This document shows, in pieces, positions 1-64,000 of a stretch of 64,000 bases of DNA. The translations under genes and the position numbers were made by a program. Every line of letters starts with the position of its first letter. Positions within the stretch are counted from its first letter, which is position 1. The notes below the pieces were generated by a model. It had not been told where the DNA came from. It saw only the letters and a program-made list of their open reading frames with translations, and made no database searches. Source of the stretch: Candidatus Woesearchaeota archaeon CG10_big_fil_rev_8_21_14_0_10_37_12 (GTDB lineage Archaea > Nanobdellota > Nanobdellia > Woesearchaeales > ARS49); contig PCYA01000014.1 in the NCBI GenBank assembly GCA_002762795.1, positions 1 through 64,000 of the forward strand, in the 5' to 3' direction.

Positions 1-74
1 TTTTCTACTTGCAAAGTTCGCCCTAAAGGGCGGGGTATTAAACCCCAGTGCAAAGTCCTGCGAACTTTGCAATA
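1..74 (-). repeat. Palindromic element type 2 (truncated by window edge)
   Basis: Reverse complement reads TATTGCAAAGTTCGCAGGACTTTGCACTGGGGTTTAATACCCCGCCCTTTAGGGCGAACTTTGCAAGTAGAAAA; near-identical to copies at 38756 and 55101. Confidence 0.85.
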
Positions 75-305
75 AGAAATGCCTTGAAAGAATTAAAAGA
101 AAAAAACAATCTTGATTTAATATTTTTAACTTGCATTGATGTGGAAAAAAGGTTCAATACTTTTGTAGTTATTGATGACAATTCAAAAATTTTGCTTGAA
201 AATGCACTAAACATAACTTTTGAAAACAATGTCGCTAAAAGAAATGGAATAATTATGCGCAAAGAAATTGTACCGTTGTTGAAAGAACTTCTCGAAAGCG
301 AATAG
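48..305 (+). CDS. C-terminal part of an uncharacterized conserved protein; N-terminus apparently replaced or interrupted by the palindromic element
   Basis: ORF; first ~9 codons lie inside the repeat; weak resemblance to the C-terminal region of archaeal DHH/RecJ-like proteins (from memory). Confidence 0.45.
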   Translation: MQSPANFAIRNALKELKEKNNLDLIFLTCIDVEKRFNTFVVIDDNSKILLENALNITFENNVAKRNGIIMRKEIVPLLKELLESE

Positions 306-341
306 AAAGCTTTAAAAAGGACTCACTTAAACTTTCTGAGT

Positions 342-905
342 ATGGGCGTATTAAAATATATTTCTAAAGCTTGGAAAACACATGAAGCTCCAGATGTTCA
401 GAAAGAGCGTTTGATTCAATGGAGACGCCAGCCTGTTACATTGCGAATTGCAAATCCTACACGATTAGACAGAGCACGAGCGCTTGGTTACAAAGCAAAG
501 CTTGGTGTTTTGCTTGTTCGCCAGAAAGTTGATAGAGGCGGTCATACAAGGCCAAGTTGGAGTGGTGGCAGGCGTTCAAGAAATATGAGTCCGAGATTAA
601 ATTTAAGAAAAAATTATCAAATGATTGCAGAAGAGCGTGCTGCAAAGAAATATGTTAATTGTGAAGTGTTAAATTCATATTTTGTTGGCAAAGATGGCAT
701 TAGTTACTGGTTTGAAATTATTTTAGTTGATCGCACACACCCAAGTGTTTCTGCAGATAAAAATTTCTCTTGGATTGCTGACAAACGCGGTCGTGCAGCA
801 AGAGGATTAACAAGTGCAGGCAGAAAAATAAGAGGTTTGCGTCAGAAAGGCAAAGGTGTAGAGAAAGCAAGGCCGTCACGGCGTGCAAATTTACGCAGAT
901 TATAA
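342..905 (+). CDS. rpl15e: Ribosomal protein eL15 (L15e)
   Basis: MGVLKYISKAWK...GRAARGLTSAGRKIRGLRQKGKG, clear L15e signature. Confidence 0.97.
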   Translation: MGVLKYISKAWKTHEAPDVQKERLIQWRRQPVTLRIANPTRLDRARALGYKAKLGVLLVRQKVDRGGHTRPSWSGGRRSRNMSPRLNLRKNYQMIAEERAAKKYVNCEVLNSYFVGKDGISYWFEIILVDRTHPSVSADKNFSWIADKRGRAARGLTSAGRKIRGLRQKGKGVEKARPSRRANLRRL

Positions 906-944
906 ATTCATATAATTAACATAATATTCAAAAAAGGTGAGTAC

Positions 945-1097
945 ATGTCTGAAGAGTTTGATGAGTCTGAAGAAGATTATAGAACATTCAAAGATGAGCT
1001 TTTTGCTAATGAAGATATAGAGTACGAAGAAGATACTGAAACTGATGATGAACAATCATACGAAGAAGATCCTTCTGAAATGTGGATTGATGAATAA
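945..1097 (+). CDS. Small very acidic protein (50 aa)
   Basis: MSEEFDESEEDYRTFKDELFANEDIEYEEDTETDDEQSYEEDPSEMWIDE preceded by AAAGGTGAGTAC (SD-like); below the ORF-track length cutoff. Confidence 0.6.
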   Translation: MSEEFDESEEDYRTFKDELFANEDIEYEEDTETDDEQSYEEDPSEMWIDE

Positions 1098-1315
1098 CAC
1101 AACAAAGGTTTATTTCCCCACCTCAAAAAATTGATTTTCCATTCTCTGTGAACGCTTTACTCTAAACTATGTGCCCTATACTCTTTACCCCTTGCCAAAA
1201 AATATTTATTAGTCACTAAGCCCTCAAAACAAAAAAAGTTACCATCGCACAGTAACCACAAAAAAGAAACTTTTATATATTGCCTGTTTTTTACGCCTGT
1301 TTGGGGGTAATACTC

Positions 1316-2905
1316 ATGAAGGTTAGGGGACTTACAAGCGCAGTAATCACTGCAGGAGCAATTACAGGAATAGGCACAGGAGTAGGTTGCCAAAACGCTG
1401 GTTATGTTGATATAGATCGTAGTTGGGAAGCTTCTTTCAATGACGTTATAGAAGTTCAAACAGGAAGAGATGTTCAAAATCTTGGAGACCTGGTTTATGA
1501 TGCATTCAAACCATTTGAAAATGCGCGTGCAGAAAATGTAGGAGCTTTTGTTCTTGCATCAAGAAGCATGAATCCTGATCGTCTTGCATCATTAACTGGC
1601 CTTTCTGGAAGTTATGACTCAGCTCAAGGTCAGCCAAAACAAAACAAAAGGGGTCAAAATGACATACTTGCAGAATTATTCTCAGATAATAAGCTACAAA
1701 ATTTAGTGTATACTGAAATTGCAGAAACTGCAGATATTGGTGATGTTGATAGTTCAAGAATATTAACTTCTGATAATATAATTAACGTAAGAGACAACCT
1801 GGCCAGTCTCGGTTTCTTACTCAAACAACCAGAGCTTAGTGCGTCTGAACGAGCAAGTTTGAATAGCGTTGGCGCAAGCAATGCAAAATATCAAGTAGAA
1901 AAAGTTTACAGTGAGTCAGGTTTAAGAAAAGTTTATGATTTAATGGTTGTTCGTGCAGCTGCTGCAATGCTTGAGGGTAATTTGCAAGTTGTTCAGCAAT
2001 CGTATGATTTTGCAATGAGAATTGAAGATGTTCTAGGCAGAAAATATGGAGGAGTTAATCCTACAACAACAGATGGCAAATATAAATCTTCAAGATTATT
2101 ACATGGTGAAGCGCTTATTGAGAAATTAAAAACTGCAAAAATCACATATGACAGAAAAGATGGCGATGAAAAGCAAGATGATTTGCGTTTGGGCGATTTT
2201 GTTGACGAAGAAACAGGTCTCGGTGAAGAAACAAAGAAATCTCAAACATACAAAGACTTTCATGAAGAGACAGTGGCAGCTATTGGCGACAGAAGCGTAT
2301 TGAGACATGACTGGGAAGAGCCAAATGTTGCCATGCAGGGTCCTGTTTATTGGTTGTTAAATGCAACTGTACAAAATGCAGCAGCAACTGGGAATCAAGA
2401 TGGAAACCAAACATATGCAAATCTTATAGCTGGCAATAATAGTGCAGAAACTGCAAGAAATATTGTTGCAGCGAATACTGTTTTGTTAGGAGAGCTTGCA
2501 AGACAAGAACGCATAAGTAATTTAGATCAAGCACGCAAAGGTGGATATTTAACAGGATTAGTCACAGGACTTTTGCCTGGTTACGGTACATATAGGGCAA
2601 TCAAAAGCGCACCTATTGCGTTTACTGGAGACAGGTATGTGGCAAAAGGCAATACAGAAAGCGAAAGACTAGCAGATATTGTTCGTGAAGGTCTTGCTCG
2701 TGCAATGGGTTACAAAAATCATTCTAATTATGTGGGTTCAACAGGTCCTGCAATTGTTGAAACAGTAACAGGTGCTGTTTCAACACTGGGTACTGTTGGT
2801 GGAATTATTACAGGCACACAAGGTGGAAGCAGTTCAAAACCAGTGAGTAAGGGTGGTGGCGGACTTGAGGGTGGCGGAGATACTGGAGATCACACTAAGA
2901 ACTAG
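1316..2905 (+). CDS. Secreted/lipoprotein-like protein of unknown function
   Basis: N-terminal hydrophobic segment MKVRGLTSAVITAGAITGIGTGVGC (lipobox-like), Gly-rich C-terminus; start placed at 1316 inside the 1280 ORF. Confidence 0.75.
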   Translation: MKVRGLTSAVITAGAITGIGTGVGCQNAGYVDIDRSWEASFNDVIEVQTGRDVQNLGDLVYDAFKPFENARAENVGAFVLASRSMNPDRLASLTGLSGSYDSAQGQPKQNKRGQNDILAELFSDNKLQNLVYTEIAETADIGDVDSSRILTSDNIINVRDNLASLGFLLKQPELSASERASLNSVGASNAKYQVEKVYSESGLRKVYDLMVVRAAAAMLEGNLQVVQQSYDFAMRIEDVLGRKYGGVNPTTTDGKYKSSRLLHGEALIEKLKTAKITYDRKDGDEKQDDLRLGDFVDEETGLGEETKKSQTYKDFHEETVAAIGDRSVLRHDWEEPNVAMQGPVYWLLNATVQNAAATGNQDGNQTYANLIAGNNSAETARNIVAANTVLLGELARQERISNLDQARKGGYLTGLVTGLLPGYGTYRAIKSAPIAFTGDRYVAKGNTESERLADIVREGLARAMGYKNHSNYVGSTGPAIVETVTGAVSTLGTVGGIITGTQGGSSSKPVSKGGGGLEGGGDTGDHTKN

Positions 2906-2914
2906 AGGTTAACA

Positions 2915-5900
2915 ATGAACTTGAAAAAATACTTGATTGCATTGATGTTTGTATTAGTGCTTGCTCCTGCAGTTTTTGCAGATGCAACAATTACTTACAG
3001 GTTTGATAGAACTGCCGTTAACGGCAGCGTGTATATCTGTCTTGACCAGGGATGTAATAGTGTTGATCAACCAAGAAACGGTTTAAGAGTTGTAAATCCT
3101 CAATCTACTAATGGTGAAGTTACAATTGTATATCCAACTACTTTGTTAAGTCAGTTTGGTTATGTTGAATATTTCACTGCTTCTGGTTTTAGGCCAAAAG
3201 TAGGTAAGCATAATTGGAATAGTAACGGCGCTACTTCAGAACCTGCTCCTGGAAATCCTCCTCATCAGTTTACGCAGATGCCAAATGCGTGTCGCGCAAC
3301 AGTCTCAAATTTTAACTTGAATAATGTTGCGCCAGGAGAATTGATGCAAATTAATACACAAGCTCAACTTGAAGCGCAAACTGCAAGTGCATTCCAAATT
3401 GATCCAAGCAGAAGTGTTGGTTATCTGCCTCCTCATTTAATACAGGAGTTTTATGGTGCAGATACAACAGTAACCTTAGATATTTTGAATCAGACTGGCA
3501 GTGTTGTGCACACACAAGTGCAACAATTTACTGCACAAAATAATAACGCTATTATTGCTGGAACAAGTATTCCTGTTCAATTTACGTACACTCCTTTAGA
3601 AGCAGGAGCTTACACTGCAAGAATTACTGCAGATGTTATTGACGATCAGTGTGCAAGCCATGAAGCAAGAAGCACATCCAACACATTTAGTGCAATTTCG
3701 CAGCAGCCAACTGGCCAGTTTGTAAATATTTTGAACGGTTTACGTGTTGATAACACGCTTCCATTTGTTGGGGATACTGTACAGTTTTCTTTTGAAAAAG
3801 TTACGTATCATGCAGATGGTCAAGGCGTGTTTGCTCCTGTTCAAACAGATCTTAATTTAACTATTGAGAGAAATGGTCAGGTTGTGCATTCACAAACAAG
3901 GACTGTTCCTGCAAATAACAATATCGCATCTCCAGATACATATTCATTCACACACACTTTTGCTCAGCCAGGAGCTCATACAATAAGAGTAACTGCAAAT
4001 GCAAATTCTATCTTACCAACAAGTTTACCAGAAATAATCGCTCAGCAGACTTTGCAACTCGATATTGCAAATAACGTTCCAATCAACCAAAACGTTATCT
4101 TCAACGTGTTGAACAGTTCAGGATTGCCTATAGATAACGCAACAGTGCGTCTTAATGGTCAGATAGTTATTGAACGATTAACAAACAGTACCGGTCAAGC
4201 ATCGTTTTCTTTAGCAAGCGGAAGTTACGATTTCACAATAAGTGCTGCTGGTTATCAGAACAGAAATGAACAAGTGAGTGTTGGAAGTAGCAATCGTATT
4301 GTTTCTATAACTTTACAGAGAGGTAACACCGCTCCTACAATTAACTTACCACCAAGCATAAATTTCACAGCAGGAAACTCAGCAATTCTTGATTTGAATC
4401 TGTATGCAAATGATGCTGAAGATCTTGATAGCGTATTAATTTATACAATAGAAAATAACGCAAACACAACATTTGATATTTTCCAAGGAGTTGCAACAAT
4501 AACTTCCCGAGTTCAACAACCAGCAGAAGCATTTGAAGAGATGGTTACTGTAAGAGTGAATGATACTCAGAATGCAACTGCTAGCGACACTATGCTCGTT
4601 ACAGTAAATCCTTCTGGTACAAGTGTTCTAAGTTTAGCAATGCCTCAGGACGTTCAGTTTAATGAAGATAGTTCTGCTGTGAGATTTGTTGATTTACATA
4701 GACTAACAACAGCTCCTGTTCCAGCATCACAATTAACTTATGCTGTTACAAGCACAAGCAATACTAGTTTAATTACTGCAACAATCGAAAATAATCAATT
4801 TGTAACAATACTTGGCCAGCCAAATGCATTTGGCAGCGGAACAGTAACTGTGTCTGTTACAGATGGCACAAATACAGTCTCAAGAGTAATCAGCGTAACT
4901 GTTTCGCCAATTAATGATGCTCCTGTAATAATAAGTGTTCCTGTTATCCCTGCATTTAACAGAGGGCAACCATTTACAATAAACTTAAGGAATTCTTTCC
5001 TTGATGTTGACGGAGACCAACTAGTATACACTGTTTCACAAACGCCCGGAGTACAATTTGTCGTAAACAATAGTGCTCAGGAGTTAACAATTATTCCTGA
5101 TAGAAATGTTGTTGGTTCTAGAAATTTTGATATTACTGCAACAGATCCAAGTAGGTTATCTGTTAGTGGAACGTTCACAATTGTTCCGAGCAGCGTTGAT
5201 GAAGCACCATTTTTTGTACAAACAATTCCAAATATCATAACAAATGAAGAAATTGCAAATAATTTGGATTTGTCTGCATTTGAAGACGATATCCAAGATG
5301 GTCCTGGTGGAGATAACAATGGATTAACTTGGAAAGCAAGATTTGCAAATGAATCGGGAGTTCCTAGTATTGTGCTTTCAGGGGAGTTATTTACTGCTAC
5401 AATAAATTCTAACAGTGATAATTTAATTATTGTTCCAAATGTAAATCAATCAGGAAGCAGAGATATTACTTTATTCTTGTTTGACACTGGCAATTTTAAT
5501 ACGTCACAAAATATTACAATTACAGTTAACAATGTAAATGATGCTCCAAGCTACACGAACACAATCAATATTTTTGCAGAGTTGGGAGCTCAATTTAATA
5601 CCACCGTATTTGCATTTGACAGCGATCCAACCGGAGACACATTATCTTTCAGAGATAATACTAGTTTGTTTAACATTGCAAGAATAAACAACACAGCTGC
5701 AGAGATTAGATTTACACCTCAGAATAAAACAACAGAAGTTGTTGAGTTAGAGGTTTGTGATAATCACAATGCGTGTTCGCAGAGAAATATTACTGTAACT
5801 GTAACAGATGGTTTGCCACCAAGGCTTGTAAGCCAGACAACCCCTCATAATGAAACGTATGATTTCAATAAAACATACATCTGGAACTCAAGATGGACTG

Positions 5901-8900
5901 ACAACAACAACATTTCACAAGTTGTGTTTGAGTTTGAAGGCACAAATGTTACTGTAAATGAATCTGCAACGTCTGGTTTGTACATTACAAATAAAACAGA
6001 CTTGCCTGCAGGAACATATCAGTTCAGATGGTACGCTATTGATTCTGATGGTAATTTGAATGCTACAAATTTAACAAATGCGACAATCTTGAAAGCAACA
6101 AGCAATCTTGGTTTGTTCTTGAACGGAAGCGTTGCAAATATGACTGTTGATCAAAATGACAATGTCACAGTATTAGCAAATATGAGTAACACGTTTGGAC
6201 CTGTGAGCGTGCTGTTAAATAACGCTTCATTAACTTCAGGAAATGTTGACAGAAACAACAGTTTAGAGTTTAATCATACATTCCCTAATGCAGGACAGTT
6301 TGATTTCCTTGCAAGGTTTGCAGGCAATATAAATTACACTGCTGAAAATAGATCATTAACTGTATTTGTACGAGATGTTGATGCTCCAACATTTGGCAGC
6401 TCATCAGTTTTACCACTGACAGCTATTGTTAATGATACTGTTACGTTTAGACAAAATGTGTTTGATAATGTAAATGTGACAAGGGTTTTGTTTGAAAGAA
6501 ACAACATGAATTTCACGCCTTCACAAGTTGGTAATTCAAGTTTGTACGAGATTAATGTTACTGGCATACCTGGAGGAGTTCACCAGTTCAGATGGTTTGC
6601 TCAGGACGCTGCTGGAAACTTGAACAGCACAAATTTTACTAACTATACTGTTGCTCAGAATGCATCAGGAGTCATATTAAACGTGTTTGAATTCAATAAT
6701 TCTCTTGCAGACCCTGTAGTTGTTGAAGTTTTAACACCCTTGGTTATTAATGTAAACTTAACAAATCCTGCAGGAGGAATTGTAAACTTGACACGTAACG
6801 GCACAAGTGTTGCGAATCAAGCAACACCATTTAATTTCAGCTTTACTCCTCAGAGCATTGGCGTGTTTAACTTTACAGGAGTATTTGGCGGCAATTCAAA
6901 TTTCAGTTCATCTCAAGCAACAAGATTAGTTAATGTAATTCCAACTCAGGTTCCGCAGTTTGGTACTGAAACTATCAGTCCAGCATCGCAAGCACAAGTT
7001 GGTCAACCAGTTAACTTTAGACGAGTTGTAACTGATAATGTTGATATTAACAATGTAACTTTAGAAATCGGTAACACAAACAGAACAGCAACAAGAGTGA
7101 GCGGTAGTATCTTTGAAGTAATTGCTACTGATTTACTTCCAGGAAACTACACTTACAGATGGTTTGCTACAGACAATGCAAACAATATGAATAACACTCC
7201 ACTAGCAAATTACACTGTTGTAAAAATACCTTCAGTTGTACTGCTCACACTTAACGGAGCTGCAAATAATATTACTGTAGAGCAGAATGAGCCTGTTGAG
7301 AGTATTGCAAATGTAACTACGCCAGCAAATGCACTTGTTGAATTGCTTGTTAACGGAGTTGTTGCACAATCAACACCAAACTCAATTAACTTAACAAGAT
7401 CATTTGCGACACCCGGCATAATTAATATTACTGCTGTGACTCCCGGAAATATTAATTTCACAAGAGAAGAAGTTTCAAGATTTGTGAATGTTATTCCATC
7501 AATTGTTCCTTCATTTGGCACTGAAACAATAAGTCCTGTATCACCAACTCCAATTACTCAACAGTATACATTTAGACGAGTTGTAACGGACAATGGCGGA
7601 GTTCAGAATGTTACATTACAAATTGATAACATAAACCATACTGCACAAAGAGTTGGAACGTCCAACATATTTGAAGCAGTTGTTGCAGGATTAACTGTTG
7701 GCAATCACACTTATGTATGGCATGCTCGCGATAGTGTTAACAACACAAATAGCAGCACTCCACAAACGTATGAAGTCACAAAAGCAGCATCTGCGCTTGA
7801 ATTAACATTAAACGGTCAGGCTGGGAACATTAATGTTGAGCAAAATGCTCCTGTGTTAAGCATCGTAAGATTAGTAGTGCCAGGAGCAGGCAATGTTGAA
7901 TTGTTTGTAAACAGCGGCATTGCAAGTTCAGGCGCTTCACCAGTAAACAGCACTGACAGGTTTTCGGCTGTTGGACAAGTAGTAAATGTTACAGCAGTTT
8001 TCGCAGGCAATGTTAACTTTACACCTTCAACAATAACAAGATTTGTTACTATTACTGCTCCTTTCGCTCCAACGTTTGGAACGCAGACAATTACTCCAAG
8101 TTCACCAGCACCGTTCAGTCCAGCATACACTTTCAGAAGAATTGTGACTGATAATGGTGCAGTAAATAATGTGACTTTGCAAATTAACGGAACTAACTTT
8201 ACAGCATCAAGAATTGGCACAGGCAGTTTATTTGAAGCAAATGTTACTGGTTTGAATGTTGGAACGCACCAGTTTGTCTGGTTTGCAGAAGATGATGCTG
8301 GAAACCGAAACAACACTTCACCAGAGAATTACACTGTTGTTCCAATTCAACCTACAATCGCAATCCTATTGAATAACGCAACAAGCAACATTAATGTTGA
8401 GCAAGGCCAGCCAGTAGTCATTGTTGCGAATGCAACAAGTCCTGCCGGAGCAAACATTGAGCTGCGTGTTGATGGAACACTTGAAAACGCAGGACCTGCA
8501 CCAGTAAGTACAACAAAAACATTTGCAACTGTTGGTACTGTAAATATAACTGCCGTTATTCCTGCTACTGGTAATTTCGGAAGGGTAGAATTAACAAGAA
8601 TATTAACTGTTACACCTGCACAAGTTCCACAATTCGGAACTGAAACAATTACTCCAAGTTCACCAGCACCATTTAACCCTGTATACAATTTCAGAAGAGT
8701 TATAACAGATAACGGTGTTGTACAAGATGTATTCCTTGAATTAGATGGTTCTCAACTGTCTGCTTCAAGAATCGGAACAACAAACGAATTTGAAGCAAAC
8801 TTAACAAACTTAACAGTAGGCAACCACACATACAGATGGATTGCAACAGACAATGCAGGAAATATCGCAAACACAAGTTTCTTCACTTATGAAGTAATCC

Positions 8901-11443
8901 CAGGACAATCAAGCAATACATTAACCTTGAATGGATTTGCAGGTGATACAAGTGTTGAACAAAATGCACCTGTTGTAATCTTTGCAGAAGTTGTAAATCC
9001 AGTTGGTTCGCAAGTAAACTTGTATGTTAATGGAATATTGAATGCGACAGGAACTCAGATTAACAGAACGGATGTATTTACAGCAACTGGTCAGATCGTA
9101 TTCACTGCTGAATTTGTAGGCAATGTTAATGCAAGTGCATCAAACGTGACAAAAATATTAACTGTTACACCTGCACAAGTTCCACAATTCGAAACTGAAA
9201 CAATAACTCCAAGTTCACCAGCACCATTTAGCCCAATATACAACTTCAGAAGAGTTATAACAGACAATGGCGTTGTAGCAAATGTAACATTTGAGTTAGA
9301 TAATAGCACAAACGTAACTGCTTCAAAAATCGGAACAACAAACGAATTTGAAGCAAACTTAACAAGCTTAACAGTAGGCAACCACACATACAGATGGATT
9401 GCAACAGACAATGCAGGAAACAGCAACAACACTGCTTCAGCAAACTATGTTGTAAGTCCAGGAACAGCTTCTATTGAACTATTCTTGAATGGTGTAGATG
9501 GCAATAACAATGCACAAATAAATGATTCAGTGAACATTACTGCAAATGTAGTAAATCCAACTGGAGGATTTGTTGAGTTGTTTGTCAATGGAACATCTGT
9601 AGGAAGTGGTAATTCGCCATTTACTGTTGCGCAAAACTTTAGCACTACAGGAACCGTTACAGTGCTTGCAAGTTTTGCAGGTAATGCAAACGTTAGTGCA
9701 GGAAATGTAACAAGAACATTAACAATCATACCAACTGTTGGCAGAGGAGGCATTTCTCCAGCTACAGCAGCTCATTTTAACTTGAGTTCATTCCAGATGA
9801 CTGTGAATACAACTGGCATTACAACTTGCAGTTGGGACTCACAGGATGTTGCACAAGGCGTTATGAGAAATAACTTTACAACAAGCAACGGCACAGCACA
9901 TACTGGAACAATTACCAACTTAACACTTGGCACAAATAGTATTCATGTTGCATGCAATGGAGAATCTGCTGCTACAAATGCAGATCTTGTTTACTTTGCA
10001 GACAACATATTAGATGGCAGCACGTTAAGTGGGACAAATAGTATAAGTAACACGATAATGACAAGCAGTACGTTGAATAATGACACATTGAGTTCAACAA
10101 ATGGTACTGCGAACGTGTTGACAAATGTTATTTCAACTAATAGCAGAATTGAAAGGTCTATCTTGACAAGTTGTACAGTAACTAATAGTATTATTTTAGA
10201 TAATATCGCATCCAATTGTAATTATATTGGCGTATTTATCGATCCAAGTACTACGACTGGAAGCAACATTGTTGGCGGAAGTATCATCAACAGCACAGTA
10301 ACCTTTAGCAATGTAACAAACAGCAACATTACAAACAGCAATATCAATAATTCAGTAATTGATGACAGCACTATAACAAATAGCTCATTTGTTGATGCAA
10401 CAGTTATTGATGCAGTCATTACAAATGATGTAATAACTGCCGGATTCATTAGTGTTGGCAATCAATCATATAATGCTACAACAAGCGGAACAGCAAACTT
10501 GTCTGACGTGATTTCATTTGCTCCTGTTGCAAGTTTCACTCTAAGTCCGTCAAGTACAACGCCAGGTTCAGTGATTGCATTTACAAGCACATCTACTGAT
10601 AGAAACATTCCTGGAGATTTGAATGATAGTTTGTCATTCTTCTGGGATTTTGGTGATGGCACAAACAGTACTAATGCATCAGTTAACAAATCATACAGCA
10701 GTGCTGATACTTACACTGTGACATTAACTGTTACTGACTCTTTTGGTTATAGCGATTCAGAGCAAGGCACAGCAAGAGTTTCAACTCCTGCTCCTGCACC
10801 TTCTGGTGGTGGCGGTGGTGGTGGCGGTGGCGGCCTCGGTAGCATCAATTTAGATGGTGACGCAACAACTGTACGTACTATTCGTCCTGGTCAACCATTA
10901 AGATTTAGGCTTGATGGCAAGTTATTCCAGCCAACACTCATATTGCGTACAGTAAATCTTGATAGTGAGGTTACTGGTTGGATGATTAATGGCAGAATGG
11001 TGTCTGCAAAGAAAGGGGAACCAACTGTATTTGATATAAGTGGCGATGGCATTGGTGATTTGCAGATTAATGTGTTAGATGTTGCAAGAACAAGTGTTCG
11101 TGCAAGCTTTGGAATTGCTCGTGCAGCACCTGTAACAGGTTTTATTCCTGGAATAAATCCATTTGAGAACTTTGGTCAACAACCAACAACTCCAAGTGAT
11201 CCTGCACTGCCAGAGCTTGTAGAGGAGCCTGCTGTTGGACCAACAGGCGGCAGTGTTACTGAAGTTCCTGTAACTGCGGACATTCCTGCAGAAAGCTTGG
11301 CTGCAAAGTTTGTAAAGATGATTCAATCAATAGTTGAAGCATTAGTAACTGGTTTTGCAGCAAAAGTAATCATCGTCATTGGTGTTGTAATCCTTGGATT
11401 GATTGCTTATGGCGTTTTTGTGCGCTATGAATCAAGCTTTTAA
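2915..11443 (+). CDS. Giant surface protein: signal peptide, cadherin-like/Ig-like repeats, beta-helix-like segment, PKD domain, poly-Gly linker, C-terminal TM anchor
   Basis: Signal MNLKKYLIALMFVLVLAPAVFA; repeated FGTETI(S/T)PSSPAP...RRV(V/I)TDNG...NHTYRW.A.D.AGN units; PKD FFWDFGDGTNST; C-term AAKVIIVIGVVILGLIAYGVFV. Confidence 0.93.
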   Translation: MNLKKYLIALMFVLVLAPAVFADATITYRFDRTAVNGSVYICLDQGCNSVDQPRNGLRVVNPQSTNGEVTIVYPTTLLSQFGYVEYFTASGFRPKVGKHNWNSNGATSEPAPGNPPHQFTQMPNACRATVSNFNLNNVAPGELMQINTQAQLEAQTASAFQIDPSRSVGYLPPHLIQEFYGADTTVTLDILNQTGSVVHTQVQQFTAQNNNAIIAGTSIPVQFTYTPLEAGAYTARITADVIDDQCASHEARSTSNTFSAISQQPTGQFVNILNGLRVDNTLPFVGDTVQFSFEKVTYHADGQGVFAPVQTDLNLTIERNGQVVHSQTRTVPANNNIASPDTYSFTHTFAQPGAHTIRVTANANSILPTSLPEIIAQQTLQLDIANNVPINQNVIFNVLNSSGLPIDNATVRLNGQIVIERLTNSTGQASFSLASGSYDFTISAAGYQNRNEQVSVGSSNRIVSITLQRGNTAPTINLPPSINFTAGNSAILDLNLYANDAEDLDSVLIYTIENNANTTFDIFQGVATITSRVQQPAEAFEEMVTVRVNDTQNATASDTMLVTVNPSGTSVLSLAMPQDVQFNEDSSAVRFVDLHRLTTAPVPASQLTYAVTSTSNTSLITATIENNQFVTILGQPNAFGSGTVTVSVTDGTNTVSRVISVTVSPINDAPVIISVPVIPAFNRGQPFTINLRNSFLDVDGDQLVYTVSQTPGVQFVVNNSAQELTIIPDRNVVGSRNFDITATDPSRLSVSGTFTIVPSSVDEAPFFVQTIPNIITNEEIANNLDLSAFEDDIQDGPGGDNNGLTWKARFANESGVPSIVLSGELFTATINSNSDNLIIVPNVNQSGSRDITLFLFDTGNFNTSQNITITVNNVNDAPSYTNTINIFAELGAQFNTTVFAFDSDPTGDTLSFRDNTSLFNIARINNTAAEIRFTPQNKTTEVVELEVCDNHNACSQRNITVTVTDGLPPRLVSQTTPHNETYDFNKTYIWNSRWTDNNNISQVVFEFEGTNVTVNESATSGLYITNKTDLPAGTYQFRWYAIDSDGNLNATNLTNATILKATSNLGLFLNGSVANMTVDQNDNVTVLANMSNTFGPVSVLLNNASLTSGNVDRNNSLEFNHTFPNAGQFDFLARFAGNINYTAENRSLTVFVRDVDAPTFGSSSVLPLTAIVNDTVTFRQNVFDNVNVTRVLFERNNMNFTPSQVGNSSLYEINVTGIPGGVHQFRWFAQDAAGNLNSTNFTNYTVAQNASGVILNVFEFNNSLADPVVVEVLTPLVINVNLTNPAGGIVNLTRNGTSVANQATPFNFSFTPQSIGVFNFTGVFGGNSNFSSSQATRLVNVIPTQVPQFGTETISPASQAQVGQPVNFRRVVTDNVDINNVTLEIGNTNRTATRVSGSIFEVIATDLLPGNYTYRWFATDNANNMNNTPLANYTVVKIPSVVLLTLNGAANNITVEQNEPVESIANVTTPANALVELLVNGVVAQSTPNSINLTRSFATPGIINITAVTPGNINFTREEVSRFVNVIPSIVPSFGTETISPVSPTPITQQYTFRRVVTDNGGVQNVTLQIDNINHTAQRVGTSNIFEAVVAGLTVGNHTYVWHARDSVNNTNSSTPQTYEVTKAASALELTLNGQAGNINVEQNAPVLSIVRLVVPGAGNVELFVNSGIASSGASPVNSTDRFSAVGQVVNVTAVFAGNVNFTPSTITRFVTITAPFAPTFGTQTITPSSPAPFSPAYTFRRIVTDNGAVNNVTLQINGTNFTASRIGTGSLFEANVTGLNVGTHQFVWFAEDDAGNRNNTSPENYTVVPIQPTIAILLNNATSNINVEQGQPVVIVANATSPAGANIELRVDGTLENAGPAPVSTTKTFATVGTVNITAVIPATGNFGRVELTRILTVTPAQVPQFGTETITPSSPAPFNPVYNFRRVITDNGVVQDVFLELDGSQLSASRIGTTNEFEANLTNLTVGNHTYRWIATDNAGNIANTSFFTYEVIPGQSSNTLTLNGFAGDTSVEQNAPVVIFAEVVNPVGSQVNLYVNGILNATGTQINRTDVFTATGQIVFTAEFVGNVNASASNVTKILTVTPAQVPQFETETITPSSPAPFSPIYNFRRVITDNGVVANVTFELDNSTNVTASKIGTTNEFEANLTSLTVGNHTYRWIATDNAGNSNNTASANYVVSPGTASIELFLNGVDGNNNAQINDSVNITANVVNPTGGFVELFVNGTSVGSGNSPFTVAQNFSTTGTVTVLASFAGNANVSAGNVTRTLTIIPTVGRGGISPATAAHFNLSSFQMTVNTTGITTCSWDSQDVAQGVMRNNFTTSNGTAHTGTITNLTLGTNSIHVACNGESAATNADLVYFADNILDGSTLSGTNSISNTIMTSSTLNNDTLSSTNGTANVLTNVISTNSRIERSILTSCTVTNSIILDNIASNCNYIGVFIDPSTTTGSNIVGGSIINSTVTFSNVTNSNITNSNINNSVIDDSTITNSSFVDATVIDAVITNDVITAGFISVGNQSYNATTSGTANLSDVISFAPVASFTLSPSSTTPGSVIAFTSTSTDRNIPGDLNDSLSFFWDFGDGTNSTNASVNKSYSSADTYTVTLTVTDSFGYSDSEQGTARVSTPAPAPSGGGGGGGGGGLGSINLDGDATTVRTIRPGQPLRFRLDGKLFQPTLILRTVNLDSEVTGWMINGRMVSAKKGEPTVFDISGDGIGDLQINVLDVARTSVRASFGIARAAPVTGFIPGINPFENFGQQPTTPSDPALPELVEEPAVGPTGGSVTEVPVTADIPAESLAAKFVKMIQSIVEALVTGFAAKVIIVIGVVILGLIAYGVFVRYESSF

Positions 11444-11446
11444 AAA

Positions 11447-12409
11447 ATGACAGTAATTATTGCCGCGAGATTTGATGAAAAAAATGCAGTCATGATAGCA
11501 GACGAGCGATCAAGTACTCAAGTAAGACAGTTTGACATTGCAAGAAAGTTGCACACTGTGAGGACAGAAGGTGGTGTTCATGCAGTTTTTGGCGGGACTG
11601 GAGTTTCAGACAGACTTTATGAGTGCGCAATAAGATTTATTGATGATATCGCTGATAAGGATGGCAGACCGGATATAAAATTTGGCTGGCAATTAGCGAG
11701 TGCATTAGATCAACAATTAAAACTTGTACGACATGAAATGATCGATGGTGAGTTGTTAAGAAAGTATGGTTTAACAAGAGATAATTTTCTAAGAGGTTTA
11801 TTTACTGATCAACGAGGTAACACTGGACCTATCAATGAGTCTTGGGTTGTTGATTACAAAAGGATGGTTGAAGGAGAACATCCTATAGTTAAAGAGTTAG
11901 CAAATCAATTTTTGTGTTTATCTTATGATTCTAAGGGTAGACTCTGTATCCACAGTACAGATATGCTAAGCGGCAAGCCTTATCTTGTTGCGCGACCTTT
12001 TGAAACAGCTGGAAGTGGAAGCGATCTTGCACAAGTTGTTCTGAGTGATTTTTACGGAACTGCTTCAAGAGATAATAATTATATTGTAGATAAATGTGAG
12101 GGCGTATTAGCTGCAGTGTCTTCAGCAAACGCTGCAGCAAAGGGCAATATTGGAGTTGGAGGAACGCCATATATACAACCACTTGTTGACGGAAAGTTAG
12201 AAGATTGCTTAAGTGATGCTGAATCAAGATTGGTTGCAGAAATAGCAAAGGGCCATGATAAAAAGCTTCTTGGAACAGATTTTGCAAAACAAGCAGTAAA
12301 TGATTTAGTTTACGAAAGGAAAACAGCCAGTTCTGTTGAAGAAGAAATGTGGAGAAGAACAACCAACAAAGAAGGATTGAGTAGGCTGTTAAGAGGGTAT
12401 AAAAATTGA
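11447..12409 (+). CDS. Divergent proteasome-beta/HslV-like Ntn hydrolase
   Basis: M-TVIIAARF...MIADERSST (Thr1, AD-x-R), Lys at position 33 after Met removal (ARKLHTV), GSGSDLA motif. Confidence 0.7.
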   Translation: MTVIIAARFDEKNAVMIADERSSTQVRQFDIARKLHTVRTEGGVHAVFGGTGVSDRLYECAIRFIDDIADKDGRPDIKFGWQLASALDQQLKLVRHEMIDGELLRKYGLTRDNFLRGLFTDQRGNTGPINESWVVDYKRMVEGEHPIVKELANQFLCLSYDSKGRLCIHSTDMLSGKPYLVARPFETAGSGSDLAQVVLSDFYGTASRDNNYIVDKCEGVLAAVSSANAAAKGNIGVGGTPYIQPLVDGKLEDCLSDAESRLVAEIAKGHDKKLLGTDFAKQAVNDLVYERKTASSVEEEMWRRTTNKEGLSRLLRGYKN

Positions 12410-12412
12410 ATA

Positions 12413-13171
12413 TTAAATCTTATTTCCTGGCAGACTGTTCCATATCATTTTGAACCATGTTTTGTACGATTCTGCAAGTGGTTGACTTATAATGACGAAT
12501 TGTGTTAAATCAGTTTCTAATTTTTTTATGCCGAGTCCTGTAAATGTTACAACTCTATCCCCAAAAATGTCTATGGCTGAGTTTGTTGAGTATTCTTTTG
12601 GTAAGAATTTAAATTGTACAGGTTTTTCGTTTATGACTGGTTTGAGGATTTCTGCAGTTTCCATTTCTGCATCGAATAAGTTATAGTTTATTATTTTCTT
12701 TTTTTTGAGTTGTTCATAAAAGCGTTGTCTGAATGGATCAAGTCTTGGATCCCACCATCCTGCTTTTGCTCCTAAACAATAAACATCTTCTCTTGCATCA
12801 AGAATATCTTGCATATAGTTTCGGAAACCCTGAATGCCTTTGTACACGTATGCTTGTTCTTTTGTTTCTATTTTTTGAAATCTTTTTTGCATTTCAGGAA
12901 GTTTTTCAGAGATGATTCTTTCTTTGTCTTGAAGAATACCAAGCAATCTTTTTGGTTCTATTGCTTTGTAGTGTTTTTCATTTTGTAAAATAAGTTCTGA
13001 TATGAGTCCTTTTTCTATGAGTTTGTTAATACAATCATAAACATTTCTTCGGTGTACTTTTGCTTTGATTGCAATTGTACTAATGTTTGCTGATTGTACA
13101 CTCAATAGAGCTTCGTATATTTTGGCTTCGTTAGGGCTTAGTCCTGCTTGGTGTAATGCATGTTCAAACAT
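12413..13171 (-). CDS. TrmB-family transcriptional regulator
   Basis: LSPNEAKIYEALLSVQSANISTIAIKAKVHRRNVYDCINKLIEKGLI; TrmB wHTH plus C-terminal region. Confidence 0.88.
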   Translation of the reverse strand: MFEHALHQAGLSPNEAKIYEALLSVQSANISTIAIKAKVHRRNVYDCINKLIEKGLISELILQNEKHYKAIEPKRLLGILQDKERIISEKLPEMQKRFQKIETKEQAYVYKGIQGFRNYMQDILDAREDVYCLGAKAGWWDPRLDPFRQRFYEQLKKKKIINYNLFDAEMETAEILKPVINEKPVQFKFLPKEYSTNSAIDIFGDRVVTFTGLGIKKLETDLTQFVIISQPLAESYKTWFKMIWNSLPGNKI

Positions 13172-13287
13172 GAATCTGCTAAATTTCTCCTCTTTTTAAA
13201 GGTTGTGGTGATAACTATCACTCCAAAGATTTATATGGTTCTATTGTTTTGTTACCATTAGAACATGACAACTTTGAGGTGGCAAAA

Positions 13288-13767
13288 ATGAGTGAAAACA
13301 AAAAAGAAATGAAAGAAAAACAAACCGGGATTTATTTCCCAAGAGACCAACTAAAATCAGACCTGACAGAGAATCCAGGATACCAATTTAAGGTTGAACA
13401 AGCAGGAGATGGCATCCTTTATATTTCTCCCCCTAGAGGAATTAATAGATTCTGCCCTGAAGGAAAAAGTGAATCAGTTTTAAATTTAACAATAAGAAGA
13501 CTCTACGCAGGATTATCTGAAGAAGCAGCATATACCGTATTTTATTGCGCCGAGCATGACAAAGAAAAAATAATTGAAGAAGTATACGTACTTGGAGCGG
13601 ATCTTGAAGAAAGAAAAATCATAATGCATGAGCGCTCAGACCAAATAATTAATTCTTTGGACAATTTGCTTCTCAGAGATACAACACAGAAAGGAACCAG
13701 ATTAACTCTTGTAGAAGACCCTGAGTATTTGTTGAGTGGATATGCATGGGCGCCAGAGGTTGAATGA
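13288..13767 (+). CDS. Hypothetical protein
   Basis: ORF overlapping the start of the symporter; start placed at internal Met MSENKKEM. Confidence 0.6.
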   Translation: MSENKKEMKEKQTGIYFPRDQLKSDLTENPGYQFKVEQAGDGILYISPPRGINRFCPEGKSESVLNLTIRRLYAGLSEEAAYTVFYCAEHDKEKIIEEVYVLGADLEERKIIMHERSDQIINSLDNLLLRDTTQKGTRLTLVEDPEYLLSGYAWAPEVE

Positions 13768-15242
13768 TGGCATACATAACAGCTACTGAAGGTTTTGCGG
13801 TGCTTGCGGTTTTTGCAGCAATAATGATTGGTTTGGTTTATTTTTTGACAAAAAGAAAATTTAAGACAATTGATTTGTTTTTAGTTGCTGACAGGAATGT
13901 TTCTTGGTTTCGAGGAGCATTCAGCATTGCAGTAAGCTGGATTTGGGCTCCTGCATTGTTTGTTGCAAGTATGCAAGCGTACACGACAGGACTAGCAGGC
14001 GCATTTTGGTTTATTGTTCCAAATATTGCGTGTTTTTTCTTATTTGCTCCGCTAGCCATTCGCTTAAGGAGGTTGATGCCAAATGGATATACTTTGCCTG
14101 AATTTATTTTGAAAAGGTACAATAATGATAAACGAACGCATCTTGCCTTTTTGTTCATTTTTTTCGCATATCAGCTTGGCGCAATTATCATCAATGCATT
14201 GGCAGGCGGAACATTATTACATATTTTGACAGGTATGAATTTTCATATCGCAGTCATTAGTTTGTCCGTAATTGCATTAATTTATTCATTGATTAGCGGC
14301 CTTGAGGCATCTATTATTACAGATGTATTACAAATGGCTTTTATTTTGATAACGGGTTTTGTTCTTGTTCCTTGGGCCATTTTCACTGCAGGAGGTCTTT
14401 CAGCAGTTGCAGGAGGCTTAAGTGGCATTGCAGGTTCTTCATTTATTTTTGATCCTTGGATTGCTTACTCTTTTGGAATTGCGATGACTTTTGGTTTGTT
14501 ATCTGGTCCTATTGGTGATCAGATGTTTTTCCAGCGTGGTTTTGCTGTGAAGAAAAAGAACATCGTTAAAACATTTGTTGTTGGAGGTTTGTTGTTTGGT
14601 CTTGTTCCAATTACTTTAAGCTTGCTTGGTTTTGTTGCGGCAAATCCCCTAATTAACAGCGCATTAAGCATATCTGATCCGCAAATGGTTGCGCCTATTG
14701 TTATTGGTGCGTTTTTACCGAAGATCGCGTTGCTTTTGTTTGTATTCATGGCGTTTGCAGGGTTGTGTTCAACAATGGATTCTGCATATTGTGCAGTGAG
14801 TTCTCTTGGAACGATTGATATTTACAAGAAATACATAAATGCAAACGCGAGAAGCCAAAAATTGTTGCAAGTTTCTCGTGCTTTTATGCTTGGGATTGCT
14901 GTTTTCGGAACTGGAATTGCTTTGCTGCAACCTAAATTGTTGTGGGTGTTCCTTATTTATGGTGCATTATCTTCTGCTGGTTTGTTTCCAACAATTTTCA
15001 GTTTGTTCTGGAATAAATTGGATGCAAAAGGTGCGTTTTGGGCCGTTACGTTGTCTCTTGTGCTTGGCTTGCCACTCTCAATTTATGCAAATGTTGTTGA
15101 AAACACACATTTGATTGTATTGGCAGCAGTCTTGAGCGTGCTTATTGGATTAGTAGTTTGTTTGATTGCAGGAATTAGAAATAAAGAAAGATATAAGTTT
15201 ATTTTTTGTCAAGAACCACCCGTCAATAGACGGGTGGCATGA
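13767..15242 (+). CDS. Sodium:solute symporter (SSF family)
   Basis: Multi-TM protein with SSF-like pattern; last codons CQEPPVNRRVA lie in the inserted double-hairpin element. Confidence 0.88.
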   Translation: MAYITATEGFAVLAVFAAIMIGLVYFLTKRKFKTIDLFLVADRNVSWFRGAFSIAVSWIWAPALFVASMQAYTTGLAGAFWFIVPNIACFFLFAPLAIRLRRLMPNGYTLPEFILKRYNNDKRTHLAFLFIFFAYQLGAIIINALAGGTLLHILTGMNFHIAVISLSVIALIYSLISGLEASIITDVLQMAFILITGFVLVPWAIFTAGGLSAVAGGLSGIAGSSFIFDPWIAYSFGIAMTFGLLSGPIGDQMFFQRGFAVKKKNIVKTFVVGGLLFGLVPITLSLLGFVAANPLINSALSISDPQMVAPIVIGAFLPKIALLLFVFMAFAGLCSTMDSAYCAVSSLGTIDIYKKYINANARSQKLLQVSRAFMLGIAVFGTGIALLQPKLLWVFLIYGALSSAGLFPTIFSLFWNKLDAKGAFWAVTLSLVLGLPLSIYANVVENTHLIVLAAVLSVLIGLVVCLIAGIRNKERYKFIFCQEPPVNRRVA

Positions 15243-15422
15243 AGCGATAGCTTCATCTTTGCTTGTAATGACCAGTGGTTCCCAAGAAAATCCTCTGGAT
15301 TTTCTGGGCCAGAAAATGCTTTGCATTTTCTTGGCTTGAGCATGCTCAGAAATATACCAGATCACTATGGTAATAGGGACGTTGTCCATCAGTCAAATAG
15401 ACTGATGGTATATTTCTGACAT
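15208..15422 (+). repeat. Double-hairpin element copy A (215 bp, with nested 54-bp module)
   Basis: GTCAAGAACCACCCGTC...TTGAGCATGCTCAGAAATATACC...GGTATATTTCTGACAT; homologous to copies at 22493, 58252, 61366. Confidence 0.92.
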
Positions 15423-15429
15423 ATTAATT

Positions 15430-15645
15430 TCACATCCAATGATCTTTGTGTGCTTGTTTCCATAAGAGAACTGCGAGTGTTCCTGTAATAATAATTGCGA
15501 TCCAGCTTAATAGTGCTGGTGCTTGCCATGTTCCAATTACTAATGGCCAGCCGTATGCGATGCGCAGTGCATGTACAAATGTGACTATTGCAAAGATTGT
15601 TGCTGCTATCAATAAAATTGTTTGGTTAATATCATGTCTGTGCAT
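15430..15645 (-). CDS. Small membrane protein (2-3 TM)
   Basis: 71 aa hydrophobic ORF MHRHDINQTILLIAATIFAIVTF... Confidence 0.55.
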   Translation of the reverse strand: MHRHDINQTILLIAATIFAIVTFVHALRIAYGWPLVIGTWQAPALLSWIAIIITGTLAVLLWKQAHKDHWM

Positions 15646-15717
15646 ATTATTTTTTAAAGAATTGTCTTATTTAATGATTTGGTACGATTTAAGAGTTATT
15701 ACAAAAAGTGTTTAGCG

Positions 15718-15852
15718 AATGAAAAAATATTAGTTACGCCTCATATTGCGTTTGCAACAGAGCAAGCCAGAAAAAATGCTGCTGAAACTGTTGTGCAGAA
15801 TGTTGAATCATTCCTTGAAGGAAATCCACAGAATGTAGTAGTGAATAAATAG
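15718..15852 (+). pseudogene. C-terminal remnant of a D-2-hydroxyacid dehydrogenase
   Basis: Translation NEKILVTPHIAFATEQARKNAAETVVQNVESFLEGNPQNVVVNK* (TPHIA motif) with no upstream gene body. Confidence 0.75.
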
Positions 15853-16005
15853 AAATGACGCGAGGAAGATAATGGAAGAAAACAGTGTTTTCGTGGAATA
15901 AATTGAAACTGATAAATTATTAGAAGATGAACTTTTGGTTTGAATTCTATTCTTTAATTGCCGCGTTAAGTTTTGGGTCAGTTTTGCGGCAATTAATGTT
16001 CGGAA

Positions 16006-16103
16006 ATGTCAGAAATTCACAAAAGTTATTATTCTTTGTGTGAATTTCTGAGCATGCTCAAGAACTGCAAAAAAAGATATGTTTTTCTTGGCAGTTCTTA
16101 ACA
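16006..16103 (-). repeat. Double-hairpin element copy B (short, opposite orientation)
   Basis: ATGTCAGAAATTCACA...TGTGAATTTCTGAGCATGCTCAAGAACTGC...GCAGTTCTTAAC. Confidence 0.8.
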
Positions 16104-16210
16104 AATTAACTATTTGTCCCATTACTTAATTTTCCCGTTATTTGCAAAAGAACCACTCAATAGTGGCAAAAAAAGAAAGATTTTTAAAGACTTTTGTAGG
16201 TTAAAGAAGC

Positions 16211-17127
16211 ATGACTTTTGATCTCATTAGTGTAATGGATGCTTCTGCTTCAATAGTTGATTTGGAGAGTAAGCTTAGAGGAGAGAAACAAGTTTTTAGG
16301 AGAAGAAAGCAGTTTCTAAAATGGCTTGAGAACGAGTGGAAGAAAATAAAAAAACCAGTTCTTGAGGAAATTGCCAATACTGTTCTTGATTCTAAACCAG
16401 TACTTCCAACAGTAGTTGTTGATTTGCCTGATGCACGCGCTATAGATTACACGGACTTATACACGGTTGGGAATGGCCAGTAGCTTTAAAACAGAAGGTA
16501 AAAACATTTCTGAAACATCAGGTAGACGGAAGAGGTTCTTCAAAGTCAGCCTGGTATTGTGAAGAAGGGTTTAAAAGTAATTTTGGAATAAAATGGATAA
16601 CTGAATTAGAAGACCTTACAAACACTTCAAAGTTGGAGTCCTCTGGAAATGAGAATCCTCTTGATTTAATAGGCGATGCAAGAACAAGCCTTGTTGGTTT
16701 TGGATGCTACATTTTACTCAAATCAGAAGTTCTTAGAGGGAATGAGTCTTCAGATTTTGCTAGATTGCTTAGCAATGCACTTAGAGATCCTAGGTATCAA
16801 GATTTGGCAGTAAGGTACTCACATGAGAGTAGTCTTCCTGAGCCGTTTGGCTTAGAATTGGATTATTTGAATGATCGTTCATCTTTATTGAGTAAATTTT
16901 TATTTCATGGAGTTGCTACTGCTGCTGAAAGGTCATTGTGGACTGCAAATAAACTATTGGAAAGAGGAAAATCAGCTGTAGGCACAAGACACACAAGTTC
17001 AGCAAGAGTCAGATTGGAAATAGATTATTTGTGCGGTGCAAGTCACGTTCCTCAAATTGCTTACTTTTTAGAGTACCCTGATTATTCTTTTGATCATTTA
17101 GATGCATATCTCGAAGAGAGAAAATAA
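16211..17127 (+). pseudogene. Hypothetical gene split by a single frame change near 16470 (16211-16483 and a 16633-17127 frame that is open further upstream)
   Basis: Frame of the second ORF is open upstream (PVALKQKVKTFLKHQVDGRGSSKSAWYCEEGFKSNFGIKWITELEDL...) to the end of the first ORF. Confidence 0.6.
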
Positions 17128-17529
17128 TTACAACCTCAAAATTTTATCCAATTCCTCTGCAACATCTTTCATTTCGTCCAAATACCTGTTCATGTCTTGT
17201 TGTAAGTCATGAACTAAATGCATAAGATTGTTTGATCGCATGACATATTTGTATCTGTCATGTATAACGATCCCTTTGTCCATTAATGTGTTTAAATGAT
17301 GAATAACTGTTGCTCTTGTTAATCCTAATCGTTCTGCAAGTTCGTCGCTTGTTAATCCGCCTGTTATGCGCACTGCTTTCAATAATTCAATAAATATTCG
17401 AAAACAACTTCTGTCTCGATCTCGTTCGCCGAACAAGCCGAGTGCTTCTCCGAACCATTGGAGTTCTTCATTAAGTGTGTATTCTACTGGCTTCCTGATA
17501 TTGACAATCGTTATTCTTCTTATCCTCAT
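17128..17529 (-). CDS. Winged-helix transcriptional regulator (ArsR-like)
   Basis: LTSDELAERLGLTRATVIHHLNTLMDKGIVI HTH. Confidence 0.75.
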   Translation of the reverse strand: MRIRRITIVNIRKPVEYTLNEELQWFGEALGLFGERDRDRSCFRIFIELLKAVRITGGLTSDELAERLGLTRATVIHHLNTLMDKGIVIHDRYKYVMRSNNLMHLVHDLQQDMNRYLDEMKDVAEELDKILRL

Positions 17530-17563
17530 AAAACCTCGATTGTGTATCTATTACTTCAAACCA

Positions 17564-17911
17564 CTAACCCATATATGTTGGAGCTCGTGTTGTTTGTTTT
17601 TCTTGCGCAAGTTTCTTTTGTTTCTTTTCTGCTTTGTCTAATGGTTTTGGTTTTTGTACTTTTCCAAATTCTTTTTCATATTTGTCTACGACATTACCGA
17701 GAATTCCTATGAGCATTTTTGCGTGCCATGGTTCCAGCATGACCACATTGTGTTTTAGCTGGAAGCTTGGTTTTTTGCTTCTTGGATCTGTTCGTGGCGT
17801 AATGCATTTAAAGTCCATTGTGAGTTGCGTTGGTGTAAAGTTTACTGTTACTTCATGCGCAAAGAATGCATCGCCTTCCACTATATTGATGTTAATTGGT
17901 TCATCTGACAT
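17564..17911 (-). CDS. DUF3467-like protein
   Basis: NFTPTQLTMDFKC...HNVVMLEPWHAKMLIGILGNVVDKYEKEFG. Confidence 0.7.
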   Translation of the reverse strand: MSDEPININIVEGDAFFAHEVTVNFTPTQLTMDFKCITPRTDPRSKKPSFQLKHNVVMLEPWHAKMLIGILGNVVDKYEKEFGKVQKPKPLDKAEKKQKKLAQEKQTTRAPTYMG

Positions 17912-17973
17912 ATCGTCACCTCAAAAGCTGCAAAGTATAAAGAATTTATAAACATTCCGATTTTTAGCGAAAA

Positions 17974-17984
17974 CTTTATATAGA
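17974..17984 (+). promoter_or_regulatory. Putative TATA box of the grpE-dnaK-dnaJ operon
   Basis: AAAACTTTATATAGAAG upstream of grpE; inverted repeat GTTGA-N7-TCAAC just downstream (about 18008-18024). Confidence 0.5.
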
Positions 17985-18038
17985 AGTATCATTCTGAAAC
18001 GACTTAGTTGACGTAAGATCAACAATTATGGTGAGTGT

Positions 18039-18575
18039 ATGAGTGAGAAAAAAACCCATGACAACAAAACTAAGGAAAAAGAAGTTCCTGAGATTGAAAG
18101 ATTAAAACTACAAATTGCTGAAAGAGAAACAAAAATTCAGGATTATACAAACCATTTAAAACGATTACAAGCAGAATTTGAAAATTATTGCAAACGAGTA
18201 GAGAAAGAACGCAAAGAATTCATGGGTTTAGCAACAGAAAGAGTAATTGTACGTTTATTGTTGATCATTGATGACTTTGAACGTGCATTACAGCAATTAA
18301 ATGATTTGCCTGAGCAAACAAGCAAAGGTGTTGAAATGATTTTCAAAAACTTGCACAAAGTACTTGATGAAGAACAAGTTATGCCAATAAAGTCTGTTGG
18401 TGAGAAATTCGATCCGTATAAACATGAAGTATTGTTGCAGGTTGAAAGCGAAGAGCCTGAAAATATAATTTTAGAAGAATTGCAAAAAGGTTACACAATG
18501 AATGGTAAAGTTATCAGATATGCAAAAGTTAAGGTGAGCAAGGGAAAACAAGAAGAGGTAACACAAAATGACTGA
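18039..18575 (+). CDS. grpE: Nucleotide exchange factor GrpE
   Basis: RLQAEFENYCKRVEKERKEF...GVEMIFKNLHKVLDEEQV...FDPYKHEVLLQ. Confidence 0.95.
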   Translation: MSEKKTHDNKTKEKEVPEIERLKLQIAERETKIQDYTNHLKRLQAEFENYCKRVEKERKEFMGLATERVIVRLLLIIDDFERALQQLNDLPEQTSKGVEMIFKNLHKVLDEEQVMPIKSVGEKFDPYKHEVLLQVESEEPENIILEELQKGYTMNGKVIRYAKVKVSKGKQEEVTQND

Positions 18576-18870
18576 AGGAAAAAAAGAAAAAATATTCACT
18601 AATAATGATGAAACATGTTCAGAAGAACTAGCAAAAGAATTTGTAGAAAAATACAGAGAATGCTTCAAAGCATACAAAATAATACATGACGGAGTAAGAA
18701 CAAAAATCCAATACGAAGTTAATGAAAATGCGTTTTGCAGTATGCAACCTTGTGTTGATTTTTTCACTCAGAGAGTTACACGCCCAGACAATACCCAAAT
18801 GTTAATGTGCGAAAAACACGCTCAAGAATTTGAAACTAAAACAGGATGCAGAGCAGAACTACTTTGGTAA
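18568..18870 (+). CDS. Cys-containing small protein in hsp70 operon
   Basis: ORF overlapping grpE end; ENAFCSMQPCVDFF...LMCEKHAQEFETKTGC. Confidence 0.65.
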   Translation: MTEGKKEKIFTNNDETCSEELAKEFVEKYRECFKAYKIIHDGVRTKIQYEVNENAFCSMQPCVDFFTQRVTRPDNTQMLMCEKHAQEFETKTGCRAELLW

Positions 18871-18908
18871 TACAAAAGTCAAGGTAAGAAGGGGAAACAA
18901 GAATTTGA

Positions 18909-19255
18909 AAATGCAAATGGAGGAAAGAAAAATGAGTGAAGTAACATCAGTAACAGGGTTAAAGATTGGAGGAATAGTTAAAGAAAATGAATCTGTTGGC
19001 ATGCATATCGAAATGCCAAAAAAGCCAGGAGTTGGAGTACACATAAACATAAACGACCAAATAATTGATAATAAAGTAAAAAAGATTATGGAGTCTATTC
19101 CAAATATTCCTGAGACTGAAAAAATTCTAGAAAAAGCAAAAGAAGTTTTAGACGAAAAAGAATCGGAGTTGAAAATCAATAAATTTGCGAAATTCAAAGA
19201 ATTTTGTTCAACTGTAAAAGACGTTGCAGTCATTGCTGCAACCATTTTCAGATAG
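18909..19255 (+). CDS. Small protein in hsp70 operon
   Basis: MQMEERKMSEVTSVTGLKIGGIVKENESVGMHIEMPKKPGVGVHI...; GGAGGAAAG precedes the alternative start MSEVTS. Confidence 0.6.
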
Positions 19256-19282
19256 GAAATAAAATAGTGGAGGGAAAACAAA

Positions 19283-21124
19283 ATGACTAAAGAAAAAATA
19301 ATTGGAATTGATCTAGGAACAAGTAATTCAGCAGCAGCAGTGTTAGAGGCAGGCAGGCCAAGGATTGTTCCTTCTGCCGAAGGAGCATCCATGTACGGTA
19401 AAGCTTTTCCTTCGTTTGTTGCATTTACAAAAGATGGTCAAATTTTAGTAGGAGAGCCTGCAAGACGACAGGCTGTTTCAAATCCTAAAGGCACAGTCTA
19501 TGCTACTAAAAGAAAGATTGGTACAAATTTTAAGTACAGCATTTACGGCAAAGAATATACACCGCAGCAAATTTCTGCTTTTATTTTGCAAAAAATCAAG
19601 CGTGATGCTGAAGCGTTTACTGGTGAGAAAATCAACAAAGCAGTAATCACTGTTCCTGCATATTTTGATGACAACCAACGTCAAGCTACAAAAGATGCAG
19701 GAACTATTGCTGGTTTGGAAGTTGTAAGAATTATTAATGAGCCAACAGCCGCCGCATTAGCGTATGGTCTTGATAAAACTGACAAACAGCAAAAAATCTT
19801 AGTGTTTGACCTTGGCGGTGGAACATTAGATGTTACAATCATGGATTTCGGCGAAGGTGTTTTTGAAGTTGTTTCAACTTCAGGAGATACACAACTCGGC
19901 GGAACTGACATGGACAATGCAGTAATTAATTACATAATTGATGAATTTAAGAAAACAGAAAATCTTGATTTGAATGATGATGAGGTTGCAATGCAGCGTG
20001 TTCGTGAAGCTGCTGAAAAGGCAAAGATTGAATTGAGTACGGTTTTAGAAACTGAAATTAATTTGCCGTTTATTGCTTCTACATCTGCTGGTCCTAAAAA
20101 TTTGCAGATGAAATTAACTCGCGCGCAGCTTGAAAAGCTCGTTGATGACCTTGTAAACAAATGCAAGAAAAGTGTTGATGCGACATTAAGTGATGCAAAG
20201 TTAACAAAAGACGATATTTACAAAGTTATTCTTGTTGGCGGTCCGACAAGAATGCCTGTTGTACAAAAACGTGTTGAAGATTGGCTTGGCAGTAAAGTCG
20301 AACGTGGTGTTGATCCTATGGAAGCTGTTGCTATGGGTGCCAGTGTTCAAGCTGGTGTTCTTGCAGGTGAAGTGAAAGATGTGTTGTTGCTTGATGTAAC
20401 TCCTTTAAGTTTAGGCATCGAAACACTTGGTGGCGTTTTTACGAAGGTGATTGATAGGAACACAACTATTCCTGCTAAGAAAGGCCAGGTATTCAGCACA
20501 GCTGCAGATAATCAGCCTGCTGTTACGATTAGAATCGCACAAGGCGAACGTCCAATGTTCAATGATAATAAAACACTTGGACAATTCGATCTAGTAGACA
20601 TACCTCCGGCACCTCGCGGTGTGCCCCAAATCGAGGTCACGTTTGATATTGACGCAAACGGCATATTAAACGTGACCGCAAAAGATTTGGGAACCAGTAA
20701 GCAGCAAAGCATTAGCATCACTGCACCAAATAAACTTGATGAGGCTGAAGTTGAGCGTATGAAGAAAGAAGCTGAACAGTTTGCAGAGCAGGACAAAAAG
20801 CGCAAGGATGAAGTTGAGACGATTAATCAAGCAGACAGTCTTGTGAATACTGCTGAAAAACAGTTGAAAGATTTTGAAGGCAAGGTTAAGGAAGAAGAGA
20901 TTAAGCAGATCAAGGATAAAATTGAAGATCTGAAAAAATTGCTGGCTGCTTCACCAAGAGATTTTGTTACGATTAAGAAAAAGCTTGATGAAACAAACGA
21001 GGTTTTTCATAAAGCAGCAACAGAGCTTTACCAAAAAGCAGCTGCTCAACAACAGCAAGCGCAGGAAAAAACCACAAAGGATAAAAAGCATCAAGATGAT
21101 GTAGTTGATGGTGAGAAAGCATAA
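19283..21124 (+). CDS. dnaK: Chaperone DnaK (Hsp70)
   Basis: [14 protein letters not shown]..., [17 protein letters not shown], full-length. Confidence 0.98.
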
Positions 21125-21282
21125 TGGAATTTGAGGTGATTGGTTACATTGCAATTGGGATCTTGCTTGGTTATGCAGCTCTGCGAATGTTAGCAGCTCG
21201 TACAATAAAGCGCAATATTGACGCTGAGTTTGAGGAAGTGTTAACAAGTGATGAGAGTAAAGTAAAGGGCAGATATGAGTAA
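21124..21282 (+). CDS. 52-aa single-TM protein overlapping dnaK stop and dnaJ start
   Basis: [52 protein letters not shown]; start overlaps dnaK TAA, stop overlaps dnaJ ATG; absent from the ORF track because of length. Confidence 0.65.
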
Positions 21283-22336
21283 GGATTACTACAAAGTTTT
21301 GGGCGTTGACAAAAACGCAAGTATTGAAGATATCAAGAAAGCATATAAGAAGCTCGCAAAGCAATACCATCCTGATGTAAATAAGGATTCTGGTGCTACA
21401 GAAAAGTTTAAAGAAATCAGCGAAGCTGCTGCTGTACTTGGAGATGCTCAAAAACGCCAACAATACGATCAGTTTGGCAGTGATGCCTCGCAACAATTTT
21501 CTGGTGCTGATTTTAGTGATTTCATGTCTGGCGGATTTAATGATATTTTTGAGAACATTTTTAGCGGAGGTTTTAGTGGTTTTGGACGGCAAAGAAAAAG
21601 GCCTGGCAGAGATTTAATTGCAGAAATTACTATTTCTTTGAATGAAGTTGCAACAGGCACAACAAAACAATTGCAGTTTCAAAGATTAACAACCTGCAAG
21701 GCTTGTCATGGCAAGGGTGGCAGTCATTTCAAGACGTGTGAGAAGTGCAATGGTCAAGGCAGAGTACAGCATGCAAAGCGCACTCCTTTTGGTGTGTTTG
21801 CTACCACAACAACCTGCAAAGAGTGTGCTGGTGAAGGCGAAACTCCTGAAAATGTATGCACTGATTGCGATGGTGAAGGAAGAATTGTAACACGAGATCC
21901 TATTAAAGTAAAAATTCCTGCAGGAGTTCAAGATAGAATGAAAGTTCGCATTGAAGGTGAAGGTGAAGCTGGAGAGTCTGGAACGCATGCTGGTGATTTG
22001 TATGTTATTGTGAATGTTGCTGCTGATGATCGTTTTGTTCGCGATGGAAGTGATTTGCGCATTGAACATCCTATTACTTTTCCAATGGCTTGTTTAGGCG
22101 GTGAAACTGAAGTTGAAACTTTGCATGGAAAGAAAAAGCTTGACATTCCTGCCAGTACGCAAAACAATAGCGAATTACATTTGAAAGGTGAAGGTCTGCC
22201 TGACTTACGCAGCAGACATGTTGGTGATTTAGTGATTAAATTAGTTGTTGATGTTCCTACGAAATTAACAAAAAAACAAAAAGAATTGTTGCAAGAATTT
22301 GAAAAGGCCGGTGGAAAGAAGTGGGGATTGTTTTGA
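21275..22336 (+). CDS. dnaJ: Chaperone DnaJ (Hsp40)
   Basis: J domain [30 protein letters not shown], Gly/Phe region, four CxxCxGxG-type zinc motifs. Confidence 0.97.
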
Positions 22337-23074
22337 GTGGAAGTTGTTCTCTATATGGCAATGTCTGTTAATGGAATGATTGCTGATGAGAGCTGCAATG
22401 AAGATTTTCTTTCTGATGTTAACTGGAAAACGCTGATAGATCTTTCAGAAAAATATGGAGGGTTTATTATTGGCAGAAAAACGTATGACGCTGTCAAGAA
22501 CCACCGGTGATCGCTCCTTCGTCGCTCAACACCAGTGGCATGACTGTTCAGAAAATTATAAGAAAAATATGACCAGTGGTTCCCAAGAAAATCCAGAGGA
22601 TTTTCTGGGCCAGAAAATGCTTTGCATTTTCTTGGCTTGATCATGCTCGGAATACCGCTCGCTTCAGTAAACCACTCGTGATAAACACGAGTGGCATTCC
22701 GACATGTAAAAAAATGGGGAACTCCGAGCTTTGAGGATGTTCCTGGAATTAAAATTGTTGTTTCAAAAAATAAAAATCTAAATTTGCCTGAGAGTTACAT
22801 AGTTGCAACAAGCCCTGATGATGCGCTGGTAAAAGCAGAAAGTGCAGGTTTGAAAAGTGTTCTGCTTACAGGCGGTTCAATGTTAAACAGTGAGTTTATG
22901 AAGAAAAATCTGATTGATGAGATTGCTCTTAATATTGAGCCTGTTTTAATTGGAAAAGGTGTGCCTTTATTTGGAGAAAGTTCTTTTGAAAAAAAACTCA
23001 AGTTAATTGAAGTTAAAAAGATAGAAAAAGATATTTTGCAATTAAAGTATAAAGTAAGAAAGAAATATGATTAA
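22337..23074 (+). pseudogene. Dihydrofolate reductase/RibD C-terminal-like protein, interrupted by a double-hairpin element
   Basis: 5' part VEVVLYMAMSVNGMIAD...FIIGRKTYDAV (GTG start overlapping dnaJ stop region) and 3' part KKWGTPSFEDVPGIKIVVS...VLLTGGSMLNSEFM...LNIEPVLIGKGVPLFG; join is in frame when 22493-22705 is removed. Confidence 0.8.
22493..22705 (+). repeat. Double-hairpin element copy C (213 bp, with nested 54-bp module) inside the RibD/DHFR-like gene
   Basis: GTCAAGAACCACCGGTGATCGC...CCAGTGGTTCCCAAGAAAATCC...TTGATCATGCTCGGAATACC...GGCATTCCGACAT. Confidence 0.9.
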
Positions 23075-23131
23075 CTTTTCACAACTTTTTTATACTTGTA
23101 GAAAGTCCGAATAGCTGTTAAATTAAAATCG

Positions 23132-23232
23132 CGCCGCCGCTGGGATTTGAACCCAGATATCGCTGGCTGCGAATACGGTGATCTGACCGCAAACGCTTTC
23201 AGACCGTTGTCATACCTTTAGACTACGGCGGC
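23132..23232 (-). tRNA. Class II-like tRNA with putative 16-nt intron; Ser-like body (G73, long variable arm), anticodon ambiguous
   Basis: GCCGCCG/CGGCGGC acceptor, D arm GUC..GAC, anticodon stem ACGGU/ACCGU, variable arm UCGC-AGCCA-GCGA, T arm CUGGGUUCAAAUCCCAG, discriminator G. Confidence 0.9.
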
Positions 23233-23347
23233 GCTTATTTTTCTTAATGCGTTACTTATTAAGAAGCCTTGCGGCAGAAATCACGTAAATTTTCCGACGA
23301 GTTTCGTAATCATTTCAGAGATTTTGGTTTTTTCCGAAAATAATTTT

Positions 23348-23881
23348 TTAGAAATCTAATTTTTTGTATCCGAACCGTGCTAAATCATTGATAATATTCA
23401 TGTAGCTTTTTCCGCAGAGCATTCCGCCTGCTGTGAATTTTTCTTGTGTTACGTTTGCTAAGCAGAAGTCTGGCATTTGAAAGTTGTTTTTGTCTTCTTC
23501 TTTTTCAAATTCAAAATCTACTAAAACAAGGCCTTTCAAATCTCCTTGAAATATATCTACTTCTGCTATTCGCCCTTGATATTCATAGCAATATCTGATT
23601 TTGTGTACTTTTTTCCCTTCAAGTTTAAAGAATGCGTCAAATTCTTCTTTTGTTAATGGAATTGTGTGTTCGTGTTGTGCTGATGCATCTCCTTCTTTTA
23701 CTGGATATTTTTTGGTCATTTCGTATTTATCGCCATTTTTTCGCAGTCGTAGAACTGGATGATTGCTTTCTTTTGGGTAATACACATCTATGATTTCTTT
23801 TGATTTGCATCCTGTTAAATCTGGCAATATTTTTGCAAGGAATGTTTTTTCGAGTTCTATCATTATAATAAGCGGAGCCAT
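23348..23881 (-). CDS. CYTH-domain protein (class IV cyclase/triphosphatase-like)
   Basis: IELEKTFLAKI...VLRLRKNGDKYEMTKKYPV...AEVDIFQGDLKGLVLVDFEFE. Confidence 0.85.
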   Translation of the reverse strand: MAPLIIMIELEKTFLAKILPDLTGCKSKEIIDVYYPKESNHPVLRLRKNGDKYEMTKKYPVKEGDASAQHEHTIPLTKEEFDAFFKLEGKKVHKIRYCYEYQGRIAEVDIFQGDLKGLVLVDFEFEKEEDKNNFQMPDFCLANVTQEKFTAGGMLCGKSYMNIINDLARFGYKKLDF

Positions 23882-23926
23882 TTGCTTTTTATCTTTTGCT
23901 GTGCTTGATAAGATACTTACAGAAAA

Positions 23927-24700
23927 TCATTTCCCTAAAATGTGATCTTTTGCTCGTCTTTGATATGCTCTCATGTTCCTCAAGTCTTCTTCAGCAGGTG
24001 GGTTTCGTGAAAGATATTGATGGCCCTCTATTAAATCAACATTTAGAATTGGTCTGACAAGGAAGTATCCTCCATCGTAAATATCTTCTGGAGTTATGTT
24101 GTCATTTTGTGGCCAGGAATACGTAAATGGTTGTGCAAATCTTCCTCTGCGAAAGTATTCTCCTGTTCCTTCAAGGATTATTTTTTCTCCGAGCGTTTTT
24201 GGTGGTGGTAGTCCTAGTTTTTCTCGGCGAAGATCGTCCCAGAAATGTCCTAGTTCGTGTCTTATTATTTCATCAAGTTGATGTTTCCAGTCAGGTGCTG
24301 TTGTTGCTTCTGTTGGCGGAATAATTAATGTGTCTATGTCAGGAGCGTACATTCCAGAATCGTCTCCTGTGTGAGATGCTATAAAAAGAACGCCTGGAGA
24401 TCGTGCATATTTTATTCGGAAATATTTTTCTTGTTCTTTCATGATTCGGGGAATTGCTTCTGTAACATGAGGTTCTACCTGCTGTCGATGTAAGTTTAAT
24501 ATCTGTTGAAGGTTTTCGTTACGGCCTCTGTTTTCAAGAGAAATAAGGGAGTTTTTGTATTCTGCGCGTAGAAAAGCTGCTGCAGCAATTAAAACCATGT
24601 ATGCTGCAAGTCGTCCTGCTCCGAATTTTGCTTTGTTCACAAGCTCACCAGTTATCGTTTCGATTACTTGCTTATATATTTTACTAAAATTACCACTCAA
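23927..24700 (-). CDS. Putative membrane-anchored zinc metallopeptidase-like protein
   Basis: EIIRHELGHFWDD (HExxH) with downstream EGTGEYF. Confidence 0.6.
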   Translation of the reverse strand: MSGNFSKIYKQVIETITGELVNKAKFGAGRLAAYMVLIAAAAFLRAEYKNSLISLENRGRNENLQQILNLHRQQVEPHVTEAIPRIMKEQEKYFRIKYARSPGVLFIASHTGDDSGMYAPDIDTLIIPPTEATTAPDWKHQLDEIIRHELGHFWDDLRREKLGLPPPKTLGEKIILEGTGEYFRRGRFAQPFTYSWPQNDNITPEDIYDGGYFLVRPILNVDLIEGHQYLSRNPPAEEDLRNMRAYQRRAKDHILGK

Positions 24701-24766
24701 AAGTAGTTTAAAGTGCTGATTTGTTTAACAGTTACCTTTTTAGCATGCTTTTTATAACCAAAACCC

Positions 24767-25597
24767 ATGTTAGAAGATATGGTTTGGCGTGTTTTGCCGT
24801 TAGAAGAGCGGAGTCCGTTTGTGATTGCTGCAATGGAAGAAGTTTTGTTAGAAACTGCTGCAGATAAGAACATAAATACAATTGTGTTTCATGAGTGGCC
24901 AGCTTCTTTTTCGCTTCCAATGGCTCAAACATTGGCTGATTTGAATTTTGAGCGTTGTCAAAGAAAAGGTTTGCCAATTGTGCAGACAACTGTTGGCGGA
25001 AGAGCTGTTTATCATGATAAAGATTATTGTTTGTCTTATTGTGTTGCAATAAACAAAGATACTTTACCTGAAAAAGTATTTAATGATAACACAAAGTTGT
25101 ATCATTTTTTGCTCGAACGTGTCGTGCGTGGTTTAAACGCGTTAAATATTCCTGCAGAAACAGTCAATAATCATTATGTTCGTGTTGGTGATAAAAAAAT
25201 TTCGGGTAATGCAATGAAAAAAATTCAGGGTGGTATTGTATTGCATGGTTCTTTGTTGTTCGACATTCCTGACGTTGATGGTTACGTATCAAGAATGTTA
25301 GACTTCACAAATACGCGTGGTGAAAGAAATGGTTGGCACAGAGATATTGCACAATTGTTATCTTGTGTTCGCTGGCATAACCAAACAGTTTCTCGTGAAC
25401 AAGCATGTGCTGCAATTGCTCGTGCGTTTGGTGCTGATTATTCTGTCAGAGGTTCCTTAATTGCTGATGAAGAGACTAAAATACGTGAATTATCGCGAGG
25501 CAAGTATGCAAAACTGGAAGAGTATTCTGGGCAGCAAGAGCGTGGTTTGTGCTGGAGAAAGTATGGCGTTTCTCCTGAAGAGACAAGAGGACGTTAA
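24767..25597 (+). CDS. Lipoate-protein ligase A family protein
   Basis: LPIVQTTVGGRAVYHDKDYCLSYCVA...VGDKKISGNAMKKIQGGIVLHGSLLFD. Confidence 0.87.
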   Translation: MLEDMVWRVLPLEERSPFVIAAMEEVLLETAADKNINTIVFHEWPASFSLPMAQTLADLNFERCQRKGLPIVQTTVGGRAVYHDKDYCLSYCVAINKDTLPEKVFNDNTKLYHFLLERVVRGLNALNIPAETVNNHYVRVGDKKISGNAMKKIQGGIVLHGSLLFDIPDVDGYVSRMLDFTNTRGERNGWHRDIAQLLSCVRWHNQTVSREQACAAIARAFGADYSVRGSLIADEETKIRELSRGKYAKLEEYSGQQERGLCWRKYGVSPEETRGR

Positions 25598-26640
25598 TTT
25601 TTAATATTTATGTCACCTGGAAAGTGTTGTGTTTTGTGAAGATCCAATGCAAGGTGGTAACTATAATCGCGTATTGATTCTCCAAATTGTTCTTTCATTT
25701 TGGTTAGTATGTTAAGAAATTCATTAAAACCTGGGCATTCGACGTTAAATTCAAAATCGCTTCCCCCAATTGAGCGCAAAGATTTTACAATATATTGATT
25801 TGATTTAATGAATGTGTTTAAAGCTGTAAGTTCTTCAAGCTTTTCTAAGTTAACATTTACTTTATAATGATGATATCCTAGTGCATCAAGGTTTAGGGCT
25901 GCACGGTAGCGTACAATAATTTTTTTCTGTTCTAATTGTTTAATGCGGTAACTTACTGCTTTTGATGTAAGTTTTATTTTGTTTGCAAGCTCTATGAGAG
26001 AACAGCGCGCGCTTCGATACAGCAATTCAAGCAGTTGCAAATCTATTTTGTCAAGTTTTTCTGGTTTCGATAATCCTGTCACATCTACTAAATGTTTTAA
26101 TTGTTTGCCTTCATAAAAGTGATGTCGTCTAAATCTGTATTCTTCTGTAATAATTGCTATTTCTTTGCGCTGAATATGTGGTCTGAATTTTTTTTCAAAT
26201 GCAAGCCAAGTTTTGTCAAAGTCTTCGTGTGTTTTTACCCAGAGCATAAAAACAAAGTTCCAGTCGCCTTCTATGCGTGCTAGGTTACGAACGTTGTTCA
26301 GTTGCGAAATGTAGTTTATCATTTCTTTTTCTTTTTCAGAAGAAATATTTTGGAATTTAAGATAAACACGAACAGTGAAATATCCTAACTTCGAAGGATC
26401 AAGAACTGCATAAAATCTGCGAATGACTCCTTTTTCGATTAGTCTGTTAATACGATAAATTACTACGTCCTTGCTTAAACCGACACTTTTTGCTATTTGC
26501 AAATATGTTTGTCTCGCGTCAGTGTCTAACTCATACAGAATCTTGCGATCCTTTAAGTCGAGATGTACAATTTCTGTCATCATTCTAAGAATATCTGTAG
26601 TTTTGAATATAAAAAGGTTCTCTTTTTTCTTAGAGTTCAA
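25594..26640 (-). CDS. Lrp/AsnC-family regulator with two AsnC-type HTH domains
   Basis: DRKILYELDTDARQTYLQIAKSVGLSKDVVIYRINRLIEKGVI and LQLLELLYRSARCSLIELANKIKLTSKAVSYRIKQLEQKKII. Confidence 0.88.
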   Translation of the reverse strand: MNSKKKENLFIFKTTDILRMMTEIVHLDLKDRKILYELDTDARQTYLQIAKSVGLSKDVVIYRINRLIEKGVIRRFYAVLDPSKLGYFTVRVYLKFQNISSEKEKEMINYISQLNNVRNLARIEGDWNFVFMLWVKTHEDFDKTWLAFEKKFRPHIQRKEIAIITEEYRFRRHHFYEGKQLKHLVDVTGLSKPEKLDKIDLQLLELLYRSARCSLIELANKIKLTSKAVSYRIKQLEQKKIIVRYRAALNLDALGYHHYKVNVNLEKLEELTALNTFIKSNQYIVKSLRSIGGSDFEFNVECPGFNEFLNILTKMKEQFGESIRDYSYHLALDLHKTQHFPGDINIKN

Positions 26641-26670
26641 CAGTCAGTTTAAATTAGCAAAAGCAACATA

Positions 26671-27621
26671 TTGTCCTATAAAATGACGACAAGTCTTCTT
26701 GGTATTGCACCTGCGCTTGATGACGCAATACAAGAAGTAGCATATAACGGAGAGAGATATTCTGATTTTCATCCAGCTAATGCAGGTGATATAAGCCAAG
26801 TATTTGATGCACAGTTAAGTAGAGAGTTAGTTGATCGTTTTACTACTACAATGTCTGATTGGTTTGATATTACTCGTCTGCAAGATCTTGCAAGCATTCG
26901 TTGTGACGGAAGAGCAGGTTATCGAACAGAGGGCATAGAAAATCCTGGTTTTTATGAATTATTAGTTCCAATTACTGGGCGGGTTATGTTAATTACGCGT
27001 ACTGGTTCTGATATTGCTTCAATAAAAAGTGTTGTAGACTGCGGACAAGATGGTAAGTTGTTTAATCTTGTGCAAGTTGATGACACTGGAAAACGTATTA
27101 GGATAATTTATGGTAATAAAGAATATGGTTCTATTCCTTCTATTGAAACGCATATTCATATTGCTGCTAATGCCATGCATATGGCTGAGGGTTGTGATAC
27201 TCCTGCAACAGTCCATGCGCATCCTCCTTATTTGGTTGCACTTGGAAGACACCCAAAAGTCGCAGGAGACTTTGAGCGGTTTAATGCTGTTGTTTATACT
27301 GCAGTTGAAGGATTAAATAGAAATCATAAAAAATTGATGGGTGTTGTTCCGTATCATCAATCTGGCTCTGCTGATTTGGTAGATAGCAGTTTAGATCCGT
27401 TAAAAAAACACGGTTTTGTGTTGTGGATGCATCATGGTGCAACTGTTCGACAAATCAATATTCGTCAAGGGTATGTTATGCTTGGTTATGCCGAGCATTG
27501 TGCAAGAATGGGTCTTGATTCAGTGCGTGAAGGTGCGTTAAGAATGCCTGATAAAGAGATTGTTCCGTTCTTAGAAGAAAAAGGATTAAAAGCTGCATAT
27601 GATGTTGTTTTTGAAACGTAG
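26671..27621 (+). CDS. Class II aldolase/adducin family protein (rhamnulose-1-phosphate-aldolase-like)
   Basis: ETHIHIAANAMHMAEGCDTPATVHAHPPYLVALGRH; HGFVLWMHHGATV. Confidence 0.85.
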   Translation: MSYKMTTSLLGIAPALDDAIQEVAYNGERYSDFHPANAGDISQVFDAQLSRELVDRFTTTMSDWFDITRLQDLASIRCDGRAGYRTEGIENPGFYELLVPITGRVMLITRTGSDIASIKSVVDCGQDGKLFNLVQVDDTGKRIRIIYGNKEYGSIPSIETHIHIAANAMHMAEGCDTPATVHAHPPYLVALGRHPKVAGDFERFNAVVYTAVEGLNRNHKKLMGVVPYHQSGSADLVDSSLDPLKKHGFVLWMHHGATVRQINIRQGYVMLGYAEHCARMGLDSVREGALRMPDKEIVPFLEEKGLKAAYDVVFET

Positions 27622-27792
27622 AAATTCCATCAGTGTGCTCACTGGTGGTGAAGCAAAGCGTGTATGTGCTTATTGATTACAGGTGGAATTTCTAGGTGAT
27701 CAAGAACCACTGGTCATATTTTTCTTATGACTTTCTGAATAGTCATGCCATTGGTGATCGCACTGCGGTGCTCAACACCAGTGGTTCTTGAC
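27618..27792 (-). repeat. Double-hairpin element copy D (opposite orientation, degenerate linker)
   Basis: AGAAATTCCA...TGGAATTTCT then CAAGAACCACTGGTCATATTTTTCTTATGAC...CACCAGTGGTTCTTGACA; arm homologous to copy C. Confidence 0.82.
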
Positions 27793-27861
27793 AAATAGGA
27801 AAAATAATGTGAGCCATAAAATAGTAAATGAAGCCACCATCAAAAATTTTGCACAGTCATT

Positions 27862-27981
27862 TTACGCTGAGATCGCTTCAAGGTACGATCTCATTTCTTG
27901 TGCTTCAAATGCATCGATTTGTCCTGCACGCAATAGGGTACTTATTGCCAACAAGTCTTCTTGCAAATGTTTGTATGCCAT
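27862..27981 (-). CDS. 39-aa small protein
   Basis: MAYKHLQEDLLAISTLLRAGQIDAFEAQEMRSYLEAISA* with upstream GGAGGAAAAAAG. Confidence 0.45.
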   Translation of the reverse strand: MAYKHLQEDLLAISTLLRAGQIDAFEAQEMRSYLEAISA

Positions 27982-28135
27982 CTTTTTTCCTCCGTCAAAA
28001 GCAACAATTTTTGTTGCCTTCAACGAATATCACAATAACAACTGTTTTTAAATTCATTATGAAGAGTTGATTAAGATAGGAAATATTAACTAAATATCCA
28101 CAAAGCTTAAAAAGTCATTTTTAAAATGGTGTACT

Positions 28136-28843
28136 ATGGTTCAAGCAATGGTAGGGCCTTCTTGGTTCTTAGGGGTTGATGCAAGCTTGGAGGCACTTGC
28201 AGGGATAATTGCGTTAGCTGTTGCGTTCGCAGCATTTCATATGTATTCTTTGACAAAAGAAAGAAGGTATGCTTTTTTAACAAGCAGTTTTGCTTTAATG
28301 ACTGCAAGTTTTATTTCTCGTGCAGTAACTGATGTGTTGCTTGCAAATAAAGAAGTTAGTTTATCTGCTGCAATGGCAAAGAATGTGTTTATTCTGGGGT
28401 ATGTAACTCATATCCTGTTAGCACTGCTTGCGTATGTTTTATTAATAATTTTAACATACAGACTCCCTGATAAAAGATTGTGGGTTTTGCTTGTGCTTAT
28501 TTTAATGCCAAGTTTGTTGTTAAGTTCAAGTTATTTCTTGAGCTTTTATGGTTTGAGCGTGATTTTGCTTGGTTTTGTTTCATTAGCATTTTATGACAAC
28601 TATGTAAATAATAGATCTTGTGCTGCAGGCATGGTGTTTCTTGCGTTTGCATTATTAACACTTTCTCAGATACAATTCCTTCTTGGACCTTTGAAAGATT
28701 TACTATACGTTTCTGCGCATGCAACTCAAGCAGCAGGATTTTTGATGTTGTTTTTTGTGTTAGTCAAGGTTAAATTGCGTCCAAAAGATATTGCGCGGGA
28801 TGAAAAATTAGATGTTAAAAAAGGTAAAAAAAGGAGCAAATGA
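28136..28843 (+). CDS. Multi-pass membrane protein
   Basis: About 7 hydrophobic segments; overlaps the following wHTH gene. Confidence 0.7.
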   Translation: MVQAMVGPSWFLGVDASLEALAGIIALAVAFAAFHMYSLTKERRYAFLTSSFALMTASFISRAVTDVLLANKEVSLSAAMAKNVFILGYVTHILLALLAYVLLIILTYRLPDKRLWVLLVLILMPSLLLSSSYFLSFYGLSVILLGFVSLAFYDNYVNNRSCAAGMVFLAFALLTLSQIQFLLGPLKDLLYVSAHATQAAGFLMLFFVLVKVKLRPKDIARDEKLDVKKGKKRSK

Positions 28844-29109
28844 AACGTTCAAAATTAGATATTGTCTATGACATGCTCAGAGCAATGGAGGACAAGGGAG
28901 GCAGAATTATTCCAACTCATTTGCTTTATAAGTCAAATTTGTCTCATCAGCGCATGAAATTGTATCTCAAAGAGTTAGAAGATAAAAATATGATTGTTGA
29001 AGTTGAAGTGAAAGGGAAAAAAATGTTTGAACTTACTGATGGCGGCAGAAAATTCTTGCAGAACTTCAAGCAGATGAAGGAATTCACTGAAGCGTTTGGT
29101 CTGTCGTAG
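28840..29109 (+). CDS. Winged-helix transcriptional regulator
   Basis: RSKLDIVYDMLRAMEDKGGRIIPTHLLYKSNLSHQRMKLYLKELEDKNMI...LTDGGRKFL. Confidence 0.82.
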   Translation: MKRSKLDIVYDMLRAMEDKGGRIIPTHLLYKSNLSHQRMKLYLKELEDKNMIVEVEVKGKKMFELTDGGRKFLQNFKQMKEFTEAFGLS

Positions 29110-29157
29110 TTTTCTAAGAACGTAGATTTTTTATAGTAGTTGCTATTAATTGCTGAT

Positions 29158-29718
29158 ATGAAAAGAGAGGTATGGTTATTGGCTTTTGCTTTATTTTTGC
29201 CTGCATTTATGGTTATGAGCATGGTGGAGCTTTCTTCGCCAGAGGGAAGAGTTGTGAACCCTATGGCAGAATTTCGTATGAACAGGATCAATTTGTGGTT
29301 CCCGTATCCATTCGGTGTTTCTCCAAGTTGCCAGGCACATGTTGCAACAGTGCAAACAGGTATTAGAATTAACAGTGATGGAAAGTTTTATGGTTTGAGT
29401 GGTTTGCAGCATGGCCAGGAATATTTTGATAATGAGCGTGTGTTATTCACTGCATTAGAAAAAATACAAACTCCTGAGCCGTATGTGCAAGCGTGTCCGT
29501 TTGACATTGAAACTCGTGCTGTTGAAGTTAGAGATGCTCTTGTAAAGTTAAATGGTGATTTGATTTTGTATACGTTAGATAATACTCCTTGTGATCGTCC
29601 GCAAGCAGCGTTTAATTATATTGATAGTGCATTGAATGCTAGCGCGATGCATGACGATCAGGTATTTTTGAATGATTTTGAGCAAAGTTGGTTGTTGCTT
29701 ACGGAATGTACGCGATGA
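29158..29718 (+). CDS. Secreted/membrane-anchored hypothetical protein
   Basis: N-terminal signal MKREVWLLAFALFLPAFMVMSM; start placed at internal Met. Confidence 0.6.
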   Translation: MKREVWLLAFALFLPAFMVMSMVELSSPEGRVVNPMAEFRMNRINLWFPYPFGVSPSCQAHVATVQTGIRINSDGKFYGLSGLQHGQEYFDNERVLFTALEKIQTPEPYVQACPFDIETRAVEVRDALVKLNGDLILYTLDNTPCDRPQAAFNYIDSALNASAMHDDQVFLNDFEQSWLLLTECTR

Positions 29719-30278
29719 AGTTTTCTAAGTTAGAAATTAGAGATATAGTGAAAGCGTGGTTTACTGTTTCGTTAATGTTTGCGATTGCGTTAACTGGTCT
29801 TAAGCAAGAGTTACTCGTAGCATTGTTGTTTGCGTTAGTAACTGCTGGTATTGGTTTTGTGTTGCACGAGTTAGCTCACAAATTTGTTGCACAAAAGTAT
29901 AAGTGTCAGGCTGAGTTTCGCGCAAATAACCGAATGTTGCTTGTTGGGTTGATCATTAGTTTTACTGGGTTTATTTTAGCTGCTCCTGGCGGAGTATTTG
30001 TTCAGGGCGCAAATAAAAGTCAGCATGGCAAGATTGCTTTTGCTGGTCCGTTGATGAACATCTTGCTCGCCATTTTATTTTTAGTGTTAACAAAAACAAC
30101 AACTGGTTTGCTCGCAAATGTCATGTTGTATGGTTGGTTGATTAACAGCTGGCTTGCAGCGTTTAATTTGATTCCAGTAATTCCTTTTGATGGCAGGGCT
30201 GTTTGGTTGTGGAACAAAATTGTTTATGTTATTGCAGTGATTGTTTCTTTGGGATTGGTTGGGTTTTCGATGGGTTGA
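29715..30278 (+). CDS. Peptidase M50-like (site-2 protease family) membrane protein
   Basis: GIGFVLHELAHKFVAQKY (HExxH in TM) and NLIPVIPFDGRAVW. Confidence 0.85.
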   Translation: MKFSKLEIRDIVKAWFTVSLMFAIALTGLKQELLVALLFALVTAGIGFVLHELAHKFVAQKYKCQAEFRANNRMLLVGLIISFTGFILAAPGGVFVQGANKSQHGKIAFAGPLMNILLAILFLVLTKTTTGLLANVMLYGWLINSWLAAFNLIPVIPFDGRAVWLWNKIVYVIAVIVSLGLVGFSMG

Positions 30279-30326
30279 TATTTTTTGGACGTAATCTTTT
30301 TAAACAAAGCTCACCTATATTACAGT

Positions 30327-30607
30327 ATGAGACGAGAAGATATATTGAAAACTATTGCGAGCAAGTTAAAGAAAGCTGGAGCTAGAAAAATCGCCATATT
30401 TGGCTCTTATGCACGGAAAGAAGAAAAAAAAATAGCGATGTTGACGTTTTGGTTGAATTTTCTGAACCGAAATCTTTGCTTGAATTTGTTGGAATTGAAC
30501 AAGAGTTAGCTAAAGCAACAGGCAAAAAAATTGATTTGCTCACCGAAAAATCTATCAGTCCTTATTTAATTAAAAGAATAAAGAAAGAATTGGTGGATAT
30601 AGCTTGA
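30327..30607 (+). pseudogene. MntA-like nucleotidyltransferase (antitoxin), frameshifted at an A-run
   Basis: KIAIFGSYARKEEK (frame 1) and NSDVDVLVEFSEPKSLLEFVGIEQELAKATGKKIDLLTEKSISPYLIKRIKKELVDIA* (frame 2) around GAAGAAAAAAAAATAGCGATG. Confidence 0.82.
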
Positions 30608-30937
30608 TGGAAAAAGATAATTCCGTTTACTTAAAGCACATTTTAGACGCGATTAAACGAGTTGAAGAATACACAAAAAACTGCAGTAAAGAAAAGTTTT
30701 CTAGAAACAAACATGATTCAAGCAGCAGTGATTCGTGAGATTGAAATTATTGGAGAGGCTGCCAAAAATTTAAGCAGTAAGTTCATAGAGACCTATAAAA
30801 ACATACCTTGGAAACAAATTGTAGGGATGAGGGATAAACTCATTCATGGTTATTTTGGAGTTGATTTAGAATCTGTTTGGAAAACAGTAAAAGAAGATTT
30901 GCAGTATTTAAGGAAGGAGATTAAGAAAATAAAGTAA
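30607..30937 (+). pseudogene. HepT-like DUF86/HEPN protein (toxin), frameshifted near TTTTC
   Basis: MEKDNSVYLKHILDAIKRVEEYTKNCSKEKF / LETNMIQAAVIREIEIIGEAAKNLS...GMRDKLIHGYFGVDLESVW (RX4HXY motif). Confidence 0.85.
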
Positions 30938-30996
30938 TCTTGTTGAGTTTGCGATGGGTTGATTGATAATCATTCAATTTTAAGTTTTCTTTTAGG

Positions 30997-31167
30997 CAAC
31001 TTTGAATTAATCAGCTTTTTGGTGAATGGCGTGAACGCCCCATAATTCTTGTCGTCGATATTCAAAGTTGGCTTAGGGAACGCTCGAAAATTGTGATTTT
31101 CGGCGCACCAAAAAGCTTGGCTTTTTTAGTGCTTTGACTCAATTAAGATAGTTTTTCAAAGTTCCCT
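30997..31167. other. Intergenic region with interleaved and nested inverted repeats
   Basis: CAACTTTGAAT(30997)/ATTCAAAGTTG(31060), AGCTTTTTGGTG(31013)/CACCAAAAAGCT(31106), AGGGAAC(31075)/GTTCCCT(31161), plus local hairpins. Confidence 0.6.
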
Positions 31168-31271
31168 TTACAAAAAAACTGAATCACTCCCCACTCGACA
31201 ACTGCTCGTAATCTTTTTAAACAGCTCATAAAACCAATGATACATAAGTAAGAATACAATTTAATTACAAT

Positions 31272-34200
31272 ATGGAAAATAAATCTGATGAATTAATCTC
31301 TTGGAAAGAGAAACCGAACACTAAGACTGAAGTAGAGAACTTGCTAAATCCAACTATCAAAAAATGGTTTCTCACAAGATTCCCAAACTTCAGCCTACCA
31401 CAATTATTTGGCGTGTATGAAATTCATTGCAGAAATAATATTCTTGTATCTGCTCCAACTGGTGCAACAAAAACATTAACAGGTTTTCTTTCAGTCTTAA
31501 ACGAACTTGTGGATAACGCAGAGAAAGGAAAACTTGAAGATAAAGTGTATTGCATTTACATTTCTCCTCTTAAAGCACTGTCAAATGACATTGAAAAAAA
31601 CCTCAAAGAACCATTAAAACAAATTGAAGAACTTGCTGGCAAACCATTAAACATTCGTGTTGGTGTTCGTACTGGGGATACAACACAATCTGATAAAAGC
31701 AAAATGTTGAGAAAGCCTCCGCACATTTTGATAACCACTCCTGAATCATTGGCAATTATGTTATCATCTATAAAATTCAAAGATCACTTAAAGAGTGTTG
31801 ATTGGTGTATTGTTGATGAAATTCATGCATTGGCTGAAAACAAAAGAGGCACTCACCTTTCATTATCTCTTGAGCGTTTGCAGAATCTTGCTCAGGGCAT
31901 GTGTCGTGTTGGCTTGAGTGCAACTGTTTCCCCATTAGAAGAAATTGCAAAATATCTTGTCGGCGAAAATCGCAAGTGTAAAATCATAGATGTACAATTT
32001 CTAAAAAATATGGATTTGAAGGTGATGTCTCCTGTTGCTGATTTGATTGAAACAACACATCACGACATGCATCATGAAATGTACAAATTAATTGATAAAC
32101 TAGTACAAGAACACAAAACAACAGTGATTTTTACAAATACGCGTGCCGCAACAGAACGAGTTGTTGATCACTTGAAAAATAAATTCCCGAAAAATTACAT
32201 TGGCAACATTGGAACACATCACGGCAGCATGAGTAAACATGCACGGCTCGATATTGAAAACAAACTAAGAAGTGGCGAGTTAAAATGCGTTGTTTGCTCG
32301 ACAAGCTTAGAATTGGGCATCGATATTGGGTACATAGATTTGGTAATTTGTTTGGGTTCTCCGAAATCTGTTGCGCGATTTCTGCAAAGAGCTGGACGTT
32401 CAGGCCATAAATTGCACGAAACAGTAAAAGCAAGAATTATCGTACTTGACAGAGATGATCTTGTTGAATGCGCGGTGTTAGTCAAAAGTGCTATTGAGAA
32501 AAAAATCGATAGGGTTCATATTCCGAGATTAGCTTTAGATGTGCTTGCGCAACAAATTATTGGTATGTCTTTAGAGCAAGTCTGGGATGAAAGTGATTTG
32601 TTTAAAACAATTAAAAAAAGTTATTGCTACACTGATTTGAAAAGAAAAGATTTCAATGAAATTTTGAGCTATCTTGCTGGAGAATTTGTTGATCTTGAAG
32701 ATAGACATATTTATGCAAAAATCTGGCGCGAAGATGGCAAACTCGGCAAAAAAGGAAGGATGAGCCGCGTGATTTATATGACTAATATTGGCACGATTCC
32801 TGACGAGTCTTTTATTACTGCAAAAGTAGGAAAGGAAACTGTTGGTTTACTCGACGAGAATTTTGTTGAACGACTTAAGCCAGGTGATGTTTTTGTGCTT
32901 GGCGGTGAAACGTACATGTTTAAGTACACGAGAGGCATGGTTGCGCAAGTAACTGCTTCTGTTAATAGGCCTCCTACTGTTCCAAGATGGATGAGTGAAA
33001 GTTTGCCGTTGAGTTTTGATTTAGCAAATGAAATTGGAAGATTTAGAAGACTAATGACTGAACAATTTGTTGCAAAAAAAAAGAAAGTTGAGATTGTTAA
33101 GTTCATTAATGATTTCTTGTATATTGATGATAAAGCTGCAACAGCAGTGTTTAATTATTTCAAAGAACAGTATGATTATTGTGGTGAAATTCCAAGTGAT
33201 AAAAAAATCGTTATCGAGTATTGCAATGATGGGAGAGATCAGAAAATTGTGTTTCATTCATTATTTGGTCGTCGCGTGAATGATTGTTTAAGCAGAGCAA
33301 TAGCATTTGTGCTAAGCAGGACCGAACACAAAGATGTTGAACTCGGCATTAGCGATAATGGTTTTTATATTACTGGCAACAGAAAATTAAATATCATCAA
33401 AGCAATGAAAATGTTGCAGGCTGATAAGCTTAGTTTGGTAATGAATTCTGCAATTGAAAAGAGTGAAGTGTTCAAGCGAAGATTTAGGCATTGTGCTACT
33501 CGTTCGTTTATGATTTTGCGTAATTACATGGGCAGACAAAAGCGTGTTGGCAGGCAGCAAGTGAGTTCTATGATTTTAATGAGTGCCTTGAAGCAATTAA
33601 ATCCTGATTTTAGCATTTTGAAAGAGGCAAAGCGTGAATGTTTAGAAGATTTGATGGACATTGGTAATACAAAAAAAGTAATTGAAGGGATCGAGTCAAG
33701 TAAGATAAAGCTTGTTGAGTTAGAAACAAAAATTCCGTCTCCATTTGGCTTGACTCTTGCATTGCAGGGTTATGCTGATGTGTTAAAAATAGAGGATAAG
33801 TATGAATTTTTGCGCAGGATGCATGAACAAATTCTTGCAAAGATTGAAGGCAGAGAAACACAGGCTGTTAGCGGGACAGGATATGTTGCGAAAGCACGTG
33901 AAAATCGGAATGAGTTTAAAGAACAGTTAAAAAAAGATGCTTGGAACTTAAAGCATGTTCCAAAGTTTGCAAAAGCTGAGTTGATAAGAATTATTGACGG
34001 CGAACGCAGCAATATTGACAAACGGTTCATTGAAGGTATTGAACAATACAAAGATGACATTGAGCAAAATTGGCCTGATGAATTAAAGAAATTTTTGTTT
34101 ACAGTATTAAAAGATTTAAAAGAAGGTGAGTTTTCTTATGAGGATTTTTGGAATGAAGAATCTGAGAAAAAAGAAGAAGAGGTAAGTGATGAAAAACAAA

Positions 34201-34412
34201 GAATTATTGAGCAGTTTAACAAAGCTGCGCGAAGAATAAAACTTGACGCGCAAATTAAGTATGATGTGTATCGTATGATTGATGGCGAGAAAGACAATTT
34301 TAGAAAAGAGACTAAACACTGGTTGAAAGATTTGTTTAACAAAGCAGTTCCTAAAGTCTGGGAAGATGATATTGCAAAGTTCTTGCAGAAGAAGATGAAA
34401 GAGATTGTTTAA
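31272..34412 (+). CDS. lhr: Lhr-like ATP-dependent helicase
   Basis: SAPTGATKTLTGFLSVL, VDEIHALAENKRGTHLSLSLERL, GLSATVSPLEEIA, TSLELGIDIGYIDLVI...QRAGRSGH. Confidence 0.93.
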   Translation: MENKSDELISWKEKPNTKTEVENLLNPTIKKWFLTRFPNFSLPQLFGVYEIHCRNNILVSAPTGATKTLTGFLSVLNELVDNAEKGKLEDKVYCIYISPLKALSNDIEKNLKEPLKQIEELAGKPLNIRVGVRTGDTTQSDKSKMLRKPPHILITTPESLAIMLSSIKFKDHLKSVDWCIVDEIHALAENKRGTHLSLSLERLQNLAQGMCRVGLSATVSPLEEIAKYLVGENRKCKIIDVQFLKNMDLKVMSPVADLIETTHHDMHHEMYKLIDKLVQEHKTTVIFTNTRAATERVVDHLKNKFPKNYIGNIGTHHGSMSKHARLDIENKLRSGELKCVVCSTSLELGIDIGYIDLVICLGSPKSVARFLQRAGRSGHKLHETVKARIIVLDRDDLVECAVLVKSAIEKKIDRVHIPRLALDVLAQQIIGMSLEQVWDESDLFKTIKKSYCYTDLKRKDFNEILSYLAGEFVDLEDRHIYAKIWREDGKLGKKGRMSRVIYMTNIGTIPDESFITAKVGKETVGLLDENFVERLKPGDVFVLGGETYMFKYTRGMVAQVTASVNRPPTVPRWMSESLPLSFDLANEIGRFRRLMTEQFVAKKKKVEIVKFINDFLYIDDKAATAVFNYFKEQYDYCGEIPSDKKIVIEYCNDGRDQKIVFHSLFGRRVNDCLSRAIAFVLSRTEHKDVELGISDNGFYITGNRKLNIIKAMKMLQADKLSLVMNSAIEKSEVFKRRFRHCATRSFMILRNYMGRQKRVGRQQVSSMILMSALKQLNPDFSILKEAKRECLEDLMDIGNTKKVIEGIESSKIKLVELETKIPSPFGLTLALQGYADVLKIEDKYEFLRRMHEQILAKIEGRETQAVSGTGYVAKARENRNEFKEQLKKDAWNLKHVPKFAKAELIRIIDGERSNIDKRFIEGIEQYKDDIEQNWPDELKKFLFTVLKDLKEGEFSYEDFWNEESEKKEEEVSDEKQRIIEQFNKAARRIKLDAQIKYDVYRMIDGEKDNFRKETKHWLKDLFNKAVPKVWEDDIAKFLQKKMKEIV

Positions 34413-34453
34413 AATAGAAAAGTTTTTATAGGATATATGCTATCAACATACAC

Positions 34454-35062
34454 ATGGATGTTAATAACATACATTTTACTGCGTTGGAACTTAAAATCGT
34501 TAGATACATATTCAAACATTACAAGGATAAACATAATGCGAGGCAGTTAGCAAGGATTTTAAGAATTAATCATGCTCACACGAACAAATTGTGCGGTTTA
34601 TTAGTTAAAAAGAGACTTTTAATAAGTGAAACTATTGGAAACGCAACATATTTTTCGTTCAGTTACAATAATAAACTGTCAATTAAGTTCATGCAATATT
34701 TGCTTGGACTGGAAGAGCAATTGTTCCCAAAATGGTTGTCAATTGTCCTATATAATTTAAAAAGATTTAGTCAACACATAAGCTTTGGCGCTATTTTTGG
34801 ATCGTCGGTTAACAATAATAATTTTAATGATGTTGATGTATTACTCGTTTACGATAAGAATAAAATAAAAGATATTAAAAAAATAAAAGATGAAATAATA
34901 AAATCTCAACTCATAGAACAACCAATAAGATACGTTGAAATTACAGAAGATGACGTGATGTTAAATAAAGACAGTAAAACATTCTACAATATTTTTTCAA
35001 ATAATTTAATTTTTTATAATGCTGAAAAATATGTTGAGGTGATTAAGAAGTGCCACAAATAG
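34454..35062 (+). CDS. HTH domain fused to MNT-type nucleotidyltransferase
   Basis: N-terminal wHTH; GAIFGSSVNNNNFNDVDVLLVYD (GSx10DxD). Confidence 0.75.
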   Translation: MDVNNIHFTALELKIVRYIFKHYKDKHNARQLARILRINHAHTNKLCGLLVKKRLLISETIGNATYFSFSYNNKLSIKFMQYLLGLEEQLFPKWLSIVLYNLKRFSQHISFGAIFGSSVNNNNFNDVDVLLVYDKNKIKDIKKIKDEIIKSQLIEQPIRYVEITEDDVMLNKDSKTFYNIFSNNLIFYNAEKYVEVIKKCHK

Positions 35063-35532
35063 AAAAACATTTGAAATGGTGCTTAAATGATGAAAAAAGA
35101 TTATTAAAAATAAAACCTGACAACGAATTAGCAAAGAAACATCTGAAAAAATCAGAGTATAATTATTCAGTCTTGCAAAATCTTGAGAAATTAAAAAATT
35201 ACGATTGGGCGCTTAATGTTGGTTTTTACGCAATCTATCATTGTTTTCTTGCAATTCTTTCAAAACACGGGTATGAATCAAGAAACCAATCATGCACCAT
35301 AACTGTGTTACTTCATTTAATAGATCAAAAGAAATTGGAGTTTAGCAAAGAAATAGTTCTTCAATTCGATACGCTTGAACCAGAAAAAAATATAATAACT
35401 CACACATTAAGATTTGAGCGAGAAGAATCAACGTATGGTGTTAAAACAACAATAAAGTTAGAACAGTTAAAGAAAATAAAAGAATTAGTTGTGAAAACTC
35501 AAAGAGAAACAATCAAAGTGCTTTCAGATTAA
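35050..35532 (+). CDS. HEPN-like protein paired with the NTase
   Basis: Overlaps the NTase gene; KNYDWALNVGFYAIYHCFLAILSKHGYESRNQSC helical HEPN-like core. Confidence 0.6.
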   Translation: MPQIEKHLKWCLNDEKRLLKIKPDNELAKKHLKKSEYNYSVLQNLEKLKNYDWALNVGFYAIYHCFLAILSKHGYESRNQSCTITVLLHLIDQKKLEFSKEIVLQFDTLEPEKNIITHTLRFEREESTYGVKTTIKLEQLKKIKELVVKTQRETIKVLSD

Positions 35533-35632
35533 CTATGCTAACTTTTGTTCAGTTCACGTATGATCTTTTTTTTCTAGTGTATAGTAAATTGCCTTAAATA
35601 TCGAACCTTTTAGCAATTTACTATATTTGAAA

Positions 35633-35729
35633 CGTCAGAAATTCACAAAATTTAATATGGTTTGTATGAATTTCTGAGCGTGCTCAAGAACTGTCACAAT
35701 TATTGATTATTTTTGACAGTTCTTGACAT
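35633..35729 (-). repeat. Double-hairpin element copy E (short, opposite orientation)
   Basis: CGTCAGAAATTCACAAAA...TATGAATTTCTGAGCGTGCTCAAGAACTGTCA...TGACAGTTCTTGACAT. Confidence 0.85.
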
Positions 35730-35735
35730 TCGCAA

Positions 35736-36761
35736 TTATTTGTTCGATTTCTTGCGAATTTCATTATAGCCTTTTGATGGTGGATTTTTTGATTCAGGCT
35801 TTTCATACCCTCTAACTTCAAGCTCTGGTTGATATTCTCCCTGTCTTGTTTCTACGAGAGCTTGTACCCCAACTGCACGTTTTGCGAGTGTTCTCCACAA
35901 GTTGTAAAATGCAAGGCTTGTTGGTTGTTCTATTGATTCTCGCGTGTGCAATGCAAATTTTCTGCGCTGTCTTAATCGTTTTGGTAAGTTTAAGAATGGA
36001 TGATCTGGATGTGCGTCTATCATTACTTGCCATAATTCATATTTTGCGAATTCTGCTGGTAAGCGAACCAATAAATAATTGTTTGCCATGTCTAAGAATC
36101 TGTCTTGATGCATTAATTTTCCGTCGCCATCAGTCACACGTTTTACAGGTCCTGTATTGCCTGCAAGATATTCGTGTGCTGCTTCGCACAAACCATCTAA
36201 TCTGTCTGCAAGTTTTGCCACTTGCCCTTCTGCTGTTCTGAGATTCTGACTAACACGTAATGCTCTTTCGTAACGTACGCCATTAACATATAGACCGTCA
36301 AACATGACAATGAGTTCTTCTACTGCGCGTGTTTCCAAGTCTTTTATTCTTTGATGATCAGCCTTTGTGCCTCTTGTTTTTGCTCCTGCATCAATATCTC
36401 CTATTTTAATTTCAATGTCGTCATGAACTTTGGCTGCAGCGCGTGCAAGTTGACGATCATACTGTGTTGAGTCAGGAACTAAATTTCCTAATTCATCTGT
36501 TATCTCTGCAACGCGTAAAGAATGATCCAAATTGGTGGTTCTGTACAACATAGGTTTAGAGCCGTGCCATCTGTCTATTTGTGCAAGTCCTTGTTCCCTG
36601 CTTCTGATATCTCGGTGATTTATTCTTGGAACGTGATCTACTTCACCATTGTCAAATTTAACTACAAGAGGTCTAAATGGAAGCAGTAGCTGGTCAGGAT
36701 CATCTGCTGATTTTCTTCCCCTTTTAGCCATAAGTGTACCTCTTATTTGTGGAATATACAA
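35736..36761 (-). CDS. HD-domain-like phosphohydrolase
   Basis: NLDHSLRVAEITDEL...AAAKVHDDIEIKIGDIDAGA. Confidence 0.65.
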   Translation of the reverse strand: MYIPQIRGTLMAKRGRKSADDPDQLLLPFRPLVVKFDNGEVDHVPRINHRDIRSREQGLAQIDRWHGSKPMLYRTTNLDHSLRVAEITDELGNLVPDSTQYDRQLARAAAKVHDDIEIKIGDIDAGAKTRGTKADHQRIKDLETRAVEELIVMFDGLYVNGVRYERALRVSQNLRTAEGQVAKLADRLDGLCEAAHEYLAGNTGPVKRVTDGDGKLMHQDRFLDMANNYLLVRLPAEFAKYELWQVMIDAHPDHPFLNLPKRLRQRRKFALHTRESIEQPTSLAFYNLWRTLAKRAVGVQALVETRQGEYQPELEVRGYEKPESKNPPSKGYNEIRKKSNK

Positions 36762-36795
36762 AAACTATTTAATACTCTGCTACTCCTGTTCAATA

Positions 36796-37446
36796 ATGAA
36801 ACTGGCAAGTATAAAAGCAATAGGTTTTGATTTAGATTATACACTATACCCGCAAAGCAAAGACATTCAAGAAAAAGTTGCTGATGAAGTAGCAAAACAC
36901 TTAGCAGGTGCTCAAAATCTACCGTTCGATGAAGCAAGAAAGAAATATGAGGAAACATATGCAAAGTTAAAAAGCGGCAAAGGAACACTACTCGCATTAG
37001 GCGTTGAAAATGCCCGAGAAGTCATGCAGAATTGTTTAGAATCTGCTGAACGTGTAGATTTCATAGAACAAAATGCAGAACTTGTGAAACTCATTGAACA
37101 GTTAAAAGAAAAAGTCGGCTGCGTTTTCCTCATAACTGGCAGTAGAAAGCATTTAGCAATTCCCATTCTTGAAAAGATCGGTTTGACAGAAAGCCATTTT
37201 GATCATGCAATTTATGGTCCTGACACTGAAGGTGATCATTTGATTAAGTTTAATGGAACAGCATTTGCAGAAATCGAAAGACTTACAGGTTTAAAACCAG
37301 AAGAACTTTGTTATGTGGGTGATAATCCAAAAATGGACATACATCCAGCGCATGCAAGAGGTTGGAAAACTATTTTAGTAAATGATAAAGATGATAAAGC
37401 AACAGTGTGTATTCAAGATATTTTGCATATTAAAGAACTAATTTAA
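36796..37446 (+). CDS. HAD-family hydrolase
   Basis: IGFDLDYTLYPQ...FLITGSRK...CYVGDNPKMDIHPAHARGWKTILVN. Confidence 0.9.
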   Translation: MKLASIKAIGFDLDYTLYPQSKDIQEKVADEVAKHLAGAQNLPFDEARKKYEETYAKLKSGKGTLLALGVENAREVMQNCLESAERVDFIEQNAELVKLIEQLKEKVGCVFLITGSRKHLAIPILEKIGLTESHFDHAIYGPDTEGDHLIKFNGTAFAEIERLTGLKPEELCYVGDNPKMDIHPAHARGWKTILVNDKDDKATVCIQDILHIKELI

Positions 37447-37705
37447 AGAGAGGATAGAAGCTCCTCTGGCTTTACCAGTTTCGCAATGTCCTCTCCTTAT
37501 CGCGAGTTTGCTCGCGTATTAGGAAATCTGAAATTTTGTTGTTTCCCAGATTTCCTATAAACCTCACCTGTGAATCTAAAAATTGAAAGCCAGACTGACG
37601 GTTTGCGCTTGCAAGTTTACTATAACTAGGGTGTTATAAAGAGGGGCAACCATTAGCCTAATGCGCGCAAGGAGCGCGACCCCTCTGTACTAATAATCCG
37701 ACAAA
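37446..37705. ncRNA. Candidate structured RNA (class unknown)
   Basis: Dense local hairpins: GAGAGGAT..GTCCTCTC, CTGG-CTTTA-CCAG, CGCGAG-TTTG-CTCGCG, GGAAATCTG..CAGATTTCC, GAGGGG..CCCCTC enclosing CATTAG/CTAATG and GCGC/GCGC; no credible ORF. Confidence 0.4.
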
Positions 37706-37725
37706 GAAGATTTTTCGCCAAAAGT

Positions 37726-38190
37726 TTAACTCCATGAAAACTTGTCTTTTACTGTTTGTATTTTGTGTCCTGCCCAGTATAACATTCCGCCAACAAATAA
37801 GTATGCTGCTGCAACGCTCATAATTGTTGGCACGCTATGACTAACGTACCATTCTGCCATGCTTTGTACTGCAAAGTTACCGCTGATACTGCTCATGCCA
37901 AGCAGTTCATCAAGTGTGACAAAACCAAAAATGAGTGTAAGTCCTCCCGGGATAAATACTGTTGCACCCATTGCTTTGAGTGTGTCTGGTATTGTTTCTT
38001 TTAATCTGTAAAGAACAAATGCGCTAACTAATACCAAAATAACTCCTATCCAGAAGTAGTGCGGGCTTGCATTCCATGGGCTTGTACTGGCTTCAAGTGC
38101 TGCAACAAATGATGGTTGCAATAGTGCAAAACCTGCAAATAGTGCAAGGTGCATGATTAAATGCCCTGCAGTATGATGAACAATCTTCAT
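37726..38190 (-). CDS. Multi-pass membrane protein
   Basis: 154 aa hydrophobic ORF. Confidence 0.7.
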   Translation of the reverse strand: MKIVHHTAGHLIMHLALFAGFALLQPSFVAALEASTSPWNASPHYFWIGVILVLVSAFVLYRLKETIPDTLKAMGATVFIPGGLTLIFGFVTLDELLGMSSISGNFAVQSMAEWYVSHSVPTIMSVAAAYLFVGGMLYWAGHKIQTVKDKFSWS

Positions 38191-38266
38191 AAATACTCTA
38201 AGATTGTTTATGTTTATAAGTGTTTTCTTGGAAAAACTTATTAAGAAGTATAGCGTTAATAAACAA

Positions 38267-38716
38267 ATGTTAAAAACAGGAGATAAAATTAAAGATTTTG
38301 AATTGCCCGATCAGAACGGTAAGTTAGTGAAGCTTTCTGATTTTAAAGACAAAACAATCATCATATATTTTTATCCGAAAGATATGACTCCTGGTTGCAC
38401 AGCAGAGGCTTGTTCTTTTAGAGATAATTTTTCTAAATTGAAAAAGAAAAGTGTTGTTGTGATTGGCATTAGCAAGGATTCTGAAAAATCGCATCAAAAA
38501 TTTATTGAGAAATATGACTTGCCGTTCACTTTGTTATCTGATCCTGACGCAAAAGTGATCAAAGCGTTTGGTGCGTGGGGAAAGAAGAAGTTTATGGGCA
38601 GAGAGTTTGATGGGATTTTGCGAAGTACATTTGTTATCAAAAATAACAAAATTATCAAAGTGTACGATAAAGTGAACTGTACAACACATGCAGAAGACTT
38701 ATTGAAAGATCTGTAA
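38267..38716 (+). CDS. bcp: Peroxiredoxin (Bcp type)
   Basis: YFYPKDMTPGCTAEACSFRDNF; start placed at MLKTGDKIKDFELPDQNGK. Confidence 0.93.
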   Translation: MLKTGDKIKDFELPDQNGKLVKLSDFKDKTIIIYFYPKDMTPGCTAEACSFRDNFSKLKKKSVVVIGISKDSEKSHQKFIEKYDLPFTLLSDPDAKVIKAFGAWGKKKFMGREFDGILRSTFVIKNNKIIKVYDKVNCTTHAEDLLKDL

Positions 38717-38755
38717 TTAAGCAAGCATTAATTTAGCAAGTTTATGAAGTTTATT

Positions 38756-38897
38756 ATTGCAAAGTTCGCAGGACTTTGCACTGGGGTTTAAAACCACGCC
38801 CAGCTGGAAGTCTCCAACTTCCAGCTTGCTCAGAAAATTACACACCTATACGATTTTTGTAATTTTCTGACATTTAGGGCGAACTTTGCAAGTAGAA
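38756..38897 (+). repeat. Palindromic element type 2, copy with nested double-hairpin insertion (nested about 38802-38872)
   Basis: ATTGCAAAGTTCGCAGGACTTTGCACTGGGGTTTAAAACCACGCCC // AGCTGGAAG...CTTGCTCAGAAAATTACA...TGTAATTTTCTGACAT // TTAGGGCGAACTTTGCAAGTAG. Confidence 0.88.
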
Positions 38898-38948
38898 AAA
38901 CGCACGATAAAATACCCCGACCTTCAGGTCGGGGAATAGTGCGTTTTT
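38898..38948. terminator. Long perfect hairpin, same as at 55171
   Basis: AAAAACGCACGATAAAATACCCCGACCTTCAGGTCGGGGAATAGTGCGTTTTT. Confidence 0.6.
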
Positions 38949-39021
38949 CTTTATCTTCAAGTAGTTTTAAAAAATAAGAAAATTGAGAAAAATAAACTTA
39001 TTCATGATAAACCAGCTTATA

Positions 39022-39219
39022 TTATGCTGTTTCTTTTTTTACGTTTACTGCTTTGGGACCTCTGTCGCCTTGTTCTACTTCAAATTCTACAACATCATTT
39101 TCTTTTATAGTTGCGCCTGCAGCTAGTCCTGATTGGTGTACAAAGTATTCTTTGCCGTCATCGCCTGCTATGAAGCCAAATCCCTTCATATCATTAAAAA
39201 ATTTTACTTTTCCTTTCAT
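39022..39219 (-). CDS. cspA: Cold shock domain protein
   Basis: MKGKVKFFNDMKGFGFIAGDDGKEYFVHQSGL. Confidence 0.95.
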   Translation of the reverse strand: MKGKVKFFNDMKGFGFIAGDDGKEYFVHQSGLAAGATIKENDVVEFEVEQGDRGPKAVNVKKETA

Positions 39220-39231
39220 GTTTTTTCCTCC

Positions 39232-39357
39232 TTAAGAGCGTGTTTTGTTCATTTTTGGTTGGCAGGTTTTACAACAAAGTACTTTTGCTTGATCTTTGCT
39301 GAGCACCATGCGCGTTTTGCATATTTTGCAGTTTTTTACTATATTGTAGTTTGCCAT
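39232..39357 (-). CDS. Small zinc-ribbon protein
   Basis: MANYNIVKNCKICKTRMVLSKDQAKVLCCKTCQPKMNKTRS (CxxC...CCxxC); start placed internally. Confidence 0.6.
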   Translation of the reverse strand: MANYNIVKNCKICKTRMVLSKDQAKVLCCKTCQPKMNKTRS

Positions 39358-39481
39358 GTTTTTCGAGAAATAATTAATGAATGTCAAAGAACTGATTTTG
39401 TTGTTTTTTCCACAAATTAACTGTTTCACATCACAAGGATAAGGCAGGGTTTTTAAATTATTCTACTTTTTAGTGCAATAA

Positions 39482-40039
39482 ATGCCTGAAAAATCAATCC
39501 ATCCAAAGTCTCGTAAAGCGTGGCGTTCTTGGTTGGAGAAAAATCATCTGAAAGAGAAGAAAGTATATCTCATAAAGTACAAGAAACATACAGGCAAGCC
39601 AACAATAGCAAACAAAGAAGCAATGGAAGAAGCTATTTGTTTTGGTTGGATTGATACAACAGTAAAAAGATTAGATGATTATACCTATCAGCAATGTTTT
39701 ATGCGCAGAACAGACAATAGCAGATGGAGCAATAATACATTAAAATATGCTAAAGAAATGATTGAACAGAGAAAAATGTCTGCAGAAGGGTTGAAACGAT
39801 ACAACGAAGGGTTGCAAAAACCTGTTATTGATCATAGTTTACCAAAGAATCCTGATGTTCCTGAAGATCTAAAAAAAGCGTTGGAAAAGAGCAAAGAAGC
39901 AAAAGAAAATTTCAACAATTTTGCTCCTTCTACGAGAAAAGTGTATATTTATTGGATTGAGAAAGCAAAGCGTCCTGAAACCAGAAAGAAGAGAATAGAA
40001 GAGACTGTGAGAAAGTCTGCTGAGAATAAGAAGTGGTAA
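39482..40039 (+). CDS. YdeI/OmpD-associated family protein
   Basis: SRKAWRSWLEKNHLKEKKVYLIKYKK...EEAICFGWIDTTVKRLDD. Confidence 0.85.
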   Translation: MPEKSIHPKSRKAWRSWLEKNHLKEKKVYLIKYKKHTGKPTIANKEAMEEAICFGWIDTTVKRLDDYTYQQCFMRRTDNSRWSNNTLKYAKEMIEQRKMSAEGLKRYNEGLQKPVIDHSLPKNPDVPEDLKKALEKSKEAKENFNNFAPSTRKVYIYWIEKAKRPETRKKRIEETVRKSAENKKW

Positions 40040-40078
40040 AACAGAAAAAATTAAAAGAATAAGAACGGTTCAAATGAC

Positions 40079-41089
40079 ATGAAAAGAGTGATTCTTTTAT
40101 TATGTATTGTTTTAGTTATTTCTTGTAGTGTTGAAGATACTAATGATTTTGAAGTGTTAGTTTCTGGTCTTGATACTCCTTGGGCGATTGATTTTCTTCC
40201 TGATGGCAAGATGATTTTTAGTGAGCGTGAAGGAAGAGTAAGTATTCTGGACAAAGGAGTTGTGCGCGAAGTTGGAACTATTGATGTTAGTGAACTTTCT
40301 GAGTCTGGCTTGATGGGTGTTGCTGTTGATCCTGAATTTAACACAAATCGATTTGTTTATTTGTATTACACGCATGAAACAGGCAATAAGGTTTCTCGTT
40401 TTACGCTTAATGATCAATTAGAAAATGAATTGGTTTTGTTGGATAACATTCCAAGTGCAATTTATCACGATGGTGGGAGAATCAAATTTGGTCCTGACGG
40501 CAAATTATATATTACGACTGGTGATGCAACAGAGCCGAGTTCTGCTCAAGATCTTAACTCAGTAGCAGGCAAGATTTTACGAATAAACAAAGATGGGACA
40601 ATTCCTGATGACAATCCATTTGGAAATTATGTTTTTTCATATGGTCATAGAAATTCACAAGGTATTGCTTGGCATCCAGTAACAAATGATTTGTTTGTTT
40701 CTGAACATGGGCCTACTAGAAACGATGAAATTAATATTATCACTAAAGGGAAGAATTATGGCTGGCCTGCCGAGTGTACAGGTGTGCCAGATGGCTTTAC
40801 AAACCCTATCAGATGTTTTACTGAGTTCACGCTTGCTCCTGCAGGAATCGCAATTCATAACAACGTGTTGTATGTTGCTGCGTTGCGCGGTGCGCAAGTG
40901 AGAATGCTTGTGCTTGGAGATGATCATAAGACAATTGTTGAAGAAAAAGTGCTGTTTAATGATTTAGGAAGAGTTCGCGATGTTGTTATGCACGATGGTT
41001 ATTTGTACATTGCAACGAGTAATTGGGATGGCCGTGGTATTCCTCATTCTGGTGATGATAAAATTCTTCGTATAAAGTTAACAAGATAA
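40079..41089 (+). CDS. PQQ-dependent sugar dehydrogenase-like (GSDH) lipoprotein
   Basis: GLDTPWAIDFLPDGKMIFSEREGRV...GLMGVAVDPEF...YGHRNSQGIAWHP...FVSEHGP. Confidence 0.92.
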   Translation: MKRVILLLCIVLVISCSVEDTNDFEVLVSGLDTPWAIDFLPDGKMIFSEREGRVSILDKGVVREVGTIDVSELSESGLMGVAVDPEFNTNRFVYLYYTHETGNKVSRFTLNDQLENELVLLDNIPSAIYHDGGRIKFGPDGKLYITTGDATEPSSAQDLNSVAGKILRINKDGTIPDDNPFGNYVFSYGHRNSQGIAWHPVTNDLFVSEHGPTRNDEINIITKGKNYGWPAECTGVPDGFTNPIRCFTEFTLAPAGIAIHNNVLYVAALRGAQVRMLVLGDDHKTIVEEKVLFNDLGRVRDVVMHDGYLYIATSNWDGRGIPHSGDDKILRIKLTR

Positions 41090-41128
41090 ATAGAAGAAAT
41101 TAAAAAGATACGTTAATTTTAGTTTGTT

Positions 41129-41998
41129 ATGAAACGAGCATTAGTTTTGTTAATTTTTTGTTCATTGATAGTTTCTGCTCTTCCTCAATCACAAGGTTTT
41201 GTGAATGATTTTGCAAATATTCTGTCTTCTGAAGACGAGCTAAGGCTTTCAAGTTTGATTGATTCTATTGAAAAAAATACAAGTGTTGAAATTGCAATTG
41301 TTATAATTCCTGAATTAACTGACAAGTCTATTGAGGAAGAAGGTCTTGCTTATTTGGAGGGTTGGGGCGTTGGTAAAAAGGACAAAGATAATGGCATAGT
41401 AATAGTGATTGCGCCAAACGACAGAAAGTATCGTATTGAAACTGGCTATGGTATGGAAGGTATTATTCCTGATAGTATTTCTGGCCGGCTTGGCAGAGAT
41501 ATTCTTGTTCCTGCATTCAGAGAAGAAAAATATGGCGAAGGTTTGTATCAGTTAGTGTTGGCTATTCAGGGTTTTGTTGGCGATGATCCTGCAATTGTTG
41601 AAAAATACAGTTTAGAAGAAGGCACGTTTGCTGCTGATACTATTTTGATTTTCTTTGGAGTTGTTGCGTTTTTAATGCTTGTTGGTTATACTGATGGTAT
41701 TAAAAAAAAATGGCTACGTTGGACAGTATTTGGTACGAGTAATACCTTGCTTGCATTGCTTATTTTATTGTTCGCGTTTGCAATTGCATCCTTTATTTTT
41801 GGCATATTTGGTTTTATTTTGCTTGTATTTGGCCCCGTTATTTTTTACTTCTTAAGCAAATCTCCTGGCAATTTTGGAAAAGGCAATAATGGTGGCGGTT
41901 TTATTTGGTTTGGCGGTCCTGGTGGAGGTTTTGGTGGCTCTGGCGGAGGTTTTGGTGGCGGTTCTGGTGGTGGCGGAGGAAGTAGTGGTGGTTGGTAA
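41129..41998 (+). CDS. TPM-domain (YgcG-like) membrane protein
   Basis: GFVNDFANILSSEDELRLSSLIDSIEKNTSVEIAIVIIPEL; Gly-rich GGSSGGW end. Confidence 0.9.
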   Translation: MKRALVLLIFCSLIVSALPQSQGFVNDFANILSSEDELRLSSLIDSIEKNTSVEIAIVIIPELTDKSIEEEGLAYLEGWGVGKKDKDNGIVIVIAPNDRKYRIETGYGMEGIIPDSISGRLGRDILVPAFREEKYGEGLYQLVLAIQGFVGDDPAIVEKYSLEEGTFAADTILIFFGVVAFLMLVGYTDGIKKKWLRWTVFGTSNTLLALLILLFAFAIASFIFGIFGFILLVFGPVIFYFLSKSPGNFGKGNNGGGFIWFGGPGGGFGGSGGGFGGGSGGGGGSSGGW

Positions 41999-42045
41999 TG
42001 AAATAGACCAAAATTATTTTATAATCAGTAAACTAAATATCTATT

Positions 42046-42204
42046 ATGACTGAACTGCTATTCTTTCTCATCGCGTTTATTGCAACTGTATTTGGCAAGC
42101 ACATTCTTTCTAAAGAGCGTGAGCTTTCTGATTGGGCAAAAGATGAGCTTGCAAAAGCCAGAACAGAGTCTGAATCAGAAGCGGTGAAAATAGAAGATGT
42201 TTGA
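42046..42204 (+). CDS. Small single-TM protein (52 aa)
   Basis: MTELLFFLIAFIATVFGKHILSKERELSDWAKDELAKARTESESEAVKIEDV*. Confidence 0.5.
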   Translation: MTELLFFLIAFIATVFGKHILSKERELSDWAKDELAKARTESESEAVKIEDV

Positions 42205-42343
42205 AGCTAGGCTCTCTTCTCAACCTCAAAAATTTTTTAAAAGGCAAGATACGCACAGTTACATACTGGGTTTTAGAGCACAGAGGAAAAGTGTATAACT
42301 GAAAAAGCAACATTTTTAAGCTAATGCTATATTCAAGACAACA

Positions 42344-42928
42344 ATGGCAAAGAACAAGTTTAAATTGAAGCCTTGGATGTGGATTTTAGCTATTGTAGTT
42401 ATTCTTGGTATTTGGTTTTTTGCCAGTTACAATAGTTTAGTGCGATTAGAAATTTCTTCTGAGAAGGCTTGGCAGGATGTTGAAGTTCAATATCAAAGAA
42501 GGTTTGATTTGATTCCTAATTTAGTTGAAACAGTAAAAGGGTATGCTGCTCATGAAGAGGGAGTGTTCACGACTGTTACTGAAGCGCGCAGTCAGTGGCA
42601 GAAGGCAAAGGTTTCTGGTGATGTTGCTGGCCAATTAGTTGCTGCATCGCAGCTTGATGTTGGTCTTGGCAGGTTGATTGCTGTTGCTGAAGGTTATCCT
42701 GATTTGAAAGCATCACAAAACTTTTTAGCATTACAGGATCAACTTGAAGGTACTGAAAATCGTATTTCTGTTTCACGAACAAGATTTAATGCAGCAGTTG
42801 CAGATTATAACTACAAAATTCGTAGAATTCCAACAAACATTGTAGCTGGCTTGTTTGGTTTTGAGAGAAAACAAATGTTTGAAGCAGTCCAAGGTGCTGA
42901 AGAAGTTGTTAAAGTTGATTTCTCGTAG
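42344..42928 (+). CDS. lemA: LemA family protein
   Basis: YNSLVRLEISSEKAWQDVEVQYQRRFDLIPNLVETVKGYAAHE. Confidence 0.96.
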   Translation: MAKNKFKLKPWMWILAIVVILGIWFFASYNSLVRLEISSEKAWQDVEVQYQRRFDLIPNLVETVKGYAAHEEGVFTTVTEARSQWQKAKVSGDVAGQLVAASQLDVGLGRLIAVAEGYPDLKASQNFLALQDQLEGTENRISVSRTRFNAAVADYNYKIRRIPTNIVAGLFGFERKQMFEAVQGAEEVVKVDFS

Positions 42929-42974
42929 CAAAATACACAAAAAATTTTTATTCTCTAAAATAATCAGCAAGTGT

Positions 42975-43283
42975 ATGGGCGTTCACGTATTTGAATGGGA
43001 AAAAGAACATACACCGAAAGAGCCAGAGTTAGAAGTTATGCTTGAGAAAAAAGGAGTGAACTCATACCGTTTTGTGATGGAAAAAAATGAAGTGTATGGC
43101 GCGCACAGTCATGATAAAGATGAAATTCGCGTTGTTGTGTATGGCGAGGTAGAATTTTGTGCTGATGGCAGGCAACATATTTTGAAACCTGGCGATAGGA
43201 TTCATATTGGTGCAGGAACAGTGCATACTGTGCAAAATTTAGCTCCGTACCAGAGTGTGTTGTTGGGAGGGGCGAAAGAATAG
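42975..43283 (+). CDS. Cupin-domain protein
   Basis: YGAHSHDKDEIRVVVYGEVEFCADGRQHILKPGDRIHIGAGTVHTV. Confidence 0.87.
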   Translation: MGVHVFEWEKEHTPKEPELEVMLEKKGVNSYRFVMEKNEVYGAHSHDKDEIRVVVYGEVEFCADGRQHILKPGDRIHIGAGTVHTVQNLAPYQSVLLGGAKE

Positions 43284-43284
43284 T

Positions 43285-43680
43285 TCAATCAGATTTTATT
43301 TCAGTTACTTGTTTGTTAGTAAGGTATATGCCAATAGAACCAGCAATCATTGATGGTAAAGTCGGATCACTATCATTAGTAAGAAGAGCATAAGTATAAA
43401 AAAGTCCAGTAACTGTAAGAGAGAACAAATTTGCGTTAAGTCGGCCATATTTCCCAGAAGATTTTGTTATATAATCAACTCCTTTAGCATATATGAGATT
43501 TGTCACTGCAAAAAAAGGCACATTTTTTATGGCATCCTCAAGCCCTGCAGAAACATCTTTTGTTTGAGCTGTAATAAGTGCAAAATTTAATGCTGTTTGG
43601 GCAGAAGTATATCTGACAAAAGAACATTTGATATTATTCCATTCATTCACTAAGCTTTCTAGATTACTGTTTTCGCTCAT
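43285..43680 (-). CDS. Hypothetical membrane protein
   Basis: ORF MSENSNLESLVNEWNNIKCSF... Confidence 0.5.
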   Translation of the reverse strand: MSENSNLESLVNEWNNIKCSFVRYTSAQTALNFALITAQTKDVSAGLEDAIKNVPFFAVTNLIYAKGVDYITKSSGKYGRLNANLFSLTVTGLFYTYALLTNDSDPTLPSMIAGSIGIYLTNKQVTEIKSD

Positions 43681-43772
43681 CTAACATTTGATAAAACGCC
43701 GAATAATAAAATACGCCATCCATATTTTTACAATAATAAAGTTTATAAAGAAATAAGCTTAATAATAGTAAA

Positions 43773-44705
43773 ATGAATGCGTTAGATACTAAAATATTGT
43801 TTGAATTGACCAAGAACTCAAGAATTCCATTAACCATGTTAGCAAAAAAGCTCAAGCGCTCAAGAGAAGTCATAACATACAGAATAAACAAGCTGAAAAA
43901 AGAAGGCAATATCATAGCTTTTATAACAGAAATAGATACAAGTAAACTGGGTTTTGTTGCATCTGCAGTCTTTATTAATATTCGGCTAAAACGTCATAAG
44001 GAATTCAAAGAATACTTAGCAAAACAGAATTTTATTTCTTGGGCAGGAGCTCATTGTGGTTTGTACAGTTTTGGTTTTTCAATTTATGGCAAAGATTTAG
44101 ATGATATTGATAAGAAATTCTTTGAGTTGCATAAAAGGTTCAAAGACGATATTGTTGATTATTGGACAAGAGTGCATAAAGATACTTTTTTCTTTTATGA
44201 GAAATGTTTTGGTAGAGGGGAACAAAAGAAAATAAAAAGTTCTGAAGAACATATCGATAATAAAGATAAATTAATTCTTAAATTGTTAGCAAAAAACTCT
44301 AGAATCGAGGCAGTAAGAATTGCAGAGCAAGTAAAATTAACTGCTCCTGCTGTTGCACATAAGATAAAAAGATTAGAAAATGCAGGAGTTATTAAGAAAT
44401 ATTCTCTTTTTATCAATTTGTCAAAGTTAAACATCATGCAATATAGTGTATTTATTCTGAACAAAAATATGGAAGTAAGAGAAAACTTGTTGGCATATCT
44501 TAAAGAGCATATGAATATTTCTTTTGTTGCCACATATGTTAGTGACCTTGTAATTGAGTGTGGCATTTTAGTTTCTAATCCTTACAAATTGCGTGATTAT
44601 TTGCTAGAAATTGAAAATAAATTTCCAGATAATAGAATAACGCATATTTTCCTTCTTCAAGAAGAATTCTTTTCTGTTGGAGCTCCTGATTGTGTTTTTT
44701 GTTAA
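43773..44705 (+). CDS. Lrp/AsnC-family regulator with two AsnC-type HTH domains
   Basis: DTKILFELTKNSRIPLTMLAKKLKRSREVITYRINKLKKEGNI and DKLILKLLAKNSRIEAVRIAEQVKLTAPAVAHKIKRLENAGVI. Confidence 0.88.
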   Translation: MNALDTKILFELTKNSRIPLTMLAKKLKRSREVITYRINKLKKEGNIIAFITEIDTSKLGFVASAVFINIRLKRHKEFKEYLAKQNFISWAGAHCGLYSFGFSIYGKDLDDIDKKFFELHKRFKDDIVDYWTRVHKDTFFFYEKCFGRGEQKKIKSSEEHIDNKDKLILKLLAKNSRIEAVRIAEQVKLTAPAVAHKIKRLENAGVIKKYSLFINLSKLNIMQYSVFILNKNMEVRENLLAYLKEHMNISFVATYVSDLVIECGILVSNPYKLRDYLLEIENKFPDNRITHIFLLQEEFFSVGAPDCVFC

Positions 44706-44743
44706 GCAAAACTATTTAAAACACAACATATTACTCAATTAAA

Positions 44744-44932
44744 ATGAAAATCAGCAGACATGTAGTTTGGGAAATTGTTCTTGTTATTGCGTCTGTTTTT
44801 GTGTTTAGAAGCTTGTGGACTTTGATGGATCGTGTTGAGTTGTTTAATAACAGCGCAATTCTCGGAGTTTTTCTTATCGCAGGCTTAGTGTTCACTAGCA
44901 TTTCGCTTTACAAGTTAACGCATGCTGATTAA
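44744..44932 (+). CDS. Small membrane protein
   Basis: 62 aa ORF, two TM segments. Confidence 0.5.
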   Translation: MKISRHVVWEIVLVIASVFVFRSLWTLMDRVELFNNSAILGVFLIAGLVFTSISLYKLTHAD

Positions 44933-44992
44933 ATCAGAATGTCGGAAAAACAGAAGGAATGTTTTAAAAAGTAACTTTTTGCAGTTAAAAGT

Positions 44993-45778
44993 ATGGGCTA
45001 TACTTATCTTGGGGAGGGGCTTTCTACAATCGCGATCGAGTATGGTGAAAGAGTTGTTAAAATAGGTAAATGCGGTCAGAGAGACCTTGCCTCGTGTGAA
45101 AAGGTTCGTATAGCGCACGATAGATATATATCAAACTTAGAGCAGGCAGGAGTGAGAACGCTTGTAGAACTGTGTTATTCTAGTCTACAAGGATCAAGAA
45201 ATCACGTTGTTGTCGTAGAAAGAAACGCTCGCAGTAATGTACTATCAAATATCTTGGCTAATTCATATTCTGCTGATTGTAAAGACTATTTAAGTGAGTT
45301 AATTGAGAATCTTAAGTTAGTATATGATCGCAACAGGCGAAATATAGTGCAAGTTGGCGTGTGTAGTAAGCTTTCTAGTTGGTGCAGAGAAGACGGGCGT
45401 TTAGTCTATCTTGATACTTTTCCTCCATTTATTGATGATGGCTCTTTTGGAGAATTATTTTCGTTGCATTATGGATTGCCTGGTTGTTTTAAATTTGTTG
45501 CTGGCATTGTTAAGGCAAGTCATTTTGATGTAGATAAACAAATCGGTAAAATCATAGCAGATGTTAGTTCGTGTGATTCTGGTTTAGAACTGGGATATTT
45601 TGCACGCCAGCAAGCAATGCGGGTGTTTAATGCTAAACGGCGTTCTTTAGAAAGATTAAATGTGCAAGGCTTGCAAAAAAGTTCGTCTTATAAGAGATTT
45701 AAAAGATTTATTGCACGGAAATTACTGGATAATTCTTCATTTGTACCTGATTTCTGCAAGCTTGAAGAACGTTTATAA
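44993..45778 (+). CDS. Hypothetical protein, possibly kinase-like fold
   Basis: YLGEGLSTIAIEYGERVVKIGKC resembles a Gly-loop/Lys strand; no other motif certain. Confidence 0.5.
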   Translation: MGYTYLGEGLSTIAIEYGERVVKIGKCGQRDLASCEKVRIAHDRYISNLEQAGVRTLVELCYSSLQGSRNHVVVVERNARSNVLSNILANSYSADCKDYLSELIENLKLVYDRNRRNIVQVGVCSKLSSWCREDGRLVYLDTFPPFIDDGSFGELFSLHYGLPGCFKFVAGIVKASHFDVDKQIGKIIADVSSCDSGLELGYFARQQAMRVFNAKRRSLERLNVQGLQKSSSYKRFKRFIARKLLDNSSFVPDFCKLEERL

Positions 45779-46733
45779 GCTCTTTCAAATTATCAGCTCG
45801 GGAAATTCCTTCTCTTACCCTCGCACTTCCTTCCAGTCCTTTTGTAAAACTCATTGCATGAGTTTTGATGATATTAAAAGGAAGTTCATATTTTTTTGCG
45901 AGTTCTAAAAATTCAAAGAATTGTTTTATTTTGTCAATAGATTCATACGTTCCTGTTTTTAGATAATCATTAACTTGCTGAAAAATTGCAGGGTTCCCTA
46001 TTGCTCCGCGTGCAATCAGCACATAATCTACTCTTGTTTCTTCAATTCTTTTTTTAACATCTTCAGGAGAAAAAACATCACCATTACCAATCACAGGAAT
46101 GCTCACTGCTTCTTTTACTTGCTTAATAACACTCCAATCTGCTTTTCCAGAATACCCTTGTTTTTGTGTTCTACCGTGCACGCCAATCGCAGCAGCTCCA
46201 GCATCTTCTGCAAGTTTTGCTATTTCAACAGCATTCATATGTTGTTCATCTATTCCAGATCTTATTTTCAGTGTAACAGGCTTGTTTACTGCACTTGCAA
46301 GTTTATTAATAAAAAAACTTATTTTTTCAGGATTGTTTAATAATGCGCTTCCGCTTCCTGTTTTGATAACTTTCCATGCTGGGCAACCGCAATTAATATC
46401 AATTATATCAAAGTCATCCTCTATTTGCCTTGCAGCATCTACTACATCTTGTACAGAATTTCCAAATAATTGTACTGCGACTGGTTTTTCTATTAGATCT
46501 GTTCGCAGCATAAGCAAGGATTTTTCATTGCCTCTAACTATTGCAGTTCCGCTGACAAATTCTGTGTACGTTAACCCTGCTCCATATTGTTTAGCAAGTG
46601 TTCTGAAAGCTACATCTGTTACTCCTGCCATTGGGCTTAAGAGCGCTTTTGATGTTAGTTTTGGAAAAGATGATCCCATGATAGAACTCGACAAAGTGCG
46701 ATTTATAAATGTAACACTTGGCAGATTTTGCAT
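45708..46733 (-). CDS. dus: tRNA-dihydrouridine synthase
   Basis: SPMAGVTDVAFRTLAKQYGAGLTYTEFVSG...DINCGCPAWKVIKTGSGSALL...GVHGRTQKQGYSGKADW. Confidence 0.95.
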   Translation of the reverse strand: MQNLPSVTFINRTLSSSIMGSSFPKLTSKALLSPMAGVTDVAFRTLAKQYGAGLTYTEFVSGTAIVRGNEKSLLMLRTDLIEKPVAVQLFGNSVQDVVDAARQIEDDFDIIDINCGCPAWKVIKTGSGSALLNNPEKISFFINKLASAVNKPVTLKIRSGIDEQHMNAVEIAKLAEDAGAAAIGVHGRTQKQGYSGKADWSVIKQVKEAVSIPVIGNGDVFSPEDVKKRIEETRVDYVLIARGAIGNPAIFQQVNDYLKTGTYESIDKIKQFFEFLELAKKYELPFNIIKTHAMSFTKGLEGSARVREGISRADNLKELINVLQACRNQVQMKNYPVISVQ

Positions 46734-46764
46734 GAGTAAAAAGATTCAATCCTGCTAAGTTTAG

Positions 46765-48078
46765 TTAAGAGCGAGAGTGATAAATTCTTGCTGGACCAGT
46801 TCTTCCGTGTAATCCCATTGCTTCTTTGTAGGGTCTTTTTGCTAATTCGCGTTCGAGATCCTTTACTAGTTGACGGTAAGGAACTGTAGAAGGGTCAAAA
46901 TCAAGTTCTTTATCATTACGCAAAGCATCCAAAATACTGCCTCCTCTGTTTGCAAAACGAATCAAGCCTCCGTTTGTTGCATAAGATTCGCAAAGTTTTT
47001 CTATTGCAGCTCCAGTTACTTGAGGAAATCGCTTTGCAAGTAATGTTGCGTGAATTGGTCCTAAGCCATCACCAATTTTGTATCTTGTTAAGAAACATTG
47101 CCACATGTCTGCTCGCTCTCTTTGTGTTGGAAGATCGATTTTTATTGGATTTAATCTGCCTTCACGAACAACGGCTGAATCAAAAGTTGTTGGGTCTAAA
47201 TTTGTTGTAACTGCAACAACAAGCTCAGGAACATTTCCTACATATGATTTAAGAACCCCTAATCCCTCTTCATAATAATGGGATGTGATGTCTCCACCAG
47301 AGCTCATAACTAAACTTGAACTTTCATCTGCATAAACAAGAACAGGTCTTCCGTTTGCAGTATCAAGTGCTATTTGTAATTGTTGGTCAAGTTTTTTGCC
47401 AAAAGATGAAACCCATATATCAAATGTTCCGCTAAAAGTAAGTTCATGAGTGTGGCATCCTGCTCTTTCGTATAATTCAACAAGTGAACGCAATAATTCT
47501 GTTTTCCCTGTTCCTGGGGGTCCGTAAAGAATAACTCCTGGATGAATTGGCATTTCTCCTGCAATCACTTGAGGGATGCTTGTATGAATCAATACTTCAT
47601 TTAGAACAGTTTTTGGAAGAAACATATCGTCTAATGCCCCTAAAATATATTTCGGGGGCAAACTGATTGCTCCTGTTCCTGCAAGAAACACTCCCTCATG
47701 AGCAAGTGCATCTTCAAGTGTTGCAATTTGCGTTAATGTTTTTCTGCCCCGATCTGCACGCCAATGAAGTGGTATGCAGTGACCTTTCAAGCTAGAATTA
47801 TGTTGAACGCGCCAATCAATATCTCTTACTTTGTTTATCTCAACAACAAATGCTGTTGGATGATTTTTCGTCCTCTTGACGGGAACAAAATATCGCCTCG
47901 ATTTGTCAGAGCTTGCCTGACCATCCGGATCCAGCCATGCTTGAGCTCTTGTGCCAAAAGAAAGCGAATCTGGTCTAACATATGCTGAAGAATGTTCAGC
48001 AAGCTTTGCGATTTTAATTACCCCCATTAAACACTTAAAAAGCATCTTATTTTTATTTGTTTCCTTACTCCAGTACAC
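46765..48078 (-). CDS. AAA-family ATPase
   Basis: GVILYGPPGTGKTELLRSL (Walker A), VLVYADESSSLV, VREGRLNPIKID. Confidence 0.88.
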   Translation of the reverse strand: MYWSKETNKNKMLFKCLMGVIKIAKLAEHSSAYVRPDSLSFGTRAQAWLDPDGQASSDKSRRYFVPVKRTKNHPTAFVVEINKVRDIDWRVQHNSSLKGHCIPLHWRADRGRKTLTQIATLEDALAHEGVFLAGTGAISLPPKYILGALDDMFLPKTVLNEVLIHTSIPQVIAGEMPIHPGVILYGPPGTGKTELLRSLVELYERAGCHTHELTFSGTFDIWVSSFGKKLDQQLQIALDTANGRPVLVYADESSSLVMSSGGDITSHYYEEGLGVLKSYVGNVPELVVAVTTNLDPTTFDSAVVREGRLNPIKIDLPTQRERADMWQCFLTRYKIGDGLGPIHATLLAKRFPQVTGAAIEKLCESYATNGGLIRFANRGGSILDALRNDKELDFDPSTVPYRQLVKDLERELAKRPYKEAMGLHGRTGPARIYHSRS

Positions 48079-48164
48079 ATTTCTGTAAAAATAGTTAATA
48101 ATAGACCTTTTTAACGTATGATTTTAATCAAAAACATTTTAAGTTCGTATCATACAATAACTTT

Positions 48165-48878
48165 ATGCCAACAAGATTAACAAAAGATGTTTTTGCAGTT
48201 GATGTGTGCACATACTTGCCAGAGCATAAAGCGGTAATTATTGCCGATATTCATCTTGGTTTTGAAGAGCGATTAAAACGCCAAGGTGTTCTTGTGCCGC
48301 GAGTGCAATTCAAAAATATAATCAAACGATTAGAGTGGATTCTTAAGCAAGTCGATGTGAAGCGAGTGATATTAAATGGTGATATTAAAGAAGAGTTTGG
48401 CGGCATTTCTGATCAGGAATGGAGAGAAGTAAAACGATTGATTGAGTTTTTCAGAAAAAAGAAAATCAAAATCATTGCAGTAAAAGGCAACCACGATACC
48501 ATACTCGGCCCACTTGCAAGAAAGTTTGACATAAATGAAGTGAAAGAAGTACGCTTCAAAGACTTGCTTATCGCACATGGTGATGAAGTTCCTAAAAAAT
48601 TAGAAAAAACAATCATCATTGGACATGAACATCCAGCTATTCGATTGAAAGACAAACAAAAAGTTGAAAAATTCAAATGTTTTATTAAAGGCAAATACAA
48701 AAAAAGCACGCTAATTGTTCAGCCAAGCATGAAAACACTGCAAGAAGGAACAGATGTTCTGGAAGGCAAATTTTTAAGCCCCTTATTGTCCAATGTTTCT
48801 GACTTTGAAGTATTCATTGTTGATGATGAAACGCATGATGTTTTGGCGTTTGGGAACGTGAAAGATTTAAAATGGTAA
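48165..48878 (+). CDS. Metallophosphoesterase
   Basis: AVIIADIHLGFEE...VILNGDIKEEFGG...IIAVKGNHD...LIAHGDE...IIGHEHP. Confidence 0.92.
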   Translation: MPTRLTKDVFAVDVCTYLPEHKAVIIADIHLGFEERLKRQGVLVPRVQFKNIIKRLEWILKQVDVKRVILNGDIKEEFGGISDQEWREVKRLIEFFRKKKIKIIAVKGNHDTILGPLARKFDINEVKEVRFKDLLIAHGDEVPKKLEKTIIIGHEHPAIRLKDKQKVEKFKCFIKGKYKKSTLIVQPSMKTLQEGTDVLEGKFLSPLLSNVSDFEVFIVDDETHDVLAFGNVKDLKW

Positions 48879-48910
48879 AACTTAAATACTAACAATACTT
48901 TATTACTTTT

Positions 48911-49156
48911 GTGACAGAAGTTAAAACGATCAAGGATGTGGACGAGCAAGCATGGGCTGAGTTCAAGAGCTTGGCTGCAAAGAATAATGTTAAAATGGGT
49001 GTTTTTTTTAAGACTATGCTTAACGAGTACAAAAAGAGCACAAACACTTTTTGGGAACGAATCCTAAATGGGGAGAAAATACTCTCAGACAAAGAAGCAG
49101 ATGAAATGGAAAAGGTTGTTGTTGCTGTAAGAAAAGAACATGGGTTCAGAGTATGA
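48911..49156 (+). CDS. VapB-like antitoxin
   Basis: Small ORF (GTG start) overlapping a PIN-domain gene. Confidence 0.75.
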   Translation: MTEVKTIKDVDEQAWAEFKSLAAKNNVKMGVFFKTMLNEYKKSTNTFWERILNGEKILSDKEADEMEKVVVAVRKEHGFRV

Positions 49157-49548
49157 CATTAGTTTTAGATACGTCAATACTCATTGACATAGAACGGAGA
49201 AAACAAAGTACAATAAATATACTCAAAGAATTATCACAAAGTCATAGCGATCCTGCAAAGATCACGTTTATCAATCAGTTTGAGTTCTTATTGGGACTTA
49301 AAGAGAAATCTCCAAAAAACAAAAACACTGCAAAAATATTTCTTAATGAGTTTTTATCATTGCAAACTACTCAGTTTACTGCTGAAGTGATAGCAGAATT
49401 AAAACAAAAATATGATTCTATTGGAATAACAATTCCACTTGCAGATTTATTAATTGCAACAATCACATTAGAGAATAATTGTACGCTTGTTACAAAAGAT
49501 AAAGATTTTGAAAAGATAAAAGAGTTAAGAAAAATAATTATTAGTTAA
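49153..49548 (+). CDS. vapC: VapC-like PIN-domain toxin
   Basis: LVLDTSILIDIERRK...PLADLLIATITLENNCTLVTKDKDFEKI. Confidence 0.92.
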   Translation: MTLVLDTSILIDIERRKQSTINILKELSQSHSDPAKITFINQFEFLLGLKEKSPKNKNTAKIFLNEFLSLQTTQFTAEVIAELKQKYDSIGITIPLADLLIATITLENNCTLVTKDKDFEKIKELRKIIIS

Positions 49549-50648
49549 ATCTCTTCCCAACCTTGCTCTCCATATTGAATAAGCAATGTTTTTCTGTTTG
49601 AGGTGCGATCTTCTCCAAATGTTATGGGCTCGGCAAGTCCTTCATACGATTCTGTTTGCAATATATTTGCTACACATTCGGAATTTGTTCCGTTGCATTT
49701 TTTGAACGCATGTGCTAAAAACATTATTCCATCGTATGCGAAAAGTGCATCAGGAATTAATTCTTCTCCATAAACTTCATTATATCTTTTAGCAAACTGT
49801 TCCATTTGAGGATTACTTTTTCCTTCAACAAAACCGTACCATGTTGAAATGGCTTTGTTTTTACTGAATTGTTCATTTGCAGAGTTTGCTGATGGGAGGA
49901 ACGGTGCAACTGCGTGGTATGTTGGAGTGTCGATTAGTCCTAATTCTTCGAATTGTGGCATGACTTTGTCTTCAGATCTCCATACGCAAAACACGAAAGC
50001 ATCCGATTTTGTTTTTTTTGCTTTGAGCAAGTATGTTCTAAAATCCTGTTCGCTTGGATCAACTGTCTGGTCAGAGATAAACTTTAATTTTTTATTGCTT
50101 AAGAATGAGTCATGAAATTGCTCGCATGCTTCGCTTGTTTCTCCAAGATATGCAAGTGTTTTATGATTTTGCAGAGTAACGTGTTCTGCTAATACTTTTC
50201 CTTGATCAACAATGTCAAAATAATCTCTGAAAACAAAAGAGTTTTCCTTTGACATTGTTGAAACAGTTGACTGGTAAATTAAAATTTTGCCTGCTTCCTG
50301 TGCAATTGGGGAAATTGGTTGTGCAATGTGAGTGAATGCACTGAAAACCACATCAACATTGTCCACTTCAAGCAATTTGTGCATTGCTGTTGTTGCCGCA
50401 ACAGAGTCTCCTTGGTTGTCTTCTGCAAGAATAACAAGATTTCTCCCATTAATTCCTTCGTTTTCATTAACATCCTGAATCGCCAGTTCTAATCCTTGTT
50501 TCTCTGCTGTTCCATAGAATGCCAGATTGCCCGTTAATGCAAGGTTTGCTCCTATTTTGATATTTTCTTGCAGAGTGGCTTGATTTTGCATGCTGCAAGC
50601 ATGAGAAAGCAAAATAGTGCTATTGTTGTCTGTTTCATTACTCGTCAC
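49545..50648 (-). CDS. Periplasmic-binding protein (Leu/Ile/Val-type, Peripla_BP_6)
   Basis: IKIGANLALTGNLAFYGTAEKQGLELAIQDVNENEGINGRNLVILAEDNQGDSVAATTAMHKLL. Confidence 0.9.
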   Translation of the reverse strand: MTSNETDNNSTILLSHACSMQNQATLQENIKIGANLALTGNLAFYGTAEKQGLELAIQDVNENEGINGRNLVILAEDNQGDSVAATTAMHKLLEVDNVDVVFSAFTHIAQPISPIAQEAGKILIYQSTVSTMSKENSFVFRDYFDIVDQGKVLAEHVTLQNHKTLAYLGETSEACEQFHDSFLSNKKLKFISDQTVDPSEQDFRTYLLKAKKTKSDAFVFCVWRSEDKVMPQFEELGLIDTPTYHAVAPFLPSANSANEQFSKNKAISTWYGFVEGKSNPQMEQFAKRYNEVYGEELIPDALFAYDGIMFLAHAFKKCNGTNSECVANILQTESYEGLAEPITFGEDRTSNRKTLLIQYGEQGWEEI

Positions 50649-50750
50649 TCTCCATTGTTATCACTAAGTGCAGAAAAGTGAGAAAACTATATTAATTATG
50701 TGTGTCTATAAATAGACAAATTTATAAGGGCGGGTTTCTGAACGACTTGT

Positions 50751-51455
50751 ATGAATGCTAAAGAGCTTACCAAACTTGGACTTACGGATGCTGAAGCGCG
50801 CATATATCATACAATCTTAAAATTAAATGTGTGTACGGTGAAAGATATTGCAAAGGAGTGCGGGTTTCACCGTACAAACATATACGATGTTATTGAGCAA
50901 CTAAAAGAAAAGGGGCTTGTTACGTTTGTAAAAGAAGGCAAAGTTATGAAATATCAGCCAGCAGATCCGCATAACTTTTATGAGCTGCTAAAAGAGAAAG
51001 AAGATTTTCTTGACTCGATTTTTCCTGAATTGGAGAAATTGCATAAGCAAAAAACATCGCCTGTTGTTGTGGAAGTATACAAGGGCGAGGAAGGAATGAA
51101 GTCTGCGTACAGGGATATTGTGCGGGAAAAGAGCAAAGTATACGGGTTTGGCATTCGTGGCCAATTGAGAGGTTACCTGCCCATGTTTGCAGAACAGTGG
51201 TTGCGTGATATGAAAAAACATAAAATTCCACTATGCGGGATTTACACGCAGCGCAAAGATCCACCTCCGTATATTACAGAAATAAGGTATGTTTCAAAAG
51301 AACTCGGGAGTCCTGCATGCACATTAATATACGCTGATAAAATAAACATTAACATCTGGGAGCCGTCAATGGTCGCAATTATCATCAAGTCAAAACTTGT
51401 TGCGGACATGTACAAAAAACATTTTGACTTGCTTTGGAAGATCGCAAAGAAGTAA
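50751..51455 (+). CDS. TrmB-family transcriptional regulator
   Basis: LTKLGLTDAEARIYHTILKLNVCTVKDIAKECGFHRTNIYDVIEQLKEKGLVTFV. Confidence 0.92.
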   Translation: MNAKELTKLGLTDAEARIYHTILKLNVCTVKDIAKECGFHRTNIYDVIEQLKEKGLVTFVKEGKVMKYQPADPHNFYELLKEKEDFLDSIFPELEKLHKQKTSPVVVEVYKGEEGMKSAYRDIVREKSKVYGFGIRGQLRGYLPMFAEQWLRDMKKHKIPLCGIYTQRKDPPPYITEIRYVSKELGSPACTLIYADKININIWEPSMVAIIIKSKLVADMYKKHFDLLWKIAKK

Positions 51456-51465
51456 AGCAAAAAAA

Positions 51466-52611
51466 TTAAGATAAGCTACTTCGCTCAACAGTGATTTGTT
51501 CTCCACTAATAATTTCTTTAACTAAGAATGGTTTTGTAACCCCTCCTTTACCATCGAATGTTAACGTCCCTGAAACGCCATCATATGTTTTCAGACCAGT
51601 AAGGTATTCTTGCAATACTGTTGGATTTTCACTTTCTGTTTCTTTCATTGCTTGCGCAAGCAACATCACCGCATCGTACGCTGTGTCTGCTCCGTAATCA
51701 ATTGGCACACCAAATCTTTTATTGTATTTCTCTACAAACACGTCATTTGGTGTTGATGATGTAAGCATTATCATCCCGTCATATGTTTTTCCTGCTTGTT
51801 GTATCATATTGTCTCCTACAACCACTGAGTAAAAGGGCAACGTGCTTCCCAAGTCTCGTATTGCTTTTCCAGCTAAAAGTCCAACATTCATTGCTCCGCT
51901 AATAAGCACAACAGAGTCTATTTCTTGTTTTTCTTTTATTTTAAGTGCTTCTGTTCGGAGATCTATCTGATCCATGGCTGGTTCTTGAACAAATGTTTTC
52001 CCGCCTAATTGCTCAAATTTTTTTGTGAATGCCTGCGTTAAATCCTGCGACCATGGTTCTGCTGCACCTATTATTGCAACATTTCGCTGTCCTTCTTCAT
52101 AGATCATTTTTGCAAGTTCATCTGCCAATAAATAATCATGAGGCCACAGATTAAAAATATAGTTACTGCCTTCATTAAATTCTTTTCTTCCAACAGATGG
52201 GCTGATCATCAGAACTTTTTTTTGGTCTGCGAGTTCTGTCAATGGCAGTGCTGTTGGAGTCCACGTTGGACCGATTAAGATGTCAATTCCTTGAATGTCT
52301 GTTAATGTGTTGAACGCAGTAATTGCTGTTTTTGGGTCAAGTTTGTCATCTTGATGGTTTACTGCAATTAATTTACTATTGATTCCTCCTGCAGCATTAA
52401 TTTCTTCTACTGCAAGGTCAATGCCGTTTCGTTCAGCAATGCCCCACGAGTTTCCGTCTCCTGTCAGGATAAGAATACTTCCAAGTTTTATCGTGTCCTG
52501 CTGCGCTGAACAGCCAATGAGCAAGGATAGCAGCAAAAATGTAAATATGACTTTTGTTTTTATGTATTTTGATTTCATGTGTACCACCAGTAAGTTAGAA
52601 AACCTCATCAT
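51466..52611 (-). CDS. Periplasmic-binding lipoprotein (Leu/Ile/Val-type, Peripla_BP_6)
   Basis: FLLLSLLIGCSAQQ lipobox; IKLGSILILTGDGNSWGIAERNGIDLAVEEINAAGGINSK. Confidence 0.92.
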   Translation of the reverse strand: MMRFSNLLVVHMKSKYIKTKVIFTFLLLSLLIGCSAQQDTIKLGSILILTGDGNSWGIAERNGIDLAVEEINAAGGINSKLIAVNHQDDKLDPKTAITAFNTLTDIQGIDILIGPTWTPTALPLTELADQKKVLMISPSVGRKEFNEGSNYIFNLWPHDYLLADELAKMIYEEGQRNVAIIGAAEPWSQDLTQAFTKKFEQLGGKTFVQEPAMDQIDLRTEALKIKEKQEIDSVVLISGAMNVGLLAGKAIRDLGSTLPFYSVVVGDNMIQQAGKTYDGMIMLTSSTPNDVFVEKYNKRFGVPIDYGADTAYDAVMLLAQAMKETESENPTVLQEYLTGLKTYDGVSGTLTFDGKGGVTKPFLVKEIISGEQITVERSSLS

Positions 52612-52682
52612 ATTTAGAATTTCTTACAAGAAAATCAATAAAATCACAATATTCTTATAGTTTTTATGTTATTAATAGAAAG

Positions 52683-53639
52683 ATGAAGCTTGACAGCAAA
52701 GACCGGAAGATTTTGTTTGAGTTAAGTTGCAATGCGCGACAGCACAACACCACACTGGGAAAAAAACTTGGACTTAAGCCAGACGTGCTGCAATACAGAA
52801 TTGATCGACTTGTAAAAGAAAGAGTTATTACGAGTTTTTCTGCGTACCTTAATTTTCATAAGCTTGGGTACATAGATTTCGGGTTATACATAAGTTCTAA
52901 GTTGGACAAAAAGAAAGAAGTCGAGTTCATGAAAAAAACAGAACAGCACAAAAACGTTTCGTATTTCTCAAAAGTTGGAGGAACACATAAGTTTATAATA
53001 GGAATGTTAGCAAAAGACCCAATTCAGTTGAGCGAATTGCTTAAAGAGATCACTGCTGATTTTGAAGATTTTATTGAGGACGTTAATATTTTAACAAGAT
53101 TAGAACTGCTACAATTTCCAAGAAAATATTTTGTAAAAGAACAAAATGTGAAAAAAAATCCGCAGTTTGGGGGCAGAATTGGACAATTAAAAATTGATGA
53201 GTTGGATAAAAAGATTGTCAAGTTATTGTCAAACAATGCACGATTAAAGATAACAGAAATCGCAAAAAAAGTCAAACAACCACACTCTACTGTTTTGTTG
53301 AGAATAAAAAATCTTGAAAAAAAAGAAATCATTACAGGTTATGTTGCATGGACTGCACCTGAAAAATACAATTATCAATCATACCTGTTGTTAATGAAAA
53401 CAAAAAATATGAACAAAAGTAAAGAACGAAAGCTAATAACTTTTTGTCAATCTCATGCACAAGTTTGTTGGATGATTAAAACCCTTGGCTCTTGGGATTT
53501 CGAGATTGGTGTTGATGTTGAAAACCAAGAGCAGTTGCAAAATGTTATTGCAGAACTAAAAGACGCATGTCCTGAAATAATGAGAATTGATTTTTTGACT
53601 ATTTTCAAAGTTTTGAAATATACGCTGTATCCTTTCTGA
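52683..53639 (+). CDS. Lrp/AsnC-family regulator with two AsnC-type HTH domains
   Basis: DRKILFELSCNARQHNTTLGKKLGLKPDVLQYRIDRLVKERVI and DKKIVKLLSNNARLKITEIAKKVKQPHSTVLLRIKNLEKKEII. Confidence 0.88.
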   Translation: MKLDSKDRKILFELSCNARQHNTTLGKKLGLKPDVLQYRIDRLVKERVITSFSAYLNFHKLGYIDFGLYISSKLDKKKEVEFMKKTEQHKNVSYFSKVGGTHKFIIGMLAKDPIQLSELLKEITADFEDFIEDVNILTRLELLQFPRKYFVKEQNVKKNPQFGGRIGQLKIDELDKKIVKLLSNNARLKITEIAKKVKQPHSTVLLRIKNLEKKEIITGYVAWTAPEKYNYQSYLLLMKTKNMNKSKERKLITFCQSHAQVCWMIKTLGSWDFEIGVDVENQEQLQNVIAELKDACPEIMRIDFLTIFKVLKYTLYPF

Positions 53640-53830
53640 ATTATTTTTTCTAAAGAACAAGAGCCCGTCAGTTTCCCGACGAGCCAATGTTGTAGTGAGT
53701 GAAGACTAGTAATTATCCAGCCATTCATACCTAGATATTTGCGAAGTTGAACAGCTTCTGCAAATATATGGATCATTGTGTGCGCTTTTGTGGATGGGTA
53801 ACCCGCAGCCAATACAAAGGTTTTTCATTG

Positions 53831-53989
53831 TTAATAATCTCCTTCGTCCCAACTTTCTATCATTTCATCGTTGGCAAGTTCTGCTCCTTGCATAAAACCA
53901 AGCTCCCATGCTGATCCACCGTCAAGGGCATCTTCCATTGCTTCTTCTTGGTCTTCCCAAAGATCATCCATTGAATCTAGTTCATCCAT
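53831..53989 (-). CDS. Small very acidic protein (52 aa)
   Basis: MDELDSMDDLWEDQEEAMEDALDGGSAWELGFMQGAELANDEMIESWDEGDY* with upstream AGGAGGTGTATAC. Confidence 0.7.
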   Translation of the reverse strand: MDELDSMDDLWEDQEEAMEDALDGGSAWELGFMQGAELANDEMIESWDEGDY

Positions 53990-54165
53990 ATAGTATACAC
54001 CTCCTGTGTTGAATTTATTAATCTGAGAATTCGATTTATATCTTCTGCTAATACTTTATAGAATTTATATAAAAAAATCAATATTATAAACAAAAACAAA
54101 GAAAATCATAAAATCAAAAATATTATATAGTTCATAGTATCTACATTTTTGGGGAAGAATCTACC

Positions 54166-55098
54166 ATGAAAAGAAAAGTCATCCAAATAGCAGACAGCAC
54201 TCAGCTAATCTCATTACCAAGAAAATGGGCATTAAAAAATAACGTTAAGAAAGGGGAAGAGCTCGATGTTATAGATAAAGCAAATACTTTAACTATTTCC
54301 TGTGATACAAAACAAAAAGCTGAAAGAGCAATAATTCGTTTTAGTGATTATGGTGCATTGAGTGCAAGAGCTATTTTTGGACTATATAGGTTTGGTGTTG
54401 ATGAAATGAAAATTTTAGTTGATTCTCCAGATGAATTTCAAGAACTGCTCAATATTAGCCATGGAGATGCTGTTGGCTTTGAAATGGTTGAACAAGGAAC
54501 TAATTATTGTTTGCTAAAAAACATTGCAGGGGATACACAAGGATTTGAAACAATGCTGCGACGAACTTTTTTGTTGCTTCAAAATATGGCTGATGAAGGA
54601 GTAAAAGCACTTAAAAAAGGAGATCAAAGCGCGCTCAAAAATTTAATAATGTTAGAAAAAAGCAATAATCGCTTTACAACTGTTTGCAGAAGGCATGTGA
54701 ACAAGCATGAACATGATAAGTTCAAATCAGGCCCACTTTATGCAATCATAGAAGAATTGGAGAATATTGCTGACGAGTATAAATATTTGTTTGAGCAGTT
54801 AAAAAATGTGGAAAAAGGAAAATTAAACGTAACAAAAGAACATATTGAGCTATACGACAAGCTTGCCCAAATGATTCGTTTATTCCATGAAGCTTTTTAC
54901 AAAGAAGATCATAAAAAACTTGCAACTGCTGCAGAACTACGAAAAGAGATTGTTAATGCATGTTACAAGCGTGCAGAAAAAGACAAAGGACATATTTATT
55001 TTGCACTTAATCATCACGCATTAATATTAGCTCAAAGAGTGTTTAATATGGTTGGTCCTTATCTTGCAATGAAACCTGCGAAAGTAGAAGAAATATGA
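54166..55098 (+). CDS. AbrB-PhoU domain protein
   Basis: N-terminal SpoVT/AbrB-like RKVIQIADSTQLISLPRKWALKNNVKKGEEL and PhoU-like helical region. Confidence 0.87.
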   Translation: MKRKVIQIADSTQLISLPRKWALKNNVKKGEELDVIDKANTLTISCDTKQKAERAIIRFSDYGALSARAIFGLYRFGVDEMKILVDSPDEFQELLNISHGDAVGFEMVEQGTNYCLLKNIAGDTQGFETMLRRTFLLLQNMADEGVKALKKGDQSALKNLIMLEKSNNRFTTVCRRHVNKHEHDKFKSGPLYAIIEELENIADEYKYLFEQLKNVEKGKLNVTKEHIELYDKLAQMIRLFHEAFYKEDHKKLATAAELRKEIVNACYKRAEKDKGHIYFALNHHALILAQRVFNMVGPYLAMKPAKVEEI

Positions 55099-55100
55099 TT

Positions 55101-55170
55101 ATTGCAAAGTTCGCAAGAACTTTGTAGAGGGGTTTAATACCCTGCCCTTTAGGGCGAACTTTGCAAGTAG
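55101..55170 (+). repeat. Palindromic element type 2, intact copy
   Basis: ATTGCAAAGTTCGCAAGAACTTTGTAGAGGGGTTTAATACCCTGCCCTTTAGGGCGAACTTTGCAAGTAG. Confidence 0.88.
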
Positions 55171-55223
55171 AAAAACGCACGATAAAATACCCCGACCTTC
55201 AGGTCGGGGAATAGTGCGTTTTT
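55171..55223. terminator. Long perfect hairpin, identical to 38898
   Basis: AAAAACGCAC...ATACCCCGACCTTCAGGTCGGGGAATAGTGCGTTTTT. Confidence 0.6.
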
Positions 55224-55225
55224 CT

Positions 55226-55915
55226 TTATTTTTTTCCTAAAACAATTTCTTCAAGTTGATAAATGTCTTTCAAATTGTGGTGTCTATCTGGATTTTCGGG
55301 ATTGTTCCATTCACTATTTACTGCAGCGGTACACATGCCTAAATTTGCTGCAGGTTGTAAATCGCGGCGTACTGAATTGCCCACTGAAATAACTTCATGA
55401 GACTTGTATGGTTTTTGGTTAAGAAAATATTTGAAAGGTTGTTCATCAGGTTTCCAGGGCCCTCCATTAGATGATGTGTACCAAGGTAATTCAAACATAT
55501 CTGCAACGTCAAGAGCAGTTAATAACAACTTAGCATTATCCTCACGATTAGATGTCAACAAATACAATAACATTCCGGCACTATTAAGCTCCTTGAACAT
55601 ATTGCGTAATCGCTTGTCAGGTTTTAACCTTTGTGCAACTTGAGGATAATTTGGAATGCGCCAGGCTTCTTCAGGATCTATGCCTAACGAAATAAGAGTT
55701 CTTATAGTGTCACCTACTTTTTCATATTCTGTTTTGTAAACTTTATATGCATCTTCAGGAGTTAGAGTTTTTTTTCGGCGTGAGTATTTAGAAATGAGAG
55801 TTTCCAATACTGCACTTTTTATTCGTATTGTTCTTCTTGTTTTTTGCGCAGGTGTAAGTTGATAAAGTGTTCCGTCTAAATCTATTATTCCTGCTTTAAT
55901 TTTGGGTTTAGTCAC
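55226..55915 (-). CDS. HAD-family hydrolase
   Basis: AGIIDLDGTLYQLTPAQK...LLYLLTSNRED...SVGNSVRRDLQPAANLGMCTAAV. Confidence 0.88.
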   Translation of the reverse strand: MTKPKIKAGIIDLDGTLYQLTPAQKTRRTIRIKSAVLETLISKYSRRKKTLTPEDAYKVYKTEYEKVGDTIRTLISLGIDPEEAWRIPNYPQVAQRLKPDKRLRNMFKELNSAGMLLYLLTSNREDNAKLLLTALDVADMFELPWYTSSNGGPWKPDEQPFKYFLNQKPYKSHEVISVGNSVRRDLQPAANLGMCTAAVNSEWNNPENPDRHHNLKDIYQLEEIVLGKK

Positions 55916-58187
55916 GTGCTGGTTCCTCCCAGTTCAACCTATATTCTTTTGTATGTGCGTGTATTTTGGCAAATGTAAGTCCCAAATATGCAAGTTGAGC
56001 ATATTTTTTTCTTTCTTTTTTAAATTTTCTGAAAACAGGATCGTAATCTGTTGCTATATTGGTTTTTCCGTTTGTTCTTTGAATCGATCTGCGGCTTTTT
56101 CTGTACCAATTTTCCAAATCAAGCACTCCTTGTCTTTCTGAGAATTTACTAAAAAATGGTTTGAGAAGAGCATCCACAATAGTTGAAGCTGTTTCTGCAC
56201 AATGTTCTATAACTTTTTCAAGTTCTTGGCACCCAGTCTCGTATTCTATACTATCCACAACACTGCGCTGGTAGTCTCTGTAAAGTTGCTTCCAAAACCT
56301 ATCGGCATAAACAATAGTGAGTTTTGCTGCACGATACGCGCACATTAAATTAGTTAACACAAGATTTTTCTCTGAGAACAGTTCATTCTCAGAATTGCTG
56401 TTTCTTGCAAAATAATCAAATAAAGGAGGGTTGTTTATGTCCCAACCGGTGTCTTCCCATAAAAATCTTGTTTGAGGCAGCGTAACTAAATGCGCATAAT
56501 CTTCTGTTAGCGCTCCGTATCTTGCGTCTATATCAACATGAATTGCTGCATCATTAATAGCTTTAACATTTACTTTACCGTCTCGTAAAAATGCCGATTC
56601 AATATCTGCAAGTTCAAACACCACGTTTCTTCTGGCATCATATTTTGGACGTGGAAGGCGTAAACATAAATTTGCTGCTGCTGAATCACGTAAACGAACA
56701 ATATGTTCTTCTGAAACTTGTGTAAACTCAGATAGACAAGACAGCGCAGTAGTGTATGTTGCTCTTTCTGAATCATCAAATAAATCAGGAGTTAAGTTTT
56801 CAAACCTATCATGAAGCGATGCAAGTCCTGCTACATATGAGCTTGCAAGTTCGCCTGGAGAAGGCGGTTGCAAAAAAGGTCGTAAAAGTTTTGACTCTTC
56901 AGGTAAGCTTTCATCAATCTTGCTTAGCTGTTGAAACGTGAGGCAGTCGTAAAGAAATTTTTTTACAAGATCTTTTCGAAGGTGATCAAGAGGTTCATTG
57001 GGTGATTTTTCGCAGGTTTCATTGATAACTTCTAATACTTTTTCAAGAGAAGGTCCTCGGGCATCTTCCATAAGTAAGAAAGATCCAGTATGGTCTTCTC
57101 CTGTCAACGGAACAGGTCTCAAAATTTTAGCAGTTAAAAATATTGGTCTTGTTAAATGAGGCTTTTGTTCTCTCCAAGGGGATCTTTCATTGAGATATTT
57201 TGCAAAAGGTTTTATTTGTTTTCTTTTTTCATTTTTTAAACTTAATCTAATCAAAGCTCTTGCATCGCGATATCTTTGATTTCCAAGTTCAAAAGGATCA
57301 TATTTTCCTCTATCTGTTAAAAAACGCGCAATGCAATATGGAGTATCAAATCCTCCTACGTCAAGTCGAAAAACACCCCCTTCTCCTATGATTGGAAAAC
57401 CGATTGCAGTTCCCCTATATCCTTCTGCAATTCTCCTAAGAAAAGCTTTGGCAAGAGATTGTGCTTTTCGAGAAGCTCCACTTTTGTGGGATTTTATAAC
57501 TTCAGATATAAGATGTAAATCAATTGTTGTATCTGCAGTTTCTTGATCAGGAATAATTCTACTACGATCTTCATCAAGAGTGGTTTCTCTTTGTTCTCGT
57601 TTAAATTCGTTATCAACCATTTTTTCTAACTGTTTAAAATAAGGATGTTTGTTCGGTCTGTTAAGAACGCGCATTATCAGATGACGTGGTAACGCTATTA
57701 ATTGCTCATCTACCTTTTTTACTCTGCGCAGAGCATCAGTTACAGCATTATTAATAGTTGTAACTGCGTGATTTGGATCTTTAATAAGACAATAACCATC
57801 AATATTTTTTGGACCAATAAATTTATTGAGCAGGTCTTCAAGGGCTTCATCGCTCGTATGTTGTGATGTTTGTCCAATTAATTGTATTGCTCGGGGTGAA
57901 TCTCCAATAAACAAAAGTGGTAATGTTTTTACGTTCAACAAATCAGCTGTGCATGCGTCGGCATATGAAAAAACAACAAGACTATAAGGCAAGGTTTGAT
58001 CACAATTTGCCGTTTCTGCAAAATCAACTTGCGGACCTCCTGCGCACTGTATGGTATTCAAGTGTCTCTTAATATCTTCATCAGAATTAGGCCTTAAAAG
58101 AGCCAGTATCTTTGGTTGTTCTCCAGCACGCTGTATAAGTATTTCTGCTAAATCCACAATTCCCCCGAGTGAACTAAAAGTACTCAC
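55908..58187 (-). CDS. Large uncharacterized protein; receiver-like N-terminus and APH/kinase-like C-terminal region (inference)
   Basis: LMEDARGPSLEKVLEVINE, LRDSAAANLCLRL...VFELADIESAF; overlaps the HAD gene by 8 nt. Confidence 0.6.
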   Translation of the reverse strand: MSTFSSLGGIVDLAEILIQRAGEQPKILALLRPNSDEDIKRHLNTIQCAGGPQVDFAETANCDQTLPYSLVVFSYADACTADLLNVKTLPLLFIGDSPRAIQLIGQTSQHTSDEALEDLLNKFIGPKNIDGYCLIKDPNHAVTTINNAVTDALRRVKKVDEQLIALPRHLIMRVLNRPNKHPYFKQLEKMVDNEFKREQRETTLDEDRSRIIPDQETADTTIDLHLISEVIKSHKSGASRKAQSLAKAFLRRIAEGYRGTAIGFPIIGEGGVFRLDVGGFDTPYCIARFLTDRGKYDPFELGNQRYRDARALIRLSLKNEKRKQIKPFAKYLNERSPWREQKPHLTRPIFLTAKILRPVPLTGEDHTGSFLLMEDARGPSLEKVLEVINETCEKSPNEPLDHLRKDLVKKFLYDCLTFQQLSKIDESLPEESKLLRPFLQPPSPGELASSYVAGLASLHDRFENLTPDLFDDSERATYTTALSCLSEFTQVSEEHIVRLRDSAAANLCLRLPRPKYDARRNVVFELADIESAFLRDGKVNVKAINDAAIHVDIDARYGALTEDYAHLVTLPQTRFLWEDTGWDINNPPLFDYFARNSNSENELFSEKNLVLTNLMCAYRAAKLTIVYADRFWKQLYRDYQRSVVDSIEYETGCQELEKVIEHCAETASTIVDALLKPFFSKFSERQGVLDLENWYRKSRRSIQRTNGKTNIATDYDPVFRKFKKERKKYAQLAYLGLTFAKIHAHTKEYRLNWEEPARD

Positions 58188-58251
58188 ATTATATAAGCTT
58201 TACAGTGAATAAATCACAAAATTTATAAATAGTTCGAATATGTTTAAGAAT

Positions 58252-58412
58252 GTCAAGAACCACCCGTCAATAGACGGGTGGCATGAAGCGATAGCTTCAT
58301 CTTCGCTTGTAATGACCAGTGGTTCTTGAGCATGCTCAGAAATATACCAGATCACTATGGTAATAAGGACTCTGTCCATCAGTCAAATAGACTGATGGTA
58401 TATTTCTGACAT
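58252..58412 (+). repeat. Double-hairpin element copy F (161 bp)
   Basis: GTCAAGAACCACCCGTC...GTGGTTCTTGAGCATGCTCAGAAATATACC...GGTATATTTCTGACAT; identical by eye to 61366-61526. Confidence 0.95.
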
Positions 58413-58550
58413 ATTAAATATTATGAACAGTGAGAAGACTATAGAAAAGTTTGACTCGATTTTGATGGTTTTTCAAGCTTTTCTAAGAAGTGTTTAAATA
58501 ACGCAGAAGGTAAAGGTTATTCAAAGCTCTCTATAAAAAGGATAATTTAA

Positions 58551-58955
58551 ATGACAAAACATCAAGGAAAAAAACATGGATCTAAGGCAGATATAGGACA
58601 TACTGCTGCATATATTGTTGAAATACGAGTAGTTGGTGAATTGAGGAGAGCTTATGATATTGTAACTAACAGTTTTGCGGGAAGCTTAACAGCTGCTGAA
58701 CAGTTTTATTTAGGAACACCCGCATATGGCAAATCTGATGATGGTAGAGCAGTTTTAGGGTTAGCAGCTGCTGTAAGAGATATTGCAAACAGATGTGGGT
58801 TGCAATACGCTTCAGCATCTCAAGGAAAGTGTCCTTTAAGTGATCTAGTGAGCGATGTTGGTCCTGAATTAGAACGTAGAGAAGAAAGATTGCGAGCCTA
58901 TTTTGAAAGCACGTTGGCTCCTAAAGCGTATGCTGCTAAGAAAAATGTATCTTAA
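58551..58955 (+). CDS. Hypothetical protein
   Basis: 134 aa ORF MTKHQGKKHGSKADIGHTAAYIVEIRVV... Confidence 0.6.
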   Translation: MTKHQGKKHGSKADIGHTAAYIVEIRVVGELRRAYDIVTNSFAGSLTAAEQFYLGTPAYGKSDDGRAVLGLAAAVRDIANRCGLQYASASQGKCPLSDLVSDVGPELERREERLRAYFESTLAPKAYAAKKNVS

Positions 58956-59006
58956 GTAACATTTAAATATCATATTCTATTCTGAAGTTAATTAAAGAGG
59001 TGTTTT

Positions 59007-61127
59007 ATGGTTCGTCATGTTCATACTAGTATTTTTTTGATTGTTGCCATTGTTGGTGTTGCTGCTATTTTGTTTTCATCTGCGTTGTACCCTTCTCCTG
59101 TTTTGTTTGCAGTATCTTATTTGCCTGGTGAGGATGAGGTTGGTAGTGATACTGTTATTGTTAGTTTGAATGTGAATGATTTTATTAGTAGTGAACTTGA
59201 AGCTGTAGGAAGCGGACAATTCTCAGGGTTAAACAGCGGAACAATACAAACAAGAGATTCGAGAACTGAGTATACTCAATCATTACGTTTTGCACAATCA
59301 GGCGTGTTTAGTGGTGGTCAGGTTCTTTTTGGCCGTGATGAATCAAATAGAGTGAGTGATTTTTTACAGTTTGATGGTTCTGGATATGTTTTTGAGTACC
59401 GAGTTGATTTTGGTTCTGGGCTGAGAAGTAAAGTTGAAGTTGCGGGCCGTTTAGAGGATATGATTGGTGAAGAGTGGACTATGGGTGGTGCGCGATTTGC
59501 ATTAGTTGATGCGGTTGCTGACACAACAGTAAATAGAATGCGCTTGAGATTTTTTGGCGGTTTTGGAAGTGTTGATTTTGAAGATAATGATTATACAGAT
59601 GATTTGTTTCAACAAAGCGGTGTTCGTGTTAATGGTCAGACTGTTGATGCTGATGTAAAAATAAGGGCAACAGAGACGTCAAATGATAAATTAACTATTT
59701 TTTCTATTCAGTATAGGCTTTCTGCAAATGCAAAGCAAGGCGGCGATGTGCAGGTTTTGCCATTGCATTGCGTAAGGGAGTTCTTGCAGCATCCTCTTGG
59801 AATGTTGTTCCCTGATTTTGATATTTGTTACAAAGGCGCATCTGGTACTGCTCAGGCATCTTCTGGTATTTCTGGTAATTTGGTGCATGTGAAAGCGCGT
59901 GGTGATGATGAGTATGTAATGCGCGCGCAGAATTTGTATGGGCAAACGTATGAAATTCCTCTTGCGCAGCTTCCGGGAATGTACGGTAATAGAGGAAGGA
60001 ATTTTGTGTTTGTTGAGGCTGCAAATCTTGGTGCTCCAAATATTAATGTAAATGATTATTTGCTTGTAAACAGTAGGGACTGGCTTGGTGTCTCTCATGT
60101 GTTGCGTCTTGATCAAATAACAACTAATCAAGTGTATTTTGAAGATCTTGGAGGAAATCAAAGACAAGCAGTTTTTGATTCTGCAACTGGTGAAGGCGAT
60201 TTGATTATGAGTGAAGGCACATATCATTTTAGAGTAACAGGTAATCAGCTTGCAATAGATCAGAATAATGATAATACTGTGAATGGGGGCGAAGCAGCAT
60301 TCCATTTACCAGGTGGAACGTACATTGATTTTGGTCCCGGGTTTACTGTTAGTATTATAACTCCTCAGCGTTTGTTGGAAGAACAAGTAACTGACGAAGT
60401 AACCCAATTTGATATTACATTTGGAAGCAACATTGATTTGGATGTTTCGTCTCCGCAAGGAACTGTTTTTGAATTACATGGTTCAGGTAGTGGTGTTCGT
60501 GAAGGTATGACTTTGTATGGTATTCATTTCCGTTGGGATCAAGAATCTGATTCTGATGATTTGAGAATTACTGTTCCTGGTGCTCGTGCGCGTCAAGTGC
60601 GTGGTGGTGCAACTGCGCAAGTGTATCTTACTTTAGAGCGTGATCGTTGGATGACTCCTGCACAACAACAATCTCCTGCTGCAGTTTGTGGCAATAGATT
60701 AAAGGAAAATGGAGAATATTGCGATCCTCCTGGAAGTTTGTGTGCGCAGAATGAGCAGGGAGGTGTTTGTGCAGATGATTGTAAATCGTGTGCGATTACT
60801 CCTCCTGCTGTTTGTGGTAACAGGTTGTTAGAACGTGGTGAGCAATGTGAGTCACGAGGTGATTGTGCTCAAACAGAAGATTGTCAAAACTGTAATTGTG
60901 TTCCTCTACCTAAAGCAGTATGCGGAAATAACTTGCTTGATTTAGGAGAACAATGCGAAAAAGATGTTGATTGCTTGGGTGGTTTGGTTTGCAGAGGCTG
61001 CATGTGTGTTCCACAACCTAGATTGGACGTACAAACACCTACTGCTCCTGTTGCAGCACAACCTGTACAACAGCCAAATGTCATTGCAAAATTCTTTTTG
61101 TGGATTGCAGGATTGTTCGGTGCCTGA
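59007..61127 (+). CDS. Secreted protein with C-terminal Cys-rich CGNxLLxxGEQC repeats and terminal hydrophobic tail
   Basis: Three repeats (AAVCGNRLKENGEYCD, PAVCGNRLLERGEQCE, KAVCGNNLLDLGEQCE); C-term NVIAKFFLWIAGLFGA. Confidence 0.85.
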   Translation: MVRHVHTSIFLIVAIVGVAAILFSSALYPSPVLFAVSYLPGEDEVGSDTVIVSLNVNDFISSELEAVGSGQFSGLNSGTIQTRDSRTEYTQSLRFAQSGVFSGGQVLFGRDESNRVSDFLQFDGSGYVFEYRVDFGSGLRSKVEVAGRLEDMIGEEWTMGGARFALVDAVADTTVNRMRLRFFGGFGSVDFEDNDYTDDLFQQSGVRVNGQTVDADVKIRATETSNDKLTIFSIQYRLSANAKQGGDVQVLPLHCVREFLQHPLGMLFPDFDICYKGASGTAQASSGISGNLVHVKARGDDEYVMRAQNLYGQTYEIPLAQLPGMYGNRGRNFVFVEAANLGAPNINVNDYLLVNSRDWLGVSHVLRLDQITTNQVYFEDLGGNQRQAVFDSATGEGDLIMSEGTYHFRVTGNQLAIDQNNDNTVNGGEAAFHLPGGTYIDFGPGFTVSIITPQRLLEEQVTDEVTQFDITFGSNIDLDVSSPQGTVFELHGSGSGVREGMTLYGIHFRWDQESDSDDLRITVPGARARQVRGGATAQVYLTLERDRWMTPAQQQSPAAVCGNRLKENGEYCDPPGSLCAQNEQGGVCADDCKSCAITPPAVCGNRLLERGEQCESRGDCAQTEDCQNCNCVPLPKAVCGNNLLDLGEQCEKDVDCLGGLVCRGCMCVPQPRLDVQTPTAPVAAQPVQQPNVIAKFFLWIAGLFGA

Positions 61128-61215
61128 TTTTATTCTTTTTTGGGTAAGCCATCAATTTCACAGAATAATGGACTTTTTCAATTAATTATTTAAGCAATTA
61201 TAATTTACACCGGTT

Positions 61216-62096
61216 ATGCCTAAAATTGCTGTTGCCCAGATTAAAATTTTTGATGAATTGAGCAAAAATGTAAATAAGGTTATTGAGTTTATAGATAGGG
61301 CTTCCATTAAGAAAGCAGATTTGGTTTGTTTTCCTGAATCTTGTTTAGGTAACGACTTTTTGAATGTCAAGAACCACCCGTCAATAGACGGGTGGCATGA
61401 AGCGATAGCTTCATCTTCGCTTGTAATGACCAGTGGTTCTTGAGCATGCTCAGAAATATACCAGATCACTATGGTAATAAGGACTCTGTCCATCAGTCAA
61501 ATAGACTGATGGTATATTTCTGACATATTAATGGTGCTGAGATAAGAAGTATTAGGGAGAAATGTAAAGAGAGTTCTATTTACTGTATTTTTGGTGCTCA
61601 TGCGAAAGATAAGGGAAAATTTTTCAATTGTGCTTTTTTAATTGATAGGAAAGGGAGGATTCAACATATTTATAAGAAAGTGAATTTATTTTCTGGTCTT
61701 GAGTTGGAGCAGACTTGTAATGGAGAATGGAATGGGGTAATAAAAACAGATTTTGGAGATATTGGGATAATTATTTGTTGGGATTTTGCGTTTCCAGAAC
61801 ATATTAAGAAACTTTCGAAAAATGGTGCACAGATTATTTTCTGTCCTTCTTATTTGTTAAAAAGTGCAAGAATAAGTAAAGATGTTTTTAGAAGTTATCC
61901 TCTTACCAGAGCTTTTGAGAATTTGTCATATTTTGTAACTTGTGATGCTTTTGGTAGCGATGTGATTTCTGAAAGTTATATTTGTAGTCCATTAAAGGTT
62001 TTGAATAAGATCTTACATCGAGAGGGTATTATTTTTGCGGATTTGGATTTGAAGAAAATTATTCAGTTAAGAAAAAAATACAATTGTTTGAGCTAG
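61216..62096 (+). pseudogene. Nitrilase/carbon-nitrogen hydrolase family gene interrupted by a double-hairpin element
   Basis: MPKIAVAQIKIF...ADLVCFPESCLGNDFLN // INGAEIRSIREKCKESSIYCIFGAHAKDKGKFFNCAFLID...YKKVNLFSG...IIICWDFAFPEHIKKL; Glu separated from Lys/Cys. Confidence 0.88.
61366..61526 (+). repeat. Double-hairpin element copy G (161 bp) inside the nitrilase gene
   Basis: Identical by eye to copy F; removal restores the nitrilase frame (161 nt, phase 2 shift matches the downstream frame). Confidence 0.95.
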
Positions 62097-62121
62097 GCTT
62101 GTAGTTCTATTCATTTCAAGT

Positions 62122-63438
62122 TTAAACAATATTCCCATACCCTATTAATCTCCATCTCTGTCCTACATTTCTGCCAATGGTTACTTGTGATCCTTTTTCT
62201 GCGCAGACTGGTCTTTTGAGAGAACAAGTTATAATATTTTTGCTAAGGTCTTTTACTATTCCTACTGTGGCTGCTGCGTTAACGTTTAACATGAGCATTT
62301 CTGATTGTTTGATTGGTTCGACTACAAGTTTGTCTTTTGCTCCTACTACTCTTTCAAGGAGTTTTGTTTGTAATTTTAATTCTTGCCAGACTGGCGGTGA
62401 ATTTCCTGGTGTTGTTACTGTGCTTCCTACTAGTTTGTCGCTTTTGACAACGCTTGGGTCTAATTGTGTGAGTAATGCGAATGTTCCTCCAGGGGTTGCT
62501 TCTTGTACTTCTGTGTTTCCTGCCATGATTTTGGTTATTTTTGTTTTGAATGGTTTCCATACTTGTTGATTTCTTTCTTGAACAGAATATCCTGGCAGGA
62601 TTTCTATTTCTTGTCCTGTTGTGAGCTTGCCTTGTTTGAGTGATCCGCCGATCACTCCTCCGATTATTTTTTGTGGTGTTGTGCCTGGTTTGTTGACGTC
62701 GAAGCTTCTTGCTATGTACATGATTGGTTTTGCTGCCAGATTTCTTTCTGGTGTTGGAACAAGTTCTTCTATTGTTTTGATAAGCATGTCTAAATTAACT
62801 CCGTGTTTTGCGCTCATTGGGAGTATTGGTGCTTCTGTGTATGGTGTGTTTTTGAGAAAGTTTTTGATTTGTTGGTAGTTTTTCTGTGCTTCTGTTTCAT
62901 CCACAAGATCGATTTTGTTTTGTATAATTATTAGTTTTGTTATGCCTATGATTTCCAGTGCTTGAAGGTGTTCTCTTGTTTGTGGTTGAGGGCAGGTTTC
63001 GTTTGCAGATATCATTAATATTGCTCCATCCATGATGTTTGCGCCGCAGAGCATTGTTGCCATTAAGCTTTCGTGTCCTGGTGCGTCTACAAGCGATATT
63101 TTTCTGAGGAGTGTTGTTTCTTTGCCGCAAATCTCACAAATAGGTTTTACTGTGTATGTATTCTCTTCGCAAGAGCATTTGTAGAATGAGACATCTGCGT
63201 ATCCTAATCTGATAGTAATTCCACGCTTGATTTCTTCAGAATGCGTATCTGCCCATTTGCCAGATAGTGTTTGTACGAGTGTTGTTTTTCCGTGGTCTAC
63301 GTGTCCAATAATTCCTATGTTTATTTCTGGTTGTGCTGGTTGTTTTAGAGTTGTTTCTGCTACTGCTTTTTTGGTGGTTTTTCTCTTTGATGGTGTTTTT
63401 GCTTCTGTTTTTGTAGATGTTTTCTTCTTTGCAGCCAT
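62122..63438 (-). CDS. eif2g: Translation initiation factor aIF2 subunit gamma
   Basis: NIGIIGHVDHGKTTLVQTLSGKWADTHSEEIKRGITIRLGYAD; zinc knuckle CSCEENTYTVKPICEIC; VDAPGHE; NKIDL. Confidence 0.97.
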   Translation of the reverse strand: MAAKKKTSTKTEAKTPSKRKTTKKAVAETTLKQPAQPEINIGIIGHVDHGKTTLVQTLSGKWADTHSEEIKRGITIRLGYADVSFYKCSCEENTYTVKPICEICGKETTLLRKISLVDAPGHESLMATMLCGANIMDGAILMISANETCPQPQTREHLQALEIIGITKLIIIQNKIDLVDETEAQKNYQQIKNFLKNTPYTEAPILPMSAKHGVNLDMLIKTIEELVPTPERNLAAKPIMYIARSFDVNKPGTTPQKIIGGVIGGSLKQGKLTTGQEIEILPGYSVQERNQQVWKPFKTKITKIMAGNTEVQEATPGGTFALLTQLDPSVVKSDKLVGSTVTTPGNSPPVWQELKLQTKLLERVVGAKDKLVVEPIKQSEMLMLNVNAAATVGIVKDLSKNIITCSLKRPVCAEKGSQVTIGRNVGQRWRLIGYGNIV

Positions 63439-63491
63439 AATAAATAAAGAAAAAGTACCATTTATAAAACTTTGGGGATAAAATAGCTTTA

Positions 63492-63998
63492 TCAGTGAAT
63501 ATATTGCGTTATTTCTTTTATTGCATTTTTAAGGGTTTTTTGGTCTTTTGCCTCAACAACTAATCGTACTAATGGTTGCGTGTTGCTGATTCTAAAATTG
63601 AACCAAAATTTACCTGTATTAACAGATACTCCATCCACTGATTTGATAATAAATTTAGCATATCTTTTCTTTAATTTTTTTCTGACTGTTTCTCTGTCTT
63701 TAACTTTAAAATTAAGTTCTTCTGATGTTTGGTATTTGTCAAAGGGCTTGATAAGTTCGCTGATTGTTTTGTCTGTTTGAGAAAGAAGTGTAAGTATCGT
63801 GAGTGCTGCTAAGTCTCCTGAGTCTCCGTATTTGAATTTTTTGAAGTAGAAGTGTCCTGAGAGTTCTGCGCCAAGAACTGCATCGTGCTTAATCATTTCT
63901 CGTTGTACTTCTGTGTGACCTATTGGTACAGCGATTGCTTTGCCTTCCCATTTTGGAATGAATTCTTCTGCAACTCTTCCTGAGTTAACTGTGTACAA
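63492..63998 (-). CDS. Phosphomannomutase/phosphoglucomutase C-terminal part (truncated by window end)
   Basis: AVLGAELSGHFYFKKFKYGDSGDLAALTIL; RISNTQPLVRLVVEA. Confidence 0.88.
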   Translation of the reverse strand: MYTVNSGRVAEEFIPKWEGKAIAVPIGHTEVQREMIKHDAVLGAELSGHFYFKKFKYGDSGDLAALTILTLLSQTDKTISELIKPFDKYQTSEELNFKVKDRETVRKKLKKRYAKFIIKSVDGVSVNTGKFWFNFRISNTQPLVRLVVEAKDQKTLKNAIKEITQYIH

Positions 63999-64000
63999 TA

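What the first reader, a model, noticed from the sequence alone, without database searches (positions are those of the whole stretch)
61366..61526. 161-bp double-hairpin element splits a nitrilase ORF; exact removal restores the frame
Upstream frame ...CFPESCLGNDFLN ends at codon AAT (61363-61365). The downstream nitrilase frame resumes at ATT (61527) as INGAEIRSIREKCKESS. Removing GTCAAG...GACAT (161 nt, 2 mod 3) reconciles the two frames and rejoins Glu, Lys and Cys catalytic segments. The junction shows no obvious target-site duplication. This is either a recent gene-inactivating insertion or an intervening sequence removed or skipped at RNA or translation level.
Basis: partly seen in the sequence, partly recalled or inferred. 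Interest (0 to 1): 0.85.

Follow-up and report, generated by a model that had tools for sequence, protein, structure and literature searches.

The report
Jumping double-hairpin repeat breaks nitrilase gene
A 161-base double-hairpin repeat, one of dozens of copies in this archaeon and a member of a repeat family found across its order, has jumped into a nitrilase gene and broken it; the family inserts precisely without duplicating its target, and the enzyme that moves it was not found.

Summary
61366-61526 is a discrete 161-nt insert that splits a nitrilase-family ORF. Taking out exactly 161 nt rejoins the frame, and the joined protein aligns without a gap across the junction to three relatives.

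The insert is not unique. A 100% identical copy lies at 58252-58412, and the own genome holds 44 core sites. The core (GTTCTTGAKCAYGCTCRGAA) occurs in 56 of 380 phylum genomes, 54 of them in this archaeon's order, with no hits to the reversed control. Named hits that carry the arms are nearly all Woesearchaeota or related archaea.

Structure: TGTCAAGAAC-hairpin-GTTCTTGA-KCAYGC-TCRGAA-hairpin-TTCYGACA, with covarying arms. Three related empty sites show precise insertion with no target duplication, beside a flank consensus TNTYAA (44/106 exact against 1.9% background). Another copy sits in frame in an archaeal gatE-like gene.

Best reading: a non-autonomous mobile element, working like the SMR/PATE, REPIN and Rickettsia palindromic repeats, has inactivated this nitrilase. 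The mobilising enzyme is unknown: no Y1 transposase in the own genome, no autonomous parent found. Removal at RNA or translation level is unsupported.

The parts
61366..61526 (+). 161-nt double-hairpin element inserted in the nitrilase gene (equivalently 61365-61525, one shared T)
61216..61365 (+). 5' part of the broken nitrilase-family gene (N-terminal 50 aa, catalytic Glu motif FPE)
   Evidence: PF00795 profile 1-43, E 2.8e-6
61527..62096 (+). 3' part of the broken nitrilase-family gene (Lys and Cys motifs)
   Evidence: PF00795 profile 60-256, E 7.6e-20
61366..61443 (+). hairpin 1 half: GTCAAGAACC ... GGTTCTTGA
61436..61455 (+). conserved core GTTCTTGAGCATGCTCAGAA
61450..61524 (+). hairpin 2 half: TCAGAAATATACC ... 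GGTATATTTCTGA
61526..61531 (+). target hexamer TATTAA (TTAATA on the minus strand), fits the flank consensus TNTYAA
58252..58412 (+). second copy, 100% identical, intergenic
15208..15422 (+). 215-nt family member with an extra inserted hairpin block; its first bases form the end of ORF 13764-15242
22493..22705 (+). 213-nt family member with an extra hairpin block
16006..16102 (-). shorter family member with unrelated hairpin interiors (5' end diverged: GTTAAG)
35632..35727 (-). shorter family member with unrelated hairpin interiors

Best explanation
The 161-nt segment is a recent insertion of a non-autonomous mobile element into a nitrilase-family gene, which it has inactivated by frameshift and an early stop. 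It belongs to a family of double-hairpin repeats (units of about 50 to 340 nt) spread through an order of DPANN archaea. Shown: the anatomy, covarying hairpin arms, precise insertion of one unit without target duplication, and a flanking target consensus TNTYAA (TTRANA on the other strand). Inferred: the unit moves as single-stranded DNA, its hairpins recognised by a transposase supplied in trans (HUH/Y1-like), joining after TTRANA at the target and after the element's own TTGACA end. I put about 45% on that enzyme class; the confidence below is for the mobile-insertion reading.
For: 100% identical copy with unrelated flanks 3 kb away and 44 core sites in the genome. Order-wide family with zero control hits. 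Three related empty sites all fit loss of exactly one unit with no duplication. Target consensus 44/106 against 1.9% background, flank already present in the empty sites. Gap-free protein alignment across the junction only when exactly 161 nt are lost. Hairpin 2 arms paired 96.5% against 51% shuffled. In-frame copy in a gatE-like gene absent from 20 homologues. ISDra2 precedent for TTGAT-directed insertion without duplication (PMC2806898).
Against: No Y1 transposase in the own genome; only weak association of Y1 genes with the family in the order (p = 0.03, uncorrected for phylogeny); no autonomous parent with the same ends in about 50 Y1 loci. The hairpins start 2-4 nt from the ends, closer than I recall for IS605-type left ends. 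No DNA-level empty site for the nitrilase itself.
Confidence: 0.88

Rival explanations
1. The element is an intervening sequence that is spliced out of the mRNA or bypassed by the ribosome, so the nitrilase is still made.
For: Removal restores the frame exactly and no other damage is seen in either half of the gene.
Against: Exact restoration is what any duplication-free insertion gives. The identical copy at 58252 is intergenic, most copies lie outside long ORFs, a gatE-like copy is read through in frame. No bulge-helix-bulge is apparent at the ends. Three nitrilase-family paralogues remain in the genome.
Confidence: 0.03
2. The family is a structured non-coding RNA or a terminator/regulatory element kept by selection, and its presence in the gene is incidental.
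For: Strong hairpins with covariation, 20-nt core conserved across the order.
Against: Copies at unrelated sites, variable copy number including none, identical recent copies, precise empty sites and a target rule all indicate mobility. No Rfam match. Some copies may still have been recruited for regulation.
Confidence: 0.05
3. Assembly artefact: the repeat was wrongly placed in the gene by the assembler.
For: Contigs C14 and C6 end inside copies of this repeat, and one copy on C9 contains a run of N, so the assembler did struggle with it.
Against: The insert has exact family boundaries, sits at a correct target hexamer and lies between flanks that read on as one gene.
Confidence: 0.04

Closest known systems
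Small mobile repeats (SMR) and palindrome-associated transposable elements (PATE) of Haloquadratum walsbyi (PMC3119063)
   Same: Archaeal, about 50-200 nt, no coding capacity, palindromes at the ends, no target duplication; SMRs have inverted ends and an unknown mobiliser; PATEs have a short target sequence at one side.
   Different: Unrelated host lineage; one 20-nt core conserved across an order; PATEs are tied to IS605-type transposons, while here no parent was found.
REPINs and GTAG/CGTC-tagged REPs, including Rickettsia palindromic elements (PMC3116915, PMC3733652)
   Same: Two hairpin units in inverted order, a short tag at the hairpin foot (TGTC here), many copies, some inside genes in frame; CGTC-tagged REPs also lack a dedicated transposase.
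   Different: Tag is TGTC, not GTAG or CGTC; hairpin interiors are long and hypervariable; the pair is one fixed unit; the host is archaeal.
ISDra2 and the IS200/IS605 insertion sequences (PMC2806898)
   Same: Insertion 3' of a short target (TTGAT there, TTRANA here), no target duplication, subterminal hairpins at both ends.
   Different: No tnpA or tnpB inside; no Y1 transposase in the own genome; hairpins almost at the very ends.

Membership tests
SMR (small mobile repeat, as defined in PMC3119063) | inverted terminal repeats, no target duplication, too short to code for a transposase | tested here: met
   TGTCA...TGACA ends, three duplication-free empty sites, 161 nt
SMR (small mobile repeat, as defined in PMC3119063) | ends unrelated to known transposons | tested here: inconclusive
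   No match to ends of about 50 Y1 loci; other transposon classes were not compared
PATE / IS605-derived element | near-terminal palindromes and a short target sequence at one side without duplication | tested here: met
PATE / IS605-derived element | ends shared with an IS605-type transposon | tested here: not met
   Y1 loci of the order carry no such ends; none in own genome
REPIN mobilised by a RAYT | GTAG-type tag at the hairpin foot | tested here: not met
   Tag is TGTC at both hairpins
REPIN mobilised by a RAYT | RAYT (Y1) gene in the genome | tested here: not met
   PF01797 absent from the own genome
Classical MITE of a DDE transposon | terminal inverted repeats with target-site duplication | tested here: not met
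   Inverted ends present, no duplication at three empty sites
Archaeal BHB intron | bulge-helix-bulge at the exon-intron boundaries | tested here: not met
   Predicted fold gives two separate hairpins and no such motif
Any mobile element | excision or transposition observed | not testable with these tools
   needs culture or biochemistry

The most novel reading that the evidence does not exclude
The family is moved by an enzyme outside the known transposase classes (for example a host recombination or replication protein acting on single-stranded hairpins), which would explain high copy number in a genome without a Y1 transposase, precise insertion without target duplication and a core conserved over a whole archaeal order.
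Probability: 0.15. Interest if true: 0.75.

Novelty: new variant of a known kind. Interest (0 to 1): 0.45.

Why it matters
It turns an apparent split gene into a defined mobile-element insertion and exposes an order-wide repeat family in DPANN archaea, for which I found no report in the open-access papers searched. The three empty sites and the target rule make the mechanism testable, and the missing mobilising enzyme is a concrete open question. It also warns gene callers: copies of this family break some genes and add in-frame codons to others.

Tried and rejected
Rfam at gathering scores: nothing at the element. Y1_Tnp and the TnpB zinc finger in the own genome: absent. Y1 loci of the order searched for the same ends: no parent; motif hits in L231 and L234 were not element ends on inspection. 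A 3-nt duplication (AAT), or a longer element ending at ATTAA (167 nt lost), was considered because it also keeps frame; rejected because the empty sites of other copies already hold that flank and the protein aligns gap-free only with the 161-nt removal. L116 and L188 looked like broken genes in the frame test but on reading are intergenic or at a gene end. IMG/VR: no core. Bacterial core hits other than one Aminicenantes MAG lack the arms and look like chance. Empty-site candidates L179/L108, L156/L198 and L198/L114 were not clean and are not used. Paper searches found no report of this family, but the library is open-access only.

Full report
What was claimed. The sequence bears this out. 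Each half separately matches the carbon-nitrogen hydrolase family PF00795, and the segment folds far better than shuffled sequence (z = -6.6).

Is the junction right? Homologues in related genomes and three paralogues in the own genome show a loop of variable length after the FPE motif. With the flanks joined, the window protein aligns without a gap across the junction to L076, L077 and L078: DFLN|INGA against EFVD|FDGK, EFVD|YNHK and NFED|VGKQ. The closest relative, in G035 (47% identity), has a longer loop. The protein evidence therefore favours loss of exactly 161 nt over 167 nt, which would also keep frame.

A repeat, not a singleton. The element has a 100% identical copy at 58252-58412 and many full or partial relatives in the genome: 49 matches by blast, and 44 core sites at up to 3 mismatches with 0 for the reversed control. 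They share TGTCAAGAAC - hairpin 1 - GTTCTTGA - KCAYGC - TCRGAA - hairpin 2 - TTCYGACAT. Units in the set run from about 50 to 340 nt, because the hairpin interiors vary and gather further hairpin blocks.

Spread. The core with at most 1 mismatch is in 56 of 380 genomes of the phylum, 54 of them in the own order, with no control hit. That the own genome is a woesearchaeote is an inference: contigs of several same-family genomes have the length of named Woesearchaeota records found with the same core. No hit in IMG/VR.

Structure is maintained. Inside the conserved stems, hairpin 2 arms pair in 96.5% of positions over 92 distinct members against 51% when arms are shuffled between members (maximum of 1000 shuffles 59%); hairpin 1 is weaker, 81% against 70%. 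The variable R of TCRGAA goes with the Y of TTCYGA: A-T 71, G-C 22, A-C 13, G-T 0. Related copies are not independent, so these figures are descriptive. The A-C cases would be G-T wobbles on the minus strand, a weak hint that the minus strand is the one that folds.

How it inserts. Joining the flanks of other copies and comparing them with homologous sequence that lacks the element gave three related empty sites: L031 against window 37444-37689, L191 against L175, L130 against L138. In all three the best fit is loss of exactly one unit, with a single shared T kept and no base duplicated or lost (identity 0.80, 0.71 and 0.98 at offset 0; next best 0.65, 0.66 and 0.77). Beside the 3' end, TNTYAA stands at 44 of 106 sites against 1.9% background, and the flank is present in the empty sites, so it is target and not element. 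On the minus strand this reads TTRANA|TGTC...TTGACA|: the target resembles the element's own end. ISDra2, of the IS605 group, inserts 3' of TTGAT (PMC2806898). The nitrilase copy follows the rule (TATTAA on the plus strand).

Effects on genes. Most copies lie outside long ORFs. Besides the nitrilase, L191 carries a copy inside a small ORF that is open in L175, and L148 carries a 54-nt copy in frame in an archaeal gatE-like gene, adding about 18 residues that are missing from the 20 homologues aligned over that region. The gatE name rests on my reading of the sequence, not on a family search. In-frame palindromic repeats are known from Rickettsia (PMC3733652). The 161-nt copy is not a multiple of three, so the nitrilase is most likely inactive.

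What moves it. Not found. The own genome has no Y1 transposase and no TnpB zinc finger by Pfam. In the order, Y1 genes and the core are only weakly associated (26 of 54 against 47 of about 149, p = 0.03 without phylogenetic correction; the second figure assumes that the two samples share about 203 order genomes). About 50 Y1 loci, some overlapping, showed no element with the same ends. The single-strand transposase model is therefore an inference by analogy.

Verdict. The finding is real and its insertion reading is right; the intron or bypass reading is not supported. In how it works, the closest known things are the SMR and PATE repeats of Haloquadratum (PMC3119063), REPINs and tagged REPs. 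In membership, it fails tests for a RAYT-mobilised REPIN, for an IS605 derivative with a known parent and for a classical MITE; it meets the descriptive definition of an SMR, with the comparison to other transposon ends left open. I rate it a new variant of a known kind.

Noticed in passing
15208-15422 and ORF 13764-15242: The last residues of a sodium/solute-symporter-like ORF (CQEPPVNRRVA) are read from a copy of the element, so the insertion seems to have replaced the natural C-terminus.
   Followed up: partly
37444-37689: Another repeat, about 85% identical to sequence around C4:80690 and similar to stretches on C14; it served as an empty site for the element.
   Followed up: partly
23132-23232 (-): Rfam finds a tRNA of about 101 nt (52.7 bits) that ARAGORN misses; the length suggests an intron-containing archaeal tRNA.
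   Followed up: no
L148:5802-5857: A 54-nt family member lies in frame inside an archaeal gatE-like gene, adding about 18 residues.
   Followed up: yes
L109, L149, L167, L190 (JACQMS genome): Tandem copies of the hairpin 1 plus core half, 81 bp apart, suggesting partial duplication of the element.
   Followed up: no
L144 (Aminicenantes MAG JAFCCF010000018.1): A full two-arm family member in a record titled as a bacterium; binning contamination or horizontal transfer.
   Followed up: no
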